Shown here in pieces: positions 1-64,000 of a stretch of 64,000 nucleotides of DNA (its first letter is position 1; every line of letters begins with the position of its first letter). The stretch comes from Spirochaetae bacterium HGW-Spirochaetae-1 (lineage in GTDB: Bacteria > Spirochaetota > UBA4802 > UBA5550), in contig PGXY01000005.1 in assembly GCA_002839375.1 (NCBI GenBank), positions 1 through 64,000 on the forward strand, in the 5' to 3' direction. A program made the translations under genes and the position numbers. The notes under the pieces are model-generated. The model was given only the letters and a program-made list of their open reading frames with translations, was not told the DNA's origin and did not search any database.

Positions 1-32
1 CTTTCAAAAGAAGAGAAAACCTGTTGGCAGTC

Positions 33-57
33 AACCCTTCTTTAACAAGAAAGGGTT
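33..57 (-). terminator. Possible terminator hairpin downstream of the small hypothetical gene
   Basis: AACCCTT and AAGGGTT form a perfect 7-bp stem around an 11-nt loop. It lies just past the stop codon of the minus-strand gene that ends at 102. The minus strand shows no clear T-run after the stem, so factor-independent termination is only a suggestion. Confidence 0.35.
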
Positions 58-101
58 GCACTTGTTACTTGAATCCAAGTATAATAATTCGACTTTCCCA
101 T

Positions 102-419
102 CTATATAATTTTTATAATCCGACAGAGTAAAACGTCATTATAACTGTTTTCCTGTTTCTCTACGGCGGTAACTTCAAAGATAAATGTTTTAGTTTCAAG
201 CCTCTCGGCTTTTTTTAGTTCAGAAAATTCGTCTATATTCTCCCATTTAAAGATCAGGGCTTTATGCGCAATATGGGCTTCATGCATCGTCGTCCAATTG
301 TTATCTCCAGCATAACGGACCGTAGTCTGATATTTTTTACCTGCTGTTACCTGATGGGCAAGGCCATTACTGTTAATTTTCGGGTATTCATTTTCGTCGT
401 GCATAATTTTTCTACCCAT
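102..419 (-). CDS. Small hypothetical protein
   Basis: A 105-residue ORF I do not recognise. It is soluble in appearance: no signal peptide or membrane segment, mixed charge, and a lysine/glutamate-rich middle (about residues 60-80). An internal Met at residue 6 is an alternative start, and no strong ribosome binding site separates the two. It sits alone between a hairpin at 33-57 and a partial repeat copy at 431-491, and has lower GC than the next gene, which suggests accessory DNA. It could be the surviving part of a longer gene; the reading frame itself is intact. Confidence 0.45.
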   Translation of the reverse strand: MGRKIMHDENEYPKINSNGLAHQVTAGKKYQTTVRYAGDNNWTTMHEAHIAHKALIFKWENIDEFSELKKAERLETKTFIFEVTAVEKQENSYNDVLLCRIIKII

Positions 420-430
420 TAAATAAATCA

Positions 431-491
431 GGATTATTAGAGGTTAGAGCCGGGACCGATTGTTCCGGGAAGGCAGGGATTTTTTATACTT
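431..491 (+). repeat. Partial copy of interspersed repeat family A
   Basis: Contains the family A landmarks GATTATTAG, then TTCCGGGAAGGCAGGG followed by a T-run, but lacks the 5' two thirds of the element. The rest of the 420-559 spacer shows nothing else recognisable. Confidence 0.6.
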
Positions 492-559
492 TAAACAATG
501 ATCGCATAGTTTGATTGTCCTTTTCCTATCATGTTCCCGATAAAAATCCACTCTCACGA

Positions 560-1972
560 TCAGTCCATATATCCACGTTTCCGCAGGAATGCCGCGTAGT
601 GTATGAAATGTGAAAGCGCCTTAAACCCGTAGACGGGATGTTCAATATAATAGACTTCTTTTTCCCGGAAGTATTCCCTGGCGTATTCCGACACCTCCTT
701 GAATACAACAGGTGTTATGGGCTTTTTCCCTTCACGGACAAAATCCAGGAAGGAATTGTTTATCAGGTGTGCGAAAGGATCTTCTGGGCTCTGCGGGGGG
801 ATGCAGACCGGGGCGACAATATCGATATTTTCATCTTCGAGCATGGCCCTGACCATTTCCTTCATGCCGCCCAGGAATCCCGAACCGGTTACATCGAGGG
901 GATTGTCGGGCATGGCAAATTCCGGAAGGATCTCCCTGAGCCGGGCCTCTGTTTTTTTTGAGAGATGAGGAAGTGATATTCCTTCCGATTCGCAGAGGTC
1001 GGCATAGAGCCCGCAGAGCCCGCCTGAAAATGTGCAGATGCCGAGACCCTTGCCCCGGGGCAGTTCGCACCGGGAAAAGATGGCGGCCGTATCAACCATT
1101 TCCTCAACGGTATCAACACGGATAATGCCCGTCTGCGCGAAGAAGCCGTCCAGTATTTTATCATTGCCTGCCAGGGCCCCGGTATGCGACTGTGCCGCCT
1201 TTCGTGCCTTTTCAGAGCGCCCGACCTTGAGAAAAATGATGGGGATTCTTTTTTCCAGGGCCTGGAGCGCCAGAGCTCTCAATTTCCCCGTATCCCTGAA
1301 CTGCTCGATAAAGCCCGTAATAATTCTCGTATGTTCGTCATGAATGAAATATTCGAGACAATCCTCCACCGTAAGTCGGGCCTCATTCCCCGTTGTTGCG
1401 CAGAGGGACACACCCGGCGTTTTCGCCAGCATCTTGGTCATGATCAGTTCCGTCGTGGCCCCGCTCTGTCCCACGATTCCTACGGGACCTGCCCGGAGTT
1501 TCCCTTCTACACCGCGGCCGCAGAAGACCGAAGTATCACGGGCGAGGTTCAGGAAGCCGAGACAGTTCGGCCCCATCATGATGACGTCGTTTTCTTGACA
1601 ATAGGTCTTCAGTTCCTCCTGTTTCTCCCTGCCTTCCTGGCCCACTTCGGAGAAACCCGACGAGATCACGAGAATATGTTTTATGCCCCTGTTCCGGAGC
1701 TCCATGACTGTTTTAAGGACGATGCCGCTTTTTACAATGAGCACGGCGAAATCGATAAGCCCTTCGGGAAGCTCGCCAATGCTTCTATAGGCTTTGAATC
1801 CATAAAGCTCGTCCAGCTTGGGGTTGACGGGATAGAGCTTACCGGTAAACCCCGATTCCATGGCGTTCGCAAAGATATTACCAAACCATTGATTATTGGG
1901 AGTCGCTCCTATGACGGCGATATGCCGCGGTGAAAAAAAAGACTGCAGTTCATTAAGTCTGTTTTGGTCCAT
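560..1972 (-). CDS. CoA-binding protein, ADP-forming acyl-CoA synthetase alpha-type subunit
   Basis: This 470-residue protein matches the alpha part of NDP-forming acetyl/acyl-CoA synthetases, which interconvert acyl-CoA + ADP + Pi and acid + CoA + ATP. An N-terminal Rossmann CoA-binding domain (about 8-135, with IAVIGATPN near 18) is followed by two succinyl-CoA-ligase flavodoxin-like domains (GQSGAT near 168; SHTGALAG at 262-269, whose His263 matches the phosphohistidine of the family). The ATP-grasp beta domain is absent, and no neighbouring gene supplies it. It is therefore either half of a split enzyme with a distant partner or a CoA-binding protein with another role. The initiating ATG has no strong SD. 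Family call is firm; substrate unknown. Confidence 0.85.
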   Translation of the reverse strand: MDQNRLNELQSFFSPRHIAVIGATPNNQWFGNIFANAMESGFTGKLYPVNPKLDELYGFKAYRSIGELPEGLIDFAVLIVKSGIVLKTVMELRNRGIKHILVISSGFSEVGQEGREKQEELKTYCQENDVIMMGPNCLGFLNLARDTSVFCGRGVEGKLRAGPVGIVGQSGATTELIMTKMLAKTPGVSLCATTGNEARLTVEDCLEYFIHDEHTRIITGFIEQFRDTGKLRALALQALEKRIPIIFLKVGRSEKARKAAQSHTGALAGNDKILDGFFAQTGIIRVDTVEEMVDTAAIFSRCELPRGKGLGICTFSGGLCGLYADLCESEGISLPHLSKKTEARLREILPEFAMPDNPLDVTGSGFLGGMKEMVRAMLEDENIDIVAPVCIPPQSPEDPFAHLINNSFLDFVREGKKPITPVVFKEVSEYAREYFREKEVYYIEHPVYGFKALSHFIHYAAFLRKRGYMD

Positions 1973-2118
1973 AATTATTTCATATCCGGGTCAGTAGAGA
2001 TTTTTTCGATCGTGTTTTGGGGATATGGAGATGGCAAGTCTTTTTTATAACGCAGCCGGTCATGTTCCTGGCGAACAATATATTTAATTCTCAACAAAAA
2101 GTTCCATGGACAACTCTA

Positions 2119-2991
2119 TCAGGCGCCGTGCTCCCCGTTTCCCGGATACACTTCCGGGGTAAGGCGGTTATAGGCCGTCACTATACCAAGGATGAAGAGC
2201 ATGACCCCGGACCCGAGGGCTGCGTCATAATAGGGCGGAGCGGTAAGGGCAATGCGGATAAGCACCGTTGCCAGGGCGAACCCGGTATTGCGGAAGACTA
2301 CCATGTAAGTGTGCGTATACCGTGTGGCGATTAAGACAATGAGGATGTCACTGAAAATCAGGATAGTGTAAAACAGGTTAAAAATATCAAGTGTTTCTGT
2401 ACCCGTGACAAAGAGACAACAATTATAGATTATGATATAGACAAAAATACTGAGCAGGAGCAAGGACACTATCTTTTTCGCAATAATAAAATTGGACTGC
2501 TCATCGGCATCCACGGTAAAAAGATGGTTCTTTATTGACCGGTAATAAAAAACAAGCCCGATAAAAATGAAGAGAGCGCCGCTGGCGTCAGAGATAATGG
2601 GAAGAACCGATGCTGACACTTCCGTCCACTTGAGGGGTTCATGGTACAGGGAGAACTCCTTGAAAGACTGGCGAAGCAGAATAAGGGAGAATATTTCGAA
2701 CTGTTTCCCCACCGATCGCGAAACAGACTGGGCAATTCCCAGAATGAGTTCGATCACCTCGATTATAAGAAGGAGGGTAAAGGCGATGCTGATGGCATGA
2801 AGGTGGTTGCGGGGAATGAACGCTCCCAGGGAGCGGGGAAGAATATCCCTCATGTTCAGATCGATAAGAACCAGTGATACAAGATATACCACAACAAGAA
2901 CAATACCGAGAAACTGCCGGGTAACATTTTCTTCCCATAACTCATTGATGACGTCAAAAATTCTTGAGAGTCCCGTCAGCAGTATTCCCAT
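2119..2991 (-). CDS. Multi-pass inner-membrane protein of unknown function
   Basis: A 290-residue hydrophobic protein with about seven predicted membrane segments (roughly 25-45, 65-88, 130-148, 170-190, 205-222, 235-252 and 262-278), with charged loops between them. No catalytic motif or known family is recognisable. A GGAAGAAT Shine-Dalgarno sequence sits right before the ATG, supporting this start. It follows the acyl-CoA synthetase-like gene on the same strand with a spacer of about 150 bp, and directly upstream lies the remnant of a GGDEF gene on the opposite strand. The seven-helix layout recalls sensory N-terminal modules, but no output domain is attached. Confidence 0.6.
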   Translation of the reverse strand: MGILLTGLSRIFDVINELWEENVTRQFLGIVLVVVYLVSLVLIDLNMRDILPRSLGAFIPRNHLHAISIAFTLLLIIEVIELILGIAQSVSRSVGKQFEIFSLILLRQSFKEFSLYHEPLKWTEVSASVLPIISDASGALFIFIGLVFYYRSIKNHLFTVDADEQSNFIIAKKIVSLLLLSIFVYIIIYNCCLFVTGTETLDIFNLFYTILIFSDILIVLIATRYTHTYMVVFRNTGFALATVLIRIALTAPPYYDAALGSGVMLFILGIVTAYNRLTPEVYPGNGEHGA

Positions 2992-3129
2992 ATTCTTCCT
3001 TATGGCTTTATAATTAGACGTGCATACGGCATGAGCCGTTATTATTACAGTGGATTACTCCCTTCCCTGCTCTACTATTATAAATATCACTCTACCGAGG
3101 ACCTTGTCAATAATTAAATCCCCCTTTGA

Positions 3130-3300
3130 AACTTGGCCATTCCACATAACTTTTCGGCGCCGGCTGATGTAGTGACGATCAGCCTGGGATACTCTTCTGT
3201 GGTTCCCGGACCCGATATTTTTCCTGAGAGCCTGATTGAAATGGCCGACCAGGCTCTCTATCATGCGAAAAATTCCGGGCGCAACAGAATTTCTGAATAA
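3130..3300 (+). pseudogene. C-terminal remnant of a GGDEF (diguanylate cyclase) domain
   Basis: An open frame from 3130 to the TAA at 3298-3300 encodes about 56 residues that read as the end of a GGDEF domain: LAIPHNFS, then VVTISLGYSS, then IEMADQALYHAKNSGRNRI. These correspond to the last beta strand (VTxSxG) and the ADxALYxAKxxGRN helix of the family. An in-frame TGA at 3127 precedes it, and no GGDEF signature, start codon or SD is present, so the 5' part of the gene has been lost. The rest of 2992-3460 shows no other gene. Confidence 0.75.
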
Positions 3301-3460
3301 AATAAAAATACAGTATAATACTTTTAGATATACTCTATTGTAAATAAAAAACCGGTTCATGAGACCGAATGTCTCATAACGGATTTCCCGCGCGATTCTG
3401 ATGAACAGTTCCGCCCGTGGTTCGTTCTTCTGTCCTTTTGTATCCGCTTTAGAATTTGCC

Positions 3461-3490
3461 TTGACTATTATGGCAATTAATTTCTATACT
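3461..3490 (+). promoter_or_regulatory. Putative sigma70-type promoter for the WD40 gene
   Basis: TTGACT (3461-3466) and TATACT (3485-3490) are separated by 18 bp, close to the consensus, and lie about 95 bp ahead of the WD40 start codon. Confidence 0.5.
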
Positions 3491-3586
3491 TTTACCGAGT
3501 TTTCCATAAAACTGTTATTGTAAGTTCGCATACGAATAATGAGTGCATACCAGAAAGTTAATTCCATTCTATTCTGAGGTGATGAC

Positions 3587-4570
3587 ATGATCTTTAAAAT
3601 AAGGTACTTTGCTTTTTGTTTTATAATTATTTCAGGACTTATTTTTGCAGGATATGCTAAAAACATTATAATCAAGGGAATCTGGTCCGCTAAGGGCCAT
3701 TATGATCAAATCATATCTGTTGATTTCAATTATAATAACGAGATTGTTGCAACCGGTTCAGATGTTAGAGATAAAACTGTTAAATTATGGGATTCCAAAA
3801 ATGGAAAGCTTTTAAAAACAATAGAGACCGATGCAAACTGGCATGTGGCTTTTCATCCAAAAAAAAATATTCTGGTCAGTTCCGGTAATAATACAATTGT
3901 TATATGGGACGTAGACGGCTCAAAAATAATTAATAAAATTGATGATAAAATTTTTTCTGTGAGGACACTGGCATTCTCGCCTGATGGAAAATATTTTGCC
4001 ACCGGAGATTTAAGCAATGTAATAAAGTTGTGGGATGGAGATACGGGAAATTTTATAAAAGAGTTTAAAACAGGCGGGGGCGATTGTTTTACTCTTGATT
4101 TTAGTCCTGACGGAAAATATGTAAGTGGCGGAGGTAATCCGGACTTTTACATCTGGGATATCAGTACCGGCAATATTGTTCATACACTAAAAACATATAC
4201 GGAAGACATGAGATATGACGCGAATATCGATACTTTTTCCGTAGCATTCAGTCCCGATACTAAAATGCTCGCTTCAGGCGGCGCTGATCATAAAATAAGA
4301 TTATGGGATGTTACGACAGGTCTATTATTGAAAGTCTACAAGGTTCCTCCCGCACGTATAAATAAAGTTGAATTTTCTCCAGATGGGAAAATATTGGTTT
4401 TCGGCACTTATAAAATACTTGGAGTATTAAATGTTTCTACCGGGCAAATATCTGAGATAAAGAATGCCCACAAGGGTGCGGTAACCGACCTTGATTTTAG
4501 TTCAGACGGAAAGTTTTTCGCTACCGGTGCCAAAGATAAAATATTAAAGATGTGGCGGGTTTTACCCTGA
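3587..4570 (+). CDS. Exported WD40-repeat beta-propeller protein
   Basis: A 327-residue protein with an N-terminal hydrophobic signal or anchor (about 5-24) and seven WD40-like blades that fill the rest. Blade ends are visible as VKLWDSKNG, IVIWDVDGS, IKLWDGDTG, FYIWDISTG, IRLWDVTTG, a degenerate LGVLNVSTG and a final LKMWRVLP. Seven blades make one closed propeller, probably periplasmic or surface-exposed and acting as a protein-binding platform. No catalytic domain is attached. An AGGTGATGAC Shine-Dalgarno sequence precedes the ATG. The gene is noticeably more AT-rich than the flanking operons, so recent acquisition is plausible. Confidence 0.85.
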   Translation: MIFKIRYFAFCFIIISGLIFAGYAKNIIIKGIWSAKGHYDQIISVDFNYNNEIVATGSDVRDKTVKLWDSKNGKLLKTIETDANWHVAFHPKKNILVSSGNNTIVIWDVDGSKIINKIDDKIFSVRTLAFSPDGKYFATGDLSNVIKLWDGDTGNFIKEFKTGGGDCFTLDFSPDGKYVSGGGNPDFYIWDISTGNIVHTLKTYTEDMRYDANIDTFSVAFSPDTKMLASGGADHKIRLWDVTTGLLLKVYKVPPARINKVEFSPDGKILVFGTYKILGVLNVSTGQISEIKNAHKGAVTDLDFSSDGKFFATGAKDKILKMWRVLP

Positions 4571-4645
4571 CGAGAGGACAAAAATTTTATATTTTTAGAA
4601 GTATATACTTACGGGCAGGCTAAAGGATGCTTTTTTTATAGCGTT

Positions 4646-4671
4646 AAAAAAAGGGGCGCGGGCCGCGTCCC
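4646..4671 (-). terminator. Rho-independent terminator of the twin-CX3C gene
   Basis: On the minus strand a GC-rich hairpin (arms GGGACGC / GCGCCCC) is followed directly by seven T residues, 20-45 bp beyond the stop codon at 4693. Confidence 0.75.
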
Positions 4672-4692
4672 GGCCTCCAGGGATAATCCACT

Positions 4693-5142
4693 TTACCACA
4701 CATTAACCCCACGATTCCGCTTCATGCTCTCTTTGCATTTCTTTAGGCAGTCATATTTCATGGACGGGTCCAGCATGCCGCAGCGCTTTTCGCATACTGC
4801 ATCGTCGGGATTCTTTTTCAGGGGTTCCACGGAATCATCACTGTCGGTCGTTCCCCTGAACTTATCCAGGCAGATGCGCATACACCGCAGGTTCTCCACG
4901 CCCTCGAAGGAGGAGCATAGCTGTTCGCATTCCTCCATATGTTTCGATACCTTGCCGGCTCCGGGTGCCCGGTTTTTTTTCATGGTACGCACGCACGTTT
5001 GCACACATTGATATTTGCCCTGGCCCGTCATGGAGCTGCAGCGCTCCAGGCATATGGCATAAGGATCTTCCCCGGACAAGAGGCGCTCCGCGGGAAAAAG
5101 CAAAAATAAAGCCGAGGCGATTATTACACATATCCTTGCCAT
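4693..5142 (-). CDS. Secreted cysteine-rich protein with three twin-CX3C repeats
   Basis: A 149-residue protein with an N-terminal signal peptide (about 1-23) and twelve cysteines in three copies of the spacing C-x3-C-x10-C-x3-C: CLERC..CVQTC, CEQLC..CMRIC and CEKRC..CLKKC. The spacing is identical in all three. Twin CX3C motifs usually make two antiparallel helices joined by two disulfides, as in small Tim or CHCH-type helical hairpins. The export signal fits disulfide formation in the periplasm. Two copies end in a basic MKKN or MKRN tail and they are joined by acidic or Pro/Gly-rich linkers. Function is unknown; a metal-binding or redox role is possible. A strong terminator follows. Confidence 0.7.
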   Translation of the reverse strand: MARICVIIASALFLLFPAERLLSGEDPYAICLERCSSMTGQGKYQCVQTCVRTMKKNRAPGAGKVSKHMEECEQLCSSFEGVENLRCMRICLDKFRGTTDSDDSVEPLKKNPDDAVCEKRCGMLDPSMKYDCLKKCKESMKRNRGVNVW

Positions 5143-5194
5143 AATGGGTGATTATAAAGTGGTCCCGTGTAAATGGCAATGAATTTTTGTCTGT

Positions 5195-6004
5195 TCAGTT
5201 TTCTGTAGACGTATATTCCGCCATCGTTAGCTTCAGTTCCTCCATCCCAAAAGGTTCACCATGGGCGGGATAGATAACCCTTGCGCCAGAATCTGCGAGG
5301 CGCTCCCAACCTGTATAGACCTCGCCCATATCGGCAAGCCATATGGGCCGGCGTCGGCAGAAGCAGTAATTTAAAAGATTCATGGCCGCATCGCCGACAA
5401 AGGCCCGTCCGTCATCCATGACCACTGAAATCGAATCATCGGTATGCCCCGGCGTATATACGATCCTCCCTTCGACGCCCAGGGACCTGAGCACATCATT
5501 GTCGTTTCCCGGTACAATGTGGTCCTTCATGGTTATTTCAACGGGCGGGTAGGAATGATCACTGCTGTCCTTGAAAAGGGAAAAGACCCTGAATGAATAA
5601 TAGGTGCAAGCATTGAGGGGGTGCATGTTCATATCGGGCTTCCCGATTTTCAGGTTATCCACAGCATTCCGGTGAAGTATGAGACGCGCCCCGCTCTCAC
5701 GGCGCAGGCGGGCCGCAAACCCGCAGTGATCGTCGTGGTGATGGGTGAGCAGAATATAACTGATATCATGGACATCGATACCGAGACCCTTCAGACCGGA
5801 AAGAAATTTGTCATAGGAATGGGGATAATAGGTATCGATGAGGATATATCCGCCACGGCAGGGGAGCAGGTACATCCTGGAAAAACCGATTTCAACAAAG
5901 GCCGTATCACCGCCATGGCGCGGCTTGACAAGTACCGCGATTATAAGGCACAGTATGAGAATCCCGGCCAGAAGAAACAGAATTCTTTTATTTTTCTTTT
6001 TCAT
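5195..6004 (-). CDS. Membrane-anchored metallo-beta-lactamase-fold hydrolase
   Basis: A 269-residue MBL-fold protein with a single N-terminal membrane segment (about 8-26) after a KKKNKR cytoplasmic tail, so the enzyme domain should face the periplasm. The metal-binding signature HHHDDH is at 88-93. Further ligands are in GHTDD (near 187), FVGDA (near 203) and YPAHGE (near 248). Such proteins hydrolyse thioesters, lactones, phosphodiesters or related bonds; the substrate cannot be read from sequence. It is transcribed divergently from a TetR gene across two palindromic operators, so that regulator probably controls it in response to a small hydrophobic ligand. Confidence 0.85.
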   Translation of the reverse strand: MKKKNKRILFLLAGILILCLIIAVLVKPRHGGDTAFVEIGFSRMYLLPCRGGYILIDTYYPHSYDKFLSGLKGLGIDVHDISYILLTHHHDDHCGFAARLRRESGARLILHRNAVDNLKIGKPDMNMHPLNACTYYSFRVFSLFKDSSDHSYPPVEITMKDHIVPGNDNDVLRSLGVEGRIVYTPGHTDDSISVVMDDGRAFVGDAAMNLLNYCFCRRRPIWLADMGEVYTGWERLADSGARVIYPAHGEPFGMEELKLTMAEYTSTEN

Positions 6005-6067
6005 AGATCAGCTCCTGTGAAAATTGGCAGGATAACGATATGGCCTTTGCCACTATTTACTTTCAAT

Positions 6068-6116
6068 ATATGAACTTTTGTTCATATTGTCAAGAAAAAC
6101 ATGAACTTTAATTCAT
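6068..6116. promoter_or_regulatory. Tandem palindromic operators in the MBL/TetR divergent promoter region
   Basis: 6068-6087 is a perfect 20-bp palindrome (ATATGAAC-TTTT-GTTCATAT). 6101-6116 repeats the motif with one mismatch (ATGAAC-TTTA-ATTCAT). Their centres are 31 bp apart, about three helical turns, so two repressor dimers could bind on the same face. The position between the two divergent starts fits autoregulation by the TetR protein. Confidence 0.75.
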
Positions 6117-6186
6117 AATTTTATTGAAAAAATTCCCGATTCCTGTTACAGATACCGGCATAAAGCCCCTGCCATCAAGGGGCTCT

Positions 6187-6205
6187 GTCCCCTGAAAAAG
6201 GGGAC
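6187..6205 (+). other. Hairpin in the leader of the TetR gene
   Basis: GTCCCC and GGGGAC form a 6-bp stem around TGAAAAA about 30 bp before the TetR start codon. It could act as an attenuator or pausing hairpin, but no T-run follows. Confidence 0.3.
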
Positions 6206-6236
6206 TGCATCCTTATTAGAAAAGGGGGAAATATCC

Positions 6237-6845
6237 ATGGCGTCACAAACACGGGAGCCGGTACAGGAACGGGGCATCGAGACCCGGAACAGGATAATCG
6301 AGGCGGCGAAGAAGCTTTTTTCAGAAAAGGGCTTTTACCGGACTAACACCAAGGAAATCGCAAAGGAGGCTGGCGTGGCCGTGGGGTCCTTCTACATGTA
6401 TTTCGAGGATAAGAAACCCCTGTTCCTGGAAATATTCCGATCCTATTACCGGGAAATCACCGAGGAGGTTCTGAACCGGGACCTACAGCTGCTGACGGCT
6501 GAGAAGGATACAAAAATTCTTATCAATTCCCTGATAGACATGCTCTACAGAGCCCATACCCTGGCGCCGCAGTTTCACCGCGAGGCCATGGCTATGATCT
6601 ACGCCGACGAAGAAGTCCGGGCAATAAACGATGAGGAAGAGGAGCGGGTGATCTCCCTGCTCATGAATTTTATTGAACTGCACCGGGACAGGGTCAGGGT
6701 CAAAGACTTTGAGGCCGCAGCCCGTGTTGTCCATAAATCCGCCGAGGAAGTGATCCATGCCATGAAAATTTTCGGTCCAAAAATCAGCGAGGGAAGAATG
6801 CTGAAGGAACTCAAGGAGATGATACACCGCTATCTTTTTGAATAA
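6237..6845 (+). CDS. TetR/AcrR-family transcriptional regulator
   Basis: A 202-residue one-component repressor. The N-terminal helix-turn-helix is clear: ETRNRIIEAAKKLFSEKG (about 15-32), TNTKEIAKEAGVAVGSFYMYF (38-58), followed by the typical DKKPLFLEIF linker. The C-terminal helical half is the ligand-binding and dimer domain, with no specific family recognisable. An AAAGGGGGAAA Shine-Dalgarno sequence supports this ATG. Divergent from the metallo-hydrolase gene with tandem palindromes in between, so control of both genes is the simplest reading. The 3' end overlaps the convergent XRE gene by 35 bp. Confidence 0.9.
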   Translation: MASQTREPVQERGIETRNRIIEAAKKLFSEKGFYRTNTKEIAKEAGVAVGSFYMYFEDKKPLFLEIFRSYYREITEEVLNRDLQLLTAEKDTKILINSLIDMLYRAHTLAPQFHREAMAMIYADEEVRAINDEEEERVISLLMNFIELHRDRVRVKDFEAAARVVHKSAEEVIHAMKIFGPKISEGRMLKELKEMIHRYLFE

Positions 6846-7056
6846 AATAATCCAGATTCTTGCCATAGATACGGGCAAAGGCCATCAGTTCAATGATGTC
6901 GATACGCCGTTCACCCGATTCACATTTTGAGATGTAGGACTGGTGCCGCTTGAGCAAATGTGCAACCTGGACCTGGGTCAGGCCCGATTCAGACCGTGCT
7001 TTCCTGAGGCGCAGCAGGAATAAACGGTATTCTTCTGTGTAAATTGACTTATTCAA
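6811..7056 (-). CDS. Small XRE-family helix-turn-helix regulator
   Basis: An 81-residue protein that is almost entirely a Cro/C1-type HTH (about 10-66): LRKARSESGLTQVQVAHLLKR, then HQSYISKCESGERRIDIIELMAFA. Such single-domain proteins act as small DNA-binding repressors or antitoxins. The frame opens with TTG at 7054-7056, and no ATG lies upstream in frame. The 3' end overlaps the convergent TetR gene by 35 bp, so transcription of one should interfere with the other. No toxin partner is adjacent. Confidence 0.8.
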   Translation of the reverse strand: MNKSIYTEEYRLFLLRLRKARSESGLTQVQVAHLLKRHQSYISKCESGERRIDIIELMAFARIYGKNLDYFIQKDSGVSSP

Positions 7057-7223
7057 GTTCTGGTAACTTATTTTTTTTTACTTGTAATTATAATAAACCT
7101 ATATTATTATCCCAAACTAGGATAGAGTTAAATATTTCAAAAAATTGAATTTTTTCTCTTTTATGGCGTCTTTTTATCATAAATAAAACTATATTGCAAT
7201 AAATAAATGCACTCTAAGCAGTT

Positions 7224-9515
7224 ATGAGAATACTTGATACTTTAATACAGCGCCTTCCAAAAATCTTTCCGGCCCGGGATACTGAAACCCTGCAAAAATC
7301 GCAGGCGCTGTTAATCATTATTCTCATCCATGTTCTTTTACTGCAGCCCTTTCTGATATTACACATCATGCTGTTCGGTCTCTGCAAGTTTTTACTCTTT
7401 CCCTTCGTCATGACACTCCTGTTCCTGGCTTCCATTTACATGCTGAAGAAAGGATATTATGAAATAAGCGCCCACGGCATTATCATTTCTTTTATGGCCG
7501 TAGTCTGGATTTCATGCCTCTACAACATTATGCTCGGTGAATCTATTTGGATCATCATGACCCATTTCATGTATATCCTAACCTCCTTCGGCCTGTTTGC
7601 CCTGCATCTTTTTAAAAGGAAATACACCATCAGCCTGTATGTTGTCGTCAACCTGCTGATACTGCTCATCACCCTTAGCCTCATGGACAGCAGATACTCC
7701 CTGGCGAAAAACGAAAGATTCGCGCTTTTTGTCTATCCCGTCGTCTGTTTTTTATATGCAGGAGTAATAGCCCATCTCAACTTCAGGGCAGGACGGCACA
7801 TGCTGGAGAAATACGAGTCCGCCCTTGATCAAGTCAGAATAAGCGAGGGCAGGTATCACAATCTCTACAACAATACTCTTACGGGCATGATCTGTGTGGA
7901 AACACCCACGGGAAGAATTACCTCCGCCAATGAAACGGCGGTTTTACTTCTTGGATATACAACCGAGGATGAAATACAAAACGAGATACTGTTTCAATCA
8001 CTTCTCGTCGACCAGAATGCTTTCCCAAAAATACTGGCATCCCTGCGTGATAATAATTCCTATTATGTCATGGAAACCAATCTAAGGAAAAAAGACAATG
8101 GCATCTTCTGGGCGGAACTCGCACTGAAATATTGCTCGCAGAGCCGCAGAATCGATATTTGTTTCGTTGATATAACGGAAAGAAAAAATGCCGAGCAAAA
8201 CCTTCACCACCTGAAGTATTTTGACCAACTGACGTCGCTTCCCAACAGACTGTCTTTCCTGCAGAGAGTTGATTCTGAAATTGAGAAGGCCGGCAGGAAA
8301 AACCGCAGTTACATCAGCGCCGTCCTCTGCGTCGGTATCGACAACTTCAGGAAGATAAACGACGTTTACGGCGCAGTCGCGGGCGACGCGGTACTCGGTG
8401 AAATGGCGTTTCGCCTCATGCAACTGATCCGTGATGATGATATCGCGTCACGTCTCAGGGGAGACATGTTTCTTGTCTTTCTCAACGAGCTTGGCGGGCA
8501 CGATGAAATCAACCATGTAATGGAAAAAATAACTAAAACTGCGGGCACTCCCTTCTCCGTGGAATCAAATATAATCGATGTGACGGTTTCCATGGGGTTA
8601 TGTTTTTTCCCCGATGACGGCAGGACGGCAATGGAGCTCGTGGAAAAAAGCGAATCAGCTCTCTATATCGCAAAAAGCCGGGGCAGAAACACCTGCCATG
8701 TGCATGACAGCAGGCTCAACACTCTCATGATAAATAATTTTAAACTCGAAAAGGATCTGACAAAAGCGATACGGGAAGAGGAGTTTGTTTCTTTTTATCA
8801 GGCCAAACTTGACAGGCAGGGATTCGTAAGCGGAATTGAAGTTCTTATCCGCTGGAATTCACCGGAACGCGGACTTGTTCCCCCCGGAGCATTTATTCCC
8901 CTGGCGGAAAAAAATGGCATGATACGGGATATCGGCCGTATAGTTCTCCGTCAGGCCTGCGTTCAGATGAAAGACTGGGTTGACAGGGATATCTTCACGG
9001 GATCTATTTCGGTCAACGTATCTCCATTAGAGTTCCACGACCCCGCTCTCATGGACAGTATTGAAACCATCCTGAACGCCACCGGCCTGAACCCCCGTTT
9101 CCTTGAGCTTGAAATAACCGAATCAAGCCTTGTAATCGATGAAAAGGAATGCATCGATAAGCTTACCAGGCTCCATGATATGGGTATCGCCATTGCTATC
9201 GATGACTTCGGAACCGGTTATTCATCGCTGAACAAGCTACGCGACCTCCCCATTGACACGCTGAAGATAGACAGATCCTTTGTTGAAAAACTCCCCGATG
9301 ATATACGATCCTGCACCATTACTCGGGCCATAGTAGATCTTGCCCATAATCTCGGCTTTGCCATAGTTGCCGAAGGAGTAGAAACAAAAGATCAGTTCCA
9401 ATACCTGAAAAATCTTGAGTGCGACAGTTTCCAGGGCTATTATTTCTCAAAGCCCGTTCCGGCGAAGGAATGCGAAAAAATACTCGCGGAACATAAAGGA
9501 TCATTAAAAAACTGA
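7224..9515 (+). CDS. Membrane PAS-GGDEF-EAL cyclic-di-GMP signalling protein
   Basis: A 763-residue protein. About six N-terminal membrane helices (30-195) form a sensory module. They are followed by a PAS domain (about 208-320), a GGDEF domain (330-490) and an EAL domain (510-755). The GGDEF signature is replaced by RGDMF (near 410), so cyclase activity is unlikely and the domain may be regulatory. The EAL domain keeps the expected residues: EVL in place of EAL with the metal-binding Glu (near 538), ITES, DDFGTGYSS (near 660), KIDRSF and AEGVET. It should therefore hydrolyse c-di-GMP at the inner membrane. The gene is monocistronic and has a weak SD. Confidence 0.9.
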   Translation: MRILDTLIQRLPKIFPARDTETLQKSQALLIIILIHVLLLQPFLILHIMLFGLCKFLLFPFVMTLLFLASIYMLKKGYYEISAHGIIISFMAVVWISCLYNIMLGESIWIIMTHFMYILTSFGLFALHLFKRKYTISLYVVVNLLILLITLSLMDSRYSLAKNERFALFVYPVVCFLYAGVIAHLNFRAGRHMLEKYESALDQVRISEGRYHNLYNNTLTGMICVETPTGRITSANETAVLLLGYTTEDEIQNEILFQSLLVDQNAFPKILASLRDNNSYYVMETNLRKKDNGIFWAELALKYCSQSRRIDICFVDITERKNAEQNLHHLKYFDQLTSLPNRLSFLQRVDSEIEKAGRKNRSYISAVLCVGIDNFRKINDVYGAVAGDAVLGEMAFRLMQLIRDDDIASRLRGDMFLVFLNELGGHDEINHVMEKITKTAGTPFSVESNIIDVTVSMGLCFFPDDGRTAMELVEKSESALYIAKSRGRNTCHVHDSRLNTLMINNFKLEKDLTKAIREEEFVSFYQAKLDRQGFVSGIEVLIRWNSPERGLVPPGAFIPLAEKNGMIRDIGRIVLRQACVQMKDWVDRDIFTGSISVNVSPLEFHDPALMDSIETILNATGLNPRFLELEITESSLVIDEKECIDKLTRLHDMGIAIAIDDFGTGYSSLNKLRDLPIDTLKIDRSFVEKLPDDIRSCTITRAIVDLAHNLGFAIVAEGVETKDQFQYLKNLECDSFQGYYFSKPVPAKECEKILAEHKGSLKN

Positions 9516-9550
9516 TATACGCCGCACCTGTTACCGGTTCTGTTTTTATC

Positions 9551-9581
9551 TTGCCAAAAATACAAACGGTCATGCTATAAT
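9551..9581 (+). promoter_or_regulatory. Putative promoter implying a leaderless mRNA
   Basis: TTGCCA (9551-9556) and a perfect TATAAT (9576-9581) lie 19 bp apart. The -10 ends six bases before the ATG at 9588, so transcription would start at or next to the start codon. No Shine-Dalgarno sequence is present. Confidence 0.5.
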
Positions 9582-9587
9582 ACCCGC

Positions 9588-11261
9588 ATGAAAAAAGTCC
9601 TTCTCGCAGCTATCAATGCCCGGTACAGCCATTCCAACCTGGCCCTGCTCTATCTCCGCGGTCATGTTTCCGATCTGCCCTTTGAAATAGAAATAGCGGA
9701 ATACTCCATCAATCTTGATACAGAGAACATTCTCCGTGATATCCGTGAAAGAAATCCCCATGCTGTAGCTTTTTCCGTGTACATATGGAACACGCTTATT
9801 ATTCAAAAAATAATGGCCTCCCTCCACGAAGGGGATCCCGCCTTAAAAATAATACTGGGCGGGCCCGAGGTGACCTTTAACGCGCCGTACTGGCTTAGCG
9901 TGTTCCCTTTCATCACAGCAATAATAACCGGCGGCGGTGAAACGGGTTTCCGGAAACTTCTCATTGATGATCTGTCCTGCCAGGAACAGATCATCAATGA
10001 GGTCAATCCGCCCTTTCGCGAAATTTCCTTTCCCTACCGCCATGAAGATTTCATGAAGCTGGCAAACCGGTACCTCTACTACGAAAGCAGCAGGGGATGC
10101 CCCTTCCGGTGCAGCTACTGTCTTTCGTCGCGGCACGATCACAAAACTGAATTCAGGGACATGTATCAGGTCAGGGAGGAAATTGATTTTCTTGTCAACC
10201 ACGGTCCGCGCCTCGTTAAATTCGTAGACAGGACCTTCAATGCCAGGCCCGGCCGCAGCAGGGACATATGGAAATACATTATAGATGCGCATTCCCGTAC
10301 AGGAACCTGTTTTCATTTTGAAATATTTCCCGCTTTTCTCACGGAAGAGGATTTTAATGTAATGGCAAAAGCGCCCCGGGGTCTCTTCCAGTTCGAGATG
10401 GGCATCCAGTCCATTCATGAAGAGACACTGCAAATGATAAACCGTTATGGAGCATGGGAGGAAACGGCTGAAAAAATACACAGGGTCCTTGCCCCGGGGA
10501 ACATCCATGTTCATACGGACATAATTGCCGGCCTTCCCGGCGAGAACATTTTTACTTTCGGTAAATCCTTTGACGCCATTTACCGGCTTGGCGCCCATCA
10601 CTTCCAGGTGGGCATACTCAAGGTGCTGCCCGGCACGGAGATGAGGGAGCGGACCGACGAATACGGCATGAAATACGACAGTGCCCCACCCTACACTATC
10701 ATCCATAACCAATGGATAGGCCGCAATGACATGGACATCATCAAGACCATCGGTGAAGCCGTGGACAGGATATATAACCCGGGAAAATTCCAGGCCACCC
10801 TGCACGGCCTGGAAAAACTGCATGCTTCCCCTTTCAGTCTTTTTGCAGATCTTGCCCGCTTTACCGCTATTACCAGGTGCGATCTTCACGACATGCACGA
10901 ATGGAAGGACATCGCCGGCATGATTCTTGAATATATTTCGCATAACTTTCCTGGAACAGCTCTCTACATCACGGATTGCCTGCGCTGGGACTGGTTTACA
11001 ACGGTAAAGGACCGCCGGTATCCGTCCCTGCTGGCGGGCGATATAATCAGCAGCGGGAAAAAGCGTTTGGCCGCCCTGCTGCAGGACAGGTCCTTCAGGG
11101 AAAAGCAACTGGAAAGGGGCGTTCAGATATCGTTACATGAACTGAAAAGGGCAAAATTCTTCATTGCTGAAACCAGGGAATTCCGCGAAGAATATACGGA
11201 AGGGATGGCCTATTGCCTGACGATCCCCGGTAAAGAACTCATTTTTCTTGACAATTGTTGA
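9588..11261 (+). CDS. B12-binding-domain radical SAM protein (DUF4080 type)
   Basis: A 557-residue enzyme with an N-terminal cobalamin-binding-like Rossmann domain (about 1-135), which includes the opening LLAAINARYSHSNLAL and GGPEVTFN typical of the DUF4080 group. A radical SAM core follows with C171-x3-C175-x2-C178 in RGCPFRCSYC, ligating a 4Fe-4S cluster. The C-terminal 180 residues correspond to the DUF4080 extension. It should cleave S-adenosylmethionine to a 5'-deoxyadenosyl radical; the substrate is unknown. The gene stands alone and may be translated from a leaderless message, since TATAAT is six bases from the ATG. Confidence 0.88.
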   Translation: MKKVLLAAINARYSHSNLALLYLRGHVSDLPFEIEIAEYSINLDTENILRDIRERNPHAVAFSVYIWNTLIIQKIMASLHEGDPALKIILGGPEVTFNAPYWLSVFPFITAIITGGGETGFRKLLIDDLSCQEQIINEVNPPFREISFPYRHEDFMKLANRYLYYESSRGCPFRCSYCLSSRHDHKTEFRDMYQVREEIDFLVNHGPRLVKFVDRTFNARPGRSRDIWKYIIDAHSRTGTCFHFEIFPAFLTEEDFNVMAKAPRGLFQFEMGIQSIHEETLQMINRYGAWEETAEKIHRVLAPGNIHVHTDIIAGLPGENIFTFGKSFDAIYRLGAHHFQVGILKVLPGTEMRERTDEYGMKYDSAPPYTIIHNQWIGRNDMDIIKTIGEAVDRIYNPGKFQATLHGLEKLHASPFSLFADLARFTAITRCDLHDMHEWKDIAGMILEYISHNFPGTALYITDCLRWDWFTTVKDRRYPSLLAGDIISSGKKRLAALLQDRSFREKQLERGVQISLHELKRAKFFIAETREFREEYTEGMAYCLTIPGKELIFLDNC

Positions 11262-11315
11262 CAGGGTACAATGACGGGAGGCAATGCGGAAAATCTTCTG
11301 CGTGCAAATATCCTG

Positions 11316-11951
11316 CTACTTCCGTTCAGCCGATGCACGGCTCTTCAGGTTTTTCAATGTATTGAAGGGATAACCGGTGAGAATGCCGTCGATAACTGAT
11401 CGCGACAGGTCTATGAGGGGATCAACCTTCATGGTGAGGCTAACCCTGGTGAGAGAAGGTTCAAGACGATTGAATACGAAATACCCCTCCATGTCCCTGA
11501 TACGGACATAGGAACTCTTTTCCGGGGCATAGCCCAGGTCTATTGATTTCAGGAGCACCTCGCCTCTGCCCCTGGTATGGTCAAAGTTCATGGTGAGCCG
11601 CACCGTCACGTCCCGGTCGGCCACGGGCCAGGGGGAGGCAATGACATAATAGAGAATAGTCTCGTCGGCGTTAATCTCCCTGACGACCTTCACCTTCCGG
11701 GACATGGCAAACCAGTCCCTGTAATTTTCGAAATCACGCATGATGCGTTCCAGAACATCCAGGGGGGCCGGGATGAGACATTCCCCCCTGAACTGGTTCA
11801 CCGAAAAGCCCGGCAGCGGCCGGGAGAACACGGTAATTTCCTGTGATTTTTTCACTACTTCCCAGGATTCACCGGCCATGACCAGCGTTGATGCAAACAT
11901 CATGACCGTGGCTGCAAGGGCCATAATGCGCCTGTTCATACCATGCGCCAT
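11316..11951 (-). CDS. Exported START-domain lipid-binding protein
   Basis: A protein of about 211 residues with a signal peptide (MNRRIMALAATVMMFAST..) and a START domain (about 30-205). Recognisable elements are EITVFSRPL, FRGECLIPAPLDVLERIM, the WPVADRD loop and GYFVFNRLEPSLTRV. START domains enclose one lipid, such as a sterol, phospholipid or isoprenoid, in a hydrophobic cavity. The ATG overlaps the stop of the upstream oxidoreductase (TGATG at 11951), which indicates translational coupling; a GTG three bases earlier is possible. Last gene of a five-gene operon that holds a second START protein, so a periplasmic carrier for the pathway product is a reasonable inference. Confidence 0.85.
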   Translation of the reverse strand: MAHGMNRRIMALAATVMMFASTLVMAGESWEVVKKSQEITVFSRPLPGFSVNQFRGECLIPAPLDVLERIMRDFENYRDWFAMSRKVKVVREINADETILYYVIASPWPVADRDVTVRLTMNFDHTRGRGEVLLKSIDLGYAPEKSSYVRIRDMEGYFVFNRLEPSLTRVSLTMKVDPLIDLSRSVIDGILTGYPFNTLKNLKSRASAERK

Positions 11952-13033
11952 CACTCGGCCCCCAGGTTGGCGAATCCCGGTATGGAAAAAGGAACCTGCC
12001 TGTCGGCGTTGACGAATCGGCTCACAAACCTGCTGAAATCATCGGGGCCGAAGGCCTGGAGAAGGTTTTCCAGCATACCAACCCTGGGCCGTATAAGGGG
12101 ATACCAGAGATATTTTTTGAAAAAATAGACCCGCTTAAAATACCTGATAAAACGGTCAAATTCCACCTGCGCCGCCCGGGGATCGCTCACGGCCATGGCG
12201 GCAATCTTTCCCGAGATGAGGGCGCCCAGTATGCCGAACCAGCCGAAGGGGTCCATGTAGCCGCTCACCGTTCCGCACATGATGAGATTTTTGTGAAACA
12301 GGCGGGGATTGTTCCTGCTGGCAATGGGAACCACTCCCTTCACATATTCCCAGTTGTCGTGTTCGACCCCTTCATTGCGCACCATGAAACGCTTGTACCT
12401 GTCGAGGGCCTTACGGTCCAGGGGCCTTATCGAAAAAAGAAGGTCGAAATAATAATTATTGGCCGAGCTCAGGTAGCCGTACTCGGTAATACATTCGTCC
12501 CACCAGATCCACGAATAATCGCTAAAACCGATCTCACCCCGGGAAATCCAGGCATACCAGGTGAGGCTGGGAATCTCAAGAATTGAATAGGCCGCGGGAG
12601 TGAGGCCGCAGGCGGCAATGGTCTGGGGGGGCAGCTTGTCGATGGCCTCCTTTTTCAGGGGCGATTTGAATTCGAACTTTACTCCCAGGTCCAGGGCCTG
12701 TTTATACAACAGCGTGTCAAGGCTCGTGGGCCGGTTCCCCCTTTCAACGGAATAGAGAATGTCGTGGGGCGCGTTGGACCTGGTGTCGTGAAAATAAAAG
12801 GGACACTCTACCAGGGGGTAGAACACCGACGATACGTCGATGCCTATATACTCCGAGGTCCGCTTCACGTCTATGGGGGTACAGTGGGTAGACGGGTTGT
12901 ACATCGAATCACCGCCGTACTGCGCCTCTTTATCGTGGAGAGTCACTTCGTACCCGTCCCTGGCGAGGTTTATGGCCGCCACCAGCCCGGACATGCCGGC
13001 ACCGTATATGGTTACTTGACTGTTTTCCTTCAT
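11951..13033 (-). CDS. FAD/NAD(P)-binding oxidoreductase of lipid or isoprenoid type
   Basis: A 360-residue flavoprotein. The N-terminal dinucleotide fold is clear (YGAGMSGLVAAINLARDGYEV at about 9-29, with the acidic end of beta2 at HDK). The central and C-terminal parts, including LIMCGTVSGYMDPFGWFGILGALISGKIAA, resemble geranylgeranyl-reductase- and lycopene-cyclase-like enzymes. Such enzymes reduce or oxidise double bonds in polyprenyl chains. It follows the next oxidoreductase by 16 bp with a GGGAAGGAAA SD and overlaps the START gene. It probably acts on a lipid in the same pathway as its neighbours; the exact reaction is not deducible. Confidence 0.75.
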   Translation of the reverse strand: MKENSQVTIYGAGMSGLVAAINLARDGYEVTLHDKEAQYGGDSMYNPSTHCTPIDVKRTSEYIGIDVSSVFYPLVECPFYFHDTRSNAPHDILYSVERGNRPTSLDTLLYKQALDLGVKFEFKSPLKKEAIDKLPPQTIAACGLTPAAYSILEIPSLTWYAWISRGEIGFSDYSWIWWDECITEYGYLSSANNYYFDLLFSIRPLDRKALDRYKRFMVRNEGVEHDNWEYVKGVVPIASRNNPRLFHKNLIMCGTVSGYMDPFGWFGILGALISGKIAAMAVSDPRAAQVEFDRFIRYFKRVYFFKKYLWYPLIRPRVGMLENLLQAFGPDDFSRFVSRFVNADRQVPFSIPGFANLGAE

Positions 13034-13049
13034 GGTGTTTTCCTTCCCG

Positions 13050-14387
13050 TTATATTAACCTGAGAACCCTTTCCCCGGCATCGATGCCGCTCTGGGCGGC
13101 ACCGTTTACCGACGGCATGTACAGGTATTCGCCGGCGAGTTGCAGGCCCCTGACATCACCAATCCCCTGCTTCTTCAGGGTGTTCACTTCTGTAAGCATC
13201 CCGGGAGGAGACAGGCACACCGCTTCCTTGTAGCGCACGATCTCCCTGTGGAGATATCCCCGTGACATGGAAGGCACGAAACGCTTCATGTCATTGAACA
13301 GGATTCCCGTGACCTTGTCGTCGGACATGCCGTTCAGCTCATGGGCATGCCTTCCAAAGGTGAAGCAGTGGATCATGCCCGCTCCGGCAGGGGCATAAAA
13401 CCGTGACTTGATGGAATTGTCAGCGAAGCCGGCCATGGGTGAACCGGTATTTCGGGGAATGGCAGCGGCATACCAGCCTTCGGGGAAAATACGCTTCCCC
13501 AGGGCAAACATGGCGTGACAGCATTCACTGTACCTGACGTTCTTCAGGGGCCCCGTGATAGATTCCGGCAGATCGGGTGCAATTTTCCTTAGCGTTGTTA
13601 CAGTCGTTGTGCAAATCACCCGGTCAGCCTTGATGAATCCGTTTTTGACCTCTACGCCTTTTACCTTTCCCTTCTCGATGACTATTTTTTTCACCGGTGT
13701 ATTCAGCTGTATACTATCCCCGTATTTTTCCTGCATCCTTTCCGACAGGGACCCGATGCCGCGGCGCAGGGTCCACAACCCATTGATCATGTACCAGAAG
13801 AGTCCCAGGCCGTAGCCGGCAGCGATGTCCTCGGGCTCTCCCAGGGTCATGCACGAGGCTATGGGCTGGATCACGTGTTCCAGAACTTCCCGGCCGCCTT
13901 TGCGAAGGGTAAAATCCGCAAAGGATTCATGGTCCATATCAAGGCTGCTTTCATAATCAGTAAAGCGAAGGCTTCTATTGCGCGTCATGAGGGTCGGCGC
14001 CAGGGGCAGGAGCTGTGCTACGGCCTTCAGGGGCACGCCCCGGAATCCTGCCAGGTCCATGATCACCCGCGGCAGGTCCCGGGGCCGAACCGAGGCAAGG
14101 ATGGGGGTGAGCCTGTTGGTTTTCCTGTTCGGAAGTGCAGCCCTGAAAGGAAATCGCACCAGCTCATCCCCCATGCCCAGCTCGCGGCAAAGGGTAAAGT
14201 AAGTATCATAATATCTGAAAAAAAACTGCGCGCCCAGATCATAGGTAAAACCGTCGATCCTTTTGCTCTGGACACGGCCTCCGGCAGTTGTGCCGGCCTC
14301 GAGACAGAGAACATCAACACCATTCTTTTTAAGCGTATGGACGGCGGCCAGTCCGGCCGTACCCGCTCCTACTACAATAACCTTCAT
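13050..14387 (-). CDS. FAD-dependent amine-oxidase/protoporphyrinogen-oxidase-like oxidoreductase
   Basis: A 445-residue flavin oxidoreductase with the N-terminal motif VIVVGAGTAGLAAVHTLKK, then EAGTTAGGRVQSKRIDGFTYDLGAQFF, the GGR signature shared by amine oxidases, protoporphyrinogen oxidases and phytoene desaturases. The C terminus carries LQLAGEYLYMPSVNGAAQSG, the second FAD-contact motif. Heme genes are absent nearby, so the operon context (phytoene-desaturase-like enzyme, two START proteins) argues for a lipid or isoprenoid substrate. A GGGAGGCGGCGCC SD supports the ATG at 14387. Family assignment firm, substrate open. Confidence 0.82.
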   Translation of the reverse strand: MKVIVVGAGTAGLAAVHTLKKNGVDVLCLEAGTTAGGRVQSKRIDGFTYDLGAQFFFRYYDTYFTLCRELGMGDELVRFPFRAALPNRKTNRLTPILASVRPRDLPRVIMDLAGFRGVPLKAVAQLLPLAPTLMTRNRSLRFTDYESSLDMDHESFADFTLRKGGREVLEHVIQPIASCMTLGEPEDIAAGYGLGLFWYMINGLWTLRRGIGSLSERMQEKYGDSIQLNTPVKKIVIEKGKVKGVEVKNGFIKADRVICTTTVTTLRKIAPDLPESITGPLKNVRYSECCHAMFALGKRIFPEGWYAAAIPRNTGSPMAGFADNSIKSRFYAPAGAGMIHCFTFGRHAHELNGMSDDKVTGILFNDMKRFVPSMSRGYLHREIVRYKEAVCLSPPGMLTEVNTLKKQGIGDVRGLQLAGEYLYMPSVNGAAQSGIDAGERVLRLI

Positions 14388-14399
14388 GGCGCCGCCTCC

Positions 14400-15095
14400 C
14401 TATTTGGCGTCCAGCAACGTCGTTGTTATGCACGCCGTAGCCGATCGGTACTTTTCTTTTTTTACCATATCCCGCATGTTTTCAATGGTCTTATAGCCCA
14501 GCGTCTTGAAAAGCATGTTGAGAACAAAAGACGGCAGTGCAATGGATGGATCAGCCGCGATGCAGTACGTCACCTCGGTGCTGTTTTTGCCCTTCGGAAC
14601 CAGGGTAAAGGACAGGTCCGTCACGGGCATACGGATAGCCTCTTTTTTCGAGCGGTAATCCGTCTTCACTCCCCGTATTTTTACATACAGATTTCCTGTA
14701 ACGGCATCGATCAGGAACCGGCACTCTCCCACGGCATCGCGGTCCATGACGGGCCAGGGCATGCCGAGACGGCAGTATTCATGAAAATAGTCAACAGTGT
14801 TCTGCCGGCCCGGAAGGGAAACCTTGTAGGCGTCGGAAACCATGTGTACGTACTCCCGATGGGCCGGGACATCGCGCAGTAGCGCCTCTATCACCGGAAT
14901 TGACGCCTCCACCAGTCCTACGGCATACACCTGTTTAACGCTCTTCTGTGAAGAGAGCTTTCCGTAGCTCACTATCCCGTTGCCCTGGTTAACCAGGACC
15001 CATTTCTCCGTATCATCGCCGTTCTCCGGGACGCCGCTTGCAGCGACAAGGGAAAACAGGAGAATAACTATGCCTGCATATTTCACGGTTTTCAT
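14400..15095 (-). CDS. Exported START-domain protein, second copy in operon
   Basis: A 231-residue protein beginning MKTVKYAGIVILLFSLVAASG, a signal peptide, followed by a START domain (about 30-225). WVLVNQGNGIVSYGKL, MPWPVMDRDAVGECRF and TDLSFTLVPKGKNSTEVTYCI parallel the other START protein of this operon. The ATG at 15095 follows the desaturase stop by a single base, so I prefer it to upstream starts inside that gene. The signal peptide puts it in the periplasm, where it may shuttle a lipid made by the flavoenzymes. The two START proteins are clearly diverged, so they may bind different intermediates. Confidence 0.83.
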   Translation of the reverse strand: MKTVKYAGIVILLFSLVAASGVPENGDDTEKWVLVNQGNGIVSYGKLSSQKSVKQVYAVGLVEASIPVIEALLRDVPAHREYVHMVSDAYKVSLPGRQNTVDYFHEYCRLGMPWPVMDRDAVGECRFLIDAVTGNLYVKIRGVKTDYRSKKEAIRMPVTDLSFTLVPKGKNSTEVTYCIAADPSIALPSFVLNMLFKTLGYKTIENMRDMVKKEKYRSATACITTTLLDAK

Positions 15096-15096
15096 A

Positions 15097-16608
15097 TCAT
15101 AACCCCGGGATGCCCGTCTCAATGCCGAATGCCTTTATGACCAGCCATGCCAGAACGGCTACGGCTCCAAGCCTGAAGCCCCACTTCGCCAGGAACAGGG
15201 AAGGCCGGATAAGGGGAATCAGACCCTTGCCGGGTTTGAATTCCACATTGATGGGCACTTTCTTGTTAAGCTTGTCCTGGATGACAAGCTCCGAACATTT
15301 ATTGGCGTTCCAGATCGTTGCCTCCATGCCGCCGGAGCTGACATGCGTCTTGGTCCAGTCGCCCGTGAGATAAAAATTGGAATAGGGTGATCTCTGAAAA
15401 GGCCTGTGCGATTCCATGCCCGGCGTTGGTTTGTACACGTTCTGGCGCTGTCGCACAAGGGTCCATTTTTTCACCTTGGCGGTACGGGCCTCGGGGAAGA
15501 GCTTCTTGATATCCTCATGGCATTTTTCAAAGATGACATCATCGGGAAGATGACGTATTTGCTCGGCCGGGGCTATAACCATCTCCATCATGGATCCTCC
15601 CTTGAAAATGTGGGGAAGTACATTGGACAGGTCGGCATAGGTGTTGAATGTCACATCCGATGAGAAGAAGGTGACATCGATGTCGGTTATCTTTTTGTCA
15701 AACCAGATCTGGATTGAAAGAGACGCGGCTTCTTCAAAGTAGGTCAGATCTTCAAAGTAGGCATTCCTGAAAGAATCACCGGGAAGAATGCTTCTCAGCG
15801 CGTAGGGGCTCATGGCGGATACATAGACATCGGCCGTTTTCTTCTCGTTGCCGTTTACCATGACGCTTTCGATCTTTCCGTCCTTCACGTTGATGGCAGT
15901 GACGGCCTTTTTCAGTTCACATTTTCCGCCCTTCTTTTTCAGGTAGTCGATGCAGCTGTCCACCCAGATCTCGCCGAGTCCGCCGTTCGCGAAGCCGAGC
16001 CTGGAGGATTTTGCCGAAGCCGCCACCTTAAGAAGCCAGTTCATCATAACTTTTACTGAAATGGCATAGCGGTCCGTGAAAGTCAGACCATAGATAGCCG
16101 GTTCGAACATCTTGAATGCGCCTTCGGGACCGTTTTTAATTGTCCACTCGGCCCAGGAGAGCCTGTCCATTTCATCGAGTTTTTTCTGTGAAATCCCCAT
16201 CATACCGGCACATTTGATCATGGCCTTTATCATGTTAATTTTGGGAATCCCTTTGTAACCCTTCATGAGATAGAAAAAGGCCACCCCTGCGTGAAGCGGT
16301 GCCGGCAGGTTGGGAATATGCATGACGGGCTGACGGCCGTCTTCCTGCGCATAATAAAAATCCTGTGACTTCCATACGATATTTTTTTCGATGCCCATTT
16401 TCTTGAAAAAATTGAGCAGATTGACATAGTAGGGAAAAAACACGTGAAGTGCATTGTCGATCATATCGCCGTCCTCATCAAGCCAGGAATTGGCCCGCCC
16501 GCCGAATATTTCATCAGCTTCAATGAGTTCCACTTCAAAACCATTGTCAATCAGATTCACGGCAGTAGCCAGTCCGGCCATTCCGCCGCCCATTACGAGT
16601 GCTTTCAT
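15097..16608 (-). CDS. Phytoene/zeta-carotene desaturase-like FAD oxidoreductase
   Basis: A 503-residue flavoenzyme. MKALVMGGGMAGLATAVNLIDNG.. is the FAD fold, EADEIFGGRANSWLDEDGDMID the GGR motif, and YLTGDWTKTHVSSGGMEATIWNANKCS (about 405-430) the C-terminal desaturase signature that closes on the flavin. A C-terminal hydrophobic helix suggests membrane association. Family members desaturate carotenoids or oxidise related hydrophobic chains. The start at 16608 has a GGAGGATT SD; longer versions would begin inside the 30-bp palindrome. It is the first gene of the START/flavoenzyme operon. No phytoene synthase is visible in the window, so a carotenoid substrate is not assured. Confidence 0.85.
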   Translation of the reverse strand: MKALVMGGGMAGLATAVNLIDNGFEVELIEADEIFGGRANSWLDEDGDMIDNALHVFFPYYVNLLNFFKKMGIEKNIVWKSQDFYYAQEDGRQPVMHIPNLPAPLHAGVAFFYLMKGYKGIPKINMIKAMIKCAGMMGISQKKLDEMDRLSWAEWTIKNGPEGAFKMFEPAIYGLTFTDRYAISVKVMMNWLLKVAASAKSSRLGFANGGLGEIWVDSCIDYLKKKGGKCELKKAVTAINVKDGKIESVMVNGNEKKTADVYVSAMSPYALRSILPGDSFRNAYFEDLTYFEEAASLSIQIWFDKKITDIDVTFFSSDVTFNTYADLSNVLPHIFKGGSMMEMVIAPAEQIRHLPDDVIFEKCHEDIKKLFPEARTAKVKKWTLVRQRQNVYKPTPGMESHRPFQRSPYSNFYLTGDWTKTHVSSGGMEATIWNANKCSELVIQDKLNKKVPINVEFKPGKGLIPLIRPSLFLAKWGFRLGAVAVLAWLVIKAFGIETGIPGL

Positions 16609-16648
16609 GATAAATCCTCCCCGATATCCCTGTGGAATAAATGTATTT

Positions 16649-16678
16649 TTTATGTTAGTTATCATTAACTAACATAAA
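16649..16678. promoter_or_regulatory. 30-bp perfect palindrome, operator of the START/flavoenzyme operon
   Basis: Arms TTTATGTTAGTTA (16649-16661) and TAACTAACATAAA (16666-16678) are exact inverted repeats around TCAT, 40 bp before the first gene. A TetR-type regulator is encoded 1.4 kb upstream at 18007-18609 and is the obvious candidate ligand-responsive repressor. Confidence 0.75.
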
Positions 16679-16721
16679 GTATTTTTGTCAATAATAAAAA
16701 TTAATTTTTATCGGCCCGGAA

Positions 16722-16746
16722 AAGAAAAAGGGGGTTGCCCCCCTTT
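16722..16746 (-). terminator. Rho-independent terminator after the lipoprotein gene
   Basis: On the minus strand AAAGGGGG pairs with CCCCCTTT around a four-base loop, followed by TTTTTCTTTT-type sequence, about 30 bp past the stop codon at 16775. Confidence 0.75.
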
Positions 16747-16774
16747 CATATCATCAATAAATCATTTGCAGTTA

Positions 16775-17827
16775 TTAAAATAGCGACATTAAAAATTCGA
16801 ACCAGACCGAATCGAGTCCCACGGGAATGCCGGCCAGGTAGATGGTGCCGCTGGGTGACGGATCTTCCGCCAGGTCCATGGTCAGGAGATCGAAATAGAG
16901 GGTCACATCCCTGAAGGCCAGGGGTATTTTTATGCCCAAAATGCCCGTATTCACATACAGGGGATCATCGCCGGTATTGACAACAATTTTCAGCACCGTG
17001 AGGGAATAAAATGAGGCGAAGGCTTCCATGTCACCGCTCAGTGTCTGATCAGAGATAGATCCCTGGCTCAGCAGGTAATCGTCGAAGGTAAAGGTCAGAA
17101 GCGCTCCCGGCTCAGTCATATTCAGTTCCAGGACAAGGTCGATCATCAGCCCGTCCTGGTTGTATATGTTCCCGATGGGAACGGCAAATCGCGCCGAAGT
17201 ACTATCATCGCCATTCTTTATCCGATCCGCCACGTCGTCCCAGGAAACTTTTCCCAGGGCTTCGGCCAGTATCGCCAGGGCCTGTTCCATGGTAATAATT
17301 TCATCGAGAATATATTCTTTCCCGTTGATAATGATGGTTCCCTGAAAACCGGAGCCTTCGCCGGGATTTACATATACCGTAAGATCTTTAAGATCCACGG
17401 CGGCATCCTCAAGTCCCGGACCGGTAACATCGAGGGGCTGGTCCTCCATGGTATTTAAGGTCATTTGAAAGACGCCGTCATCCATGACCAGGTCTGCGTT
17501 GACAGTTCCCGATATGACGGATTTAAGAAGGCTGAATGCACATTCTTCAAGCACGATATTCAATTCGGCACCCCGGGGGTTCTCACTTACAGACAAAACG
17601 GTCACGGTCATACCCGTCATGGGGGAAAAGGAATCCCCGGCTTCCACATCGGCCGGTATTTCCTTATAAATATTCTGAGCGGTTTCAAGAATGATTTGTT
17701 TACTGTCGTCGACAGTGACACAACGGGCAGAGGCATCATCTCCCGCAGCAGGACCCTGGTCATAACAGGAAACCAGTGCCGGAGCACAGAGCATTATGGA
17801 GAGAAAAAACCGGAATATGGATTTCAT
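16775..17827 (-). CDS. Hypothetical lipoprotein
   Basis: A 350-residue protein with a lipoprotein signal (lipobox LVSC, Cys21) and an acidic, serine/glycine-rich mature part. It is rich in short beta-strand stretches, including repeated glutamate/aspartate-flanked TLYFDL, LVLELNM and VTLYFD segments. No known domain is recognisable; such all-beta lipoproteins often line the outer membrane as carriers or structural proteins. It lies between the START/flavoenzyme operon and the TetR gene on the same strand, but with its own terminator. A role linked to that operon's lipid is conceivable and unproved. Confidence 0.65.
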   Translation of the reverse strand: MKSIFRFFLSIMLCAPALVSCYDQGPAAGDDASARCVTVDDSKQIILETAQNIYKEIPADVEAGDSFSPMTGMTVTVLSVSENPRGAELNIVLEECAFSLLKSVISGTVNADLVMDDGVFQMTLNTMEDQPLDVTGPGLEDAAVDLKDLTVYVNPGEGSGFQGTIIINGKEYILDEIITMEQALAILAEALGKVSWDDVADRIKNGDDSTSARFAVPIGNIYNQDGLMIDLVLELNMTEPGALLTFTFDDYLLSQGSISDQTLSGDMEAFASFYSLTVLKIVVNTGDDPLYVNTGILGIKIPLAFRDVTLYFDLLTMDLAEDPSPSGTIYLAGIPVGLDSVWFEFLMSLF

Positions 17828-18006
17828 TACAGCACCCCCTGTGAATCATGTAAAATACCGATTATACGGCAATCAGACATTATATTAGCAGGATATGCAT
17901 CTGTCAATAATAATCCGTACGTCCGGTTTTTTATTTTAAAAAGTAATATTTTTGCATATACGGTGACAAGGACCAATTCAATCCCGAGGAAATCCCGTAA
18001 ACCCGA

Positions 18007-18609
18007 TTATGACGCTTCGATACTGCCGATGAAATTTTCAATGGCAGCCATGGCCTTGTCCCTGGTCAGAACGTTCTCCAGTCCCAGGAGGGACGCGAAA
18101 CTCAGGGTAAAAGCCAGGGAAAACATCTCCCAGGCCTTGAGACTCACATCCATATCATTCTTCAGGACGCCCTGGCGGGCGCCCTCGCCGAGCAGCGCCT
18201 GGGCGAGATTAATAATGTTGAGGATAAGATCCTTCAGGTTTCCCCGCAGGTCTTCGGCAGGCGACGAACAGATAAACTCAAAAAGGACCTTGCCCGCCTC
18301 GGGATGGTTCATAAGAGACTGATACAGGGTCTCACTGGTGAGGCGGATGCTTTGCAGAACATCGCCGTCCTTGACGACATAGCTGCCGATGAGGAGCCGG
18401 CTTACATGATCCAGCGTGGCAAGAAGAATCTCCCGCCGATTATCGAAATGACGGTACAGGGCCGGCTCGGAAATGCCCACCTTTTGTGCGATGCCGCCCA
18501 TGGTCATACCCGAAATACCCTTTTCAAAAATGAGGCTCATGGCCCCGGCGATTATCTGCTCTTTACGTTCCGCCGATGGAATTCTTTTCTTTTCTTTTAT
18601 ATTTTTCAT
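18007..18609 (-). CDS. TetR/AcrR-family transcriptional regulator
   Basis: A 200-residue repressor. After a basic KNIKEKKRIPSAERKEQI start, the HTH spans about 14-60 (AMSLIFEKGISGMTMGGIAQKVGISEPALYRHF then DNRREILLATLDHV). The C-terminal ligand domain is helical and unassigned. The start at 18609 has an AGGG-type SD; upstream extension gives an improbable hydrophobic leader. A small palindrome (18648-18658) precedes it, suggesting autoregulation. It is well placed to control the downstream lipoprotein and the START/flavoenzyme operon, whose promoter carries a 30-bp palindrome. Confidence 0.88.
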   Translation of the reverse strand: MKNIKEKKRIPSAERKEQIIAGAMSLIFEKGISGMTMGGIAQKVGISEPALYRHFDNRREILLATLDHVSRLLIGSYVVKDGDVLQSIRLTSETLYQSLMNHPEAGKVLFEFICSSPAEDLRGNLKDLILNIINLAQALLGEGARQGVLKNDMDVSLKAWEMFSLAFTLSFASLLGLENVLTRDKAMAAIENFIGSIEAS

Positions 18610-18647
18610 AGTTTTTCCCTGAAAGAGCCATTTACAGAATAGGATAA

Positions 18648-18658
18648 GACAGTCTGTC
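18648..18658. promoter_or_regulatory. Short palindrome upstream of the TetR gene
   Basis: GACAG-T-CTGTC is a perfect inverted repeat 40 bp before the TetR start, a plausible core for a repressor site. It does not match the palindrome at 16649-16678. Confidence 0.35.
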
Positions 18659-18736
18659 AATAAAAAAAATATTAATTGGACTGCATGGGCTGAAAAACGG
18701 CCCGCGGCCCTCCCTTCCGGCAACCGGGAATTGTTA

Positions 18737-18946
18737 TTATATCCCCATCATCTCCAAAAGCATGTCGTACATGAAGCGGTCACATACCGGGCACAGATCC
18801 GGCGGATTCCCGGTCATGACCATATCAACGGCATAGTCCCGGCACGAAGCAAAGCCGCAGGAGCCGCAGTTGACACCGGGCAGAGCAGCGCTTATCCGCC
18901 TGATGCGTCTTCCCCGGGGAAGCAGGTAATACTCAATCCATCTCAA
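18737..18946 (-). CDS. Small 4Fe-4S domain protein
   Basis: A 69-residue protein with a single iron-sulfur motif, NCGSCGFASC (about 26-35) followed by LCPVC (near 52-56). The C-x2-C-x4-C-x(about 16)-C spacing is that of the Fe-S domain found in RnfB and corrinoid/Fe-S proteins. It should carry one 4Fe-4S cluster for electron transfer. The gene begins inside the 3' end of the membrane ferredoxin gene (14-bp overlap), so the two are translationally coupled and probably work together. The AUG lies in a minus-strand run that continues from 19871. Confidence 0.8.
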   Translation of the reverse strand: MRWIEYYLLPRGRRIRRISAALPGVNCGSCGFASCRDYAVDMVMTGNPPDLCPVCDRFMYDMLLEMMGI

Positions 18947-19871
18947 GGGGCATCACTCCTTCAAAATTTTCTTCAAGACACAGGGCTCCGGAAGGACAGG
19001 CGTCAATACACAGGCCGCAGCCCTGACAGATCCCGTCCTCTACGGACACCACGGTACCGCGGGAGCTGATAGCCCCAAACGGACAGGCATCAAGGCATTT
19101 CAGACAACCCGTGCAGGACTCTTCATTGACACGGGCGGTGCGGCCCGACGATGACATGATATTTATACCCAGGCGGTTTACCAGCTCCAGCCCGACGCAG
19201 CAGCACCGGCAGCAGTTGCATATGGCGAAGAACCTGCCCGCCGCCGCTTCCTTGAACCACAGGGAGTGGACATGGCCGCGCCGGTGTTCGGCCTCGAGTA
19301 TTTCCAAGGCCTCGTGGTGCGATATTCTCCGCGATATCTCGGGCCGGTGTTCAAGAACAAAATCCGTAAAGGGCTGACCCACGATCATGCAGACATCCAG
19401 GGGAAGGCAGGGATCGGGGCGCGAGGCCCGGCAGGGACAGTCCATGAGGACGATCTCCAGGGGGGAACCGATCAGGAGGTCCCGGGCTACGGGATAGGGC
19501 ACTATGTTTTCTCCGACGTCGTGAAGCGGGACCTCGTGATTAAGCGTGATGATCCTGCCGACCTCTTCACCGGTAACGACTTTGCCGTGGTAGCCCGGCA
19601 CAATAAATTTCTTTATGAGAAAGGGCCCCACCACGGGCACCTTCATGACGCGCAGGCCGAACGATACATATCTCTTCAGCCATCGAAAATAGACATAGCC
19701 ATGCTGAAAGTAGCGGGGATAGATGAGCTCCCACAGGGAAAACTCCCCGGCAAACTTTTTTGTCGATGGAAGAATGCGGAAGCCCTTCTCTCCTTTTATC
19801 ATTGCCATGACGACAAGTGCAAGGTGAAGGACCGCAATACCGCAAAGTGTCATGAGTATGTAATAAAACAT
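18933..19871 (-). CDS. Membrane-anchored 4Fe-4S ferredoxin-type protein
   Basis: A 312-residue protein with an N-terminal membrane helix (about 3-24). Its cysteine-rich middle has MDCPCRAS with PCLPLDVC (about 140-160) and CNCCRCCC (near 220). The C-terminal bacterial ferredoxin domain has two motifs, CTGCLKCLDACP (about 255-266) and CQGCGLCIDACP (about 283-294). It thus carries two 4Fe-4S clusters and likely another metal site. Related proteins feed electrons to membrane reductases. Coupled to the small Fe-S protein gene downstream. Given the nearby flavoenzyme operon, it could be an electron carrier for it, but the spacing and separate promoter leave this open. Confidence 0.82.
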   Translation of the reverse strand: MFYYILMTLCGIAVLHLALVVMAMIKGEKGFRILPSTKKFAGEFSLWELIYPRYFQHGYVYFRWLKRYVSFGLRVMKVPVVGPFLIKKFIVPGYHGKVVTGEEVGRIITLNHEVPLHDVGENIVPYPVARDLLIGSPLEIVLMDCPCRASRPDPCLPLDVCMIVGQPFTDFVLEHRPEISRRISHHEALEILEAEHRRGHVHSLWFKEAAAGRFFAICNCCRCCCVGLELVNRLGINIMSSSGRTARVNEESCTGCLKCLDACPFGAISSRGTVVSVEDGICQGCGLCIDACPSGALCLEENFEGVMPLEMD

Positions 19872-19933
19872 GGCGGAAAGCCCCCTCCCATTCTGCCGGA
19901 AAACTGCAAGCGATCAATGATAACAGCCGTATA

Positions 19934-21445
19934 TTACGATATAAAAAGGCTCTTCGTGGAAAAGTTTGGCTCCGTGGTCACATTGATCCCCAGTCTCCGA
20001 AGCCCCGCTTCATCGCCCGGCGTGGGGATATGAGTCATGTGCATCTCGCAGTTTTTCAGTTCCTTCAGCTTTTCCATGGCCACCTGTGCCGTGGGATTCG
20101 TGGCGGCGCTGATACTCAGGGCGATAAGGGTTTCTTCCAGGTCCAGGTTAAGGGTCTTCATGCCCAGCACACCACCCTTCATGGTCCTTATGGAATCGAT
20201 TATCTGCGGCGAAAGAATGTGGATGGCGTCGGGAATCCCGGCCAGGGCCTTTATCGCGTTAAGGACAAGGCCCGAAGCGGCATGAATCAGCGGGGAATTC
20301 TTGCCCGTGACGATGGAGCCGTCAGGAAGCCTCAGGGCCGCTCCGCAATATATACCGTCGTTGCCTTTGCCGTTTTTTGCCTCTTCAGCGGCCCGGCGCG
20401 CGGGCTCCACGACTACACGGTCTTCGGGAACGGCGCCCAGCTCTTCCATCAGCAGCTCGGCACGCTGCACCGTCTCCTTTTCAACAAAACCCAGGACATA
20501 CTCGCAGGAATACCGGAAATAACGGCGAACGACCTCCTGCCGTGACGCCTCCCGTACCACTTCATCATCGACAATGCCGAAGCCGGCCCGGTTGACGCCC
20601 ATGTCCGTGGGTGATTTATACATGGAGGTCGTTCCCTGTATCCGTTCAAGTATTCTTTTCAGAACCGGGTAGGACTCCACGTCCCGGTTATAGTTGATGG
20701 CCTTTTCATTGTAAGCGTCGAGATGGAAGGGATCTATCAAGTTGAAATCGTTTATATCGGCCGTGGCGGCCTCATAGGCTACATTGACGGGATGCTTCAG
20801 AGGTATGCTCCATATTGGAAAAGTCTCGAATTTCGCATAACCGCTGTTAATTCCTCTTTTATGGTCATGGTAAAACTGGGACAGGCACGTTGCCAGCTTT
20901 CCGCTGCAGGGTCCCGGCCCGGTGACAACGACAATGGGTTTTTCAGTTTCTATGTATTCATTGGCGCCGTATCCCTGATCGCTGACGACAAGGTCCACGT
21001 CGGTGGGATATCCCCGTGTGAAGGGGTGCGTGTATACCCTGACGCCCTGACGTTCCAGCTTGTTCTTGAATATAACGGCTGAAGGCTGGTTTTCAAAACG
21101 CGTTATAACCACGGCCTTTATATTCAGTTCCCGATCCTTGAGATCATCGATGAGCTTCAGCGCATCGGCGTCGTAGGTTATGCCGAAATCAGCGCGCACT
21201 TTCCGCCTCTCTATATCCCCGGCGTAAATGCACAGAATGATATCGATTTTGTCCTTGAGTTTCTGGAGCAGCCTCATCTTCACATTTGGATCAAAGCCGG
21301 GAAGCACCCGGGCCGCGTGAAAGTCATACAGAAGTTTCCCCCCGAATTCCAGGTACAGCTTATCGCCAAATTTCGACAGCCGCTCGAGAATAGCCTGTGT
21401 CTGCTCCCTGAGATATTTTTCATTATCAAAACCGATTGTATTCAT
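19934..21445 (-). CDS. DUF1846-family protein
   Basis: A 503-residue cytoplasmic protein that matches the DUF1846 family along its whole length: the start IGFDNEKYLREQTQAILERL, the nucleotide-binding-like core VVVTGPGPCSGKLATCLSQFYHD (about 172-195), then LKHPVNVAYEAATADI and a C-terminal TNPTAQVAMEKLKELKNCEMH. The family has a P-loop-like N-terminal part, but its reaction is undetermined. No signal peptide. The gene is on the same strand as the ferredoxin genes with a 60-bp spacer, so a shared transcript is possible. Confidence 0.9.
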   Translation of the reverse strand: MNTIGFDNEKYLREQTQAILERLSKFGDKLYLEFGGKLLYDFHAARVLPGFDPNVKMRLLQKLKDKIDIILCIYAGDIERRKVRADFGITYDADALKLIDDLKDRELNIKAVVITRFENQPSAVIFKNKLERQGVRVYTHPFTRGYPTDVDLVVSDQGYGANEYIETEKPIVVVTGPGPCSGKLATCLSQFYHDHKRGINSGYAKFETFPIWSIPLKHPVNVAYEAATADINDFNLIDPFHLDAYNEKAINYNRDVESYPVLKRILERIQGTTSMYKSPTDMGVNRAGFGIVDDEVVREASRQEVVRRYFRYSCEYVLGFVEKETVQRAELLMEELGAVPEDRVVVEPARRAAEEAKNGKGNDGIYCGAALRLPDGSIVTGKNSPLIHAASGLVLNAIKALAGIPDAIHILSPQIIDSIRTMKGGVLGMKTLNLDLEETLIALSISAATNPTAQVAMEKLKELKNCEMHMTHIPTPGDEAGLRRLGINVTTEPNFSTKSLFIS

Positions 21446-21675
21446 TCGCTCTCCTCATGATTATGGCCGGGTACGGATACCGTGCGTACGACCACGGTGC
21501 CGTAACTGTATGCAGTTGTTTAATTTGCCTGATAGAAAAACAGAATATGGAATGACGTTTACATCATGGATGATGATAAAGCAGGTGCTGAAAAAAGCAA
21601 GAAAAAGAGACATATTCCCGTGTTTTTTTTCAGCCCCCCTGATTATGCAGGGAAAAACCGGCTATCGGCGACTGC

Positions 21676-21708
21676 AGGGGGCATCCTTTCATGATACCCC
21701 CTTTGTTT
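21676..21708 (-). terminator. Putative terminator after the PHP-domain gene
   Basis: GGGGG and CCCCC form a stem with an additional inner ATC/GAT pairing, just past the stop codon at 21720. A T-rich run lies on the plus-strand side, so direction is less certain. The loop shares CCTTTCAT with the imperfect hairpin at 28840-28871. Confidence 0.5.
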
Positions 21709-21719
21709 ACCGCTGAATA

Positions 21720-23117
21720 TCAGTAATTTACGTATATGGGATTGGTGAGACACATGAGCTTGCCATAAAGCAGCCGCAGCAGCGGGTCCACATCGGTCCA
21801 GCCGTAGATCTCGGCCCTGAAGTAGGCTGTTTCACCGGCATCGATATTTTCATTACAGGTGAGCGAGGCTGCTCCGCGGGCAAGGATCCAGGCTTTATGG
21901 AGCGCTCCATTTTTATACAGGCAGAAAATTTTGATTTCCGGATCAGTAAGGGCCTGGAACACATCATCCATCTCAACCGTCCCCGCGACAAGTCCGTCCA
22001 CGGCTTCTTTTGAAACAGGTATTATGGTCCCGTCGGTCCCGATCTCTCCATTCTCATCGACGTAGCGCATGGCGAGGGTCACTTCAACGTCATCATTGGC
22101 GACGAAAGTATCTCCCATCATGACATCGTCCCTGCCGTCGCCGTTTATATCAGCGGTGAAATCCAGGTATCCGGCGTCGGGCGCATAGCTGATGGTAGCA
22201 TGACCGGCCTTGATACCGTTGAGGATAGCCCTGCCCTCACGCTTGGCGGCGAAGACCCAGGTAGAGGGATTTCCCTGGCCGAAAATGGAGGCCTCGATAT
22301 CACCCTCCTTCAACTTGTGCGTGTCGCTGCCGCCCACGGCGCTGAGGCGTTTCCCCTTTGCCAGTTGCTTATCCCATATCAGACCGCAGGAAAAGCGGTT
22401 CAGATTGGGAAACTCATACATGGAGTTCCATACCTCCATGGAGTCGGCGCCATCGGGCACTTTCATTATCCAGGGAGTACCGATGGCCATGGGATGGTTC
22501 ACGGAAAAAAGGGCGTTCTGGGCATGGGCCGCTTCAAGGGCGGCACCGGCATCGGGTATGCTGAGAAAATAATTGCTGAAAATGAATGCCGCCTCATCGG
22601 AAAAATCAGACTCATCTTCATAGGCGAAATTATGGGCCCGCCACAATTCCGAATAGTCAAAGGGAACATCGGACCAGACATTGGCGTGCCCCTTTATGGT
22701 GGTCCACTCCTGACCGTAGAGAAGAATGGTGCTGTCGGAATGAAAATCGGGATCATCCCAGTGAAGGGGGCGGATATTCTCGTATACGCCGATGGGATAC
22801 ATGGCCATGTCAGGAAGGAAATCATGGTCGGTGAGAGCGAAAAAATCAAAGCCCTTTTCCTCGGCCATGGCGATAACGTCTTTCACGGGGCTGTCGCCGT
22901 CACTGTAGAGTGAATGGTCATGCAGATCGCCCTTGTACCAGTCCCCGCAGGGCAGTGTGCCGGTGCAGTCCTGGACATCATCGATGTCCGTGGACGTATC
23001 GGTGCAGCGGTTCACGGCAGTTCCATCGTCGCCGGTTTGTTCGCACCCCGACATACAGACCAGGGACAGAATAACGGCAAATATCAGCGGCAGCGCTCCA
23101 TATCGATATGCTCTCAT
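21720..23117 (-). CDS. PHP-domain metallohydrolase lipoprotein (CehA/McbA-like)
   Basis: A protein of about 465 residues with a lipoprotein signal (lipobox CMSGC, lipid on Cys near 25) and a PHP domain. Its metal ligands are visible as GDLHDHSLYSDG (H-x-H and the following Asp) and ALTDHDF. Further conserved His/Asp lie in NHPM and GGSDTHKL. PHP enzymes use a trinuclear metal centre to hydrolyse phosphate esters or other bonds; the CehA-like branch is often extracytoplasmic. The start at 23117 (ATG preceded by a G-run) is preferred over a GTG six bases earlier. No operon partners; the substrate is unknown. Confidence 0.85.
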   Translation of the reverse strand: MRAYRYGALPLIFAVILSLVCMSGCEQTGDDGTAVNRCTDTSTDIDDVQDCTGTLPCGDWYKGDLHDHSLYSDGDSPVKDVIAMAEEKGFDFFALTDHDFLPDMAMYPIGVYENIRPLHWDDPDFHSDSTILLYGQEWTTIKGHANVWSDVPFDYSELWRAHNFAYEDESDFSDEAAFIFSNYFLSIPDAGAALEAAHAQNALFSVNHPMAIGTPWIMKVPDGADSMEVWNSMYEFPNLNRFSCGLIWDKQLAKGKRLSAVGGSDTHKLKEGDIEASIFGQGNPSTWVFAAKREGRAILNGIKAGHATISYAPDAGYLDFTADINGDGRDDVMMGDTFVANDDVEVTLAMRYVDENGEIGTDGTIIPVSKEAVDGLVAGTVEMDDVFQALTDPEIKIFCLYKNGALHKAWILARGAASLTCNENIDAGETAYFRAEIYGWTDVDPLLRLLYGKLMCLTNPIYVNY

Positions 23118-23176
23118 ACACACACCCCCCTACAATTTACTATTTTTCAACAAAGTCCTGAACAGTGGTCAATTAT

Positions 23177-23248
23177 GGGCACCTCCAAAAATAAGGTTTT
23201 TCATTAACAATAAAATGAAAAAACCTTATTTTTCCCATGTTTGTGCCC
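23177..23248. repeat. Palindromic MITE-like element
   Basis: GGGCAC at 23177 and GTGCCC at 23243 bound a near-perfect inverted repeat whose arms read AAAATAAGGTTTTTCATT and AATGAAAAAACCTTATTTT around a short AT spacer. One arm plus the outer flank recurs, inverted, at 63752-63794 with only a few differences. It fills the spacer between the PHP and MFS genes. An open frame covering the region (23226-23636, minus) is not convincing as a gene. Confidence 0.65.
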
Positions 23249-23532
23249 ACAAGGGAACATCCAAATAATGATTTATAGAGGTTCCCTTATAAAACAGGTG
23301 TTCAGTCTTGTCAATATAATACCGTCCGGCCGGATATGTTATTTCTGATAATATCGATTTTTCCCGTTTGATTACCAAAAATTTCATCACGTCCACGGTA
23401 AAAATATATTTTTTCATGTTTTCCTTATTATTCTTGAATGGCAGCTCTACCCGTATATAATGCTGATTTACTGCGGTGATACATTTCCCTGTTTTCACTA
23501 TATATAAAGGCAAAAACCGAGAGAAAGGCGGG

Positions 23533-24864
23533 ATGAAGGAAACAAAAAATACAGGCATGAACCAGGCCTTCAGGGCCCTGCAGCACCGAAACTTCCGCCT
23601 ATTTTTCATGGGCCAGGGGGTATCCCTTATAGGCACCTGGATGCAGTCCGTGGCCGTGAGCTGGCTGGTTTACCGGCTCACCCGGTCACCCCTGGCCCTG
23701 GGCATCGTGGGTTTCTCCGGCCAGATCCCGGCCTTCATACTATCCCCCTTTGCCGGTGTCCTGAGCGACCGCCAGAGCCGGCACCGCATCCTGATCATAA
23801 CACAGACACTGGCCATGGTACAGGCCGTCACCCTCACGATCATTGCAGCGACAGAGATCGTTGCGGTATGGCACATCGTGCTGCTCAGCTTTTTCCTGGG
23901 AGTTGTCAATGCCTTCGACATGCCGATACGCCAGGCCTTCGTCATTGAAATGGTGGAGGACAAAAAACACCTGGCTAATGCCATCGCACTCAACTCGTCA
24001 ATATTCAACGCATCGCGCCTGGTGGGCCCGGCCCTGGCCGGAATAATCATCGCCGTTGCCGGAGAAACCGCCTGCTTCACGATCAACGCCGTCAGTTACG
24101 TGGCCTCCATCATGGCCCTGGTTTCTATGAGGATTCCTTACATAAAGCCCGGCATCCCCGAACAGAACATCCTCGCCGACATGAAAAAAGGATTCACCTA
24201 TGTCCTGAATTTCACGCCTATCCGGGACCTGCTGATCATGGTAAGCATGATGAGCCTCGTTGCCATGTCATTTCCCGTACTGCTGCCGGTTTTCGCCACG
24301 GAAATCCTGCATGGCCAGTCCCATACCTACGGGTTCCTCACGGCCTCCACGGGAGTGGGGGCCCTGCTGGGAACGATCTTCCTTTCCATGAGGAAAAGCG
24401 TCCTGGGACTGGGGCGGATTATCGCGGCGAGTGTTTTCATTTTCGGCCTGGGTCTGGCGGGCCTGTCCCTGTCACGGTCCGTGCCCCTGTCCATGGTTCT
24501 GCTGGCAATCATCGGGTTCGGCATGATAGTGAACATCGCCTCGTGCAATACCATCCTCCAGACTATCGTCAGGGAAGACATCCGTGGCCGCGTCATGAGC
24601 TTTTACACCATGGCCTTCATGGGTGCGGCACCGATTGGAAGCCTTATCACGGGAAGTCTCTCCTCCAGGATAGGGGCGCCCGCCACGGTGTTTGCCGGCG
24701 GCGTCTTTATCATCCTGGCTGGGATTCTTTTCATCGGGCGGCTCCCGGCCCTGCGGCGGAGCATCAGGCCCGTTTACGTTAAACTGGGCATTCTGCCCGA
24801 GGTGGCCATGGGGCTTCAGACAGCAAGCGCCCTACGGAAACCGCCGGAGTATTCGGGAGGATGA
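23533..24864 (+). CDS. MFS transporter of the DHA3/EntS-like type
   Basis: A 443-residue major facilitator with twelve predicted membrane segments, beginning FRALQHRNFRLFFMGQGVSLIGTWMQSVAVSWLVYRLT. The loop 2-3 signature LSDRQSRHRILI (near 90) is typical. The family exports siderophores, drugs or small hydrophobic molecules by proton antiport. The ATG at 23533 has an AAAGGCGGG SD; upstream Met codons do not. It is divergent from the PHP-domain gene across the palindromic element and is otherwise alone, so the substrate cannot be inferred. Confidence 0.88.
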   Translation: MKETKNTGMNQAFRALQHRNFRLFFMGQGVSLIGTWMQSVAVSWLVYRLTRSPLALGIVGFSGQIPAFILSPFAGVLSDRQSRHRILIITQTLAMVQAVTLTIIAATEIVAVWHIVLLSFFLGVVNAFDMPIRQAFVIEMVEDKKHLANAIALNSSIFNASRLVGPALAGIIIAVAGETACFTINAVSYVASIMALVSMRIPYIKPGIPEQNILADMKKGFTYVLNFTPIRDLLIMVSMMSLVAMSFPVLLPVFATEILHGQSHTYGFLTASTGVGALLGTIFLSMRKSVLGLGRIIAASVFIFGLGLAGLSLSRSVPLSMVLLAIIGFGMIVNIASCNTILQTIVREDIRGRVMSFYTMAFMGAAPIGSLITGSLSSRIGAPATVFAGGVFIILAGILFIGRLPALRRSIRPVYVKLGILPEVAMGLQTASALRKPPEYSGG

Positions 24865-24991
24865 CACGCAGAGATTCCCGGTACACCACCCGGGTGAGGG
24901 TGCCCCGGAGTATCCGAGACTGGATCACGAGGAAGGGGCAACGCCGCCCCCTCCTCTCCCTGTGTCATTTTTCTTACATGCATTACAGCCG

Positions 24992-25912
24992 TTACATGGT
25001 CTGTAAAAAATCTTTTATATAACCGGCGGTTTCCCCGGGACGCTCAACCATCGGCGCATGACCGCAGTCTTTCAAAATGTGCGTCCGGAAGTTCTTAAGA
25101 TTCTTTTCCAGTACCTGAACACATGACACATTAATTATCCTGTCTTTATCTCCCCATAGAATAAGCACCGGCATCTTCAATTTACTAAGACGATCCTGCA
25201 GCAGCACCGGTTTTCGGTTCATGTCAGACCAGACCTTTTCATTATACGTCTTATTTTTTATCGCCTGCTCTGCAAGAATCCTTTTTACCGGTCCCGGTAT
25301 ATATGGAGGTTTTACAAACCCGTATTCCATAAGACGATCATAATCTTCAGTGCTGTTTACAATAAGAGGATTAATTCCAGCTTCCAGTGATTTAGTAAGA
25401 TCACTTTTCTCCGGCGCAATAATACCGGCAGTATCTAAAAGTATAAGCCCTGCAACCTCATCGGGATATTTCGCGGCAAAAATTCCCGAGATATTTCCAC
25501 CCATGGAGTTACCTGCGATAAAAACTTTTCCTGCATTTAATTTTTTCAGAAAATAATGTATTCTATCCGCCTGACTCTCCACATCATAACTCATATCATC
25601 ACGTTTTACCGATTCACCAAAACCGGGAAGATCAGGAATGATAAGATGATATTTATCCGACAGATACTTTGCCATCAAAGTCCAGTGATCCTTCTCTGCT
25701 CCGAATCCGTGAATCAAGACCAGAGTTTCACCTTTCCCGCCTTCAAGGTAAACCATTGAATAATCTGCAACCTGGACCGATTTCTGCACAAGATCTGCAG
25801 AAGAACGCTTCATGTTTTTGTAACCTGTGTACATACTTTGAGATAGTGAACAGGATAAAATAGTCAAAGATAACAGCAGTACTGATGTAAAAATTATTTT
25901 TTTATTTTTCAT
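24992..25912 (-). CDS. Alpha/beta-hydrolase lipoprotein (lipase/esterase-like)
   Basis: A 306-residue protein with lipobox ILSC (Cys21) and an alpha/beta-hydrolase fold. Visible are the oxyanion loop HGFG (68-71), the nucleophile elbow GNSMGG (Ser136), Asp257 in WGDKDRI and His285 in CGHAPM, a complete catalytic triad. As a lipid-anchored protein it probably acts in the periplasm or at the surface on esters or lipids. The ATG has an AGAGAGGTTATAA SD. The gene begins 17 bp after the end of a nitroreductase remnant, and no clear promoter lies between them, so that deletion may have altered its expression. Confidence 0.88.
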   Translation of the reverse strand: MKNKKIIFTSVLLLSLTILSCSLSQSMYTGYKNMKRSSADLVQKSVQVADYSMVYLEGGKGETLVLIHGFGAEKDHWTLMAKYLSDKYHLIIPDLPGFGESVKRDDMSYDVESQADRIHYFLKKLNAGKVFIAGNSMGGNISGIFAAKYPDEVAGLILLDTAGIIAPEKSDLTKSLEAGINPLIVNSTEDYDRLMEYGFVKPPYIPGPVKRILAEQAIKNKTYNEKVWSDMNRKPVLLQDRLSKLKMPVLILWGDKDRIINVSCVQVLEKNLKNFRTHILKDCGHAPMVERPGETAGYIKDFLQTM

Positions 25913-25928
25913 TTATAACCTCTCTTCA

Positions 25929-26189
25929 TTAAACAGTTTTAAGCAGAATCTCATTTGTGGCACGAAGAGTCATATGGTCAATTGCAATCGCCGCATTAAA
26001 TTTAGGATATGCAGCATCAGCATCTGACATTACAGCCCTGTTCTTCATCGCCGTTGCAAAACCTTCTCCATCCAGCGGAGTATCGATAAAAGCCCCTGCC
26101 TCAATCTCCATAATCATTTTATTGGAAACGCTCTCGGTTTTAAATTTTCGTATGCTTCTTCTTTTTTTTATTGCATCCATGAATTCCAT
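25929..26189 (-). pseudogene. Internally deleted nitroreductase-family gene
   Basis: The 5' end is a good nitroreductase start (MEFMDAIKKRRSIRKFKTESV, with the FMN-contacting RRSIRKF), and later comes AAYPKFNAAIAIDHMTLRA, a family-like segment from the middle. Roughly the segment between is shortened. The C-terminal half (with the GxGTCWIG region) is missing: the frame ends after ATNEILLKTV. At about 86 residues against roughly 180-200 expected, it cannot form the normal homodimeric flavoprotein. Upstream codons in frame belong to the repeat at 26202-26370, so I place the start at 26189. Confidence 0.65.
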
Positions 26190-26201
26190 ATTTAGACACA
26201 C

Positions 26202-26370
26202 AGGAATTTCCTCTATCAGAAAATGGCTAAGGGGACACAAGATGTCTTACTTGTGCTGTGGTTCGACAAGTGGTCAGTGAGTCAACCGATGTCGAAGCAT
26301 CTGAACCTGTTCCTGGCAACCGACAGGTCAGATTATTAGCAGAAAGTTCCGGGAAGGCAAGGCTTTTTTA
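26202..26370 (+). repeat. Full-length copy of interspersed repeat family A
   Basis: The most complete copy, about 169 bp: GGAATTTCC start, an ACAAG..CTTGT hairpin in the middle, GTCGAAGCATC, GGCAACCGACAGGTCAG, then ATTATTAGCAGAAAG, TTCCGGGAAGGCAAGG and a T-run. It lies exactly between the nitroreductase remnant and the dihydroorotate-dehydrogenase remnant. Confidence 0.85.
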
Positions 26371-26529
26371 AATTTTGATCTTCGAAAATTGATTTCAGAA
26401 CAACAGCCCCGGCTCCCGCTTTTTCAATCTCAACGATTGAGTCAGCTGTTCCGGAAAGCCCGCCGCTTGATACGACCAGGGGGTTTTTCAGCGTGAGTCC
26501 CATGTAGGTTGTTGAAAGATCTGCACTGA
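26371..26529 (-). pseudogene. N-terminal remnant of a dihydroorotate-dehydrogenase-like gene
   Basis: The minus strand encodes DLSTTYMGLTLKNPLVVSS followed by GGLSGTADSIVEIEKAGAG and AVVLKSIFEDQ, the N-terminal barrel segment of dihydroorotate dehydrogenase-like flavoproteins. No start codon precedes it (the position holds AGT). The frame runs straight into family A repeat sequence at 26370, where the rest of the gene, some 250 residues, is missing. Confidence 0.7.
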
Positions 26530-26535
26530 ATACAA

Positions 26536-26565
26536 TTGAATATAATATAGAAAAAATGTTATAAT
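26536..26565 (+). promoter_or_regulatory. Putative sigma70 promoter for the sialidase-fold lipoprotein
   Basis: TTGAAT (26536-26541) and a perfect TATAAT (26560-26565), 18 bp apart, lie about 80 bp ahead of the ATG at 26644, which has a TGGAGGA SD. Confidence 0.55.
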
Positions 26566-26643
26566 CTACTTGACTGTTTCAAAAAAATTGCTCTAAAATC
26601 GCCATGATCTTAATGGTAAAAACAACCTACTATGGAGGACTGA

Positions 26644-27792
26644 ATGAAAAGATCTATTATTTTTAAGTATACAATTGCATTAATTTTTTCGGGACTATTT
26701 TTCCTTGCTTTAAGCGGATGCGGAGAGGGTGATAGCGGGCCAGCACCTGTTATGCATACGGTGGTCAGCGACACATCTGTGTCAGGTAACATGTTTGGCC
26801 TTGCGTTTGCAGGCACTAATGTCTGGGTTGCTTATCAAAATACAGATTCGGGTAATACAATTCGTCTGTATCGGAGCGGTGACACCGGGACTACCTTCAG
26901 CCAGGTGTTCGATACTGACCAGGACAGCAATGGTATGGTGCGGGCCGCGGTAGACAGTGCTGATACACTGTATCTTTTTTATAGACAATTCGACACCGCA
27001 CATCATATTGCTGTTTCTACCATGGATGACGCCTCTGATGTCGCTTCTACCGCTCTTGATGACACCACTATCGCGTTAGGCGGCGCAACCCTTGCTTCAC
27101 AATGTCTCGACATTTCCATTTCAGGAACCACAACATTTTTACCTTATACAGGTGGAGACACAGCCAGTTATTTGAGTGCTGATTTTGTTACGGCAACGGT
27201 TATGCAATCCCTCGATGGTAGCATGAATGCTGGTGGTATGGCCGGTTGTATGAATTCTACTTCTATATGGATGTCAGCTTATATTAATTATACCGATGAT
27301 ACTAATACTGAAGTTCGTTTCGCTCGTACAGGAAATTCAGGTGCAAACTGGACCGAGATGGTTCTTGATAATAATGATGCTGGGATTGATCAGAATGTTG
27401 ACATCGCCGCAGTAGATGATAATATCGTGGTATCATATTTCAATGATGTAGACGATAAGGTGTACGCTATATGTTCAGCCGATAACGGGGTTAACTGGTC
27501 ATCACCAATAGAAGTTGCTTCTGCTTATGATGACATGACAAGCCTTGCCGTATCAACCGGATACTTCAATCTCGTTTTTACGAAAAATAATGGAAGCAAT
27601 AAAGAAGTTTATATCGCCCGTTCATCGGATAACGGAGCAACATGGACATTAAAAAAACTTGGAACAGTCGAATATTATGATCAATTATTTCCGGAGATAC
27701 AGGCTTCGGGAAATACTATCTGTATCGCCTTTCGAACCAATACAGGAATTTACTTTTTTAGAAGCACCGATAATGGTACAACCTGGGACTGA
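26644..27792 (+). CDS. Lipoprotein with Asp-box (BNR/sialidase-fold) repeats
   Basis: A 382-residue protein with lipobox LSGC (Cys26) and at least five Asp-box motifs of the S-x-D-x-G-x-x-W type: SGDTGTTF, TGNSGANW, SADNGVNW, SSDNGATW and STDNGTTW. These mark a beta-propeller like that of sialidases and related exo-proteins. The Arg triad and Tyr/Glu pair needed for sialidase catalysis cannot be identified, so it may be a binding propeller on the outer membrane. AT-rich with its own promoter and hairpin terminator. Alternatives: a surface adhesin or glycan-binding protein. Confidence 0.8.
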   Translation: MKRSIIFKYTIALIFSGLFFLALSGCGEGDSGPAPVMHTVVSDTSVSGNMFGLAFAGTNVWVAYQNTDSGNTIRLYRSGDTGTTFSQVFDTDQDSNGMVRAAVDSADTLYLFYRQFDTAHHIAVSTMDDASDVASTALDDTTIALGGATLASQCLDISISGTTTFLPYTGGDTASYLSADFVTATVMQSLDGSMNAGGMAGCMNSTSIWMSAYINYTDDTNTEVRFARTGNSGANWTEMVLDNNDAGIDQNVDIAAVDDNIVVSYFNDVDDKVYAICSADNGVNWSSPIEVASAYDDMTSLAVSTGYFNLVFTKNNGSNKEVYIARSSDNGATWTLKKLGTVEYYDQLFPEIQASGNTICIAFRTNTGIYFFRSTDNGTTWD

Positions 27793-27808
27793 CAGAAGAA
27801 AATCTGAT

Positions 27809-27839
27809 TTCTCTCCGGTATAGTCTATGCCGGAGAGAA
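27809..27839 (+). terminator. Putative terminator hairpin after the sialidase-fold gene
   Basis: Ten-base arms TTCTCTCCGG and CCGGAGAGAA are perfectly complementary around a short loop, 17 bp past the stop codon. There is no strong T-run. Confidence 0.5.
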
Positions 27840-27996
27840 GTTATGTAATAAAGAAAGAGTTGTACTGTTTTATACAGGCTTTCCCCGCAATGCGTCTGGT
27901 TATGCGCAAGTATACTGAATAATTTATCTTGAATAACTCCTCCGCCACTATTCTGATCATTAATTAAAAAGGATTGCCCTTAACTTGATACATAGT

Positions 27997-28114
27997 GGAA
28001 TTTCCTCTATCAGAAAATGGCTAAGGGGACACAAGATGTCTTACTTGTGCTGTGGTTCGACAAGTGGTCAGTGAGGATTATTAGCAGAAAGTTCCGGGAA
28101 GGCAAGGCTTTTTA
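27997..28114 (+). repeat. Interspersed repeat family A, copy with internal deletion
   Basis: Identical to the first 79 bp of the copy at 26202 (through GTGGTCAGTGAG) and to its last part (GATTATTAGCAGAAAG onward). A block of about 50 bp between the two is missing. It abuts the 3' end of the hepT gene. Nothing else is seen in 27840-28117. Confidence 0.85.
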
Positions 28115-28117
28115 AAA

Positions 28118-28459
28118 TCAAATCTCTTTCAAAATCCCCTGAAGTTGTCCGGTTAATACCGGTATGTCATTTATTACAGCATCCCATACAACTTTATCTT
28201 CTATTACATCATAGCCATGAGCTATAACGTTTCGGAACCCTATTATCTGACGCCAGTTGGAAATACCCGCAAGAATTGTTTCATCAATTTGCTTAATCCT
28301 GTTGAGGGCCTCTCCAATAATTTCAAATTGTCTCTCAACAGCAGCTTTGGTTCGAGAATCGTCACTGAAGGAATCATAGTTTATTGAAGAGGTGAATTCC
28401 TGAATAAGCAAACATGCCATTAATGCATCTTCAACACAAACAAGGGGGTCACGCTGCAT
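28118..28459 (-). CDS. hepT: HepT-family HEPN toxin
   Basis: A 113-residue HEPN protein with the catalytic/AMPylated motif R-x4-H-x-Y at R76-H81-Y83 (RNVIAHGY). Type VII toxin-antitoxin systems pair such a ribonuclease with the MntA nucleotidyltransferase, which inactivates it by adding AMP to the motif tyrosine. The start at 28459 overlaps the 3' end of the antitoxin gene by 11 bp, the usual antitoxin-first order. A longer upstream frame exists but would run through the antitoxin gene. The pair lies in AT-rich accessory DNA bordered on both sides by family A repeats, so mobility is likely. Confidence 0.88.
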   Translation of the reverse strand: MQRDPLVCVEDALMACLLIQEFTSSINYDSFSDDSRTKAAVERQFEIIGEALNRIKQIDETILAGISNWRQIIGFRNVIAHGYDVIEDKVVWDAVINDIPVLTGQLQGILKEI

Positions 28460-28745
28460 AAATTTCTCTGGTTGTCGCAAAAATATACTTTTTGAGCCTT
28501 TGATTTGAAAGAGCCCCCGGCATAACAAGATCTACATTTCGGCCTAAAAGTTCTTCAAGCTCAAATTTTATATTCATATACCGCATCATACCATTTTCAG
28601 AACCCTCGAGTTCAAGGAGAAAATCAACATCACTTTTTTCTGAAAAATCGTCAGTCAATACAGAGCCAAATGCAACAAGTCTCAAGACCCTGTATTTTTT
28701 ACAGATATGCACGATTTCGTCTTTATGTTTTTCTAAAAAATTCAT
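28449..28745 (-). CDS. mntA: MntA-type nucleotidyltransferase antitoxin
   Basis: A 98-residue minimal nucleotidyltransferase with the signature GS-x10-D-x-D: G27-S28 in AFGSVLTDD and D39-D41 in SDVDF. In characterised pairs it uses ATP to AMPylate the HepT tyrosine and neutralises its RNase activity. Here it precedes hepT with an 11-bp overlap, consistent with translational coupling. Its N-terminal EKHKDEIVHICKKYRVLRLVAF is typical of the family. Confidence 0.88.
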   Translation of the reverse strand: MNFLEKHKDEIVHICKKYRVLRLVAFGSVLTDDFSEKSDVDFLLELEGSENGMMRYMNIKFELEELLGRNVDLVMPGALSNQRLKKYIFATTREIYAA

Positions 28746-28884
28746 GATTATATTGTTCAGGTTATTTTATGGAATATATAGTACCGACTATATTACAAAA
28801 TCAAGCTCTTTTTAGAAAGTCTTTGAGAGGGGCATTCCTGGGTATTCTGGAAAGGACCTTTCATAATACCCGGCGTATGAGTTT

Positions 28885-29008
28885 AGGAATTTAGTAATCT
28901 CCGGGATCAAAAACCGGTTGAAGGGACACATCTGAACCTGTTCCTGGCAACCGACAGGTCAGATTATTAGCAGAAAGTTCCGGGAAGGCAAGGCTTTTTG
29001 AAATTTTA
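28885..29008 (+). repeat. Interspersed repeat family A, partial copy
   Basis: From CTGAACCTGTTCCTGGCAAC through ATTATTAGCAGAAAG and TTCCGGGAAGGCAAGG it matches the 26202 copy exactly; the 5' part is degenerate. An imperfect hairpin (GGGTATT / AATACCC, 28840-28871) lies upstream. 29009-29121 shows no recognisable gene. Confidence 0.8.
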
Positions 29009-29121
29009 CGCCTTGATCATTCTGGTTCTGGCCTTCAGCCTTAAGGCCGTGGTGGCCAATCTTCACATGGCTGAATGACTGGTAGGTGGCATTCTTGGCT
29101 AAGAAATTCAATATGACAGTG

Positions 29122-30477
29122 CTAATTGCACTCAATCACAACGTTCAGATATCCATTGGGGGAGCCGGGCCTTACATCGAAGTTAACTTCAGTATAGGTT
29201 CCCAGCTTCAGGAGAAGCTCGCGGGTTTTAGTAAAGTTTTCAACATTGAATTTCTCTCCGCTGCGGAAAAAGATATATTTGTTTAATTCTTCTACCGTAT
29301 GTTTCAAGTTTCCTTTAATAATAACAGTATCAATATATCCAGGTTCCCTTTCCTCGATGAGGAAATGAATGGCTACAAAGAAAGTATTTACCCCAGTTGA
29401 AGAAGGCCTGGCTGAAAATTCCTTTTTACCATCAACCCTTGCGAAGATGTGGCCACTGCATCCGTACGAATAAACTATTGCCTCTCTGTCTGAGTTGTAA
29501 TTGGTAATGTTAAATACATCACCCGGTTTTAAGGAAACCAGATTTGCAAGCTGATCCTCTGTAAAAAGCGGTTTTTCCAGTTCATGCTTGATTTCAAAGG
29601 TATATCCGGCGAATAAATATTTATCGCCCTTCTCAATGTAAAGGTGAATGTCTATTTCGTATGGCCCATTCTCAGAATCAAATGATTTTTTATTCGGAAC
29701 GGTTACTACGGTATTGAGATAGCCTCTATCCTGAAAGTAACATTTTATTGTATTGAGGTCTTCCTCGAAAATACTGTTATTATAATTTCGATTTTCTTTC
29801 ATTGACAGAGTTTTTCGAAATGCAAACTCTTCAAATGTTGATAATCCTGAAAATGTGACGGATCGTACTTTTTTATATACTCCTTCATTAATTACTACCT
29901 GCACTACCTTTTCATACTCGTGGTCATTTGCCGATGCAGTTTCAAAGGAGATGGAAGTTTTATATAGTCCCAGCTCTGCATAAAATTTACGAACATTCTC
30001 GATACAGTTATTTATGCGATATTTCCTGTAGCTCTTCCCTTCAATGTGATTAAAAAAACCGAAGACCTTTTCCTTGAATTCATCACTTACCCCTGTGATA
30101 ATTAATTCCTTTATCAGGGGCGCTTCTGAAAAAAGAAACTTTAGTGTAATGCTTTCCTTTCCTGCATCGATAAGCGCTTCAATCCTGTCGAATCTGTCAG
30201 TCATATAAATATTTTTTATATCCCTGGAGACCTTTCGATGTGATAGCGGTTCTCCCTCCCGGCTGTTAAGAAGAGGGGATATCTTTTCTCTTCTGATCTT
30301 TTGCAGACCTGAAAAAAGAATCTTTTCAATTTTCATGCCTTCAAACTGATTGTATGAAGGAATAAAGTGTTCCTGCTGCTCTGAATTTTCTTCTTCCGGC
30401 AACGGTTCAGGTGTTGCCTGCTGAAGCAGGAAAAAAATTGATAATCCGCATGCTAGTGCTATTTTTTTTACAGGCAA
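29122..30477 (-). CDS. POTRA-domain protein of BamA type lacking a beta-barrel
   Basis: A 451-residue exported protein with five POTRA domains (roughly 48-120, 121-205, 206-292, 293-385 and 386-450), the number found in BamA. Each shows the beta-helix-helix-beta order, for example ITFSGL-type openings and YFQDRGYLN helix-turns. The family normally continues into a 16-strand outer-membrane barrel of about 350 residues. Here a stop codon falls right after the last strand of POTRA 5 (YLNVVIE), and no barrel sequence follows. It may be a truncated gene or a soluble periplasmic POTRA protein. The frame opens with TTG. Confidence 0.75.
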   Translation of the reverse strand: MPVKKIALACGLSIFFLLQQATPEPLPEEENSEQQEHFIPSYNQFEGMKIEKILFSGLQKIRREKISPLLNSREGEPLSHRKVSRDIKNIYMTDRFDRIEALIDAGKESITLKFLFSEAPLIKELIITGVSDEFKEKVFGFFNHIEGKSYRKYRINNCIENVRKFYAELGLYKTSISFETASANDHEYEKVVQVVINEGVYKKVRSVTFSGLSTFEEFAFRKTLSMKENRNYNNSIFEEDLNTIKCYFQDRGYLNTVVTVPNKKSFDSENGPYEIDIHLYIEKGDKYLFAGYTFEIKHELEKPLFTEDQLANLVSLKPGDVFNITNYNSDREAIVYSYGCSGHIFARVDGKKEFSARPSSTGVNTFFVAIHFLIEEREPGYIDTVIIKGNLKHTVEELNKYIFFRSGEKFNVENFTKTRELLLKLGTYTEVNFDVRPGSPNGYLNVVIECN

Positions 30478-30770
30478 AAGGTGTACTCTCGCAGAAATTT
30501 ATTTGAAAATGATGATAGTCTTGTGATTTAGTATTGCTTTTAATTTGTCAATTTTAAAAATGCCTTGCCTTTAGCGAATATTGTTTTAATTCATTAATGT
30601 ATTCCTTCTCGGAAACAGGTTAGGAAAAGAGATATCAGGCCTTATCGAAGGGTGATTGTTTGCAGAATTTCCAATTCATTGTACAATCATGGTCCCCTGG
30701 GAATGAGTGTGGTATTGTAAACAGCTCTTAGGAATTTTAGCTGACTATTACGATTTTCAGATTGGGTAAA

Positions 30771-32414
30771 ATGAAAAAAATAATTTCCATTATTCTTGTC
30801 TCTATATTTTTATCAGGCATTACCCTGCAGGCGGAAGAAAGTGATGTTAAGCTGATAAAGCCGCTCGATGCAAAAGATATAGAATATTTGCTGGATAACC
30901 TATATCCTCTTTTTTCCGTTTCCTTCAATATTGAATATTCCTGCTCGTCAGTGCTGGATAACATCTGCAAGGATAGAAAAAATGACCATAAGCATGATAT
31001 GGAAAGGGAGATCAGGGATAGAATAAATGCTTTAAATAAATCACTGAAGGACACTGATGAAGACATCGAAACATATATATCGCTTTCCGATGAGTACGAT
31101 GATCTTGATAAGTATGATAAAACATCTTCAAAACTTTCGCGTGACTGCCTGCTGAAGGCTTATGCTCTTTTGAAAAACAGGGAGAAATCGGTTCCTGTTT
31201 CCAATAAAGAGAAGCTCTATGATCAGCTTGTCGAGGTTTGTAATTCATTGCAGCTTTCTTTTTTATTTGAGGATATACGAGAACAGAAAAAATATATCGA
31301 AGAGGGAATACAATATTCAAAATCGACGTTAGCTCTGGGAGAATCCGCTGAAAAATATGGAATGTATGCCATATTACTGGGTTATTCCGGTGATATTACA
31401 TCCATGTATAAAATGTGTGATAAAGGCATTAAATTATGCAATAGCAACAATGATTTCATTCATGCCATGGTTACCCTGAATGTTAATATAATACCATACG
31501 CCATAATAATGGAGGATATGGATAAAAGCATATTCGAAACCGAATCCACGCATAACCTGATTTATAAAGGCATTCATTATAATTCCTGGATGAAGAGAAT
31601 AAGAAAGTCACCTGAAAAGGTGCACATACAATCAGCTTTACGTTTCCAGGAACTCTATTTTATTTTCATGAAAGTCATGCTGTTTGAAGAATCCAAACTT
31701 CTGGACTTTGATGAGCAATTAACCTGTCTTAATGCTGAGGATTATAAACTTCTTGATGAAATTGAAAGCTATTATCTAAAGCAGGTCGGAATGAACCTGC
31801 TGGATAAGCATGATCTCTATGGCTGGTTAACAGCTGCTTATATATTGAAGCGTGATATGGATAAAATGTTAATCTACCAGGAACTGGAATACCGTATTAA
31901 GCCAAAAACAGAGGGGTTGTCCCTGCTGGCCTACTTTAACAAAAAGAAAAATAATAATTATGCACGGATACACGAATTAATCGATTTAAAACTCAAAAAA
32001 TATCCAACTAGAGATGATTATTTAATCGAAGCATACACATATTCTTCGGAAGGGAAATTAACGGAAGCGGAAAAATCCGTGAGAGAAGCATTGCAAATAG
32101 ATAGTGGCTATATCAAGTCAAAATTATTTCTGGGAATAATTTTATTAAAGCAGGGAAAAATAGAGAAAGCAAAAGCTGTTTTAAATGAAATCAGGTATTT
32201 GAAAGAAAATGATGAATATCTCTATGATGTGTATAAATCACTGGGCATTATCTGCCTGTTGGAAAATCAACCAGGAGAATCCTTTGAATTATTTCTGATT
32301 AGCCTGATGAGTGATAGAAAAAAAAATGATACAATAGTCGGAGAAATCATTGGAAAATTTTTTATCGATGGTACATTGAGAGCCAGAGATCGCCTTGAAG
32401 GATTCAAAAAATAA
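30771..32414 (+). CDS. Exported TPR-containing protein
   Basis: A 547-residue protein with an N-terminal signal peptide (MKKIISIILVSIFLSGITLQAEE). It is helix-rich and ends in tetratricopeptide repeats (about 405-530), with clear units such as EGKLTEAEKSVREALQID and QGKIEKAKAVLNEIRYL. TPR proteins scaffold protein complexes; the export signal places this one in the periplasm. The N-terminal 380 residues have no recognisable domain but contain further TPR-like helical pairs. Divergent from the POTRA-only gene across about 290 bp. Part of the AT-rich accessory block. Confidence 0.75.
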   Translation: MKKIISIILVSIFLSGITLQAEESDVKLIKPLDAKDIEYLLDNLYPLFSVSFNIEYSCSSVLDNICKDRKNDHKHDMEREIRDRINALNKSLKDTDEDIETYISLSDEYDDLDKYDKTSSKLSRDCLLKAYALLKNREKSVPVSNKEKLYDQLVEVCNSLQLSFLFEDIREQKKYIEEGIQYSKSTLALGESAEKYGMYAILLGYSGDITSMYKMCDKGIKLCNSNNDFIHAMVTLNVNIIPYAIIMEDMDKSIFETESTHNLIYKGIHYNSWMKRIRKSPEKVHIQSALRFQELYFIFMKVMLFEESKLLDFDEQLTCLNAEDYKLLDEIESYYLKQVGMNLLDKHDLYGWLTAAYILKRDMDKMLIYQELEYRIKPKTEGLSLLAYFNKKKNNNYARIHELIDLKLKKYPTRDDYLIEAYTYSSEGKLTEAEKSVREALQIDSGYIKSKLFLGIILLKQGKIEKAKAVLNEIRYLKENDEYLYDVYKSLGIICLLENQPGESFELFLISLMSDRKKNDTIVGEIIGKFFIDGTLRARDRLEGFKK

Positions 32415-32510
32415 TGGACCAAAAACTGTCTGGACCGGTACGATTAGCTGGGATATCTTAATACTGAGATCGAGAGTTGCATAGAGCGACACAGGCAAAA
32501 TATCTTAACA

Positions 32511-32648
32511 CAAGATGTCATACTTGTGCTGAGCTTGTCGAAGCATCCGAAGCTGATCCCGGCGACCATAGGTTTACTGTATTGTTAAACTATTCCGAAA
32601 AAGCAATGCTTTTAAAAATTTTCGCATGTCAACAGGGTAATTTTTTTT
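32511..32648 (+). repeat. Interspersed repeat family A, divergent subtype
   Basis: Carries ACAAGATGTCATACTTGTGC, TGAGCTTGTCGAAGCATC and a degenerate end (ATTCCGAAAAAGCAATGC, then TTTTCGCATGTCAACAGG). It is most similar to the copy at 35355. The remaining spacer to 32914 is AT-rich with no gene seen. Confidence 0.8.
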
Positions 32649-32914
32649 AGTATTTAATTTAATAATAAAAATACAAAAAAACGTTTAGTTTTGTCAAAGA
32701 TATGAATAAAAAAATAATATCAACCCCCTGCCCTGCCTCCTGAATAATATTCCGTATCTTTCCGGAATTCATTCAATATGAACAGAAAGTTTCTGAATCA
32801 TATACTTGTAAGATTAATATTAAAATATATGCCATTATTTCGCCAATCTGCAACTCTCCTTCATTCCAAAATTACTGCATATCAGAAAAACGTGAATAAA
32901 AGAGGCGCCGCACA

Positions 32915-34237
32915 ATGAAAAAAATACTTTTTATCAATCCCAATATCAACAACACCGTGTTCGGAAAAATGAAAATGCTGGCCCTTCCGCCAATGGGCCT
33001 GGGCGTACTGGCAAGCAGGACGCCTGACACATATGAAGTGTCCATCGTGGATGAAATGGTGGACACCCTTAATTTTGACGTGAAGGCCAACCTTGTGGCT
33101 GTGACCGCCACAACAGGCCAGGCGCCGCGGGCATACCGGATCATGGAGGAATTCAGGAAGAGGGGGATACCAACGGTCATGGGAGGCATACACGCCTCGG
33201 TAATGACCGAAGAAGCATCACGCTACGCTGATGTAGTTGCAGTGGGTGAAGCAGACGAACTGTGGCCGCAGATCCTGAATGACTATGAAACAGGAACCCT
33301 TAAAAGAATTTACCGGGCAAACGTATTCCCCGGCCTAAAAGGGATTCCGAAAATAGACAGGAGCCTCTTTTCAAAAAAATACATGATACACTCGGTACAG
33401 ACCTCAAGGGGCTGTCCATGCAACTGCAGTTTCTGCTCCGTGACAAAGTTCAACGGCGCCAGATACCGGTTCAGGTCGATAAAAGACGTGGTTGAGGAAA
33501 TCGAAGAGATAAAGGAAAAACGCTTTTTCATTGCCGACGACAGCATCGTGGGCCTGGGCAAGGAGGGCATTGAACACGCCAGGACTTTGTTCAAAAACCT
33601 GAAGGGCATGGGCAAGTCCTGGGGGTCACAGGTATGTATTACTATAGCTGAACACGACGACCTGCTCCGTGCGGCAGCCGAAGCAGGGGCCAACACCTTT
33701 TACATCGGCTTTGAATCAATAGAGACGGAATCCCTGAAATTCATGGACAAGGGCGTCAATATGCGGCCAATGATAAAAAATTACAAAGACACCATAAAAA
33801 AATTCCATGAACATGGGATCGGCGTCATCGGCGGGTTCATCTTAGGTTCCGACGGCGACAACAGGGACATATTCGAGAAAACCATCGAGTTCGTCCACGA
33901 GACAGGCATAGACGGGTGCCAGTTCACCATCATGACCCCTTTCCCCGGCACCAGACTCTATGAGCAAATGCGCAACGAGGCGCGCCTCCTGTACACCAAC
34001 TATCCTGAAGACTGGGTCAGGTACAATGCCTATGAAGCGGTCATCGAGCCGCGCAATATGACCATAGATGAACTGAAAACAGGATGGCGCAGTGTTTATG
34101 ACGGGACCTCAACGTTTGGCTCGTCATTGAAGAGAAGCATGAAAACCTTCAAGAACACCGGGAGTTTTACCAATGCTTCCATTAACCTGTTCTGGAACTA
34201 CTACAACTACAAGGCCATAAAGGATTTCAACTTCTAG
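32915..34237 (+). CDS. B12-binding-domain radical SAM enzyme
   Basis: A 440-residue protein with an N-terminal cobalamin-binding-like fold (about 1-130; PPMGLGVLAS, GGIHASVMTEE) and a radical SAM core with C167-x3-C171-x2-C174 in RGCPCNCSFC. The C-terminal region carries LGSDGDN and MTPFPGTRLYEQM, typical of the BchE/HpnP/HpnJ-like group that methylates or rearranges porphyrin, hopanoid or lipid substrates. The ATG has a GAGGCGCC SD. The gene has no obvious partner; its 3' end overlaps the convergent AraC gene by 11 bp. Function within the group is not assigned. Confidence 0.87.
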   Translation: MKKILFINPNINNTVFGKMKMLALPPMGLGVLASRTPDTYEVSIVDEMVDTLNFDVKANLVAVTATTGQAPRAYRIMEEFRKRGIPTVMGGIHASVMTEEASRYADVVAVGEADELWPQILNDYETGTLKRIYRANVFPGLKGIPKIDRSLFSKKYMIHSVQTSRGCPCNCSFCSVTKFNGARYRFRSIKDVVEEIEEIKEKRFFIADDSIVGLGKEGIEHARTLFKNLKGMGKSWGSQVCITIAEHDDLLRAAAEAGANTFYIGFESIETESLKFMDKGVNMRPMIKNYKDTIKKFHEHGIGVIGGFILGSDGDNRDIFEKTIEFVHETGIDGCQFTIMTPFPGTRLYEQMRNEARLLYTNYPEDWVRYNAYEAVIEPRNMTIDELKTGWRSVYDGTSTFGSSLKRSMKTFKNTGSFTNASINLFWNYYNYKAIKDFNF

Positions 34238-35315
34238 TCCCGTTCCCGTTGCGCCGAAAATCAGCGGGCGATACACCGGTCATTTTCTTGAATGTGGCAT
34301 GGAAGGCTGAATAGGAGTTAAACCCCACGGCAAAGGATACGGAAAGGATATGCCTGTCCGGCTCATCCATGAGCATTTTCTTGGCTTCATCGATGCGGTA
34401 CCGGTTGACGAAATTGTTGAAGTTCATGTTATGGTATGTATTCAAAAACTGCGAGAGCTGGTTTTTCGTCAGGTCCAGGGCCTCGCTCAGGCGAGTCAGG
34501 GAAAGGTCCTCGTCGCAAAAGAGCTTCTCATCTTCCATGATGATTTTCAACTGCCTGTCTATGCTGTTCCGGTTAACATTGTCAAGGTACGATTTGGCAT
34601 ATCTCTTTTTTTTGGCCGGGATCGTACCGAACTGCATAAGGTACGGGTACCTGATGGAAATCAGGTAAAAGCTGATGACGATAAGGCTGATGATGACACT
34701 GTCCAGCATCAGGAGCCGCGGCGACAGTGTCACTGCGCCGGCAACGCCCATGATCCCCAGGAGAAGCCAGATGATAAGCAGTGTTATCAACAGGTTTAGG
34801 GGCTGGTATACGAAGTTTTCCCTGGGCCTGCGGAACCAGATATGCCATATGGAAAGGGATATGTAAAAAACCGGCACCACCACCGCGGCCATAGACGATA
34901 TCAGGATTTGAATGAATTTGTAGTCTCCCTGAATGAGAAACATCTTCACCAGGCTGCTTTTCGTCTCATCCGGAGCAAAGGCGATGGGCAGTATTACGAT
35001 GACGACTACCATGAGCGGGATGAAATTCACCACGTCATAATAATAAAATTTCTGCTTGTCCTTGATGAAGCTCAGTACATACAGATACAGGAGCGGGCCG
35101 ATGCTGATTTCCACGGGCAGAAGAAAAAGAAAATAGTTGGGATAATCAAAAATGGCCTTGGTATGCAAAAGGTTGATGAAAAGCGTCAGGTAACCCAGCT
35201 CTGCTATGAATATGGCAAGCACAACGTTCCTGAAGCGCCATGGTCTGATGAGCAGGCCCAGTGCCATTAAGAAGCTCAGAAATATTGTGGAATGTATGAA
35301 GAGGGATATGTCCAT
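34227..35315 (-). CDS. Membrane-integral AraC-family regulator
   Basis: A 362-residue protein with seven predicted membrane helices in the first 230 residues and an AraC-type double HTH at about 255-360. The second HTH is recognisable as ILSVSFAVGFNSYSAFHATFKKMTGVSPADFRR. This architecture couples a membrane sensor directly to DNA binding at the inner membrane. It overlaps the 3' end of the convergent radical SAM gene by 11 bp, so co-regulation by antisense transcription is possible. Its targets are unknown. Confidence 0.85.
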   Translation of the reverse strand: MDISLFIHSTIFLSFLMALGLLIRPWRFRNVVLAIFIAELGYLTLFINLLHTKAIFDYPNYFLFLLPVEISIGPLLYLYVLSFIKDKQKFYYYDVVNFIPLMVVVIVILPIAFAPDETKSSLVKMFLIQGDYKFIQILISSMAAVVVPVFYISLSIWHIWFRRPRENFVYQPLNLLITLLIIWLLLGIMGVAGAVTLSPRLLMLDSVIISLIVISFYLISIRYPYLMQFGTIPAKKKRYAKSYLDNVNRNSIDRQLKIIMEDEKLFCDEDLSLTRLSEALDLTKNQLSQFLNTYHNMNFNNFVNRYRIDEAKKMLMDEPDRHILSVSFAVGFNSYSAFHATFKKMTGVSPADFRRNGNGTRS

Positions 35316-35354
35316 AGTATGATATTATTGCCGGGTCCATTATTATTGATACAT

Positions 35355-35526
35355 AGGAATTTCCGCCGCCGGAAACCAGTTCATGGGACACAAAATGTCA
35401 TACTTATGCTGAGCTTGTCGAAGCATCCGAAGCTGATCCCGGCGACCTTAGATTTACTGTATTGCTAAAATATTCCGAAAAGGCAAGGCTTTTTAAAATT
35501 TTCGCATGCCAACAGGGAAATTTTTG
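35355..35526 (+). repeat. Full-length copy of interspersed repeat family A
   Basis: About 172 bp: GGAATTTCCGCCGCCGGAAA, GGGACACAAAATGTCATAC, TGAGCTTGTCGAAGCATC, then TATTCCGAAAAGGCAAGGC and a T-run. It shares GCCGCCGGAAACCAGT with the 46780 copy and the middle with the 32511 copy. Confidence 0.85.
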
Positions 35527-35533
35527 CACTTTT

Positions 35534-35782
35534 TTACGCACTAACCCACTGATGAATATTAAGACATTTGCCTATTCGCATACCAAACTGTTTTTTCATG
35601 AAAAGCGAAACCTTGGTCAGGGAGGTTTTTACCAACGCCTCAATGGCCTGTTGGGCCTGGAAAGAAAACACCACATCGGATTTCATCGCAGTTCCGCATT
35701 CAGGACAGATAACAGGGTCTTTCTTGAAACAATGTTTTACTGCCTCCTGCCAGTTCTTCTTTTTGATATACGCAAACTTCCC
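35534..35782 (-). pseudogene. C-terminal fragment of a transposase-like protein
   Basis: A frame right after the thiolase stop encodes about 80 residues with a zinc-ribbon-like KDPVICPECGTAM preceded by KKKNWQEAVKHCF. This arrangement recalls the C-terminal end of IS91-type transposases (weak recognition). No start codon or SD fits; the frame simply continues past the thiolase stop. It is bounded by a family A repeat at 35355-35526, so it is best read as debris. Confidence 0.35.
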
Positions 35783-35783
35783 G

Positions 35784-36962
35784 TCACGCCCGCTCAAATA
35801 TAACAGCCGGTGCCATGGCCCCGCCCGTGCAGAGCGTTACCAGGGCGTAACGACCCTTACGGCGGCGCAGTTCATTGATGGCCGTGATAGTCAGGCGCGT
35901 GCCGCTGTTTCCCACGGGATGTCCCAGGGCCATGGCGCCGCCGTTTACATTCAGCCTGTCCATGTCGGCATCAAGTTCCTTTGCCCAGGCCAGGGGAATG
36001 GGCGCGAAGGCCTCGTTCACTTCGAAAAGGTCCATGTCCTGCATGGACAGCCCGGCCCCTTTCAGGACCTTCCGTGTAGCCGGAATGGGTCCTGTGAGCA
36101 TGAGCATGGGGTCGGAACCCACAACGGCGCATGCCGCCACGCGGGCCATAGGACTGAGGTTCAATTCCCTTACCCGTTCCCCGCTCATGAGAACCACGGC
36201 CGAGGCGCCGTCGGTAACAGGGCTCGATATCCCAGCCGTGATCCACTGCGTTCCAGCCACGGGCTTGAGTGCGGCGAGCTTTTCCGCCGTGGTGTCGGGC
36301 CGTATCGTTTCATCGACGGTCTGTGTTACAGGTCTTCCATCGATGTCCAGACCGTCAAAAGGCATGATCTCGTTTTTAAAATAGCCCTTTTCCGTGGCGC
36401 TGTGCGCCTTCGCATGGCTGGACGCGGCAAAGGCCTCGCACTCCTCCCTGGTGACGCCCCACTTTTCAGCGATGGCCTGGGCCACCTGCATCTGGCTCAT
36501 GGGCCTGTTCTTCACCCGCCGCAGGTAGAAGGGGGCCCAGGGATTTCCCATGGGGCTTCCGTTTGAGAGGGTGCCGTCCATGTCGGATTGTATGGGGTAC
36601 TTGGTCATGATTTCACAGCCGCTGGCGATGACCGTGTCCATCATGCCCGAGGCGATCATGGCCGTGCCGATCTGCAGGGCCGTAAGGCTGCTGCCGCACT
36701 GGCGGTTCACGGACATGCCAGGTACCTCATCGGGAAATGACGAGGCCAGGATTGCCATGCGCGCCAGGGTAAATCCCTGTTCGCCGATCTGGTACACCGT
36801 TCCGTTTATCACGTCATCGATTGATGCTGGGTCCAGATCGATGCGCAGCACCACCTCGTCCAGGACCCTTCCCAGAAGCTCCGGCGCCTTCCACTCACGC
36901 AGGTATCCCTTTCGTTTTCCCACGGGGGTCCGGACAGCGCTCACTATGAATACCTCTCTCAT
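35784..36962 (-). CDS. Acetyl-CoA acetyltransferase (thiolase)
   Basis: A 392-residue thiolase: catalytic Cys89 in VNRQCGSS, the His of ALGHPVGNSG (near 343) and the C-terminal Cys of CTGGAMAP (near 373) form the usual triad. It condenses or cleaves acyl-CoA with CoA, the last step of beta-oxidation. The start at 36962 has a GGAGGAAGG SD; a Met nine codons earlier does not. It follows the acyl-CoA dehydrogenase gene by 34 bp and ends the four-gene fatty-acid oxidation operon. A second thiolase in the same operon (40316-41620) suggests different chain-length ranges. Confidence 0.92.
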   Translation of the reverse strand: MREVFIVSAVRTPVGKRKGYLREWKAPELLGRVLDEVVLRIDLDPASIDDVINGTVYQIGEQGFTLARMAILASSFPDEVPGMSVNRQCGSSLTALQIGTAMIASGMMDTVIASGCEIMTKYPIQSDMDGTLSNGSPMGNPWAPFYLRRVKNRPMSQMQVAQAIAEKWGVTREECEAFAASSHAKAHSATEKGYFKNEIMPFDGLDIDGRPVTQTVDETIRPDTTAEKLAALKPVAGTQWITAGISSPVTDGASAVVLMSGERVRELNLSPMARVAACAVVGSDPMLMLTGPIPATRKVLKGAGLSMQDMDLFEVNEAFAPIPLAWAKELDADMDRLNVNGGAMALGHPVGNSGTRLTITAINELRRRKGRYALVTLCTGGAMAPAVIFERA

Positions 36963-36996
36963 GGCCTTCCTCCTCTGCTGTTCTTTCATTACATCG

Positions 36997-38145
36997 CTAT
37001 AGTCCCAGGGACCGTGAAATGATGAGCTTCATGATCTCCGAGGTCCCGGCGTAAATAGTCTGGATACGCGCGTCCACATAAAAACGAGATATGGGATATT
37101 CCGTGCAGTAGCCGTACCCGCCGAAAAGCTGCAGGCACCGGTCGGCGATTTCCTTGGCAGTCTCGCAGATCCAGTACTTGGCCATGCAGGTCTCCTTCAC
37201 CACATCCTTTCCCGCCATGTGATTCCTGATAAGGTCATCGACAAAGCTCCTGCCCACGGCCAGCTGCGAAGCGATTTCCGCCAGCACGAACTGCGTATTC
37301 TGGAAACGCGACAGGGGCCTGCCGAAAACCACGCGTTCCTTCACATACTGGACGGTCATTTCAAAGCACTGCTCGGCCGCGGCCTGGGAGGCCAGGGCGC
37401 AGACGAGCCGTTCGGGCTGGAGTTTCTTCATGAGGTATATGAATCCCATGCCCTCGCCGCCGATGAGATTTTCATCGGGCACGAAGCAATCATCAAAAAA
37501 TAGTTCCGCCGTGTCCTGGGCCTTGAAGCCGATTTTTTTTATGGGACCGTTGCGGCTAAAACCCTTCATGCCCCGCTCAACCATGAAAAGGCTCATGGCC
37601 TGGTGCGCCGGCGTTTCGGCACCGCCGGTTTTTGCCGCCACAACAATGAGATCCGCCAGTATGCCGTTGGATATGAAGGTCTTCTGTCCGTTGAGGAGCC
37701 ATCCCCCGTCGGCCTTCACGGCCTTTGTTTTCATGGAAGCGAGATCAGACCCGGCCTCGGGCTCAGTCATGGCCACGGCAAGAATATGCTCACCGGTGAT
37801 GCACCGGGGAAACCATCGCTCCTTCTGTTCCTCTGAACCAAAGGAATCCACGTAGGGCGCCACGATATCGCTGTGCAGGGACACGAGGACGCCGCTGGCG
37901 CCGCTCCTGCCCAGTTCCTCGGCAATAATGACAGAGTACAGAAAATCTGCGCAGGCGCCGCCGTATTTTTCATCGGCCCAGGGGAGCAGATACCCGTTGG
38001 CTCCGAATTTCAGCCATATTTCCCTGGGTACGATCCCCTCTTCCTCCCACAGCGGGTAGTCTGGGACCACTTCCTTTTCCAGGAAGCGCCGGAACGAATT
38101 GCGGAAAATATCATGCCCTTCGGAAAACTGCAGTGAACGGTCCAT
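36997..38145 (-). CDS. Acyl-CoA dehydrogenase, long-chain type
   Basis: A 382-residue flavoprotein of the acyl-CoA dehydrogenase family: N-terminal helical domain, beta domain with AMTEPEAGSDLASMKT (about 125-140) and KTFISNG, and the C-terminal helical domain. The tail reads YAGTSEIMK, with Ala where medium-chain enzymes carry the catalytic Glu. The candidate base is instead the Glu of CFEMTVQYVKER (near 268), the position used in long-chain and isovaleryl enzymes. It oxidises acyl-CoA to trans-2-enoyl-CoA. The ATG has a GGGAGGCC SD and is 12 bp after the stop of the multifunctional gene. Confidence 0.92.
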   Translation of the reverse strand: MDRSLQFSEGHDIFRNSFRRFLEKEVVPDYPLWEEEGIVPREIWLKFGANGYLLPWADEKYGGACADFLYSVIIAEELGRSGASGVLVSLHSDIVAPYVDSFGSEEQKERWFPRCITGEHILAVAMTEPEAGSDLASMKTKAVKADGGWLLNGQKTFISNGILADLIVVAAKTGGAETPAHQAMSLFMVERGMKGFSRNGPIKKIGFKAQDTAELFFDDCFVPDENLIGGEGMGFIYLMKKLQPERLVCALASQAAAEQCFEMTVQYVKERVVFGRPLSRFQNTQFVLAEIASQLAVGRSFVDDLIRNHMAGKDVVKETCMAKYWICETAKEIADRCLQLFGGYGYCTEYPISRFYVDARIQTIYAGTSEIMKLIISRSLGL

Positions 38146-38157
38146 AAAGGCCTCCCG

Positions 38158-40305
38158 TTAATTGTTCGGATAGAATTTTTTACCCGCGACTGCCATGTCT
38201 TTCAGTATCTGCGCCGGCCTGAACCGCTCGCCATATTTCTCCACGCACTGTTCCATGCGCGCCGTGACAGAGCCGATCCCCTGGCTGTCCATGTATCGGA
38301 AGGGACCTCCCGTGAAGGGCGGAAACCCCAGGCCGAAGACGGCCCCGATATCCCCGTCGCGGGGATCTGCAATGATGCCCTCCTGTAGGCAGAGAGCGGC
38401 CTCGTTTATCATCATGAGACTGACGCGCTGCTGTATCTCTTCAGCAGTAAAGTTTTTCCGGGGGCTGCCACTGAACAATGCATAGACCTCGGTGTTGACG
38501 GGACGCTTTCCTTTTTTAGAAGGAACATCGTAGCGATAGAGCCCCTTGCCGCTCTTGCGGCCCTTGAAGCCCTTTTCCACGATCTTTCCCAGGTCATAAG
38601 GCGCCGCAATGCCCCGGTCTTTGAAAATGACGGCAAGCTCCCTGGTCACATGGGTTCCCACATCGATGCCCACCTCGTCGAGGAGCGCCATGGGACCCAC
38701 GGGATACCCGAATTGTTTCATGGCCCCGTCAATGGCGGGAATCTCGGCACCCTCGTAGACCAGCAAACCGCTCTCGAAAAGAAGGGGCGCCAGGATGCGC
38801 GTCGTGTAGAATCCCGGCCCGTCCTTCACCACGATGCAGGTCTTGCCCTGGCGTATGCCGAATTCCAGGACCGTGGCAGTCACCCAGGGAGCGGTCTCCT
38901 TCGTGGTGATGATCTCCAGCAGCGGCATCTTCGGCACGGGTGAAAAGTAATGCATGCCCACAACGTTTTCCCGGCGTGAGGCTTCGGCGGCAATGGCCGT
39001 AATGGGAATGGCCGAGGTGTTGGAGGCGAATATAGTCCGGTCGCCCGTTGATTCCTCCACTTCCCGGAGAACCTTTCGCTTCAGGGTAATATCCTCGAAT
39101 ACCGCTTCAATGACAAGGTCCGTGTTTCTGAAATTGCGGTAGTCGTCACAGGGAACGATCTTGCCGTACTGCACATCGCGCTCAAAGGGGGTCAGGGCGC
39201 CGGACCGGGACCGCTTGTCCAGGCCCTTCCATATTTCCTTCATGCCCCGGGCCGCGGCGTCGAGAGTCATGTCCTTGAGGAGGATAGTGTCGGCGAGGCC
39301 CGTGGAAACCGCGGCAATGCCGTGACCCATGAGCCCGGCACCCAGGACTGCCAGTTTTTCCACAGCCACGATCTTATCTTTCAGGGGATTTTTTTTCAGG
39401 GCCGTCATGCCGAAGAAGAGGCTCCGCAGTGCCCCGGAAACGGGACTCAGGACCAGGTCGCCCAGGAGCTGGATTTCCTTCAGAAGTCCCTTTTTCATAC
39501 CCTTCCGGTAACCATAGGCGACCGAATCAATAATGGCCAGGGCTGCCGGATAGTGCCCCCGGGTCTGGCGCATGACCATCTTCCTGGCCTGGCTGAAAAT
39601 AATACGGCGGCCCAGGAAATTACCCTCGAGAATTTTTTCCATGAAGGAACGCTTTCTCATATTACGCTTCAGCCGACCCGAGGCCAGGTCCTTAGCCTTG
39701 GCGATGGCGATATCCTCCATGCCGTAGGGCGACACGATCTCGTCGATGAGGCCGATCTTCTTCGCCTGCTTCGGCCGGAAGCTCGTTCCCTGGAGCATGG
39801 CGGACAGGGCCTTCTGGATGCCGATGAGGCGCGGCAGGCGCTGCGTCCCTCCCCCGGCCGGGATCAGGCCCAGTTTCACTTCGGGAAGTCCCATCTGCGT
39901 TTTGGGCGAGTCCGAGGCGATGCGGTACCGGGCCGTGAGCGTCAGTTCCATGCCGCCGCCCAGGCAGCTGCCGTGTATGGCGCAGACCACGGGTATGGAA
40001 AGTGACTCGAGCTTATTGAGCACGACGTGGGCCTTGCTGATATAGTCGATAACCTCCTCCCGGGTTGTTTTCCGGTTCAGCTCGTCGATATCGGCGCCCA
40101 CGATAAAACTGTCCTTCTTGCCGCTCACAATGACCAGTCCCTCGATCTCCTGGTCATTTTCAAATTCCGGCATGAGGGCCGTAATCTCATCGAGGAGCCC
40201 GCTGGACACGGCATTGACCTTGGTGCCGGGACAATTCACGGTTATGACGGCCACATGGTCTTTCACTTTCACTTCAATATATTTCTTTTTTATCGTTGAA
40301 TTCAT
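38158..40305 (-). CDS. fadJ: Fused enoyl-CoA hydratase/3-hydroxyacyl-CoA dehydrogenase
   Basis: A 715-residue two-domain enzyme. The hydratase half (about 1-190) has GGGMELTLTARYRI with its Glu and GLPEVKLGLIPAGGG with the second catalytic Glu. The dehydrogenase half begins with VLGAGLMGHGIAAV (near 320, NAD-binding), has MHYFSPVPKMPLLE and the catalytic His in that segment, and carries the two C-terminal helical domains. It converts enoyl-CoA to 3-ketoacyl-CoA. A GGGGGAGCG SD supports 40305. Gene order thiolase-FadJ-dehydrogenase-thiolase defines a complete beta-oxidation operon. FadB-type naming is possible, so the symbol is moderate. Confidence 0.92.
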   Translation of the reverse strand: MNSTIKKKYIEVKVKDHVAVITVNCPGTKVNAVSSGLLDEITALMPEFENDQEIEGLVIVSGKKDSFIVGADIDELNRKTTREEVIDYISKAHVVLNKLESLSIPVVCAIHGSCLGGGMELTLTARYRIASDSPKTQMGLPEVKLGLIPAGGGTQRLPRLIGIQKALSAMLQGTSFRPKQAKKIGLIDEIVSPYGMEDIAIAKAKDLASGRLKRNMRKRSFMEKILEGNFLGRRIIFSQARKMVMRQTRGHYPAALAIIDSVAYGYRKGMKKGLLKEIQLLGDLVLSPVSGALRSLFFGMTALKKNPLKDKIVAVEKLAVLGAGLMGHGIAAVSTGLADTILLKDMTLDAAARGMKEIWKGLDKRSRSGALTPFERDVQYGKIVPCDDYRNFRNTDLVIEAVFEDITLKRKVLREVEESTGDRTIFASNTSAIPITAIAAEASRRENVVGMHYFSPVPKMPLLEIITTKETAPWVTATVLEFGIRQGKTCIVVKDGPGFYTTRILAPLLFESGLLVYEGAEIPAIDGAMKQFGYPVGPMALLDEVGIDVGTHVTRELAVIFKDRGIAAPYDLGKIVEKGFKGRKSGKGLYRYDVPSKKGKRPVNTEVYALFSGSPRKNFTAEEIQQRVSLMMINEAALCLQEGIIADPRDGDIGAVFGLGFPPFTGGPFRYMDSQGIGSVTARMEQCVEKYGERFRPAQILKDMAVAGKKFYPNN

Positions 40306-40315
40306 CACGCTCCCC

Positions 40316-41620
40316 CTATGCGGCGTTTTCCAGAATAATGGCGCTGCCGATAGCCCCGGCAGCACACCCGGCAACGAGACCGAACTGTTTCCCCTCGTCG
40401 ATCATGCGGTTACAGCACGTGGTGATGAGGCGCCCGCCCGTGGCGCCGAAGGGATGCCCGATGGACAGGGAACCGCCGTACAGGTTGAGGCGATCCTGGT
40501 CCACCTCCCCGATGCGGTCCGGCAGGTTGAATTTATCGCGGGCGAATTCTTTTGAACCGATACATTTCATGACGGCCAGCATCTGGGCCGAGAAGGCCTC
40601 GTGGATCTCCAGAACGCCCAGATCCGCGAAGGCAAGGCCGGCCTTTTTCAGGGCCGGGACCATGGAAAAGACGGGCCCCAGGAGAAGCTCCTCCAGGACA
40701 TTCTGTCCCGAATAGGCGAACGATCGTATATAGGCCTTGGGCTTCAGACCCAGTTCCCGGGCCCGGCTCTCGCGCATGAGGAGAACGGCCGAGGCGCCGT
40801 CCGTAAGGAATGAAGAGTTGGCCGCCGTTACCGTGCCGTATTTGCGGTCAAAGGCCCCCTTGAGTTTGCCGATGTTTTCCACGCGGGTCTCCTCTCGGGG
40901 TCCGTTATCAGCGGTAATGGCCGCTGACTGACCCGGCAGCACCACGGGCACAACCTCGCGGTCAAACACTCCTTTTCCCCACGCAACTACGGCCCTCTGG
41001 TGCGAAAGCTCGGCGAATTCATCCTGTTCACGGCGCGTGATACCCAGGCGCCGGGCCAGCCTGTCGGCGTTCTCTCCCATGATGAGGCCCGTTGAGTACT
41101 CGCCCAGGGCGGGCTTTTCCGGGACGATGAAATCCATGAATTTCATGCGCCGCAGGAGTTTCATTTTTCCTGCCAGGGTTTTGGGCCGCTTGAACATGGT
41201 CATGTCGAGAATGAATTCCCGGTATTTTTTCGATACCTTGATGTCTGGATCGGAAAAGGTTTCCACGCCGCCGGCGATAACCGCATCGGCATATCCCGTG
41301 GCGATGAGATCGGCACCATTGGTCACGGCCATGTTGGCCGATATGCACGCCACTGTGCAGGTATGGGCCGGAATGGTTTCCGGAAGCCCGGCACCCAGGG
41401 CGATCTCCCTGGCCACATTGGTGGTGCGGATGTCCGTGGCCACGCATCCCATGATCACATGGTTTATTTCCCGGGCTGAAACACCGGTTTTCGCCATGAG
41501 CCCCTTGACGGCATACCGGCCGATTTCCCATCCCATGAGGGAGCGGTACCCCGTTCCGGACCGCAGGAAAGGCGTCCTGCACCCGTCAATTACGGCGACA
41601 CGTTCAATCGTTCCTGTCAT
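40316..41620 (-). CDS. fadI: Acetyl-CoA acyltransferase (FadI-like thiolase)
   Basis: A 434-residue thiolase with Cys in TCTVACISANMAVT (near 93), HPFGATGGR (near 387) for the catalytic His, and a C-terminal GCAAGAIGSA with the second Cys. It cleaves 3-ketoacyl-CoA to acetyl-CoA and shortened acyl-CoA. It lies directly before the hydratase/dehydrogenase gene (10 bp), the usual fadI-fadJ order. First gene of the operon; a 29-bp palindrome lies 60-90 bp upstream of its ATG, and an AAGGGGAGG SD is present. Confidence 0.92.
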   Translation of the reverse strand: MTGTIERVAVIDGCRTPFLRSGTGYRSLMGWEIGRYAVKGLMAKTGVSAREINHVIMGCVATDIRTTNVAREIALGAGLPETIPAHTCTVACISANMAVTNGADLIATGYADAVIAGGVETFSDPDIKVSKKYREFILDMTMFKRPKTLAGKMKLLRRMKFMDFIVPEKPALGEYSTGLIMGENADRLARRLGITRREQDEFAELSHQRAVVAWGKGVFDREVVPVVLPGQSAAITADNGPREETRVENIGKLKGAFDRKYGTVTAANSSFLTDGASAVLLMRESRARELGLKPKAYIRSFAYSGQNVLEELLLGPVFSMVPALKKAGLAFADLGVLEIHEAFSAQMLAVMKCIGSKEFARDKFNLPDRIGEVDQDRLNLYGGSLSIGHPFGATGGRLITTCCNRMIDEGKQFGLVAGCAAGAIGSAIILENAA

Positions 41621-41679
41621 ACTGGCCTCCCCTTACACGTCCGTTTCCCGGCATAATCTGTTTGACATTGCCTATCCTC

Positions 41680-41708
41680 TTTGTTATATTGTCTTACAAT
41701 ATAACAAA
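41680..41708. promoter_or_regulatory. 29-bp palindromic operator of the beta-oxidation operon
   Basis: Arms TTTGTTATATTGT and ACAATATAACAAA flank CTT; the inverted repeat is perfect. A smaller palindrome (GCACT-ATAA-AGTGC, 41715-41728) follows. The site lies in the divergent spacer between the operon and the GntR gene, closer to the operon promoter, and would let one regulator control both. Confidence 0.75.
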
Positions 41709-41862
41709 TATATTGCACTATAAAGTGCCGGTCAATACTTTTTTACGGATTTCCGTCCCGTCAGTCCGGTATTATTAAAAGATTGACGGATGGGACATAT
41801 CATAAATTGTAGTCTTCAAGAGGCATGACCTGTACATGCAGCGCTACTGACGGAGTGTCATT

Positions 41863-42612
41863 ATGAAGCACGAAAATACCTTATCGGATATATCCCTCAA
41901 TCGAATACAGAAAACCCCCGACATCCCCAACCTCGTGGCGGGCCAGATAATAGAAAGAATAGCCCGGGGAATCCTGAAACCCGGCGACAAGCTGCCCTCG
42001 GAATTCGAGATGACCAAGAGCTTCGGTATCAGCAGGCTCTCCCTGCGCGAAGCCATGAAACTTCTCGAGGCCAAGGGCTATATCGAATCACAGGGCAGGA
42101 AGGGAAAGTTCATCCAGGACAGTTCAGAACATCAGCTGGAGACCAGGATTGAAGGAATTCTTCATGTAGACCATAAAAAGATATGGGAACTCCTGGCCGT
42201 GAGAAGAATCGTCGATTCCGAAGCGGCCCGCATGGCGGCCGAAAAGGCCACGAAAGCGCAGATTGCCAACCTGAAAAATTTCCACACCGATGTGGATAAA
42301 ATCGGCATAGACAACCTCCTGAATGTACGTGAAGGGGGGAAGCTCTATGCCCGCTTCTACAGCGACCTGGCCGATGCCACGAACAACACCATCTACGCCC
42401 AGCTCATGAAGACCATCTCCAGCATCATCAGGGGCGCACTGCCCTATAGCAGGGACAAGCTCCAGGACGTAAAAAGCGTGGGACGCATATTCTACGACCA
42501 TCACATAAAGATCATCGAAACGATCGAGAGCCACGACGGCAAGGCTGCCAAGCAGGCTGTGCTTGACCACCTGGACTGGCTGGAAAAAACCCTGAAGAAG
42601 ATCCTGGAGTAG
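41863..42612 (+). CDS. GntR-family regulator of FadR/FCD type
   Basis: A 249-residue regulator with an N-terminal winged HTH (about 22-90; IARGILKPGDKLPSEFEMTKSFGISRLSLREAMKLLEAKGYI) and an all-helical FCD-type ligand domain (about 100-240). Related regulators sense acyl-CoA or other carboxylic acids. It is divergent from the beta-oxidation operon with a palindrome in the spacer, so control of fatty-acid degradation is likely. The downstream hydrolase gene follows by 15 bp and is probably cotranscribed. A GGAG SD precedes the ATG. Confidence 0.9.
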   Translation: MKHENTLSDISLNRIQKTPDIPNLVAGQIIERIARGILKPGDKLPSEFEMTKSFGISRLSLREAMKLLEAKGYIESQGRKGKFIQDSSEHQLETRIEGILHVDHKKIWELLAVRRIVDSEAARMAAEKATKAQIANLKNFHTDVDKIGIDNLLNVREGGKLYARFYSDLADATNNTIYAQLMKTISSIIRGALPYSRDKLQDVKSVGRIFYDHHIKIIETIESHDGKAAKQAVLDHLDWLEKTLKKILE

Positions 42613-42627
42613 AAGGACGGTATAGCG

Positions 42628-43470
42628 ATGGCAGGCAGGAAGGATTTATTTAAAAATATCCTCACCGAAGAAGAAAAAGCCCGTCCCTACGCCTCATTGT
42701 ACGGCAAGGCCATGTCGCCCGTATCACCGGACATCCTGGACATTATCGAAACGGGTCCCATGGACCCCCGTAACACCCTCCCCTTTGAAAACATAAACGA
42801 TCTTTTAAATCCCGGGTACCATGCGGTGGAAACGGGATACTGCCGAATGCCAGACAACAGCTGTTATGTTTCAGTCCTGACAAAGATGCCCGGGTTGACC
42901 GGCAAAATGATCGACTGGTGGTTCGCCTGGCATCCCCTGGAAAGCCTGCGCTACAAAATGTGGTATCCCGGGGCCCATTTCGGCAATTCAGTTCAGGATA
43001 TTGCCAGGGCATCGGATACGCGGTTATCACTGCGGGAACGCTACTATCACAATACCAATTACGCCGTTGAGGATATCGGCATCGGCCCGGACATCATGGC
43101 CATTACCTTTTTTCCTCCCGAAGAATACGGCTTCGATACGTCACGCTTTGAAAAGGCCGATGTCGCCACGGTCATCTGCGCCCTGTGCGGCTCTGCCACG
43201 AAAAAAGTCACCCACACCAACATGATTCATTTCGTGCGCAGCACAAAAGACGGTGTAGAGATGCGCAGCCGATTCTGGATCGGCCGAAAGCTCAAACTGG
43301 ATTTTCTTTCCGGGAACTCCATCATCAACAAACTGGCCGACACGAAACCGGTGCGCGGTCTCGCCATCCCGAAACAAACACCCCATCTCATGGCCCGGCA
43401 CTGCGCCTTCGAATACAGCAACCTGGCCGCTATTCTGCCCGGCCTGTACCGGGAATACGGAAAAGCCTGA
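42628..43470 (+). CDS. DAPG/phloretin-hydrolase-like protein
   Basis: A 280-residue protein matching the 2,4-diacetylphloroglucinol hydrolase family, zinc enzymes that cleave C-C bonds next to a phenolic ketone. Visible motifs: GYCRMPDNSCYVSV, MIDWWFAWHPLES (His102/Glu105), MWYPGAHFG (His117), and near the C terminus MARHCAFEYSNL with His258 and Glu262, the H-x3-E pair that ligates zinc in the family. It is encoded directly after the FadR-type regulator, so a role in degrading an aryl-ketone or polyketide-like substrate, or a thiolytic variant feeding beta-oxidation, is reasonable but not established. Confidence 0.78.
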   Translation: MAGRKDLFKNILTEEEKARPYASLYGKAMSPVSPDILDIIETGPMDPRNTLPFENINDLLNPGYHAVETGYCRMPDNSCYVSVLTKMPGLTGKMIDWWFAWHPLESLRYKMWYPGAHFGNSVQDIARASDTRLSLRERYYHNTNYAVEDIGIGPDIMAITFFPPEEYGFDTSRFEKADVATVICALCGSATKKVTHTNMIHFVRSTKDGVEMRSRFWIGRKLKLDFLSGNSIINKLADTKPVRGLAIPKQTPHLMARHCAFEYSNLAAILPGLYREYGKA

Positions 43471-43608
43471 CGCTAAATCCCGCGACGGAAAAAAAGAGAA
43501 TCACCTCATTTCCCAAGGAAAAAAATGTTGGAATTTCCCCCGCCGGGGACTATAGTAGAAGTACGGAAAGCTTTAAAATCCATCAACAGGCACAGGAGGA
43601 ACACAGCC

Positions 43609-43803
43609 ATGAAAAACGATGACCGCCTTCAAAACCTGGAAATCAAAATCGCTTTCCTTGAAAAAACCATCGAGGACCTGAGCGAGGCCATGGTTGAACA
43701 GGACAGGGTCCTGGATGACATCAGAAAAGAAATCGCCGACATGCGAAAAAGCCTGGACAAAGATGAAATAGAGCTTGAACCCTATGAACCTACGAGGGAG
43801 TGA
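43609..43803 (+). CDS. SlyX-like coiled-coil protein
   Basis: A 64-residue protein, almost entirely a coiled coil: LQNLEIKIAFLEKTIEDLSEAMVEQ and a heptad-like continuation to residue 47, ending in an acidic tail. The sequence fits the SlyX family, short cytoplasmic proteins of unknown role. AGGAGG lies 9 bp before the ATG at 43609, so I choose this start rather than an in-frame ATG upstream. Monocistronic. Confidence 0.75.
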   Translation: MKNDDRLQNLEIKIAFLEKTIEDLSEAMVEQDRVLDDIRKEIADMRKSLDKDEIELEPYEPTRE

Positions 43804-43826
43804 AGTGTTGGGCCTTGCCCGGCTTT

Positions 43827-44099
43827 TCAATAAACTTCGTCATGACTTCCAATATCAATTGGAATTATCATGTCATCATCAATAATGAAATCAATGGAAA
43901 TTCGGTAAGAAATATTTATAGACACGGAATATAGTTCTGAAAGTTTTCCTTTTAATTTATGCAATTTAAGAGAAGGATGCTGTGGATTAATTTCTAATAG
44001 CTTCAAAGTTTTTTCATACTGAGAAAGTAAATCAGGATGTTTTTTGATAAATTTTTTTGCTCGTTTATTATAACTTTCAGTGTAAATAATTTCAGCCAC
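43827..44099 (-). CDS. RelE/ParE-family mRNA-interferase toxin
   Basis: A 90-residue toxin of the RelE/ParE superfamily (ESYNKRAKKFIKKHPDLLSQYEKTLKLL, then HKLKGKLSELYSVSINISYRISI and the C-terminal GSHDEVY). The family cleaves mRNA at the ribosome or blocks gyrase; the KxHK/Y.SxxYR residues needed for RelE-type cleavage are partly present. Its start overlaps the antitoxin stop by 8 bp. AT-rich, inserted beside the SlyX gene. Confidence 0.82.
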   Translation of the reverse strand: MAEIIYTESYNKRAKKFIKKHPDLLSQYEKTLKLLEINPQHPSLKLHKLKGKLSELYSVSINISYRISIDFIIDDDMIIPIDIGSHDEVY

Positions 44100-44349
44100 G
44101 AGTAATTCTCTTTATATGTTTTTCAACTGACTCTTTAAAGACTTTTCCTTCTTTAATATCTTTTCTTGATTCATGTAATGCTGCTTCTAATTCACATTCT
44201 CTTAAATAATTGTACTTTTCCATTGGAAGAATAACATATTTGTTTTTCCCTCTTACGGTTATGATAACTTCATCGCCTTCAGAAGTTTCCTCATTTAAAA
44301 TGGATATTCCTTTAGTTTTCAGGTCATTTGCTGTTATTGTTAGTGTCAT
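44092..44349 (-). CDS. Phd/YefM-type antitoxin
   Basis: An 85-residue protein with an N-terminal Phd/YefM DNA-binding fold (ITANDLKTKGISILNEETSEGDEVIITVRGKNKYVILPMEKY) and a charged C-terminal tail (about 50-85) that should wrap the toxin. Start at 44349; a longer frame would run across the operator. It precedes and overlaps the toxin gene. The 36-bp palindrome at 44359-44394, ten bases before the ATG, is the expected site for autorepression by the toxin-antitoxin complex. Confidence 0.82.
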   Translation of the reverse strand: MTLTITANDLKTKGISILNEETSEGDEVIITVRGKNKYVILPMEKYNYLRECELEAALHESRKDIKEGKVFKESVEKHIKRITRG

Positions 44350-44358
44350 TTTTATAAT

Positions 44359-44394
44359 CCTTATATTAGTACTGTTTACAGTACTAATATAAGG
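44359..44394. promoter_or_regulatory. 36-bp palindromic operator of the toxin-antitoxin pair
   Basis: Two 17-base arms (CCTTATATTAGTACTGT and its exact complement) surround TT. It overlaps the start region of the antitoxin gene and has the size and perfect symmetry of a cooperative toxin-antitoxin operator. Confidence 0.8.
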
Positions 44395-44631
44395 TACATT
44401 TGTCAAGTTTTTACAGAAAGTTGAGAAAAATTTTTCGCATAACGTCCGATTCATTTTAAAACAAAGTGAGCTCCGCGTGTTCGCTGTTCAACGAAGTATT
44501 TCAGGAATACCGGAATATAGTAGTTTTTGTATAGGGGATGCATTCCGGCTCAGAGAATCGGAGGAAGTAGCGGTTTAACGATTAAAGTTCAATGTTTAAA
44601 AGGATTCCGGTCCTGAATCTCCCATAATGAA

Positions 44632-45072
44632 GCGTGACAGGACGTCACGCGTGTGCGAGGACGGCACAGGAGGTGCCATCCGCAGTGTTATCATTGGTTC
44701 ATACTGCACAGTGGTTCACCATATCCCATTCTATTAATTAATCAGATGTAAGCTAATAATTCTCACAATCCGATGATAAGTCCCAGCGGCGCATGAGCGA
44801 CGCTACAGGACGTAGCAAGTGTCGAACGCTGACAGGATGTCAAAAAAACGTTCGACCTGCCAAGCCGCTCTGGCGTTTGAGCGAGCGCGACCAACAGGAT
44901 GTTGGAAGTGCCGGCGTAGGCACGGATGCCGTGAGCCGGCCCGGGGAGGTCGAGGAGGGGGCGGCGCAACTCCCTCCTCGCGTTCCAGTCCCGGACGCCT
45001 CGGGACTCACTCCCCGACCGGGGAACCCGGTTAAACTCAAGCCATAAAGATGATAACCCCTGTGAGGGTTAT
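44632..45072 (+). repeat. Array of hairpins with AGGA loops (possible CsrA-binding RNA)
   Basis: Five hairpins show AGGA in the loop: 44632-44650 (GCGTGAC-AGGAC-GTCACGC), 44663-44677 (GGCAC-AGGAG-GTGCC), 44802-44816 (GCTAC-AGGAC-GTAGC), 44830-44842 (TGAC-AGGAT-GTCA, nested in a GTCGAACG/CGTTCGAC stem, 44821-44856) and 44891-44905 (CCAAC-AGGAT-GTTGG). GC-rich stems follow at 44952-44979 and 44987-45007, and ATAACCC/GGGTTAT at 45053-45072. The context ACAGGAYGT matches the known CsrA/RsmA site. No convincing protein frame spans the region. It is either a CsrA-sequestering RNA or a REP-like hairpin repeat; no promoter is identified. Confidence 0.6.
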
Positions 45073-45082
45073 ACAATAAAAC

Positions 45083-46549
45083 TCAATCCGATTCAAACGC
45101 GCCAATAGACCAGGGAACGGTCCGCGTGTTTCCATTAATATCCGTAGTAAACAGTGCAGACAGATTTTTTCCTCCCTGTTTTACGGACAGGGGCGTTGAA
45201 GAGGTGCATGCAAGTGTAGATACATTTACATAGGGGTTCACATTCAAATTCCCGTGCCCCGTGGGACGTATCATGGGGCCGCCATCGGCATTGACAAAAT
45301 TCCCGCCTGCAACCGAGGTCATATACGCATCATAAAAAATATAATCATCATCCCGGTACAGAGCCGTTGCGCAATTATAGACCGCGTTATTGTCAACGGA
45401 AAGCGGATCGCTGTCGGAGAATTCCTCACATATCCCGAAACTGTTCATAGCGGAACCGCCGGTAAGAAATATTATGTTATTGTTAATATACACATGACCT
45501 TCGGTTAAGGTGATCCCGGAAGCCCCCAGGTCCCCGTCACCGCCGTCTATCGAGTTATTATAGATATAGCAGGTGATGTTATCGACCTGCGATGTCTGGT
45601 TTGCGATACCACAAGTCTTCATCGCATCGAAACCGCTCGTTTTTATTACATTATTGACGATATACGTCGCCGATCCCGTGAGAGTGATTCCGTATATTAC
45701 ACCGTCCGTGGAAAATTCATCTATGATATTATTCATTATCAAAGATGCAGAGTAATACTCATCAATTCCATAGGCAGCGGTAGTGCCTCCTCCCCCGTGA
45801 ATATGATTGCCGATTATCCGGGCGCTTGTGTAATGGGTATTGATCCCCCTGGTATACACAGGGCCGTCCCCGCCATGGATATCATTATTCTCGATAACCG
45901 GCGAGCCCTCCCATGTCGTTATACCATAATTCTCCGAGCCTGTGCTGCTGCCGCCGTAAATAACATTGTTCGTAATGGTGGCGGAAGCGCCGTCCATGAA
46001 AATTCCCGAGTTATATTCACCGGCTCCGCCTCTTATGGTGAAACCGTCTATACAGGCAGACGAGGTTATATTCGGACCCAGATATATCACCCTGTTAGGA
46101 TAGGAAAAAGAACCGGAGTCTACGGTGGTGGCGTCCCTTATCGTCGTGGTATAGACCGCAGGATTTCTCATACTCCAGGAGGTTGAATATCCGCCGTAAA
46201 GAGAGACATCTTTTTTGATGCAAACTCCGCTGGAAGTATGATCGCCGATCCGGTCTGCCCCATCCACGCTATAGACGCCCTGCGACACATGTATTTCACT
46301 GAAATTGTGCGAAGCAGCGATATTCACGGCGAATTGAATGGTCTTAAAGGGTTTTGATTGTGTCCCGGTGTACGAATCGCTTCCCGCAACACTCACATAG
46401 AGAACATCATCTTCGCCGTAACTTATCGTATTGCTGCCGCCGGGATCATCCGTTGATGTACCGCTATCTGACGGAGCAGATACATCGCATGCCATTGCAA
46501 TTACAAGCGCCAGGAGAATTAATGCAGATATCATACCTTTTTTCATCAT
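45083..46549 (-). CDS. Parallel beta-helix lipoprotein (DUF1565-like)
   Basis: A 488-residue lipoprotein: MMKKGMISALILLALVIAMAC gives a lipobox ending at Cys21. An N-terminal YVSVAGSDSYTGTQSKPFKTIQ segment is typical of DUF1565. A right-handed parallel beta-helix follows, with repeated ITNNVIYGGS, IENNDIHGG, IIGNHIHGGGG and NNNIIFLTGG rungs. Such proteins bind or cleave polysaccharides; no catalytic Asp/Glu set can be named. The ATG at 46549 has an AAGGTGAT SD, and earlier starts would not give a good signal. A family A repeat copy and an unassigned spacer lie downstream of its promoter side. Confidence 0.8.
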   Translation of the reverse strand: MMKKGMISALILLALVIAMACDVSAPSDSGTSTDDPGGSNTISYGEDDVLYVSVAGSDSYTGTQSKPFKTIQFAVNIAASHNFSEIHVSQGVYSVDGADRIGDHTSSGVCIKKDVSLYGGYSTSWSMRNPAVYTTTIRDATTVDSGSFSYPNRVIYLGPNITSSACIDGFTIRGGAGEYNSGIFMDGASATITNNVIYGGSSTGSENYGITTWEGSPVIENNDIHGGDGPVYTRGINTHYTSARIIGNHIHGGGGTTAAYGIDEYYSASLIMNNIIDEFSTDGVIYGITLTGSATYIVNNVIKTSGFDAMKTCGIANQTSQVDNITCYIYNNSIDGGDGDLGASGITLTEGHVYINNNIIFLTGGSAMNSFGICEEFSDSDPLSVDNNAVYNCATALYRDDDYIFYDAYMTSVAGGNFVNADGGPMIRPTGHGNLNVNPYVNVSTLACTSSTPLSVKQGGKNLSALFTTDINGNTRTVPWSIGAFESD

Positions 46550-46779
46550 ACAGATCACCTTACCCATCAATAAAAAGATTTCATTTCCATAATTCAACGG
46601 GGTGACATTTCAGCGACGCCCGGTGTGCCCTGTCATGGAACAGCTTAATGCATGATAGATAAAAGTCGACGATTTAGTCAATATCTATTTTGCTCTTTTT
46701 AAGCGTCTCGGCTTGCATGCCGCAAAAGTGCGAAGCAATGATATCGGGCGTACCCCTGCGCATTGCCGTTTAGATATTC

Positions 46780-46906
46780 AGGAAATTGCGCCGCCGGAAA
46801 CCAGTCCATGAAACACAACGCGGGTTATCGGAATCCGTTCCTGATACCCAACAGGTCAAATTATCAGCAGAAAGTTCCGGACAGGCAAGGGTTTTTAAAT
46901 TTGACG
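46780..46906 (+). repeat. Interspersed repeat family A copy
   Basis: GGAAATTGCGCCGCCGGAAA, CCAGTCCATGAAACACAA, CCTGATACCCAACAGGTCAA, then ATTATCAGCAGAAAG and TTCCGGACAGGCAAGGG with a T-run. The spacers on either side (46550-46779 and 46907-47058) show no convincing gene. Confidence 0.8.
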
Positions 46907-47058
46907 AGTCGTGGAAAATTCATGCACAGGGAGATCACGCGCTGCAGGGCTGTACTCTGTCCGGTTTACATGAACAGGCTGGAACAGTAATTTCGGAGAT
47001 ACTCCCGCCGCCCTGGCCCGCAGGAATATCTCCTCTCAGGAAACGCGCACTGAATCGA

Positions 47059-48849
47059 TCAATACATGGCTTCTATTTGTTCCCGGTACTTGTCCATCAC
47101 GACTCTTCGCTTCAGTTTCATGGTCTGTGTGAGCATGCCGTTCTCAAGGGTGAAGTCTTCGCTGATAAAACTGAATTTCCTGGGAATTTCATATCCGCCG
47201 TATTTCTTCTGCAGCAACGCTTTGATTTCATCGATGATCATTTTCTGGATTTCGGCATTCGATACCAGTTCATCGGGGTCCGTAGAGATATTTTTTTCCC
47301 TGGCATATTTTTCCAGGACGACGAAATCGGGAACCACTATGCACGTATTGTATTCCCTTCCCTCCCCGTAGATCATTGCGTTGGCCACTACGGGGATCAG
47401 GCGGATATCCTCTTCCAGCGACGCGGGAAAGACATATTTGCCGTTCTCCAGCTTGTACTGTTCCTTGATACGCCCGGTGATGTGCAGGTACCCGTCCTCG
47501 TCAATCCGGCCCCTGTCGCCGGTACAGAATCCGCCGTCGTCGGTCATGACAGCCTTCGTAGCCTCGGGCTTGTTATGATAACACTTCATAACGTTAGGCC
47601 CATAGACAACAATCTCTCCGTCACCGATCACCGGATCTCCCTTGCTCGTATCAATGACCACGCGCACATCCTCCATGGCGCGGCCGACGCTGCCGATACG
47701 ATAGGCCGATGGGCAGCTCATCGTGACGCCCGGCGAGGTTTCGCTCAGGCCGTAGCAGTCGTAAACGGGAATGCCGATATCGAAGAAGAAATTGGATATC
47801 TCGGGATTCATGGTCGCGCTGGCGGTCATGGCCCCCTCGAGTCTTCCGCCGAAGCCCCGGCGGATTTTACTGAACACGATTTTATTGGCAATGTAAAATG
47901 CAATATTGGTTATGAGGCTGGATTTACCATCTTTCGCGAGCAGCCGTTTTTTCCTGGCGCTATCAACACCCATGACGAACAATTTTTTCGGCAGGCCTCC
48001 GGTTTCATTCATTCGAGCCCAGAGCCCGTCATATATCTTATTGAATACGCGGGGCACGGCGACGATAACCGTGGGCTTGCTGATGGCGATATCTTCACCA
48101 AGAGTTTTCACCGACCGCATGAACACGATCGATCCGCCGAATTGAAAAAAATTATAGAGCTCCGCCGTCTGTCCGAAAGAATGGGCCCAGGGCAGTATTG
48201 ACACGCTCCTCGCGTCCTCACGTCCCTGATCGGGATAAAGAAGAAATCCTCCGCGTGCGTTGCTGGTAAAATTTCCGTGGGTGAGCTCAACACCCTTGGG
48301 CTCACCGGTCGTACCGGATGTATAGACAAGGGCCGCCACATCATAGGGATCGGGCTTTATGGACGCCACGGGTTTTTCTTTTCCGGCTTTCTCCAGCGCG
48401 GCCATGCTGTTATCCTCGTCGCTGTCGATTACAATAATGTGTCGCAATGAGGGGATTTCCGCCGTAAAGTCCTTAACCATATCATGAATTTTTTTATTCG
48501 CAACGATGAGCACTTTCACCGCGCTGTCGCCGATAATATATTTCCAGGTCGACTGCAATTCCGCTTCATACATAAGAATATATGTCGCACCCAGGCCATA
48601 GGCGGCAAAAGCACCAACGGCCCATTCGGGACGGTTATCGGCAATAATGCCCACAGCGTCATTTTTAGTGACACCAAGCTGGGCAAGCCCAGACCTGAAG
48701 TTGTCGACTCTCTCGCCGATCTGGCTATATGTCAGCCAGTCGATGGCGCCGGCTTTATTGATTTTTCCGAAAAGATTGTTCTCCGGCCATTTCCTGACAG
48801 CATCTTCAAAGAGATCCACAAGATTATCCGGTTTGTGATATTTATACAT
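47059..48849 (-). CDS. Long-chain acyl-CoA synthetase (AMP-forming)
   Basis: A 596-residue adenylate-forming ligase: P-loop LVYTSGTTGEPKGVELTHGN (about 178-197), the A5 motif YGLSETSP, the A7/A8 region TGDRGRIDEDGYLHITGRIKEQYKLENGKYVFP and C-terminal lysine region. The GRIKEQYKLENGKYV core is characteristic of long-chain fatty-acid ligases. It activates free fatty acids for beta-oxidation or lipid synthesis, using ATP and CoA at the inner membrane. A GGAGGTAATT SD precedes the ATG. Not adjacent to the beta-oxidation operon but functionally linked to it. Confidence 0.92.
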   Translation of the reverse strand: MYKYHKPDNLVDLFEDAVRKWPENNLFGKINKAGAIDWLTYSQIGERVDNFRSGLAQLGVTKNDAVGIIADNRPEWAVGAFAAYGLGATYILMYEAELQSTWKYIIGDSAVKVLIVANKKIHDMVKDFTAEIPSLRHIIVIDSDEDNSMAALEKAGKEKPVASIKPDPYDVAALVYTSGTTGEPKGVELTHGNFTSNARGGFLLYPDQGREDARSVSILPWAHSFGQTAELYNFFQFGGSIVFMRSVKTLGEDIAISKPTVIVAVPRVFNKIYDGLWARMNETGGLPKKLFVMGVDSARKKRLLAKDGKSSLITNIAFYIANKIVFSKIRRGFGGRLEGAMTASATMNPEISNFFFDIGIPVYDCYGLSETSPGVTMSCPSAYRIGSVGRAMEDVRVVIDTSKGDPVIGDGEIVVYGPNVMKCYHNKPEATKAVMTDDGGFCTGDRGRIDEDGYLHITGRIKEQYKLENGKYVFPASLEEDIRLIPVVANAMIYGEGREYNTCIVVPDFVVLEKYAREKNISTDPDELVSNAEIQKMIIDEIKALLQKKYGGYEIPRKFSFISEDFTLENGMLTQTMKLKRRVVMDKYREQIEAMY

Positions 48850-49048
48850 AATTACCTCCGACTGACAAGTTTTTCATAAAAGAGTTTTTATATTTAGTTA
48901 AATTTGAAATACCTTGCTTTTTCGTCAACCCATAAAAAACCGTATCTCTGCCTTTTTATTCCTTTTTATTCACTCCCGGAGTTGCTTCAGCACATACACC
49001 GCAGACAACAGAAAAGACTTTCCCGGGGAATGTTTATGCGGATTTACT

Positions 49049-50377
49049 TCACCCGTGCACATAGCCGTCAAACTGCTTTTCCAGCATGATCTTCAGAACA
49101 GTGCGGTCCATCTCGATCATTCCTTCCGTACTTATGGTTCCAATGTTCTTCATAGTCCCCTCGGGAGTAAGGGCGATAATGCCGTCAGTGGGCTGCACTC
49201 CCACACCGTGAAGAGAGAAGAGAGCAGACTGCACAGCCGTACCCGCCGCCGTCGCCAGCTTCAGGGAACAGGCCGCTTTGGCGCCGTCGCATATGACGCC
49301 GGCTAGGTCGCTCACCAGGTTTTTAATGGCCGAGGCCATATGGCGCACCGAGCCGCCCATGAGATAAGTGATCCCGGCGGTTGCTCCGGCCCCCGCAGCC
49401 ACCGAACAGCCGCACAGGGCGGAGAGGCGGCCCGTATGGGCCTTTATATAGGCAGTGACCAGGTGGCTCAGAGCAATGGCCTTCATGACGCGGTCCCCGT
49501 CCTCAACCTCTATGAAGGACTTTACGGCCCAGATTGGAAGAATTGCCGTGAGACCGTGATTGCCGCTTCCTGCGGAACTCATGGCAGGAAGTTTCACTCC
49601 CCCCATGCGGGCGTCCGAAGCACCTGATGTGAGAATCCGTGCGGCAAGGACCATGTCCTTTTTCAAAAGACCCTCGCACACCAGACGCTCAAAGGCGGCT
49701 CCCACGCCCATTCCGGAAGCAAAAGCAAGGCCGTGTTCCGCCAGGCGTGTGTTGAAACGCACTCCTTCCATAAGAAAAGCCTCGTCCTCTTCATCCAGTT
49801 CCTGCAAAAGGGACACGAGTCCTTCCAGGGTGAGCGTGCGCAGCCATTCCTCGATTTTTTCAGGGTTCGCGCTGCTTTCACTCCCTATGCAAAGGAGTTT
49901 GTGGTCCGGGAGGAGAGAGCCGTCGAGCTTAAGGAAAGTAATACGGTCATGAAGGTTCTCAATGACTGCTTCGGCCTCTTCATTCGAAGTACGGATACGC
50001 GCCCGGATGTAGAGTTTACCAGTCGCGGGCCTCACCTCAACGCTGACTGCCCTCCGGTTTCTGAGAACTTCCGCCTTCCGGATATGTTCTCCGCTCACCG
50101 GCTCCAGCACTTCCAGCTTTCTGTATGGATCGCCCCCTATGGCTCCCAGAAGGGCCGCCATATCGATTCCGCACAATCCGTTGCATCCCGGAATTGCCAC
50201 TGCCATCCCGTTTTTAAAAATGTTCGGGTCTACAAGTATCTCCAATGACTGAAGGCCGTCCTTTTCCTTCAGAAGACTCGCCGCGGCCGCAGCGCAGAGG
50301 GCAACAGCGCTGGGTTCAGTACAGCCCAGAGCAGGAGCTACTTCAAAACGCAGGATGTCCTTGATACTGTATGTCAT
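49049..50377 (-). CDS. cyuA: L-cysteine desulfidase / serine-dehydratase-like Fe-S enzyme (UPF0597)
   Basis: A 442-residue protein matching UPF0597/CyuA: RFEVAPALGCTEPSAVALCAAAA at the N terminus (Cys of GCTEP), GCNGLCGIDMAALLGAIGGD, and the C-terminal CGCSVAAGAGATAGITYLMGG and VICDGAKAACSLKLATAAGTAVQ with the conserved cysteines of a 4Fe-4S cluster. Family members convert L-cysteine to pyruvate, ammonia and sulfide. The ATG has an AGAGGTAATTT SD. Divergent from a TetR gene, whose product may control it. The name CyuA is by homology only. Confidence 0.85.
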   Translation of the reverse strand: MTYSIKDILRFEVAPALGCTEPSAVALCAAAAASLLKEKDGLQSLEILVDPNIFKNGMAVAIPGCNGLCGIDMAALLGAIGGDPYRKLEVLEPVSGEHIRKAEVLRNRRAVSVEVRPATGKLYIRARIRTSNEEAEAVIENLHDRITFLKLDGSLLPDHKLLCIGSESSANPEKIEEWLRTLTLEGLVSLLQELDEEDEAFLMEGVRFNTRLAEHGLAFASGMGVGAAFERLVCEGLLKKDMVLAARILTSGASDARMGGVKLPAMSSAGSGNHGLTAILPIWAVKSFIEVEDGDRVMKAIALSHLVTAYIKAHTGRLSALCGCSVAAGAGATAGITYLMGGSVRHMASAIKNLVSDLAGVICDGAKAACSLKLATAAGTAVQSALFSLHGVGVQPTDGIIALTPEGTMKNIGTISTEGMIEMDRTVLKIMLEKQFDGYVHG

Positions 50378-50392
50378 AAATTACCTCTACCC

Positions 50393-50512
50393 TATGGATA
50401 CATAAGGGAAAAACCTGTCAAGAACATAATAGAATTCGAGCTCAGTTTCTTTTTTTATTGACTTTTCTGCCATAGCCCGTTAAATGGAGAGAAATATGCG
50501 GAGTTATCCATA
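50393..50512. promoter_or_regulatory. Inverted TATGGATA half-sites in the divergent spacer
   Basis: TATGGATA (50393-50400) and its complement TATCCATA (50505-50512) flank the divergent promoter region between the desulfidase gene and the TetR gene, about 110 bp apart. Each also has partial local symmetry (CCCTATG / CATAAGGG). They could be operator half-sites. Confidence 0.35.
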
Positions 50513-50540
50513 CCCAGTCAGTAAAGGAGAAATAGTTATG

Positions 50541-51155
50541 ATGGAAGAAAGGAAAAAGAAGCCGGTTCAGGAACGGTCCATCGCTACCAGGGAAAAAATC
50601 ATAGTCACTGCGGAAGAGCTTTTCGCCCATCACGGTTTTGAGGCCACCACCACTAATATGATCGCCAGGGAGGCGGGAGTCTCCATAGGAAGCCTGTATT
50701 CCCATTTCAGGGACAAATGGGAGATATTCCTCATCATCCTGGACCGGCATTCAGACCTGGTGTACCGGTACGCGGATTCCGCCCTGGCAAAGCTTCTTGA
50801 GAAGGACCAGAGTCTTGCGGAGGCGGTGAAAATTCTCATACCCGGCCTCTATTCCATCAATAAACGTCACGGCAAGCTCAACAGCGAACTGGAACGCTTC
50901 ATACACGTTGACGAACGCGCCGCCGGCCTTGATGAGGAATGGGAAAAGAAGGAGGACGAACTCATTATCCGCTTCCTTGGGCATTTCCGCTCCTCCATCC
51001 GCATCGGCAGCCTGCCCGCCACTGCGCGGCTCATAAACCTTCAGCTGCGTGTGCTTTTCAACTATCTCTTTAAAAACCAGTCAAGCCTTGACGTCAATGA
51101 ATACCTCGACGCGTATACAGAGTTGCTTCTTAATTCAATAGATAAATCCAGTTAA
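50541..51155 (+). CDS. TetR/AcrR-family regulator
   Basis: A 204-residue repressor: MEERKKKPVQERSIATREKIIVTAEELFAHHGFEATTTNMIAREAGVSIGSLYSHFRDK is the HTH (about 10-58), followed by an all-helical ligand domain. AAAGGAGA precedes two adjacent ATG codons (50538 and 50541). It resembles the TetR protein at 6237 in its opening (PVQERxxxTR). It is followed by the ATC-hydrolase-like gene after 17 bp (probably one transcript) and is divergent from the cysteine desulfidase gene. Confidence 0.9.
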   Translation: MEERKKKPVQERSIATREKIIVTAEELFAHHGFEATTTNMIAREAGVSIGSLYSHFRDKWEIFLIILDRHSDLVYRYADSALAKLLEKDQSLAEAVKILIPGLYSINKRHGKLNSELERFIHVDERAAGLDEEWEKKEDELIIRFLGHFRSSIRIGSLPATARLINLQLRVLFNYLFKNQSSLDVNEYLDAYTELLLNSIDKSS

Positions 51156-51172
51156 AGGATGGAGGAAATGAG

Positions 51173-51721
51173 ATGAAAAACGATCTTGAAAGGGAAAGAA
51201 AAAAGGGCCTCAGCATATGGTATCTGAAGGATGTGCTGTTTCACCGGAAACGCATCGGAAGCAGGCACCACACTCCCGGGTTCGGTCTGGCGGCCCAACT
51301 TTTTTCAGTCATGTGCAAACACATTCTCAAAGCCATGGGGCCTGAGAAGGGAGAAGAGCTGATTAAAAACGCGGTGGAGGAGTTCGGACTCGAAAGGGGC
51401 CGCCGCATTGCCGGAGTAGTAAAGGGACTGGGAAAGCCCCTCTCCTTCAAAAACTGGCTCATTTATACCGACGTGGACGGCGGCAACTTCCCGGCAAAGG
51501 TGTCGATAGAAGACGGATCTCTGGTGGCCTGTGTGGGGAACTGCTCCTTCGACAAGGCCGCCAAAGACTGGGGCCTGGAAGAGTGCGCCCGGCACTACTG
51601 CACCCATGTGGACTTCGCCATCCTTAAGGGATACAATCCCGATATCCGGCTGGACCTTGACCAGCGGTGGCGCACCGGCGAGAATTATTGCCGCTTCAAA
51701 TACGGCATCAGGGAGAAGTGA
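51173..51721 (+). CDS. L-2-amino-thiazoline-4-carboxylate hydrolase-family protein
   Basis: A 182-residue protein of the ATC hydrolase family. The C-terminal half has the characteristic GLEECARHYCTHVDFAILKGYNPDI, RTGENYCRFKYG and conserved cysteines at the C-x(5)-C type spacing. In cysteine-producing bacteria the enzyme opens the ATC ring to S- or N-carbamoyl-cysteine, but the family is broad and often sits next to TetR genes with unknown substrates. Its closeness to the cysteine desulfidase gene across the TetR gene suggests a sulfur-compound pathway. Family moderate, function inferred. Confidence 0.72.
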   Translation: MKNDLERERKKGLSIWYLKDVLFHRKRIGSRHHTPGFGLAAQLFSVMCKHILKAMGPEKGEELIKNAVEEFGLERGRRIAGVVKGLGKPLSFKNWLIYTDVDGGNFPAKVSIEDGSLVACVGNCSFDKAAKDWGLEECARHYCTHVDFAILKGYNPDIRLDLDQRWRTGENYCRFKYGIREK

Positions 51722-51760
51722 ATATTTTTAAACCATCCTTCCCTTGGGGCTATCTAAAAT

Positions 51761-52119
51761 CTAAGCCACGACAAGCAATTGGCGCAATAGGTTTGAGCTA
51801 GCCCCTATCAGCAAATTATACAGCTTCTTTAAATTATGGACCATGCTTATAAGACCGAATTCACCATTTATTTTTTAAATTCCCCTCAGATTGAATCTTT
51901 TAAAATTCATATTCCGCTTTATATTTCCAAAGACACTTTCCACCTCAATACTACGCCTTTTTCGCAAAAAAATGCCCTTCTGTGAATCAAGAAGCATCCA
52001 TCACAACTTTCGCATTCATAGCGCCCTATGGTATAATAAAAACCATGGGCATCTATGAGTTCATGGCGCTCATCCTTTTTTTCCTGGCAGGAATCCCAGG
52101 AACAAATTGTATCATCCAA
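51761..52119 (-). pseudogene. Degraded IS1182-family transposase
   Basis: The 5' part reads CESCDGCFLIHRRAFFCEK. After a frameshift near 51965 (a run of A residues) the next frame gives RRSIEVESVFGNIKRNMNFK, RFNLRGI, then an in-frame TAA and KINGEFGLISMVHNLKKLYN. This is the characteristic C-terminal segment of IS1182/IS5-type transposases (SIEVExVFGNIK..FNLRG..EFGL). At least a frameshift and a stop inactivate it, and the N-terminal DDE region is missing. The stop of the fragment lies at 51761. Confidence 0.75.
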
Positions 52120-52198
52120 AAAAACAATTTGACTATACTCTATTAATATGTTTTAAATTTATTAGTATAATTTTATATATAATCCCGGGAGTTGTGAT

Positions 52199-52714
52199 AT
52201 GAACCAAATAAAATCAATTTTAATACTTGTGGTAGTTCTATGTTCACCATTTCTGTTTTCAGGATGCAATTCAGGCAGCAGTGACAATTCTGACTACAAG
52301 ATAGAATTTACTTTAGACGGGACACTGTATACACTTACAGGCGGGTATGATGACCCGTCAGGGGTTGCTGAAGGATGTATGCGGGATGACGGAGATACCT
52401 TTATTGCCGCAAGTGATGCTGACGATACCGGCATAACATTATATCTGAGATTTAAAACAACTACCCCGGTGGCAGGCACCTACAATGAAGAGGAAACTAA
52501 TAGATGCTTTAATTATGAGAATGATGGCACTATATACTATGATAATAGTAATCTTGATGATTTCACCTTTACTATAACTGAATACGGAAATGTCGGAGGC
52601 GTAATAAAGGGAACCTTTGAAGGAGATGTTCAAAATCCTGGCGCTTATGGTATTACAAACGGCTTTTTTGAGGTTAAGCGAAAGCCTGATAATACAGTCA
52701 GTTCAGATGGCTGA
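52199..52714 (+). CDS. Hypothetical lipoprotein
   Basis: A 171-residue protein with lipobox FSGC (Cys23) and an Asp/Thr/Gly-rich beta-strand mature part (EFTLDGTLYTLTGG, FTFTITEYGNVGGVIKGTFEGDV). A calycin- or C2-like all-beta fold is possible, but no family is recognised. The gene is AT-rich, next to the degraded transposase, and has a GGGAGTT SD. Possibly a surface-layer or binding lipoprotein of the same island. Confidence 0.6.
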   Translation: MNQIKSILILVVVLCSPFLFSGCNSGSSDNSDYKIEFTLDGTLYTLTGGYDDPSGVAEGCMRDDGDTFIAASDADDTGITLYLRFKTTTPVAGTYNEEETNRCFNYENDGTIYYDNSNLDDFTFTITEYGNVGGVIKGTFEGDVQNPGAYGITNGFFEVKRKPDNTVSSDG

Positions 52715-52860
52715 CAATAATATTCTGTATCAGCCTGTTTTACTGCATTGAGCCTGATGCAACTGGCGTACAGGATCAGCGGGCCTTTCATCCGGCTCTG
52801 ATATTTTTGTGCCGGCCTGAAATATTTTTAAACACTTCAGGCCGGTGTTGATTCCCTGCT

Positions 52861-52912
52861 GAATATTTTAGCAGAAAGTACCGGACAGGCAAGGTTTTTT
52901 TAAATTTTTTAT
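52861..52912 (+). repeat. Interspersed repeat family A, 3' portion
   Basis: TTTTAGCAGAAAG, TACCGGACAGGCAAGG and a T-run followed by AAATTTTTT match the 3' third of the family. The rest of the 52715-53353 spacer holds an IS-like start (52956-53003) and a stretch of CACGGAGACAC-type low-complexity sequence near 53273. Confidence 0.65.
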
Positions 52913-52955
52913 AGTATACCGGCGACAGAGATTCCCCTGTATCTAAATATATGGA

Positions 52956-53003
52956 TCAAGGTAATCGGTATACTTCATCGTAGATTTGCTTTGTTTTCTT
53001 CAT
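52956..53003 (-). pseudogene. 15-codon start of an IS3-type OrfA-like gene
   Basis: MKKTKQIYDEVYRLP then TGA. An AGGAGG site lies 7 bp upstream and the peptide recalls the opening of IS3-type transposase OrfA. The gene is lost after 15 codons. The match is short and tentative. Confidence 0.3.
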
Positions 53004-53353
53004 GAAATACCTCCTGATCTATTGACAGGTGACATCCTATATATTCCCTGTGAAAAATTAATAGTATTTTTTACCTATAAAATTAATCTGCTACCGCCGC
53101 AAGCCCCGCAGGGAATGAATTTTGTGCTTTACTGATTTGCCTGTTTCCCTCCATTTTGTTTTAAGCCGGTAAAACCAATTTGCGACAAACCTGCCGAGAT
53201 ACGGAGAACCTGATTTACTATTGCATGAAGCAGCAATTGGATCGGGAGGACTACTTCACCTTTTTAAAACCCTGTGCCCCCGTGTCCCTGTGGTGCTCTT
53301 TGATTTTCCTGTAAAATATGTCCCGGCACTATTATTTGAGGCATCGTGCAATA

Positions 53354-54502
53354 ATGAAAAAGAAAAAAAAGAAAGTATTCAGAGAGCTGGCCGATAAATA
53401 CCGCTGCGACGGAACCACGCCGCGCTGCGCCCATTTCGGGCTCTGCGGCGGATGCATGTTCCAGGACATCCCCTACGGGAACCAGCTCCTGCTGAAAAAA
53501 GAATACATCAACAATCTCCTCGAGGGACTGGCGGTCATAGACAAGGTGAGTCCCGGCGAACCCTACGATTATCGGAACCGCATGGACATGGTGACGGCCT
53601 TCGGGAAGGTAGGCCTGCGGGAGCCTGGCAATTACAAGTCCGTGGTGGACATTGATTCCTGCGAGATCATGCAGGAGAATTCCCGTGACCTGTATAAAAA
53701 AATAGCTCCCCTGGCACGGAACATCGAGGGATACAACTATCTCTCCCACAAAGGGTTCCTGCGTTATGCGGTGATCCGCCAGGCCCGGTTCACGGGGCAG
53801 GTTATGGCCGGCCTGGTCGTGGCCCAGAATGACGACCGCCGGACCCTCGACGGGCTCATAGAGGCCGTCATTGACGATACGGACTCCCTCTCCATCATTA
53901 CCCAGGGGGGTCTCGCGGACCTGAGCTTCGGCGAGATCACGGAAACCCTGAAGGGCGGCTTCATTGAGGAAGATTTCGACGGAGTTCGGTTCCGCATAAC
54001 GCCCAATTCGTTTTTCCAGTCGAATTCCGCCGTGGCCCTGGAAATGTACCGCGAGATAAAAAAGGAGACCGAAGGCCGGGTCCTGGACCTCTATTCCGGT
54101 GTGGGGACCATTTCGCTTTTTGTCGCAGGCCAGGCCGAACATGTCACGGGCATTGAAATGATAAGCGAGTCCGTTGATAACGCCGGTATAAACCGTGAGC
54201 TGAACGGCATATCCAACGTGGAATTCATCTGCGCCGACACGCGCCCCTTCCTGAAAGAGCACCAGGGCGCGTACGACACCCTCATCATGGACCCGCCGCG
54301 TTCGGGAATGCACCCGAAAGTGACAAAGGCCGTGAACGAGATGAACACGGAAAAGATTATCTACATGTCGTGCAACCCCGCCACCTTCAGGGACGACCTG
54401 CTCATCCTGGAGAATTACCGGTTAGAGTCCTTCCGGGCCTGGGACATGTTTCCCCAGACGCCCCACGTAGAGACCCTGGCGGTACTGAAGAGGAAACAAT
54501 AA
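53354..54502 (+). CDS. RlmD/TrmA-like 23S rRNA (uracil-C5)-methyltransferase
   Basis: A 382-residue methyltransferase. The N-terminal iron-sulfur-binding region has RCAHFGLCGGCMFQDI (C-x5-C-x2-C), as in RlmD. The SAM site is VLDLYSGVGTISLF (near 246), the catalytic DPPRSGMHP (near 312) and the nucleophile YMSCNPATFRDDL (Cys near 337). It methylates U1939 or a related uracil of 23S rRNA. The N-terminal TRAM domain seems shortened. Start at 53354 (ATG before a poly-Lys stretch) or at 53318; SD weak in both. CACGGAGACACGGGGGC-type repeats flank the gene at 53273 and 54541 as inverted copies. Confidence 0.85.
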   Translation: MKKKKKKVFRELADKYRCDGTTPRCAHFGLCGGCMFQDIPYGNQLLLKKEYINNLLEGLAVIDKVSPGEPYDYRNRMDMVTAFGKVGLREPGNYKSVVDIDSCEIMQENSRDLYKKIAPLARNIEGYNYLSHKGFLRYAVIRQARFTGQVMAGLVVAQNDDRRTLDGLIEAVIDDTDSLSIITQGGLADLSFGEITETLKGGFIEEDFDGVRFRITPNSFFQSNSAVALEMYREIKKETEGRVLDLYSGVGTISLFVAGQAEHVTGIEMISESVDNAGINRELNGISNVEFICADTRPFLKEHQGAYDTLIMDPPRSGMHPKVTKAVNEMNTEKIIYMSCNPATFRDDLLILENYRLESFRAWDMFPQTPHVETLAVLKRKQ

Positions 54503-54632
54503 GAATTCACAGGAAGATCGAGAAGGAAACAAAAAAAAACATGCCACGGAGACACGGGGGCACAGAGAGCTAGAGTGAGCGATTATGACTCTTCAATAGA
54601 AAATTAAATAAAATTTATGGATAAAAATTATA

Positions 54633-55079
54633 ATGGAGGAAAATAGTACTAACAATGCGCCGATTCTGGTGAGCGCCTGTCTTCTGGGCGTGCGGTGCAA
54701 GTACAATGGCGACAGCAACACGAACCGCCGCGTCCTGGAATACGTGAAGGACCGGCCCTTCATCCCCGTGTGCCCTGAACAGCTGGGCGGACTTCCCATA
54801 CCCCGGGAACCGGCCGAGATCAGGGGCGGCTTCGTGGTGAACCGGAAGGGTGATGACGTCACGGAACAGTTCATGCGGGGAGCGGAAGAGACCCTGCGCA
54901 TCGCCGGCCTTACCGGGACCCGGTGCGCCATCCTGAAAAACGGCTCGCCTTCGTGCGGTTCAACGAGAATTTATGACGGGACATTTACGGGAAAGCGTAT
55001 TGAAGGTGCGGGACTGGCAACGCGGCTCCTGCGGGAAAACGGCATTGAAGTCATGTCCGAAGAGGATCTGGTTCCCTGA
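54633..55079 (+). CDS. DUF523-family protein
   Basis: A 148-residue protein with the DUF523 hallmarks: VSACLLGVRCKYNGDSN near the N terminus (two Cys), FIPVCPEQLGGLPIPR, LKNGSPSCGS with a Cys, and IYDGTFTGKRIEGAGLATRLLRENGI. The conserved cysteines suggest a thiol or metal site; the family's reaction is unknown. No good SD at this ATG. Followed by a strong hairpin (55105-55163) that separates it from the convergent gene. Confidence 0.85.
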   Translation: MEENSTNNAPILVSACLLGVRCKYNGDSNTNRRVLEYVKDRPFIPVCPEQLGGLPIPREPAEIRGGFVVNRKGDDVTEQFMRGAEETLRIAGLTGTRCAILKNGSPSCGSTRIYDGTFTGKRIEGAGLATRLLRENGIEVMSEEDLVP

Positions 55080-55104
55080 AGTGACGGCCGAGGAATGACG
55101 GTCC

Positions 55105-55163
55105 AAAGTTCAAGGTTCAAGGTTCAATAATCCTGACCGGAATTTTTTTGAACCTTGAACTTT
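55105..55163. terminator. Long hairpin between convergent genes
   Basis: Two 16-base arms (AAAGTTCAAGGTTCAA and TTGAACCTTGAACTTT) are perfectly complementary. The loop has a run of seven T residues. It lies between DUF523 (plus) and the fibronectin-like lipoprotein gene (minus) and could stop both transcripts. Confidence 0.6.
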
Positions 55164-55251
55164 ATTTAAGGAACCACGATGCAATATCCAAAAATTTTTA
55201 TTTTTCCAGGTGACTACAAAGCGATTACTGCCACTGTGCAATCATTTAAAA

Positions 55252-56835
55252 CTATTCTTTTGTAAAGCCTCTTGTAATATCATATGATGTATATCTGCGG
55301 GCTGCAGTCGATCCCAGTAACGAATCATTGCTCCATTTATTGCAATTACCATCGCCCATATATAAAATATCATTCTCAACTTTGATGATATCATACCAGT
55401 TATCATTCACATATGAAGTAATATTTTTACGCACATTAACCACCCAGGTAGTAATTTCAGCACCATCAACACAGTCACCATAAGAATTACATTCTTCTAC
55501 CAGACTATTCGTATATAAAGTCATATAAGCGGAAACAGTAGATAGATCCATCAGCATGCCACCGTTATATTCACCACCTGATGAAAGCTCCATTATCCAT
55601 TCTTCTTTTTCACTAACAACACCGTCAATAGAACGCCATTCTTTGATAAACGTAATTTGATCCCCGGTAATTATTAATGTCTGTTTACGATATTCATCAG
55701 TAAAATCTTCATCATAAATCCATGTTCCTGCATAAATACTAAGAGTTGTTACTATTTGCGGGGCATACAATGATTTGTTGCCGCTGCTATCCTGAACGAG
55801 AACAGCGAAATAATATGAGGTACTTTCAGCAAGCTCATTTACAACATATGAATTACAATTTACAGTCCAGTCCATGACAAGACTGGTCCCGGTTACAGCA
55901 TCTGCTTCGGCAATTGTATCTATTTCCTCGGCAGTTGCCGCCATCACAAGCTTGTAACTCAGTTGATTCTGCAAAGTGCTATTGTCAGCAGCGTAACCCC
56001 AACCGACTGCTACTGAATTTGATGTAATATCTTCGAATGATATTTCATCACCCGATGCCGGCACTGTTATATCCGGCGTACTGACCATTGTAGGGGAATA
56101 AATCGACTTGTTGCCATTGCTATCCTGAACGAGTACAGCGAAATAATAATTCATGCCGTCTGTAAGTCCCGTTACATCACAGGAAATGGTATTTACCGCC
56201 CAGTCTAAAATTAATGCGTCTCCTGATATTGCATCAGCTTCATCAATAGTATCTATCTCTTGCGAAGTAGCTGCCATTACAAGCTTATAACTCAATTCAT
56301 CTTGCGCGGTGCTCTCATCTTCTGCCGGCCACCATGTAACTGTAATCGAGTTTGCCGTAATATTGTTGAAATCTATCTCAGCACCGGGTGTCGGTGCGGT
56401 TGCATCCATGGTTTTTACCGTTTGAGGAGAATAAATTGACGCGTTACCGCTATTATCCTTAACCAGAATCGCAAAATAATATGATGTATTGTCATTCAAA
56501 CCTGTTACATCATCGGTAATAGTATTTACCGCCCAGTCTAAAATTAACGCATCTCCTGATAATGCATCAGCTTCATCAATAGTATCTATCTCTTCCGCAG
56601 TTGCAGCCATTACAAGCTTATAGCTCAATTCATCCTGCGCGGTGCTGTCATCTGTCGCAATTCCCCAGCTAACCGTAACCGAGTCAGATGCAATATTAGT
56701 GAATGTAATATCCGTACCGGGTGTTGGAGCTGATAAATCTGCGTCGTCTCCCGGGCCTGAATCAACTTCGCATGAAACAAAAAATAACATTGCCAAAAAT
56801 AATACTACAGCTGAAACCTTGAATCTGTTTTTCAT
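55252..56835 (-). CDS. Lipoprotein with three near-identical fibronectin-like repeats
   Basis: A 527-residue lipoprotein (lipobox FVSC, Cys21). Residues about 35-365 hold three repeats of about 110 residues, each beginning APTPG-x-x-I-x-F-x-N-I and containing DELSYKLVMAA and SYYFAxLVxDxSGNxS(I/L)YxP, a fibronectin type III-like pattern. The C-terminal 160 residues (AGTWIYDEDFTDEYRK.., an extracytoplasmic domain) have no recognised family. The first two repeats share long DNA identity, pointing to recent duplication. A surface adhesive or structural role is likely. Confidence 0.75.
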   Translation of the reverse strand: MKNRFKVSAVVLFLAMLFFVSCEVDSGPGDDADLSAPTPGTDITFTNIASDSVTVSWGIATDDSTAQDELSYKLVMAATAEEIDTIDEADALSGDALILDWAVNTITDDVTGLNDNTSYYFAILVKDNSGNASIYSPQTVKTMDATAPTPGAEIDFNNITANSITVTWWPAEDESTAQDELSYKLVMAATSQEIDTIDEADAISGDALILDWAVNTISCDVTGLTDGMNYYFAVLVQDSNGNKSIYSPTMVSTPDITVPASGDEISFEDITSNSVAVGWGYAADNSTLQNQLSYKLVMAATAEEIDTIAEADAVTGTSLVMDWTVNCNSYVVNELAESTSYYFAVLVQDSSGNKSLYAPQIVTTLSIYAGTWIYDEDFTDEYRKQTLIITGDQITFIKEWRSIDGVVSEKEEWIMELSSGGEYNGGMLMDLSTVSAYMTLYTNSLVEECNSYGDCVDGAEITTWVVNVRKNITSYVNDNWYDIIKVENDILYMGDGNCNKWSNDSLLGSTAARRYTSYDITRGFTKE

Positions 56836-57107
56836 TGTTTACCTCTAAATATTCTAAGCTAATTTTGTTATTCAGGAATTTCCGCCTCAACAAGTCTGAA
56901 GGTAAGCGGACATAAATAGCGTCCGACCATCATGGCAATTCATCTCATCGCATTAGCGAAGCTGATAAGGGGTCCATCGGTCACAAAATAATGATTGCGA
57001 CAATATATACATTTCCTGCATATTTTACTTTGTTCATATATTATATTAGTGTTTATTTGTCAAATAAAATACTATAATTGCAGTCTGGATTTAATGCAAA
57101 GCAAATT

Positions 57108-57165
57108 TCACCGCCAGAGACCAGCTACTGGCAGGAAATTCAGGGCAGGCAGGGCTTTTTAAATT
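57108..57165 (+). repeat. Interspersed repeat family A, two split pieces
   Basis: 57108-57165 has CACCGCCAGAGACCAG and ends AGGGCAGGCAGGGC plus a T-run. A separate 5' fragment with GGAATTTCCGCC lies at 56873-56900. No gene is seen in the rest of 56836-57241. Confidence 0.6.
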
Positions 57166-57241
57166 CTTACCGGGAAGTCAAACAATAGATATTAAAAATA
57201 GTAAATCTTTCAGTGTCTGCAGCATTAAACCTGATTTGTTT

Positions 57242-57670
57242 TCATAACACATAATATTTTATTAAAAACAGCAGTCCAATCCCCATACTTACCAGAATCA
57301 CTATGAGCCCCAGGAGTTTTCTTGTGTCAGGTATTATCGGTGCCACATGGGTGCCCTGTGAAAAATATGCCATAGAGCCGGTAAAAATGGAAATGATAAA
57401 AATAACAGTCTGGACAACAAGAGAGCCTATGGTGAAGTAACGGTGGCTGCTCATGAGCTCACCCAGTGATCCGGACATAAATCCGGCAATATAGATTACT
57501 GGAAAGATTACGATTATTGAGATAATCCCGGCCATAAATGAATCAATCTTATCAGTCGATACGGAATATTTCCTTTTTACAAAAAGGATAAAAGTAATAA
57601 TGCATACTGCGTATAGAAAAATGATTTCATGGAACAGGGTTATGGGTTTAAAAAGAACAGTATAATTCAT
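57242..57670 (-). CDS. Small multi-pass membrane protein of unknown function
   Basis: A 142-residue hydrophobic protein with four predicted membrane helices (about 12-32, 46-66, 80-100 and 118-138) and short loops. No motif or family recognised. An AAGGAAG SD supports the ATG at 57670. It lies between two sets of family A repeat fragments and is AT-rich, like the rest of the island. Holin-like or transporter-accessory roles are possible only by analogy. Confidence 0.55.
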   Translation of the reverse strand: MNYTVLFKPITLFHEIIFLYAVCIITFILFVKRKYSVSTDKIDSFMAGIISIIVIFPVIYIAGFMSGSLGELMSSHRYFTIGSLVVQTVIFIISIFTGSMAYFSQGTHVAPIIPDTRKLLGLIVILVSMGIGLLFLIKYYVL

Positions 57671-57889
57671 TCATTTCGCTTCCTTATAAGTTATTTGTAT
57701 TCTCTTTCATGAATAGAGAAAGAAGAAAAACCGTAAACAGTCAAACGGACAGAACCGGAAAAGCAGCTTCATGCCCGGCGAGCGGGAAAAAGATTTTTGA
57801 CTTTCCATATTGTTCCGGCATAAATTTAAAAAAACCTTGTACGCCCGACAATTTTTGTCAATAGTTAATCATGAAGGCTCTGCAAAACC

Positions 57890-58000
57890 AGTTCAGGTGA
57901 TACAACACATCTTACTTGTGTTGCTTGTACTGAACTTTGTCGAAGCACTTGTGTCGACCGAAGCCCAGGCATCCAAACCATTTTCTGATGACCAACAGGT
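57890..58000 (+). repeat. Interspersed repeat family A, divergent copy
   Basis: TACAACACATCTTACTTGTG, TTGTCGAAGCAC, then TGACCAACAGG. The AAGG..TTTTTTTAAATTT end occurs in inverted orientation just upstream (57815-57860), so this copy has been rearranged. Nothing further is seen in 57671-58173 except a GGGGA..TTCCCC hairpin near 58080. Confidence 0.5.
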
Positions 58001-58173
58001 TAAAGTATTGACAAAAAATTACGCGGCTATATTGTGTATATTGAATAAAATATGATTGTTTAAACCTTAAAATATGATTACGGGGATGGAATTCCCCTGA
58101 AAGAGCGGCGGGCTGATCCATACGCAAATTTTCTGCGCCCCCCGCGTTAAACCATATTATTGAGGTTACGACA

Positions 58174-59271
58174 ATGAACCACGAACACCCTGCATTATCC
58201 GGCTGGAACAGCTTTTTCGAAGATCAGTACAGGAAAATAATTATAGAGAACCCCGAACTCATCCCGGGTCGGGTCATTGAGGTTCAGAGGGATATGTACC
58301 GTATCCACGACGGAACCCGCGAGCTGAACGGAGTACTCACCGGCCGTTTCTATCATGGAGTAGACCACGCTTCCGAACTTCCGGTAACCGGTGACTGGGT
58401 ACTCTTCCGCAGCGGCGGAGATGACCTGGCCGTTATAAACCGCGTGCTTGACAGAAAGACAATTCTCTCCCGCAGAAAACCGGGCGCGTCCGTTATGGAA
58501 CAGCCGATAGCCGCCAACGTCGACATAATGTTCATCGTACAGGGACTTGACGGCGACTACAATCTCAGGAGACTCGAACGATATCTCCTGTTAAGCACCG
58601 GCAGCGGAATACGTCCTGTCGTGCTGTTCAACAAGTACGACCTGATCAACTCCGGCGGATTCGACCCTGACACGGTAAAATCCGTAACCGGGGATATCCC
58701 GTTTCACCTGGTCAGCGCCCATGACAAAACCGGATTTGCCTGTTTCGATGATTACATGAAGCCGGGAATAACGGCAGTCTTTGCAGGATCTTCCGGGACC
58801 GGGAAATCATCCATCATCAACGTGCTGCTAAACGAGGAGCGCCAGTCGGTCCGCGAGGTGCGCGCCGATGACTCAAGGGGCCGCCACACAACAACGGGCA
58901 GATCTCTCTTCATTCTTCCAGGCGGAGCGATGGTAATCGATACCCCGGGAATGCGCGAGCTCGAACCATGGGACGCCGCAGATGATATGGATAATATTTT
59001 CGCGGACATTAAACGACTCGAACCCGACTGCCGGTTCAAAGACTGCACCCATTCAGGCGAACCGGGCTGCGCGGTAACCGAAGCCGTATCAGAAGGCAGA
59101 CTCGCTCCGGACCGGCTGCGCAGCTGGCACAAGCTGCTCCGCGAACAGGAATATCAGCGCTTCAGGGCCGACGAAGGTGCTGACTTTGAACGTCGCCGAA
59201 AAGAAAAGAAATTTAAGAAGGAATGCCGAAAAATTATGTCAGAGAAAAACAAAACCAGAGATAGCGGTTAA
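58174..59271 (+). CDS. rsgA: Ribosome-associated GTPase RsgA
   Basis: A 365-residue circularly permuted GTPase: N-terminal OB-fold, then NKYDLI (G4, near 155), SAHDKTGF (G5), the P-loop GSSGTGKSS (G1, near 208), DSRGRHTT (switch I/G2) and DTPGMREL (G3, near 258). The C-terminal zinc motif is CRFKDCTHSGEPGCAV. RsgA hydrolyses GTP to release late 30S assembly intermediates in the cytoplasm. A GAGG SD precedes the ATG; a following gene at 59427 is not clearly part of the transcript. Confidence 0.93.
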   Translation: MNHEHPALSGWNSFFEDQYRKIIIENPELIPGRVIEVQRDMYRIHDGTRELNGVLTGRFYHGVDHASELPVTGDWVLFRSGGDDLAVINRVLDRKTILSRRKPGASVMEQPIAANVDIMFIVQGLDGDYNLRRLERYLLLSTGSGIRPVVLFNKYDLINSGGFDPDTVKSVTGDIPFHLVSAHDKTGFACFDDYMKPGITAVFAGSSGTGKSSIINVLLNEERQSVREVRADDSRGRHTTTGRSLFILPGGAMVIDTPGMRELEPWDAADDMDNIFADIKRLEPDCRFKDCTHSGEPGCAVTEAVSEGRLAPDRLRSWHKLLREQEYQRFRADEGADFERRRKEKKFKKECRKIMSEKNKTRDSG

Positions 59272-59426
59272 GATCCTCAATTATGTTCCATCCGGACGGT
59301 ATTATTATTGACACTTGACGGAGTCTCTGTTATTTTTATTCCGCAAGTAATTTTTGATAATATCCGTCGGGATGACAACACCGTACCGGCAGCATAAAAA
59401 ATAATCATTCATTTTTAAGAATTACC

Positions 59427-60707
59427 ATGAAAACAGAAACGTTCAAAAAATTTCTGGCAATGCTCCCCCTCCTCGCAGCCCTTTTGCCGGCCTGCTGTGG
59501 CGATATTAAAATATCTACAGCAGAATATAGCAATACGGGCGGAACGCGCTATGCAGTAAATGCCCAAGACCTGGAAGAGGTCCTGGACAAGGTACGGGAT
59601 GACATCGGTCAGAATAGCTATGAGGCCATAAAAAGCGCTTCCGTGGCAATACTCCTGCCCGACGGCTCCATGGTCTCCACCGTTTCGAATCCTGAAAATG
59701 ATCCCTACCCGGTCGCATCGGACATGAAGTTCAGCATAGGCAGCACTACAAAAACCTTTGTGGCGGCCTGCATTTATTCTCTGGCCGACCAGGGAAAACT
59801 GGCCCTCACCGACACGCTCCAGAAGCTGCTCTACGACACGGGTGTGCTGGACGAAACGCACCGGGAAAATATCGACCCCAATATCCGCGTCCTTGATCTT
59901 CTCACCCATACCTCGGGCATAGATGATTTCCTGGGCGACCTCTACTATTACACTCTGGGCCAGGAGCTCTACGACCTGGAGGAAGGCGGCACCTTCGAGC
60001 CCTGGACGCCCCTGAAAACGCTCAGTTTCGTATCCTCGCCCGATTTTGATTTTGACTTTCTTGATTTCCTCAATAACGAATTCAATTATTCAAACACCAA
60101 CTACATACTGCTGGGGCTTATCATCGAAGAGGTCACGGGCGGCAAGGTCTATCCCCTGATAAAGAAGACGCTTCTCGATCCTCAGGATCTGGCCAGCACC
60201 TTCATGGTGGGCGTGGAGCCCTACTGGGGCCTGACTTCTCTGCCGGGAACCAGCGCCCTGGGATTCGAGAAAAGCATTGACCTGGATACGTGGCAACTTA
60301 TCTGGGTAAAGTCGAGTACATTGCTGGACGTCGACGCCGTGGGTCTCTATTCATCCACATGGACAAGCGGCAACATGGTATCCACGGCCGCCGAAATGGC
60401 TGCCTGGGCGAAATACTACTACGAGTTCCAGAAGGACCACGGCAATACCGACGAAAGCGCATTGAACTCCATGTTGATGACATCATCATATTTCAAGGAC
60501 CGTAAATACGGGACAGGGATAGTATTCCTCAGGCATGAAAGCTCGGCCGAGCTATGGGGCCACACGGGCACCATTGTGGGTTTCAGCACCCTCGTTTTCT
60601 ACATGCCGTCAAAACAGGTGGGAATAGCCATACTCCTGAACAGCCACCGCGCGGCCCGCTGGGACGTCCTGAACGGCGTGGTCAATTACATCAACGAAAA
60701 CATGTAA
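59427..60707 (+). CDS. Serine-hydrolase lipoprotein of the class C beta-lactamase fold
   Basis: A 426-residue exported protein (lipobox-like LLPAC) with the penicillin-binding/beta-lactamase signatures: S106-x-x-K109 in GSTTKTF, Y221-x-N in FNYSN, and a HTG triad in LWGHTGTIVGFS (near 378). Such enzymes act as DD-peptidases, esterases or beta-lactamases; the broad family cannot be narrowed. Inserted repeats of DFDFDFLD (near 205) are unusual. Separated from rsgA by 155 bp. Confidence 0.85.
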   Translation: MKTETFKKFLAMLPLLAALLPACCGDIKISTAEYSNTGGTRYAVNAQDLEEVLDKVRDDIGQNSYEAIKSASVAILLPDGSMVSTVSNPENDPYPVASDMKFSIGSTTKTFVAACIYSLADQGKLALTDTLQKLLYDTGVLDETHRENIDPNIRVLDLLTHTSGIDDFLGDLYYYTLGQELYDLEEGGTFEPWTPLKTLSFVSSPDFDFDFLDFLNNEFNYSNTNYILLGLIIEEVTGGKVYPLIKKTLLDPQDLASTFMVGVEPYWGLTSLPGTSALGFEKSIDLDTWQLIWVKSSTLLDVDAVGLYSSTWTSGNMVSTAAEMAAWAKYYYEFQKDHGNTDESALNSMLMTSSYFKDRKYGTGIVFLRHESSAELWGHTGTIVGFSTLVFYMPSKQVGIAILLNSHRAARWDVLNGVVNYINENM

Positions 60708-60782
60708 CCTGCAGCCGAACAGATTTACCAAAAATGTCATGGCAAATACGGCGGGAATGCCGGAAAACTACCGCCTTCCATG

Positions 60783-62144
60783 CTACTGCAATATGGAAAG
60801 ATAAGCAGGAGCGGTACCCACGGTAACTGTTGTGATTACAGTATTTGTTGTCCCGCTTATTACTGAGACCGTACCGGAACCGCTATTGGTAACATATATT
60901 CTATTAGCCGCTGAATTAACGGCAACACCGGTTGGAGTGGCACCCACCGTTATTGTTGTAACTAAACTGTTCGTGTTGCCGTCAATAACTGTTACCGTCC
61001 CATCGCCCGAATTGGCAACATATATTCTATTAGTAACCGGATTGATATCTATTCCAACGGGGGAACCGCCTGCTGCTATATTTTGAATGACCGTATCGGT
61101 TGCCCCGTTGATTACAGAAATATCATCGCCGTAATTGTTTGTCGTGTAAATTCTATTGGTATTTTGATTGATTGCAATACCATAATTATTATCGATTAAA
61201 GATGTAAGGTCAGTGACTGGTGTTGCCGCATCGGTTGAGCTGTTGATGACAAATACCTGGCTGCCCCCCCAGTCGGCTACATAAATCTTGTTAGTCACAG
61301 TATTTATTTTTATATCACTGGGATATGTCATATTAGCTAAACTATTTGCGATGGGGTATCCGGTGCCGGAGATAAGCGTATTTGTTGCTCCATTGAATAC
61401 TGAAACCGCGGCATCATATTCCATGGAAACATAAATTTTATTTGTATTTAAATTTATTGCTATTCCGCCGCTATCGTAATTGCTGCCGGGAAAATCAGCG
61501 GTCAATGTCGCAATCGGGGTGTCCGTATTCCCGTCAATCACCGTCACATTATTACTGTCGATATTTGAGATATATATTTTTTTACTTGTTTGATTTATCG
61601 CGATAGCATAGGGACTTGCCCCTGCACTCACTGTAGTGTTAATTGTATTATCCAGACCATTTATTACCGATATGTTGCCGCTTCCACTATTAGCAACATA
61701 TATCTTTCCCAATACAGACTGCATTGTGATTAAAATAGTATTCGATTCACCGGCCCTGAGAGAAACCCGTGAAGTGCCCGCATAAAGTAGTTCATTTGCC
61801 GAATCTTTTGCCTCTACCGTAAAAAGACGCTGGTTTCCCGAGGGCACTTCAAGAACAATTGATGCTACATCAGATGCATAACTATTCTCAATCGTCGACA
61901 TGTCAGGAGCGGTTACCCTGACAGTGATAGACGCGACATTTGAAGGCACCTGCGCGTGGGCCTCGGCAGCAAAAAATCGCAGTACTCTATCAATGAGCGA
62001 CTGGTCCAGACAGGCATTCGTTGATTGTGATTTGATATTAATAATAACCGTTGAGTAGCCGTTACTAAGGGAACATTTGTAAATTGAAAGGCTCATGGTC
62101 AGAATTAAAATAACTGGCAATACAATTGTCCTGTCGCTTTTCAT
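60783..62144 (-). CDS. YVTN-repeat beta-propeller lipoprotein
   Basis: A 453-residue protein with an N-terminal signal and lipid Cys candidate near residue 24 (SIYKC). An N-terminal Ig/carboxypeptidase-regulatory-like segment (about 30-145) precedes roughly seven YVTN repeats: KIYVANSGSGNISVINGLDN.., KIYISNIDSNNVTVIDGNTD.., NRIYVANSGDGTVTVIDGNT.., NRIYVTNSGSGTVSVISGT. YVTN propellers sit on surfaces or in the periplasm and bind partners. The repeat DNA is internally similar. AT-rich. Confidence 0.85.
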   Translation of the reverse strand: MKSDRTIVLPVILILTMSLSIYKCSLSNGYSTVIINIKSQSTNACLDQSLIDRVLRFFAAEAHAQVPSNVASITVRVTAPDMSTIENSYASDVASIVLEVPSGNQRLFTVEAKDSANELLYAGTSRVSLRAGESNTILITMQSVLGKIYVANSGSGNISVINGLDNTINTTVSAGASPYAIAINQTSKKIYISNIDSNNVTVIDGNTDTPIATLTADFPGSNYDSGGIAINLNTNKIYVSMEYDAAVSVFNGATNTLISGTGYPIANSLANMTYPSDIKINTVTNKIYVADWGGSQVFVINSSTDAATPVTDLTSLIDNNYGIAINQNTNRIYTTNNYGDDISVINGATDTVIQNIAAGGSPVGIDINPVTNRIYVANSGDGTVTVIDGNTNSLVTTITVGATPTGVAVNSAANRIYVTNSGSGTVSVISGTTNTVITTVTVGTAPAYLSILQ

Positions 62145-62359
62145 ATTTACCGCCTCACGGATTAATATTATTGCCGATTGAAACTTTTAAAATTATAATC
62201 CTCTTCCATTTTATTGTAAACCACAATATTGGATATTCATAATTAATCATGTACAACGAATTCTTCCTGCCCCATGCCATGATTTTTTGTTTCAAATGAA
62301 GCAATGCATAGCAGAAATAAGCGAAAATCCTTATTAATTATGACACTGGAAAATGAAAT

Positions 62360-62794
62360 TTATTCGTATCCGATCTCCGGTGTCAATTTGACCTTGCCTC
62401 TTGCAAATACGCCGTTGCCCCGGGCGATTTCCCGGCCGTCCTGGTCATAAAGAACCGATTCAGCGAAAAATTGTGTGCTTGTCGAATTCACGACTTTCCC
62501 TATGGCCTTAACGGTCCCCGTTGAAACCGGCCTGATCAGGTATGTGGTAAAGGATGTGGTCAAAACAAAAACATCGTATACCAGAGAATTGACGGCGAAC
62601 CATGCCGCGTTGTCAAGGGCCAGAAAATACATTGATCCATGCAACGCGCCGGCAGCGTGAAACAACTCTTCTCTGACCGGCAGGGTAATCTCGGCCTGTC
62701 CTTCGCTGACAACGACACGTGCCCCGGCCAGCTTAACTATGGGCGCGGAATGCATCATGTTTTCGAGTTTTCGATAATGATTTTCTTTTGTCAT
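62360..62794 (-). CDS. Hotdog-fold thioesterase (PaaI/YbgC-like)
   Basis: A 144-residue hotdog protein: EITLPVREELFHAAGALHGSMYFLALDNAAWFAVNSLV (about 33-70) carries the conserved HG-x-x-Y/A and Asn of the PaaI group; TSFTTYLIRPVSTGTVKAIGKVVN is the central strand pair. Members hydrolyse short or aromatic acyl-CoA thioesters. GAGAG lies 7 bp ahead of the ATG at 62794 (an ATG two codons earlier is also possible). Followed downstream, 60-bp spaced, by the PlsC-like gene in the same direction; no clear operon. Confidence 0.8.
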   Translation of the reverse strand: MTKENHYRKLENMMHSAPIVKLAGARVVVSEGQAEITLPVREELFHAAGALHGSMYFLALDNAAWFAVNSLVYDVFVLTTSFTTYLIRPVSTGTVKAIGKVVNSTSTQFFAESVLYDQDGREIARGNGVFARGKVKLTPEIGYE

Positions 62795-62859
62795 GACCAT
62801 ACTCTCATATAATTTGATATTCAGAAAATTTCACACCGTGCATTTTCTAAAGCCAGACA

Positions 62860-63432
62860 CTATTTATAATCCACAGGAATAGAATCTACCTCCAGAGGAA
62901 ATTCATAACCGGCCTTCCGGTATATTTCACGGATTTTGAGAATATCCGCCACCTTATCATCACCGGGAATCACTTCTCCAAGCCAGCGGGTAATTTTTTG
63001 CTCATTATCCAGATACCAGCAGAGAATGGAAACATTTGCATTTTTGGCAATATGCCAGAAGCCGGTTTTAATGGTCTTCACATCTTTGCGGGACCCCTCG
63101 GGAACAATGGCGAGAAAAAATACATCTTTCTCTTCAAAGATCTGCACCATCTGCCCCACAACACCCTGAGACGCATGTCTATCAACAGGAATACCGCCCA
63201 TCATTCTCAGAAATAAGGACATTGGCCATCTGAACCATTCTTTCTTGATCATGATATGCCCGGTTATTTTGGCAATCCTGAACCCGGTAAAAGCACGGAC
63301 CGTGTCCATATTTGTCGTGTGGGGAAAACCTATAATCACATGTTTATTTGAAAAATAAGGAGGAAGAGGCTCAAAGCGCCAACCCATGAGCATGTATAAT
63401 CCTTTTCCGCATAGACTTAACAAAACTTTCAT
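62860..63432 (-). CDS. PlsC-like 1-acyl-glycerol-phosphate acyltransferase
   Basis: A 190-residue acyltransferase with the catalytic H-x4-D at H38-D43 (HTTNMD) and the second motif VPEGSRKD (110-117), plus a central GIPVDRH. These define the PlsC family that acylates lysophosphatidate on the inner-membrane face. It is shorter than typical PlsC (about 240 residues) and lacks an obvious N-terminal membrane anchor, so it may act on a different acceptor. The ATG has a GGAGTTGAA SD; the thioesterase gene lies 65 bp downstream on the same strand. Confidence 0.8.
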   Translation of the reverse strand: MKVLLSLCGKGLYMLMGWRFEPLPPYFSNKHVIIGFPHTTNMDTVRAFTGFRIAKITGHIMIKKEWFRWPMSLFLRMMGGIPVDRHASQGVVGQMVQIFEEKDVFFLAIVPEGSRKDVKTIKTGFWHIAKNANVSILCWYLDNEQKITRWLGEVIPGDDKVADILKIREIYRKAGYEFPLEVDSIPVDYK

Positions 63433-63589
63433 TTCAACTCCTGTTTCCGATTCATTGCTGCTTTATAAGGGACCCACTCCTTTCTGACCAGATCGGATAT
63501 AGATATCTTACCACATAGCAGACCCGCCTGTTCATACACAACACATATTCAACTTTTTAAAATTATTCATCATATTCCATGTGGGTTGT

Positions 63590-63690
63590 TTCAATGTGTT
63601 TCATCCAGCTAAGCCTGCTACTGATGACCGTTATGTCAAATTAATAGCAGAAAGCTCCTGGCAGGCAGGGGATTTTTTACATTTTCCCAT
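63590..63690 (+). repeat. Interspersed repeat family A, divergent copy
   Basis: CAATGTGTTTCATCCAGC, CTGATGACCGTTATGTCAA, ATTAATAGCAGAAAG, CTCCTGGCAGGCAGGGG then a T-run. The remaining spacer, 63433-63589 and 63691-63813, shows only the half MITE at 63752. Confidence 0.7.
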
Positions 63691-63751
63691 GGATAATTTC
63701 CAGGCGTTACTTGTCGGGGTTCCTCGTCAGGATCTGGAAAAGTTTTTCCAT

Positions 63752-63794
63752 TTTAATTGTTAATGAAAAACCTTATTTTTGCAAGGTGCCCATA
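63752..63794. repeat. Half copy of the palindromic MITE-like element
   Basis: GTTAATGAAAAACCTTATTT, then TTGCAAGGTGCCCATAA, is the reverse complement of the left half of the 23177-23248 element with only a few differences, including its outer flank. Confidence 0.7.
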
Positions 63795-63813
63795 AGTCTT
63801 TTCCGGGGATATC

Positions 63814-64000
63814 TCAGTATCCCCTCCAGCGAAGGAATCGGATCACGGGTTCCAGAAGTCCGCGCACGGCGGCACGAAGCGCCGGTCTCGGCGAAATCCA
63901 TGCAGCCACGGCAGGGCTGAGCCGATAGTAGAGTGCGACCAGCAGCCTGCCCGGCAGGTGCGGTTTAAGAGCGGAATCCCTGAAGCGCCTGAGGCTCATC
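63814..64000 (-). CDS. C-terminal part of a CFI-box-CTERM-like protein (runs off window)
   Basis: The last 61 codons of a minus-strand gene that continues past the window edge. LRRFRDSALKPHLPGRLLVALYYRLSPAVAAW, RPALRAAVRGLLEPVIRFLRW match the C-terminal tail of CFI-box-CTERM proteins, where it follows a CFIATAAYG-type motif and is thought to be a sorting or anchoring tail. That motif would lie beyond 64000. A GGGGATA/TATCCCC hairpin spans the stop codon (63805-63824). Confidence 0.6.
   Translation of the reverse strand, partial: MSLRRFRDSALKPHLPGRLLVALYYRLSPAVAAWISPRPALRAAVRGLLEPVIRFLRWRGY

Follow-up and report, generated by a model that had tools for sequence, protein, structure and literature searches.

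Does the run of small hairpins at positions 44632-45072 encode a regulatory RNA that sequesters CsrA, or is it a piece of repetitive DNA? The run lies in the window (the whole stretch analyzed here, 64,000 nucleotides of the Spirochaetae bacterium HGW-Spirochaetae-1 genome), and an earlier note, made from the letters alone, had suggested that it may be a CsrA-sequestering RNA because of its AGGA loops. The array is present as that note described it and is slightly richer, with six GGA-loop hairpins on the plus strand between 44632 and 44940. Five carry AGGA pentaloops, namely gcgtgacAGGACgtcacgc (44632-44650), ggcacAGGAGgtgcc (44663-44677), gctacAGGACgtagc (44802-44816), tgacAGGATgtca (44830-44842, enclosed by an 8-bp outer stem at 44821-44856) and ccaacAGGATgttgg (44891-44905), and the sixth, ggcACGGATgcc, presents the hexaloop ACGGAT within an outer stem at 44910-44940. 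The motif ACAGGAYGT is enriched, occurring five times in the 64-kb window compared to 0.48 expected, and four of these occurrences fall within 44637-44902 on the plus strand. The stretch folds better than 100 of 100 shuffles (z -3.9), and the sole open reading frame across it, of 84 amino acids, is as unconvincing as the note had judged. The closing stem that had been called terminator-like (ataaccc..gggttat, 45053-45072, strand unassigned) did not bear this out: it has no T-run on the plus strand, and weak, T-rich terminator-like tails occur on the minus strand only. Our analysis indicates that the feature is probably a mosaic built from a short palindromic repeat, mobile and REP- or MITE-like, that belongs to one uncultured order of Spirochaetota and has no linked transposase.

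About three copies of a roughly 57-nt unit, joined as a mosaic, make up the array. Unit A (44632-44684, plus strand) consists of gcgtgacAGGACgtcacgc, a short linker and an outer stem tgcg/cgca around ggcacAGGAGgtgcc; its hairpins recur in the same genome at G000:C7:179006 (46 nt, 93% identity) and at C3:363722. Unit B (44799-44857, plus strand) is the canonical two-hairpin form, with hairpin 1 (H1) at 44802-44816, the linker AAGT at 44817-44820 and hairpin 2 (H2) at 44821-44856 containing the inner tgacAGGATgtca, and it is matched by our covariance model R1, trained on 17 units, with 69.8 bits (E 9.9e-11, whole genome searched). In Unit C (44890-44940, plus strand), H1 is formed by ccaacAGGATgttgg and is followed by AAGT and by an H2 whose 6-bp outer stem gccggc surrounds the hexaloop at 44919-44930; copies with 89-92% identity are found at G000:C8:120149 and C3:449023. 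A GC-rich inverted-repeat module (CCGGGGAGGTCGAGGAGGGGGCGGCG...), distinct from the unit, accompanies arrays at their 3' side. Here it occupies 44941-45035 on the plus strand (query positions 352-430 in the own-genome BLAST) and recurs at about nine further places in the genome with 82-89% identity.

When the array was compared to its own genome by BLAST, 17 matches were obtained, self included, and a sister array used as query gave 23. Combined, the two queries point to about 25 or more intergenic places, at which the modules are shuffled and vary from place to place. The earlier note had held that many identical copies elsewhere in the genome would speak against a sponge; the copies are indeed many, but they are related rather than identical. 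Outside the arrays AGGA is not dominant in the genome-wide loop spectrum of hairpins, and hence there is no genome-wide loop bias. Matches elsewhere in the order, from further genera and families, exposed the common unit: H1, a (W)AGTG linker, and an H2 made of an outer stem and an inner hairpin with an invariant CA..GGA.G, the 3' side being A-rich in one of two types. Across the aligned unit set AGTG is invariant, while AATG variants exist elsewhere, and the units in alignments A1 and A2 carry the (W)AGTG linker, with CGAC the commonest tetranucleotide upstream. The predicted two-hairpin structure is supported by compensatory changes, with 10 stem pairs altered on both sides; 93.4% of cells are paired, whereas shuffling gives 80% and sliding the alignment about 30%.

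With R1, the unit was recovered from 26 of 46 genomes belonging to the same order and, beyond it, from one other Spirochaetota genome only. The richest genomes hold at least 33-37 copies, scored candidates being capped at 38. When 84,980 prokaryotic genomes were scanned for exact patterns, all 18 matching stretches came from Spirochaetota MAGs. Carriage by viruses was considered and rejected, as IMG/VR gave no matches. Judged by this distribution, the repeat appears confined to a single order of uncultured Spirochaetota, endemic rather than imported. The earlier note had offered a REP-like hairpin repeat imported from elsewhere as its alternative; the REP-like half of that proposal fits better than a sponge, and the imported half falls, since the repeat is endemic to the order.

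The reading first proposed was a CsrB/RsmZ-like small RNA gene, whose transcript would titrate CsrA dimers through its GGA hairpins, in addition to control by FliW. Six GGA loops in 310 nt, the CAGGANG loop context known from CsrB and the fold reported above all speak for such a gene. A search for csrA, which the note had suggested, revealed one copy in the genome (E 2.1e-24), directly after fliW. Further encouragement comes from Leptospira, whose CsrA recognizes GGA hexaloops and no longer binds once GGA is changed to AAA (PMC8668096). These points are countered by the roughly 25 or more dispersed copies and by the genomic setting of the array. A DUF1565-type gene lies with its 3' end toward the array (45083-46597, minus strand) and a Phd/YefM-YafQ-like toxin-antitoxin pair, weakly recognized by Pfam, lies on the other side (44454-43827, minus strand); because both are on the minus strand, the GGA loops lie on the strand antisense to either neighbor. 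No promoter-like site was detected upstream of the array on the plus strand, the sigma-70 consensus serving only as a yardstick, and no plus-strand terminator was found. Rfam scans of the window and 12 array loci yielded no family matching the array at the gathering threshold, and the PrrB_RsmZ model reached only 10.6 bits against a cut-off of 44. In addition, 15 of the 39 homologous pentaloops in this genome read ACGA, so that about 40% lack GGA, and copies interrupt one another by nested insertion. A dedicated sponge gene is thus unlikely, and we regard a CsrB/RsmZ-like gene at this particular locus as very improbable.

The repeat behaves as mobile DNA: it is dispersed, occurs in tandem and is nested in its own loops. 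In one other genome of the set (G004), units follow each other head to tail with a period of 57. Nested insertions were located by BLAST of split units, since a brute-force search for split hairpins gave too much noise with arms of 6 bp. Such insertions, each of one inverted unit into the apical loop of another copy, were seen in three genera. In the genome studied here (C12, L086:2023), a 57-nt inverted unit lies in such a loop, and joining its flanks restores exactly the sequence that two intact paralogues have. In G004 (L180/L128), the inverted unit measures 56 nt and interrupts CAGG^ATG in a copy that is 97.5% identical to the intact L179. In G003, L212 contains a 58-nt inverted unit in the loop, with about 3 bases lost, and L209 is the empty counterpart. 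A fourth case, L130:2302, is probable. In these events, which are three only, CATC directly precedes the inserted unit when its own strand is read 5' to 3', and no target duplication is seen. This flank is absent from most copies and may be a property of insertions into loops only. The availability of filled and empty sites makes the unit's target rule directly testable.

Following this pattern, we propose that the unit would move as single-stranded hairpin DNA and would enter 3' of CATC in looped-out DNA. Mobilization would be provided by an unlinked enzyme, as in repeats derived from IS200/IS605 elements, and a Y1/HUH transposase would be the obvious suspect. Y1_Tnp is present in 39 of the 45 genomes from this order; the number of units correlates only weakly with the number of Y1 genes (rho 0.37), less than it does with genome size (0.56). 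A scan of 24 Y1-transposase loci from five genomes showed only one with a unit close by, and this neighborhood looks incidental, since a sister copy of equal score has no adjoining transposase. With that exception, none of the five own loci and the 19 in four other genomes shows a RAYT flanked by units, some of these loci being cut by contig ends. A linked RAYT was therefore rejected as such, which, like the weak correlation with Y1 number, counts against the mobile reading; a RAYT may yet act in trans.

The surroundings of the copies are varied. Relative to neighboring genes, determined by simple ORF picking and not from curated annotation, orientation is random across 40 clusters (++ 11, +- 11, -+ 11, -- 7); in the window's own genome, copies are mostly antisense to the upstream gene (20 of 29). 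Other arrays lie near toxin-antitoxin-like genes (G000:C12, L086:1800-5500; G000:C11, L082; L060; L064), and neighbors of arrays outside the window include MNT/HEPN-like and DUF433-like genes recognized by eye only. One unit (8731-8787) resides inside a 3814-codon open frame (L123:956-12400) that reads through it without a stop, for which the intragenic palindromic elements of Rickettsia offer a likeness. At L144:6339-6640 and other loci of G004, an outer palindrome of REP-like kind (CCCTCGCCC...GGGTGAGGGC) surrounds the unit, and plain CCCTCACCC/CCCTCTCCC hairpins that lack the unit occur close by. In G014, a group II intron domain match of 107.8 bits (L059:28-263) lies near a unit.

If the array is a mobile repeat, why are its loops so well kept? 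The likeness to CsrA sites that the earlier note had perceived is genuine: across about 100 units drawn from many genera, pentaloops and hexaloops alike follow C-A-(N)-GGA-N-G, and loops of either size fit the CsrA/RsmE loop rule (compare PMC8668096). Among 103 units, identified by a model whose training set had GGA loops, about 93 H1 and about 97 H2 loops retain GGA and the following base is free; H1 hexaloops, which were outside the training of the model, also keep A-N-GGA-N. This loop grammar is the best evidence for CsrA. Outside the window's genus, such conservation (GGA in about 90%, next base free) accords better with CsrA binding than with a CATC target, a point against the mobile reading. 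It is possible, if doubtful, that the RNA of the repeat could bind CsrA when a copy is transcribed in the right orientation.

One way to read this conservation is that selection keeps GGA because read-through transcripts of the many copies jointly titrate CsrA, or are protected by it. The retained GGA with its free next base, the H1 hexaloops and the compensatory change of the stems would agree with such a distributed sponge, as would the presence of csrA in 140 of 148 genomes, were csrA not near-universal in the phylum, which makes co-occurrence uninformative and leaves it no power as a test. Random orientation, or a mostly antisense one in the own genome, also argues against it, and antisense copies keep GGA no worse: the ratio of GGA to CGA is 20:6 in '--' copies and 8:4 with the upstream gene in sense. 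In the window's genome, furthermore, pentaloop cores are mixed (22 GGA, 15 CGA and 2 other), whereas the hexaloop cores are GGA in 16 of 19. The second base of these pentaloops is G or C only (AGGAN/ACGAN) except in 2 of 39, a two-state pattern that is almost absent in other genera. CsrA binding is at most a putative reason for loop retention, and we consider a sponge spread over many copies improbable. Rather doubtful, too, is the fuller scenario in which a selfish repeat spreads CsrA-binding loops, homes into its own loops and acts as a distributed sponge in FliW-CsrA spirochaetes. Were CsrA to bind the units, a mobile repeat would shape the free pool of a global regulator.

The mobile palindromic repeat that we favor adds an order-specific class, unusual in its two-hairpin unit, whose loops are conserved and which inserts into those loops. 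It also calls for caution, since arrays of GGA hairpins are commonly taken for CsrA sponges and can be transposable repeats. Our literature searches found no work joining CsrA sites with REP elements and, by title or abstract, none on spirochaete CsrA sponges; the study of Leptospira CsrA mentions a candidate CsrA-related ncRNA in L. biflexa (PMC8668096).

Among known systems, CsrB and RsmZ resemble the array in their repeated hairpins, in GGA within penta- or hexaloops closed by C-G and in the CAGGANG heptamer. They differ in that the units here are dispersed and randomly oriented, have no promoter or terminator of their own that we could find and no Rfam match, and do not keep GGA throughout their homologous loops within this genome. 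The TwoAYGGAY RNA motif of Rfam is likewise a hairpin pair with GGA-type loops, and the H2 hexaloops of our units read ANGGAY; linker and host group differ, and the motif appeared neither at the gathering threshold nor among weak matches. Integron attC sites were considered informally, and no attC-like core sites were noticed. Elements of the IS200/IS605 type (Y1, HUH) share hairpin DNA and, judging by the nested sites, insertion beside a short sequence, here CATC, without target duplication; the units here lack a linked transposase and their mechanism is inferred. The closest parallel is with REP/BIME elements and RAYT-mobilized REPINs (PMC3733652, PMC2817692, PMC3116915), which are also short palindromes lying between genes, present in tens of copies and often clustered, and which also form mosaics and dimers, in some copies lie inside other palindromes and are occasionally intragenic. 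REPs bear an unpaired terminal GTAG/CGTC tag, of which none was seen in alignments A1 and A2, and their copies flank RAYT genes, which the units here do not, although CGTC-tagged REPs likewise have no linked transposase (PMC3733652). Because terminal tag and RAYT linkage are absent, we place the unit as a REP-type mobile palindrome outside the described superfamilies, set apart from REPs by its length of about 57 nt, its two hairpins, its (W)AGTG linker, its conserved GGA loops and its insertion into its own loops.
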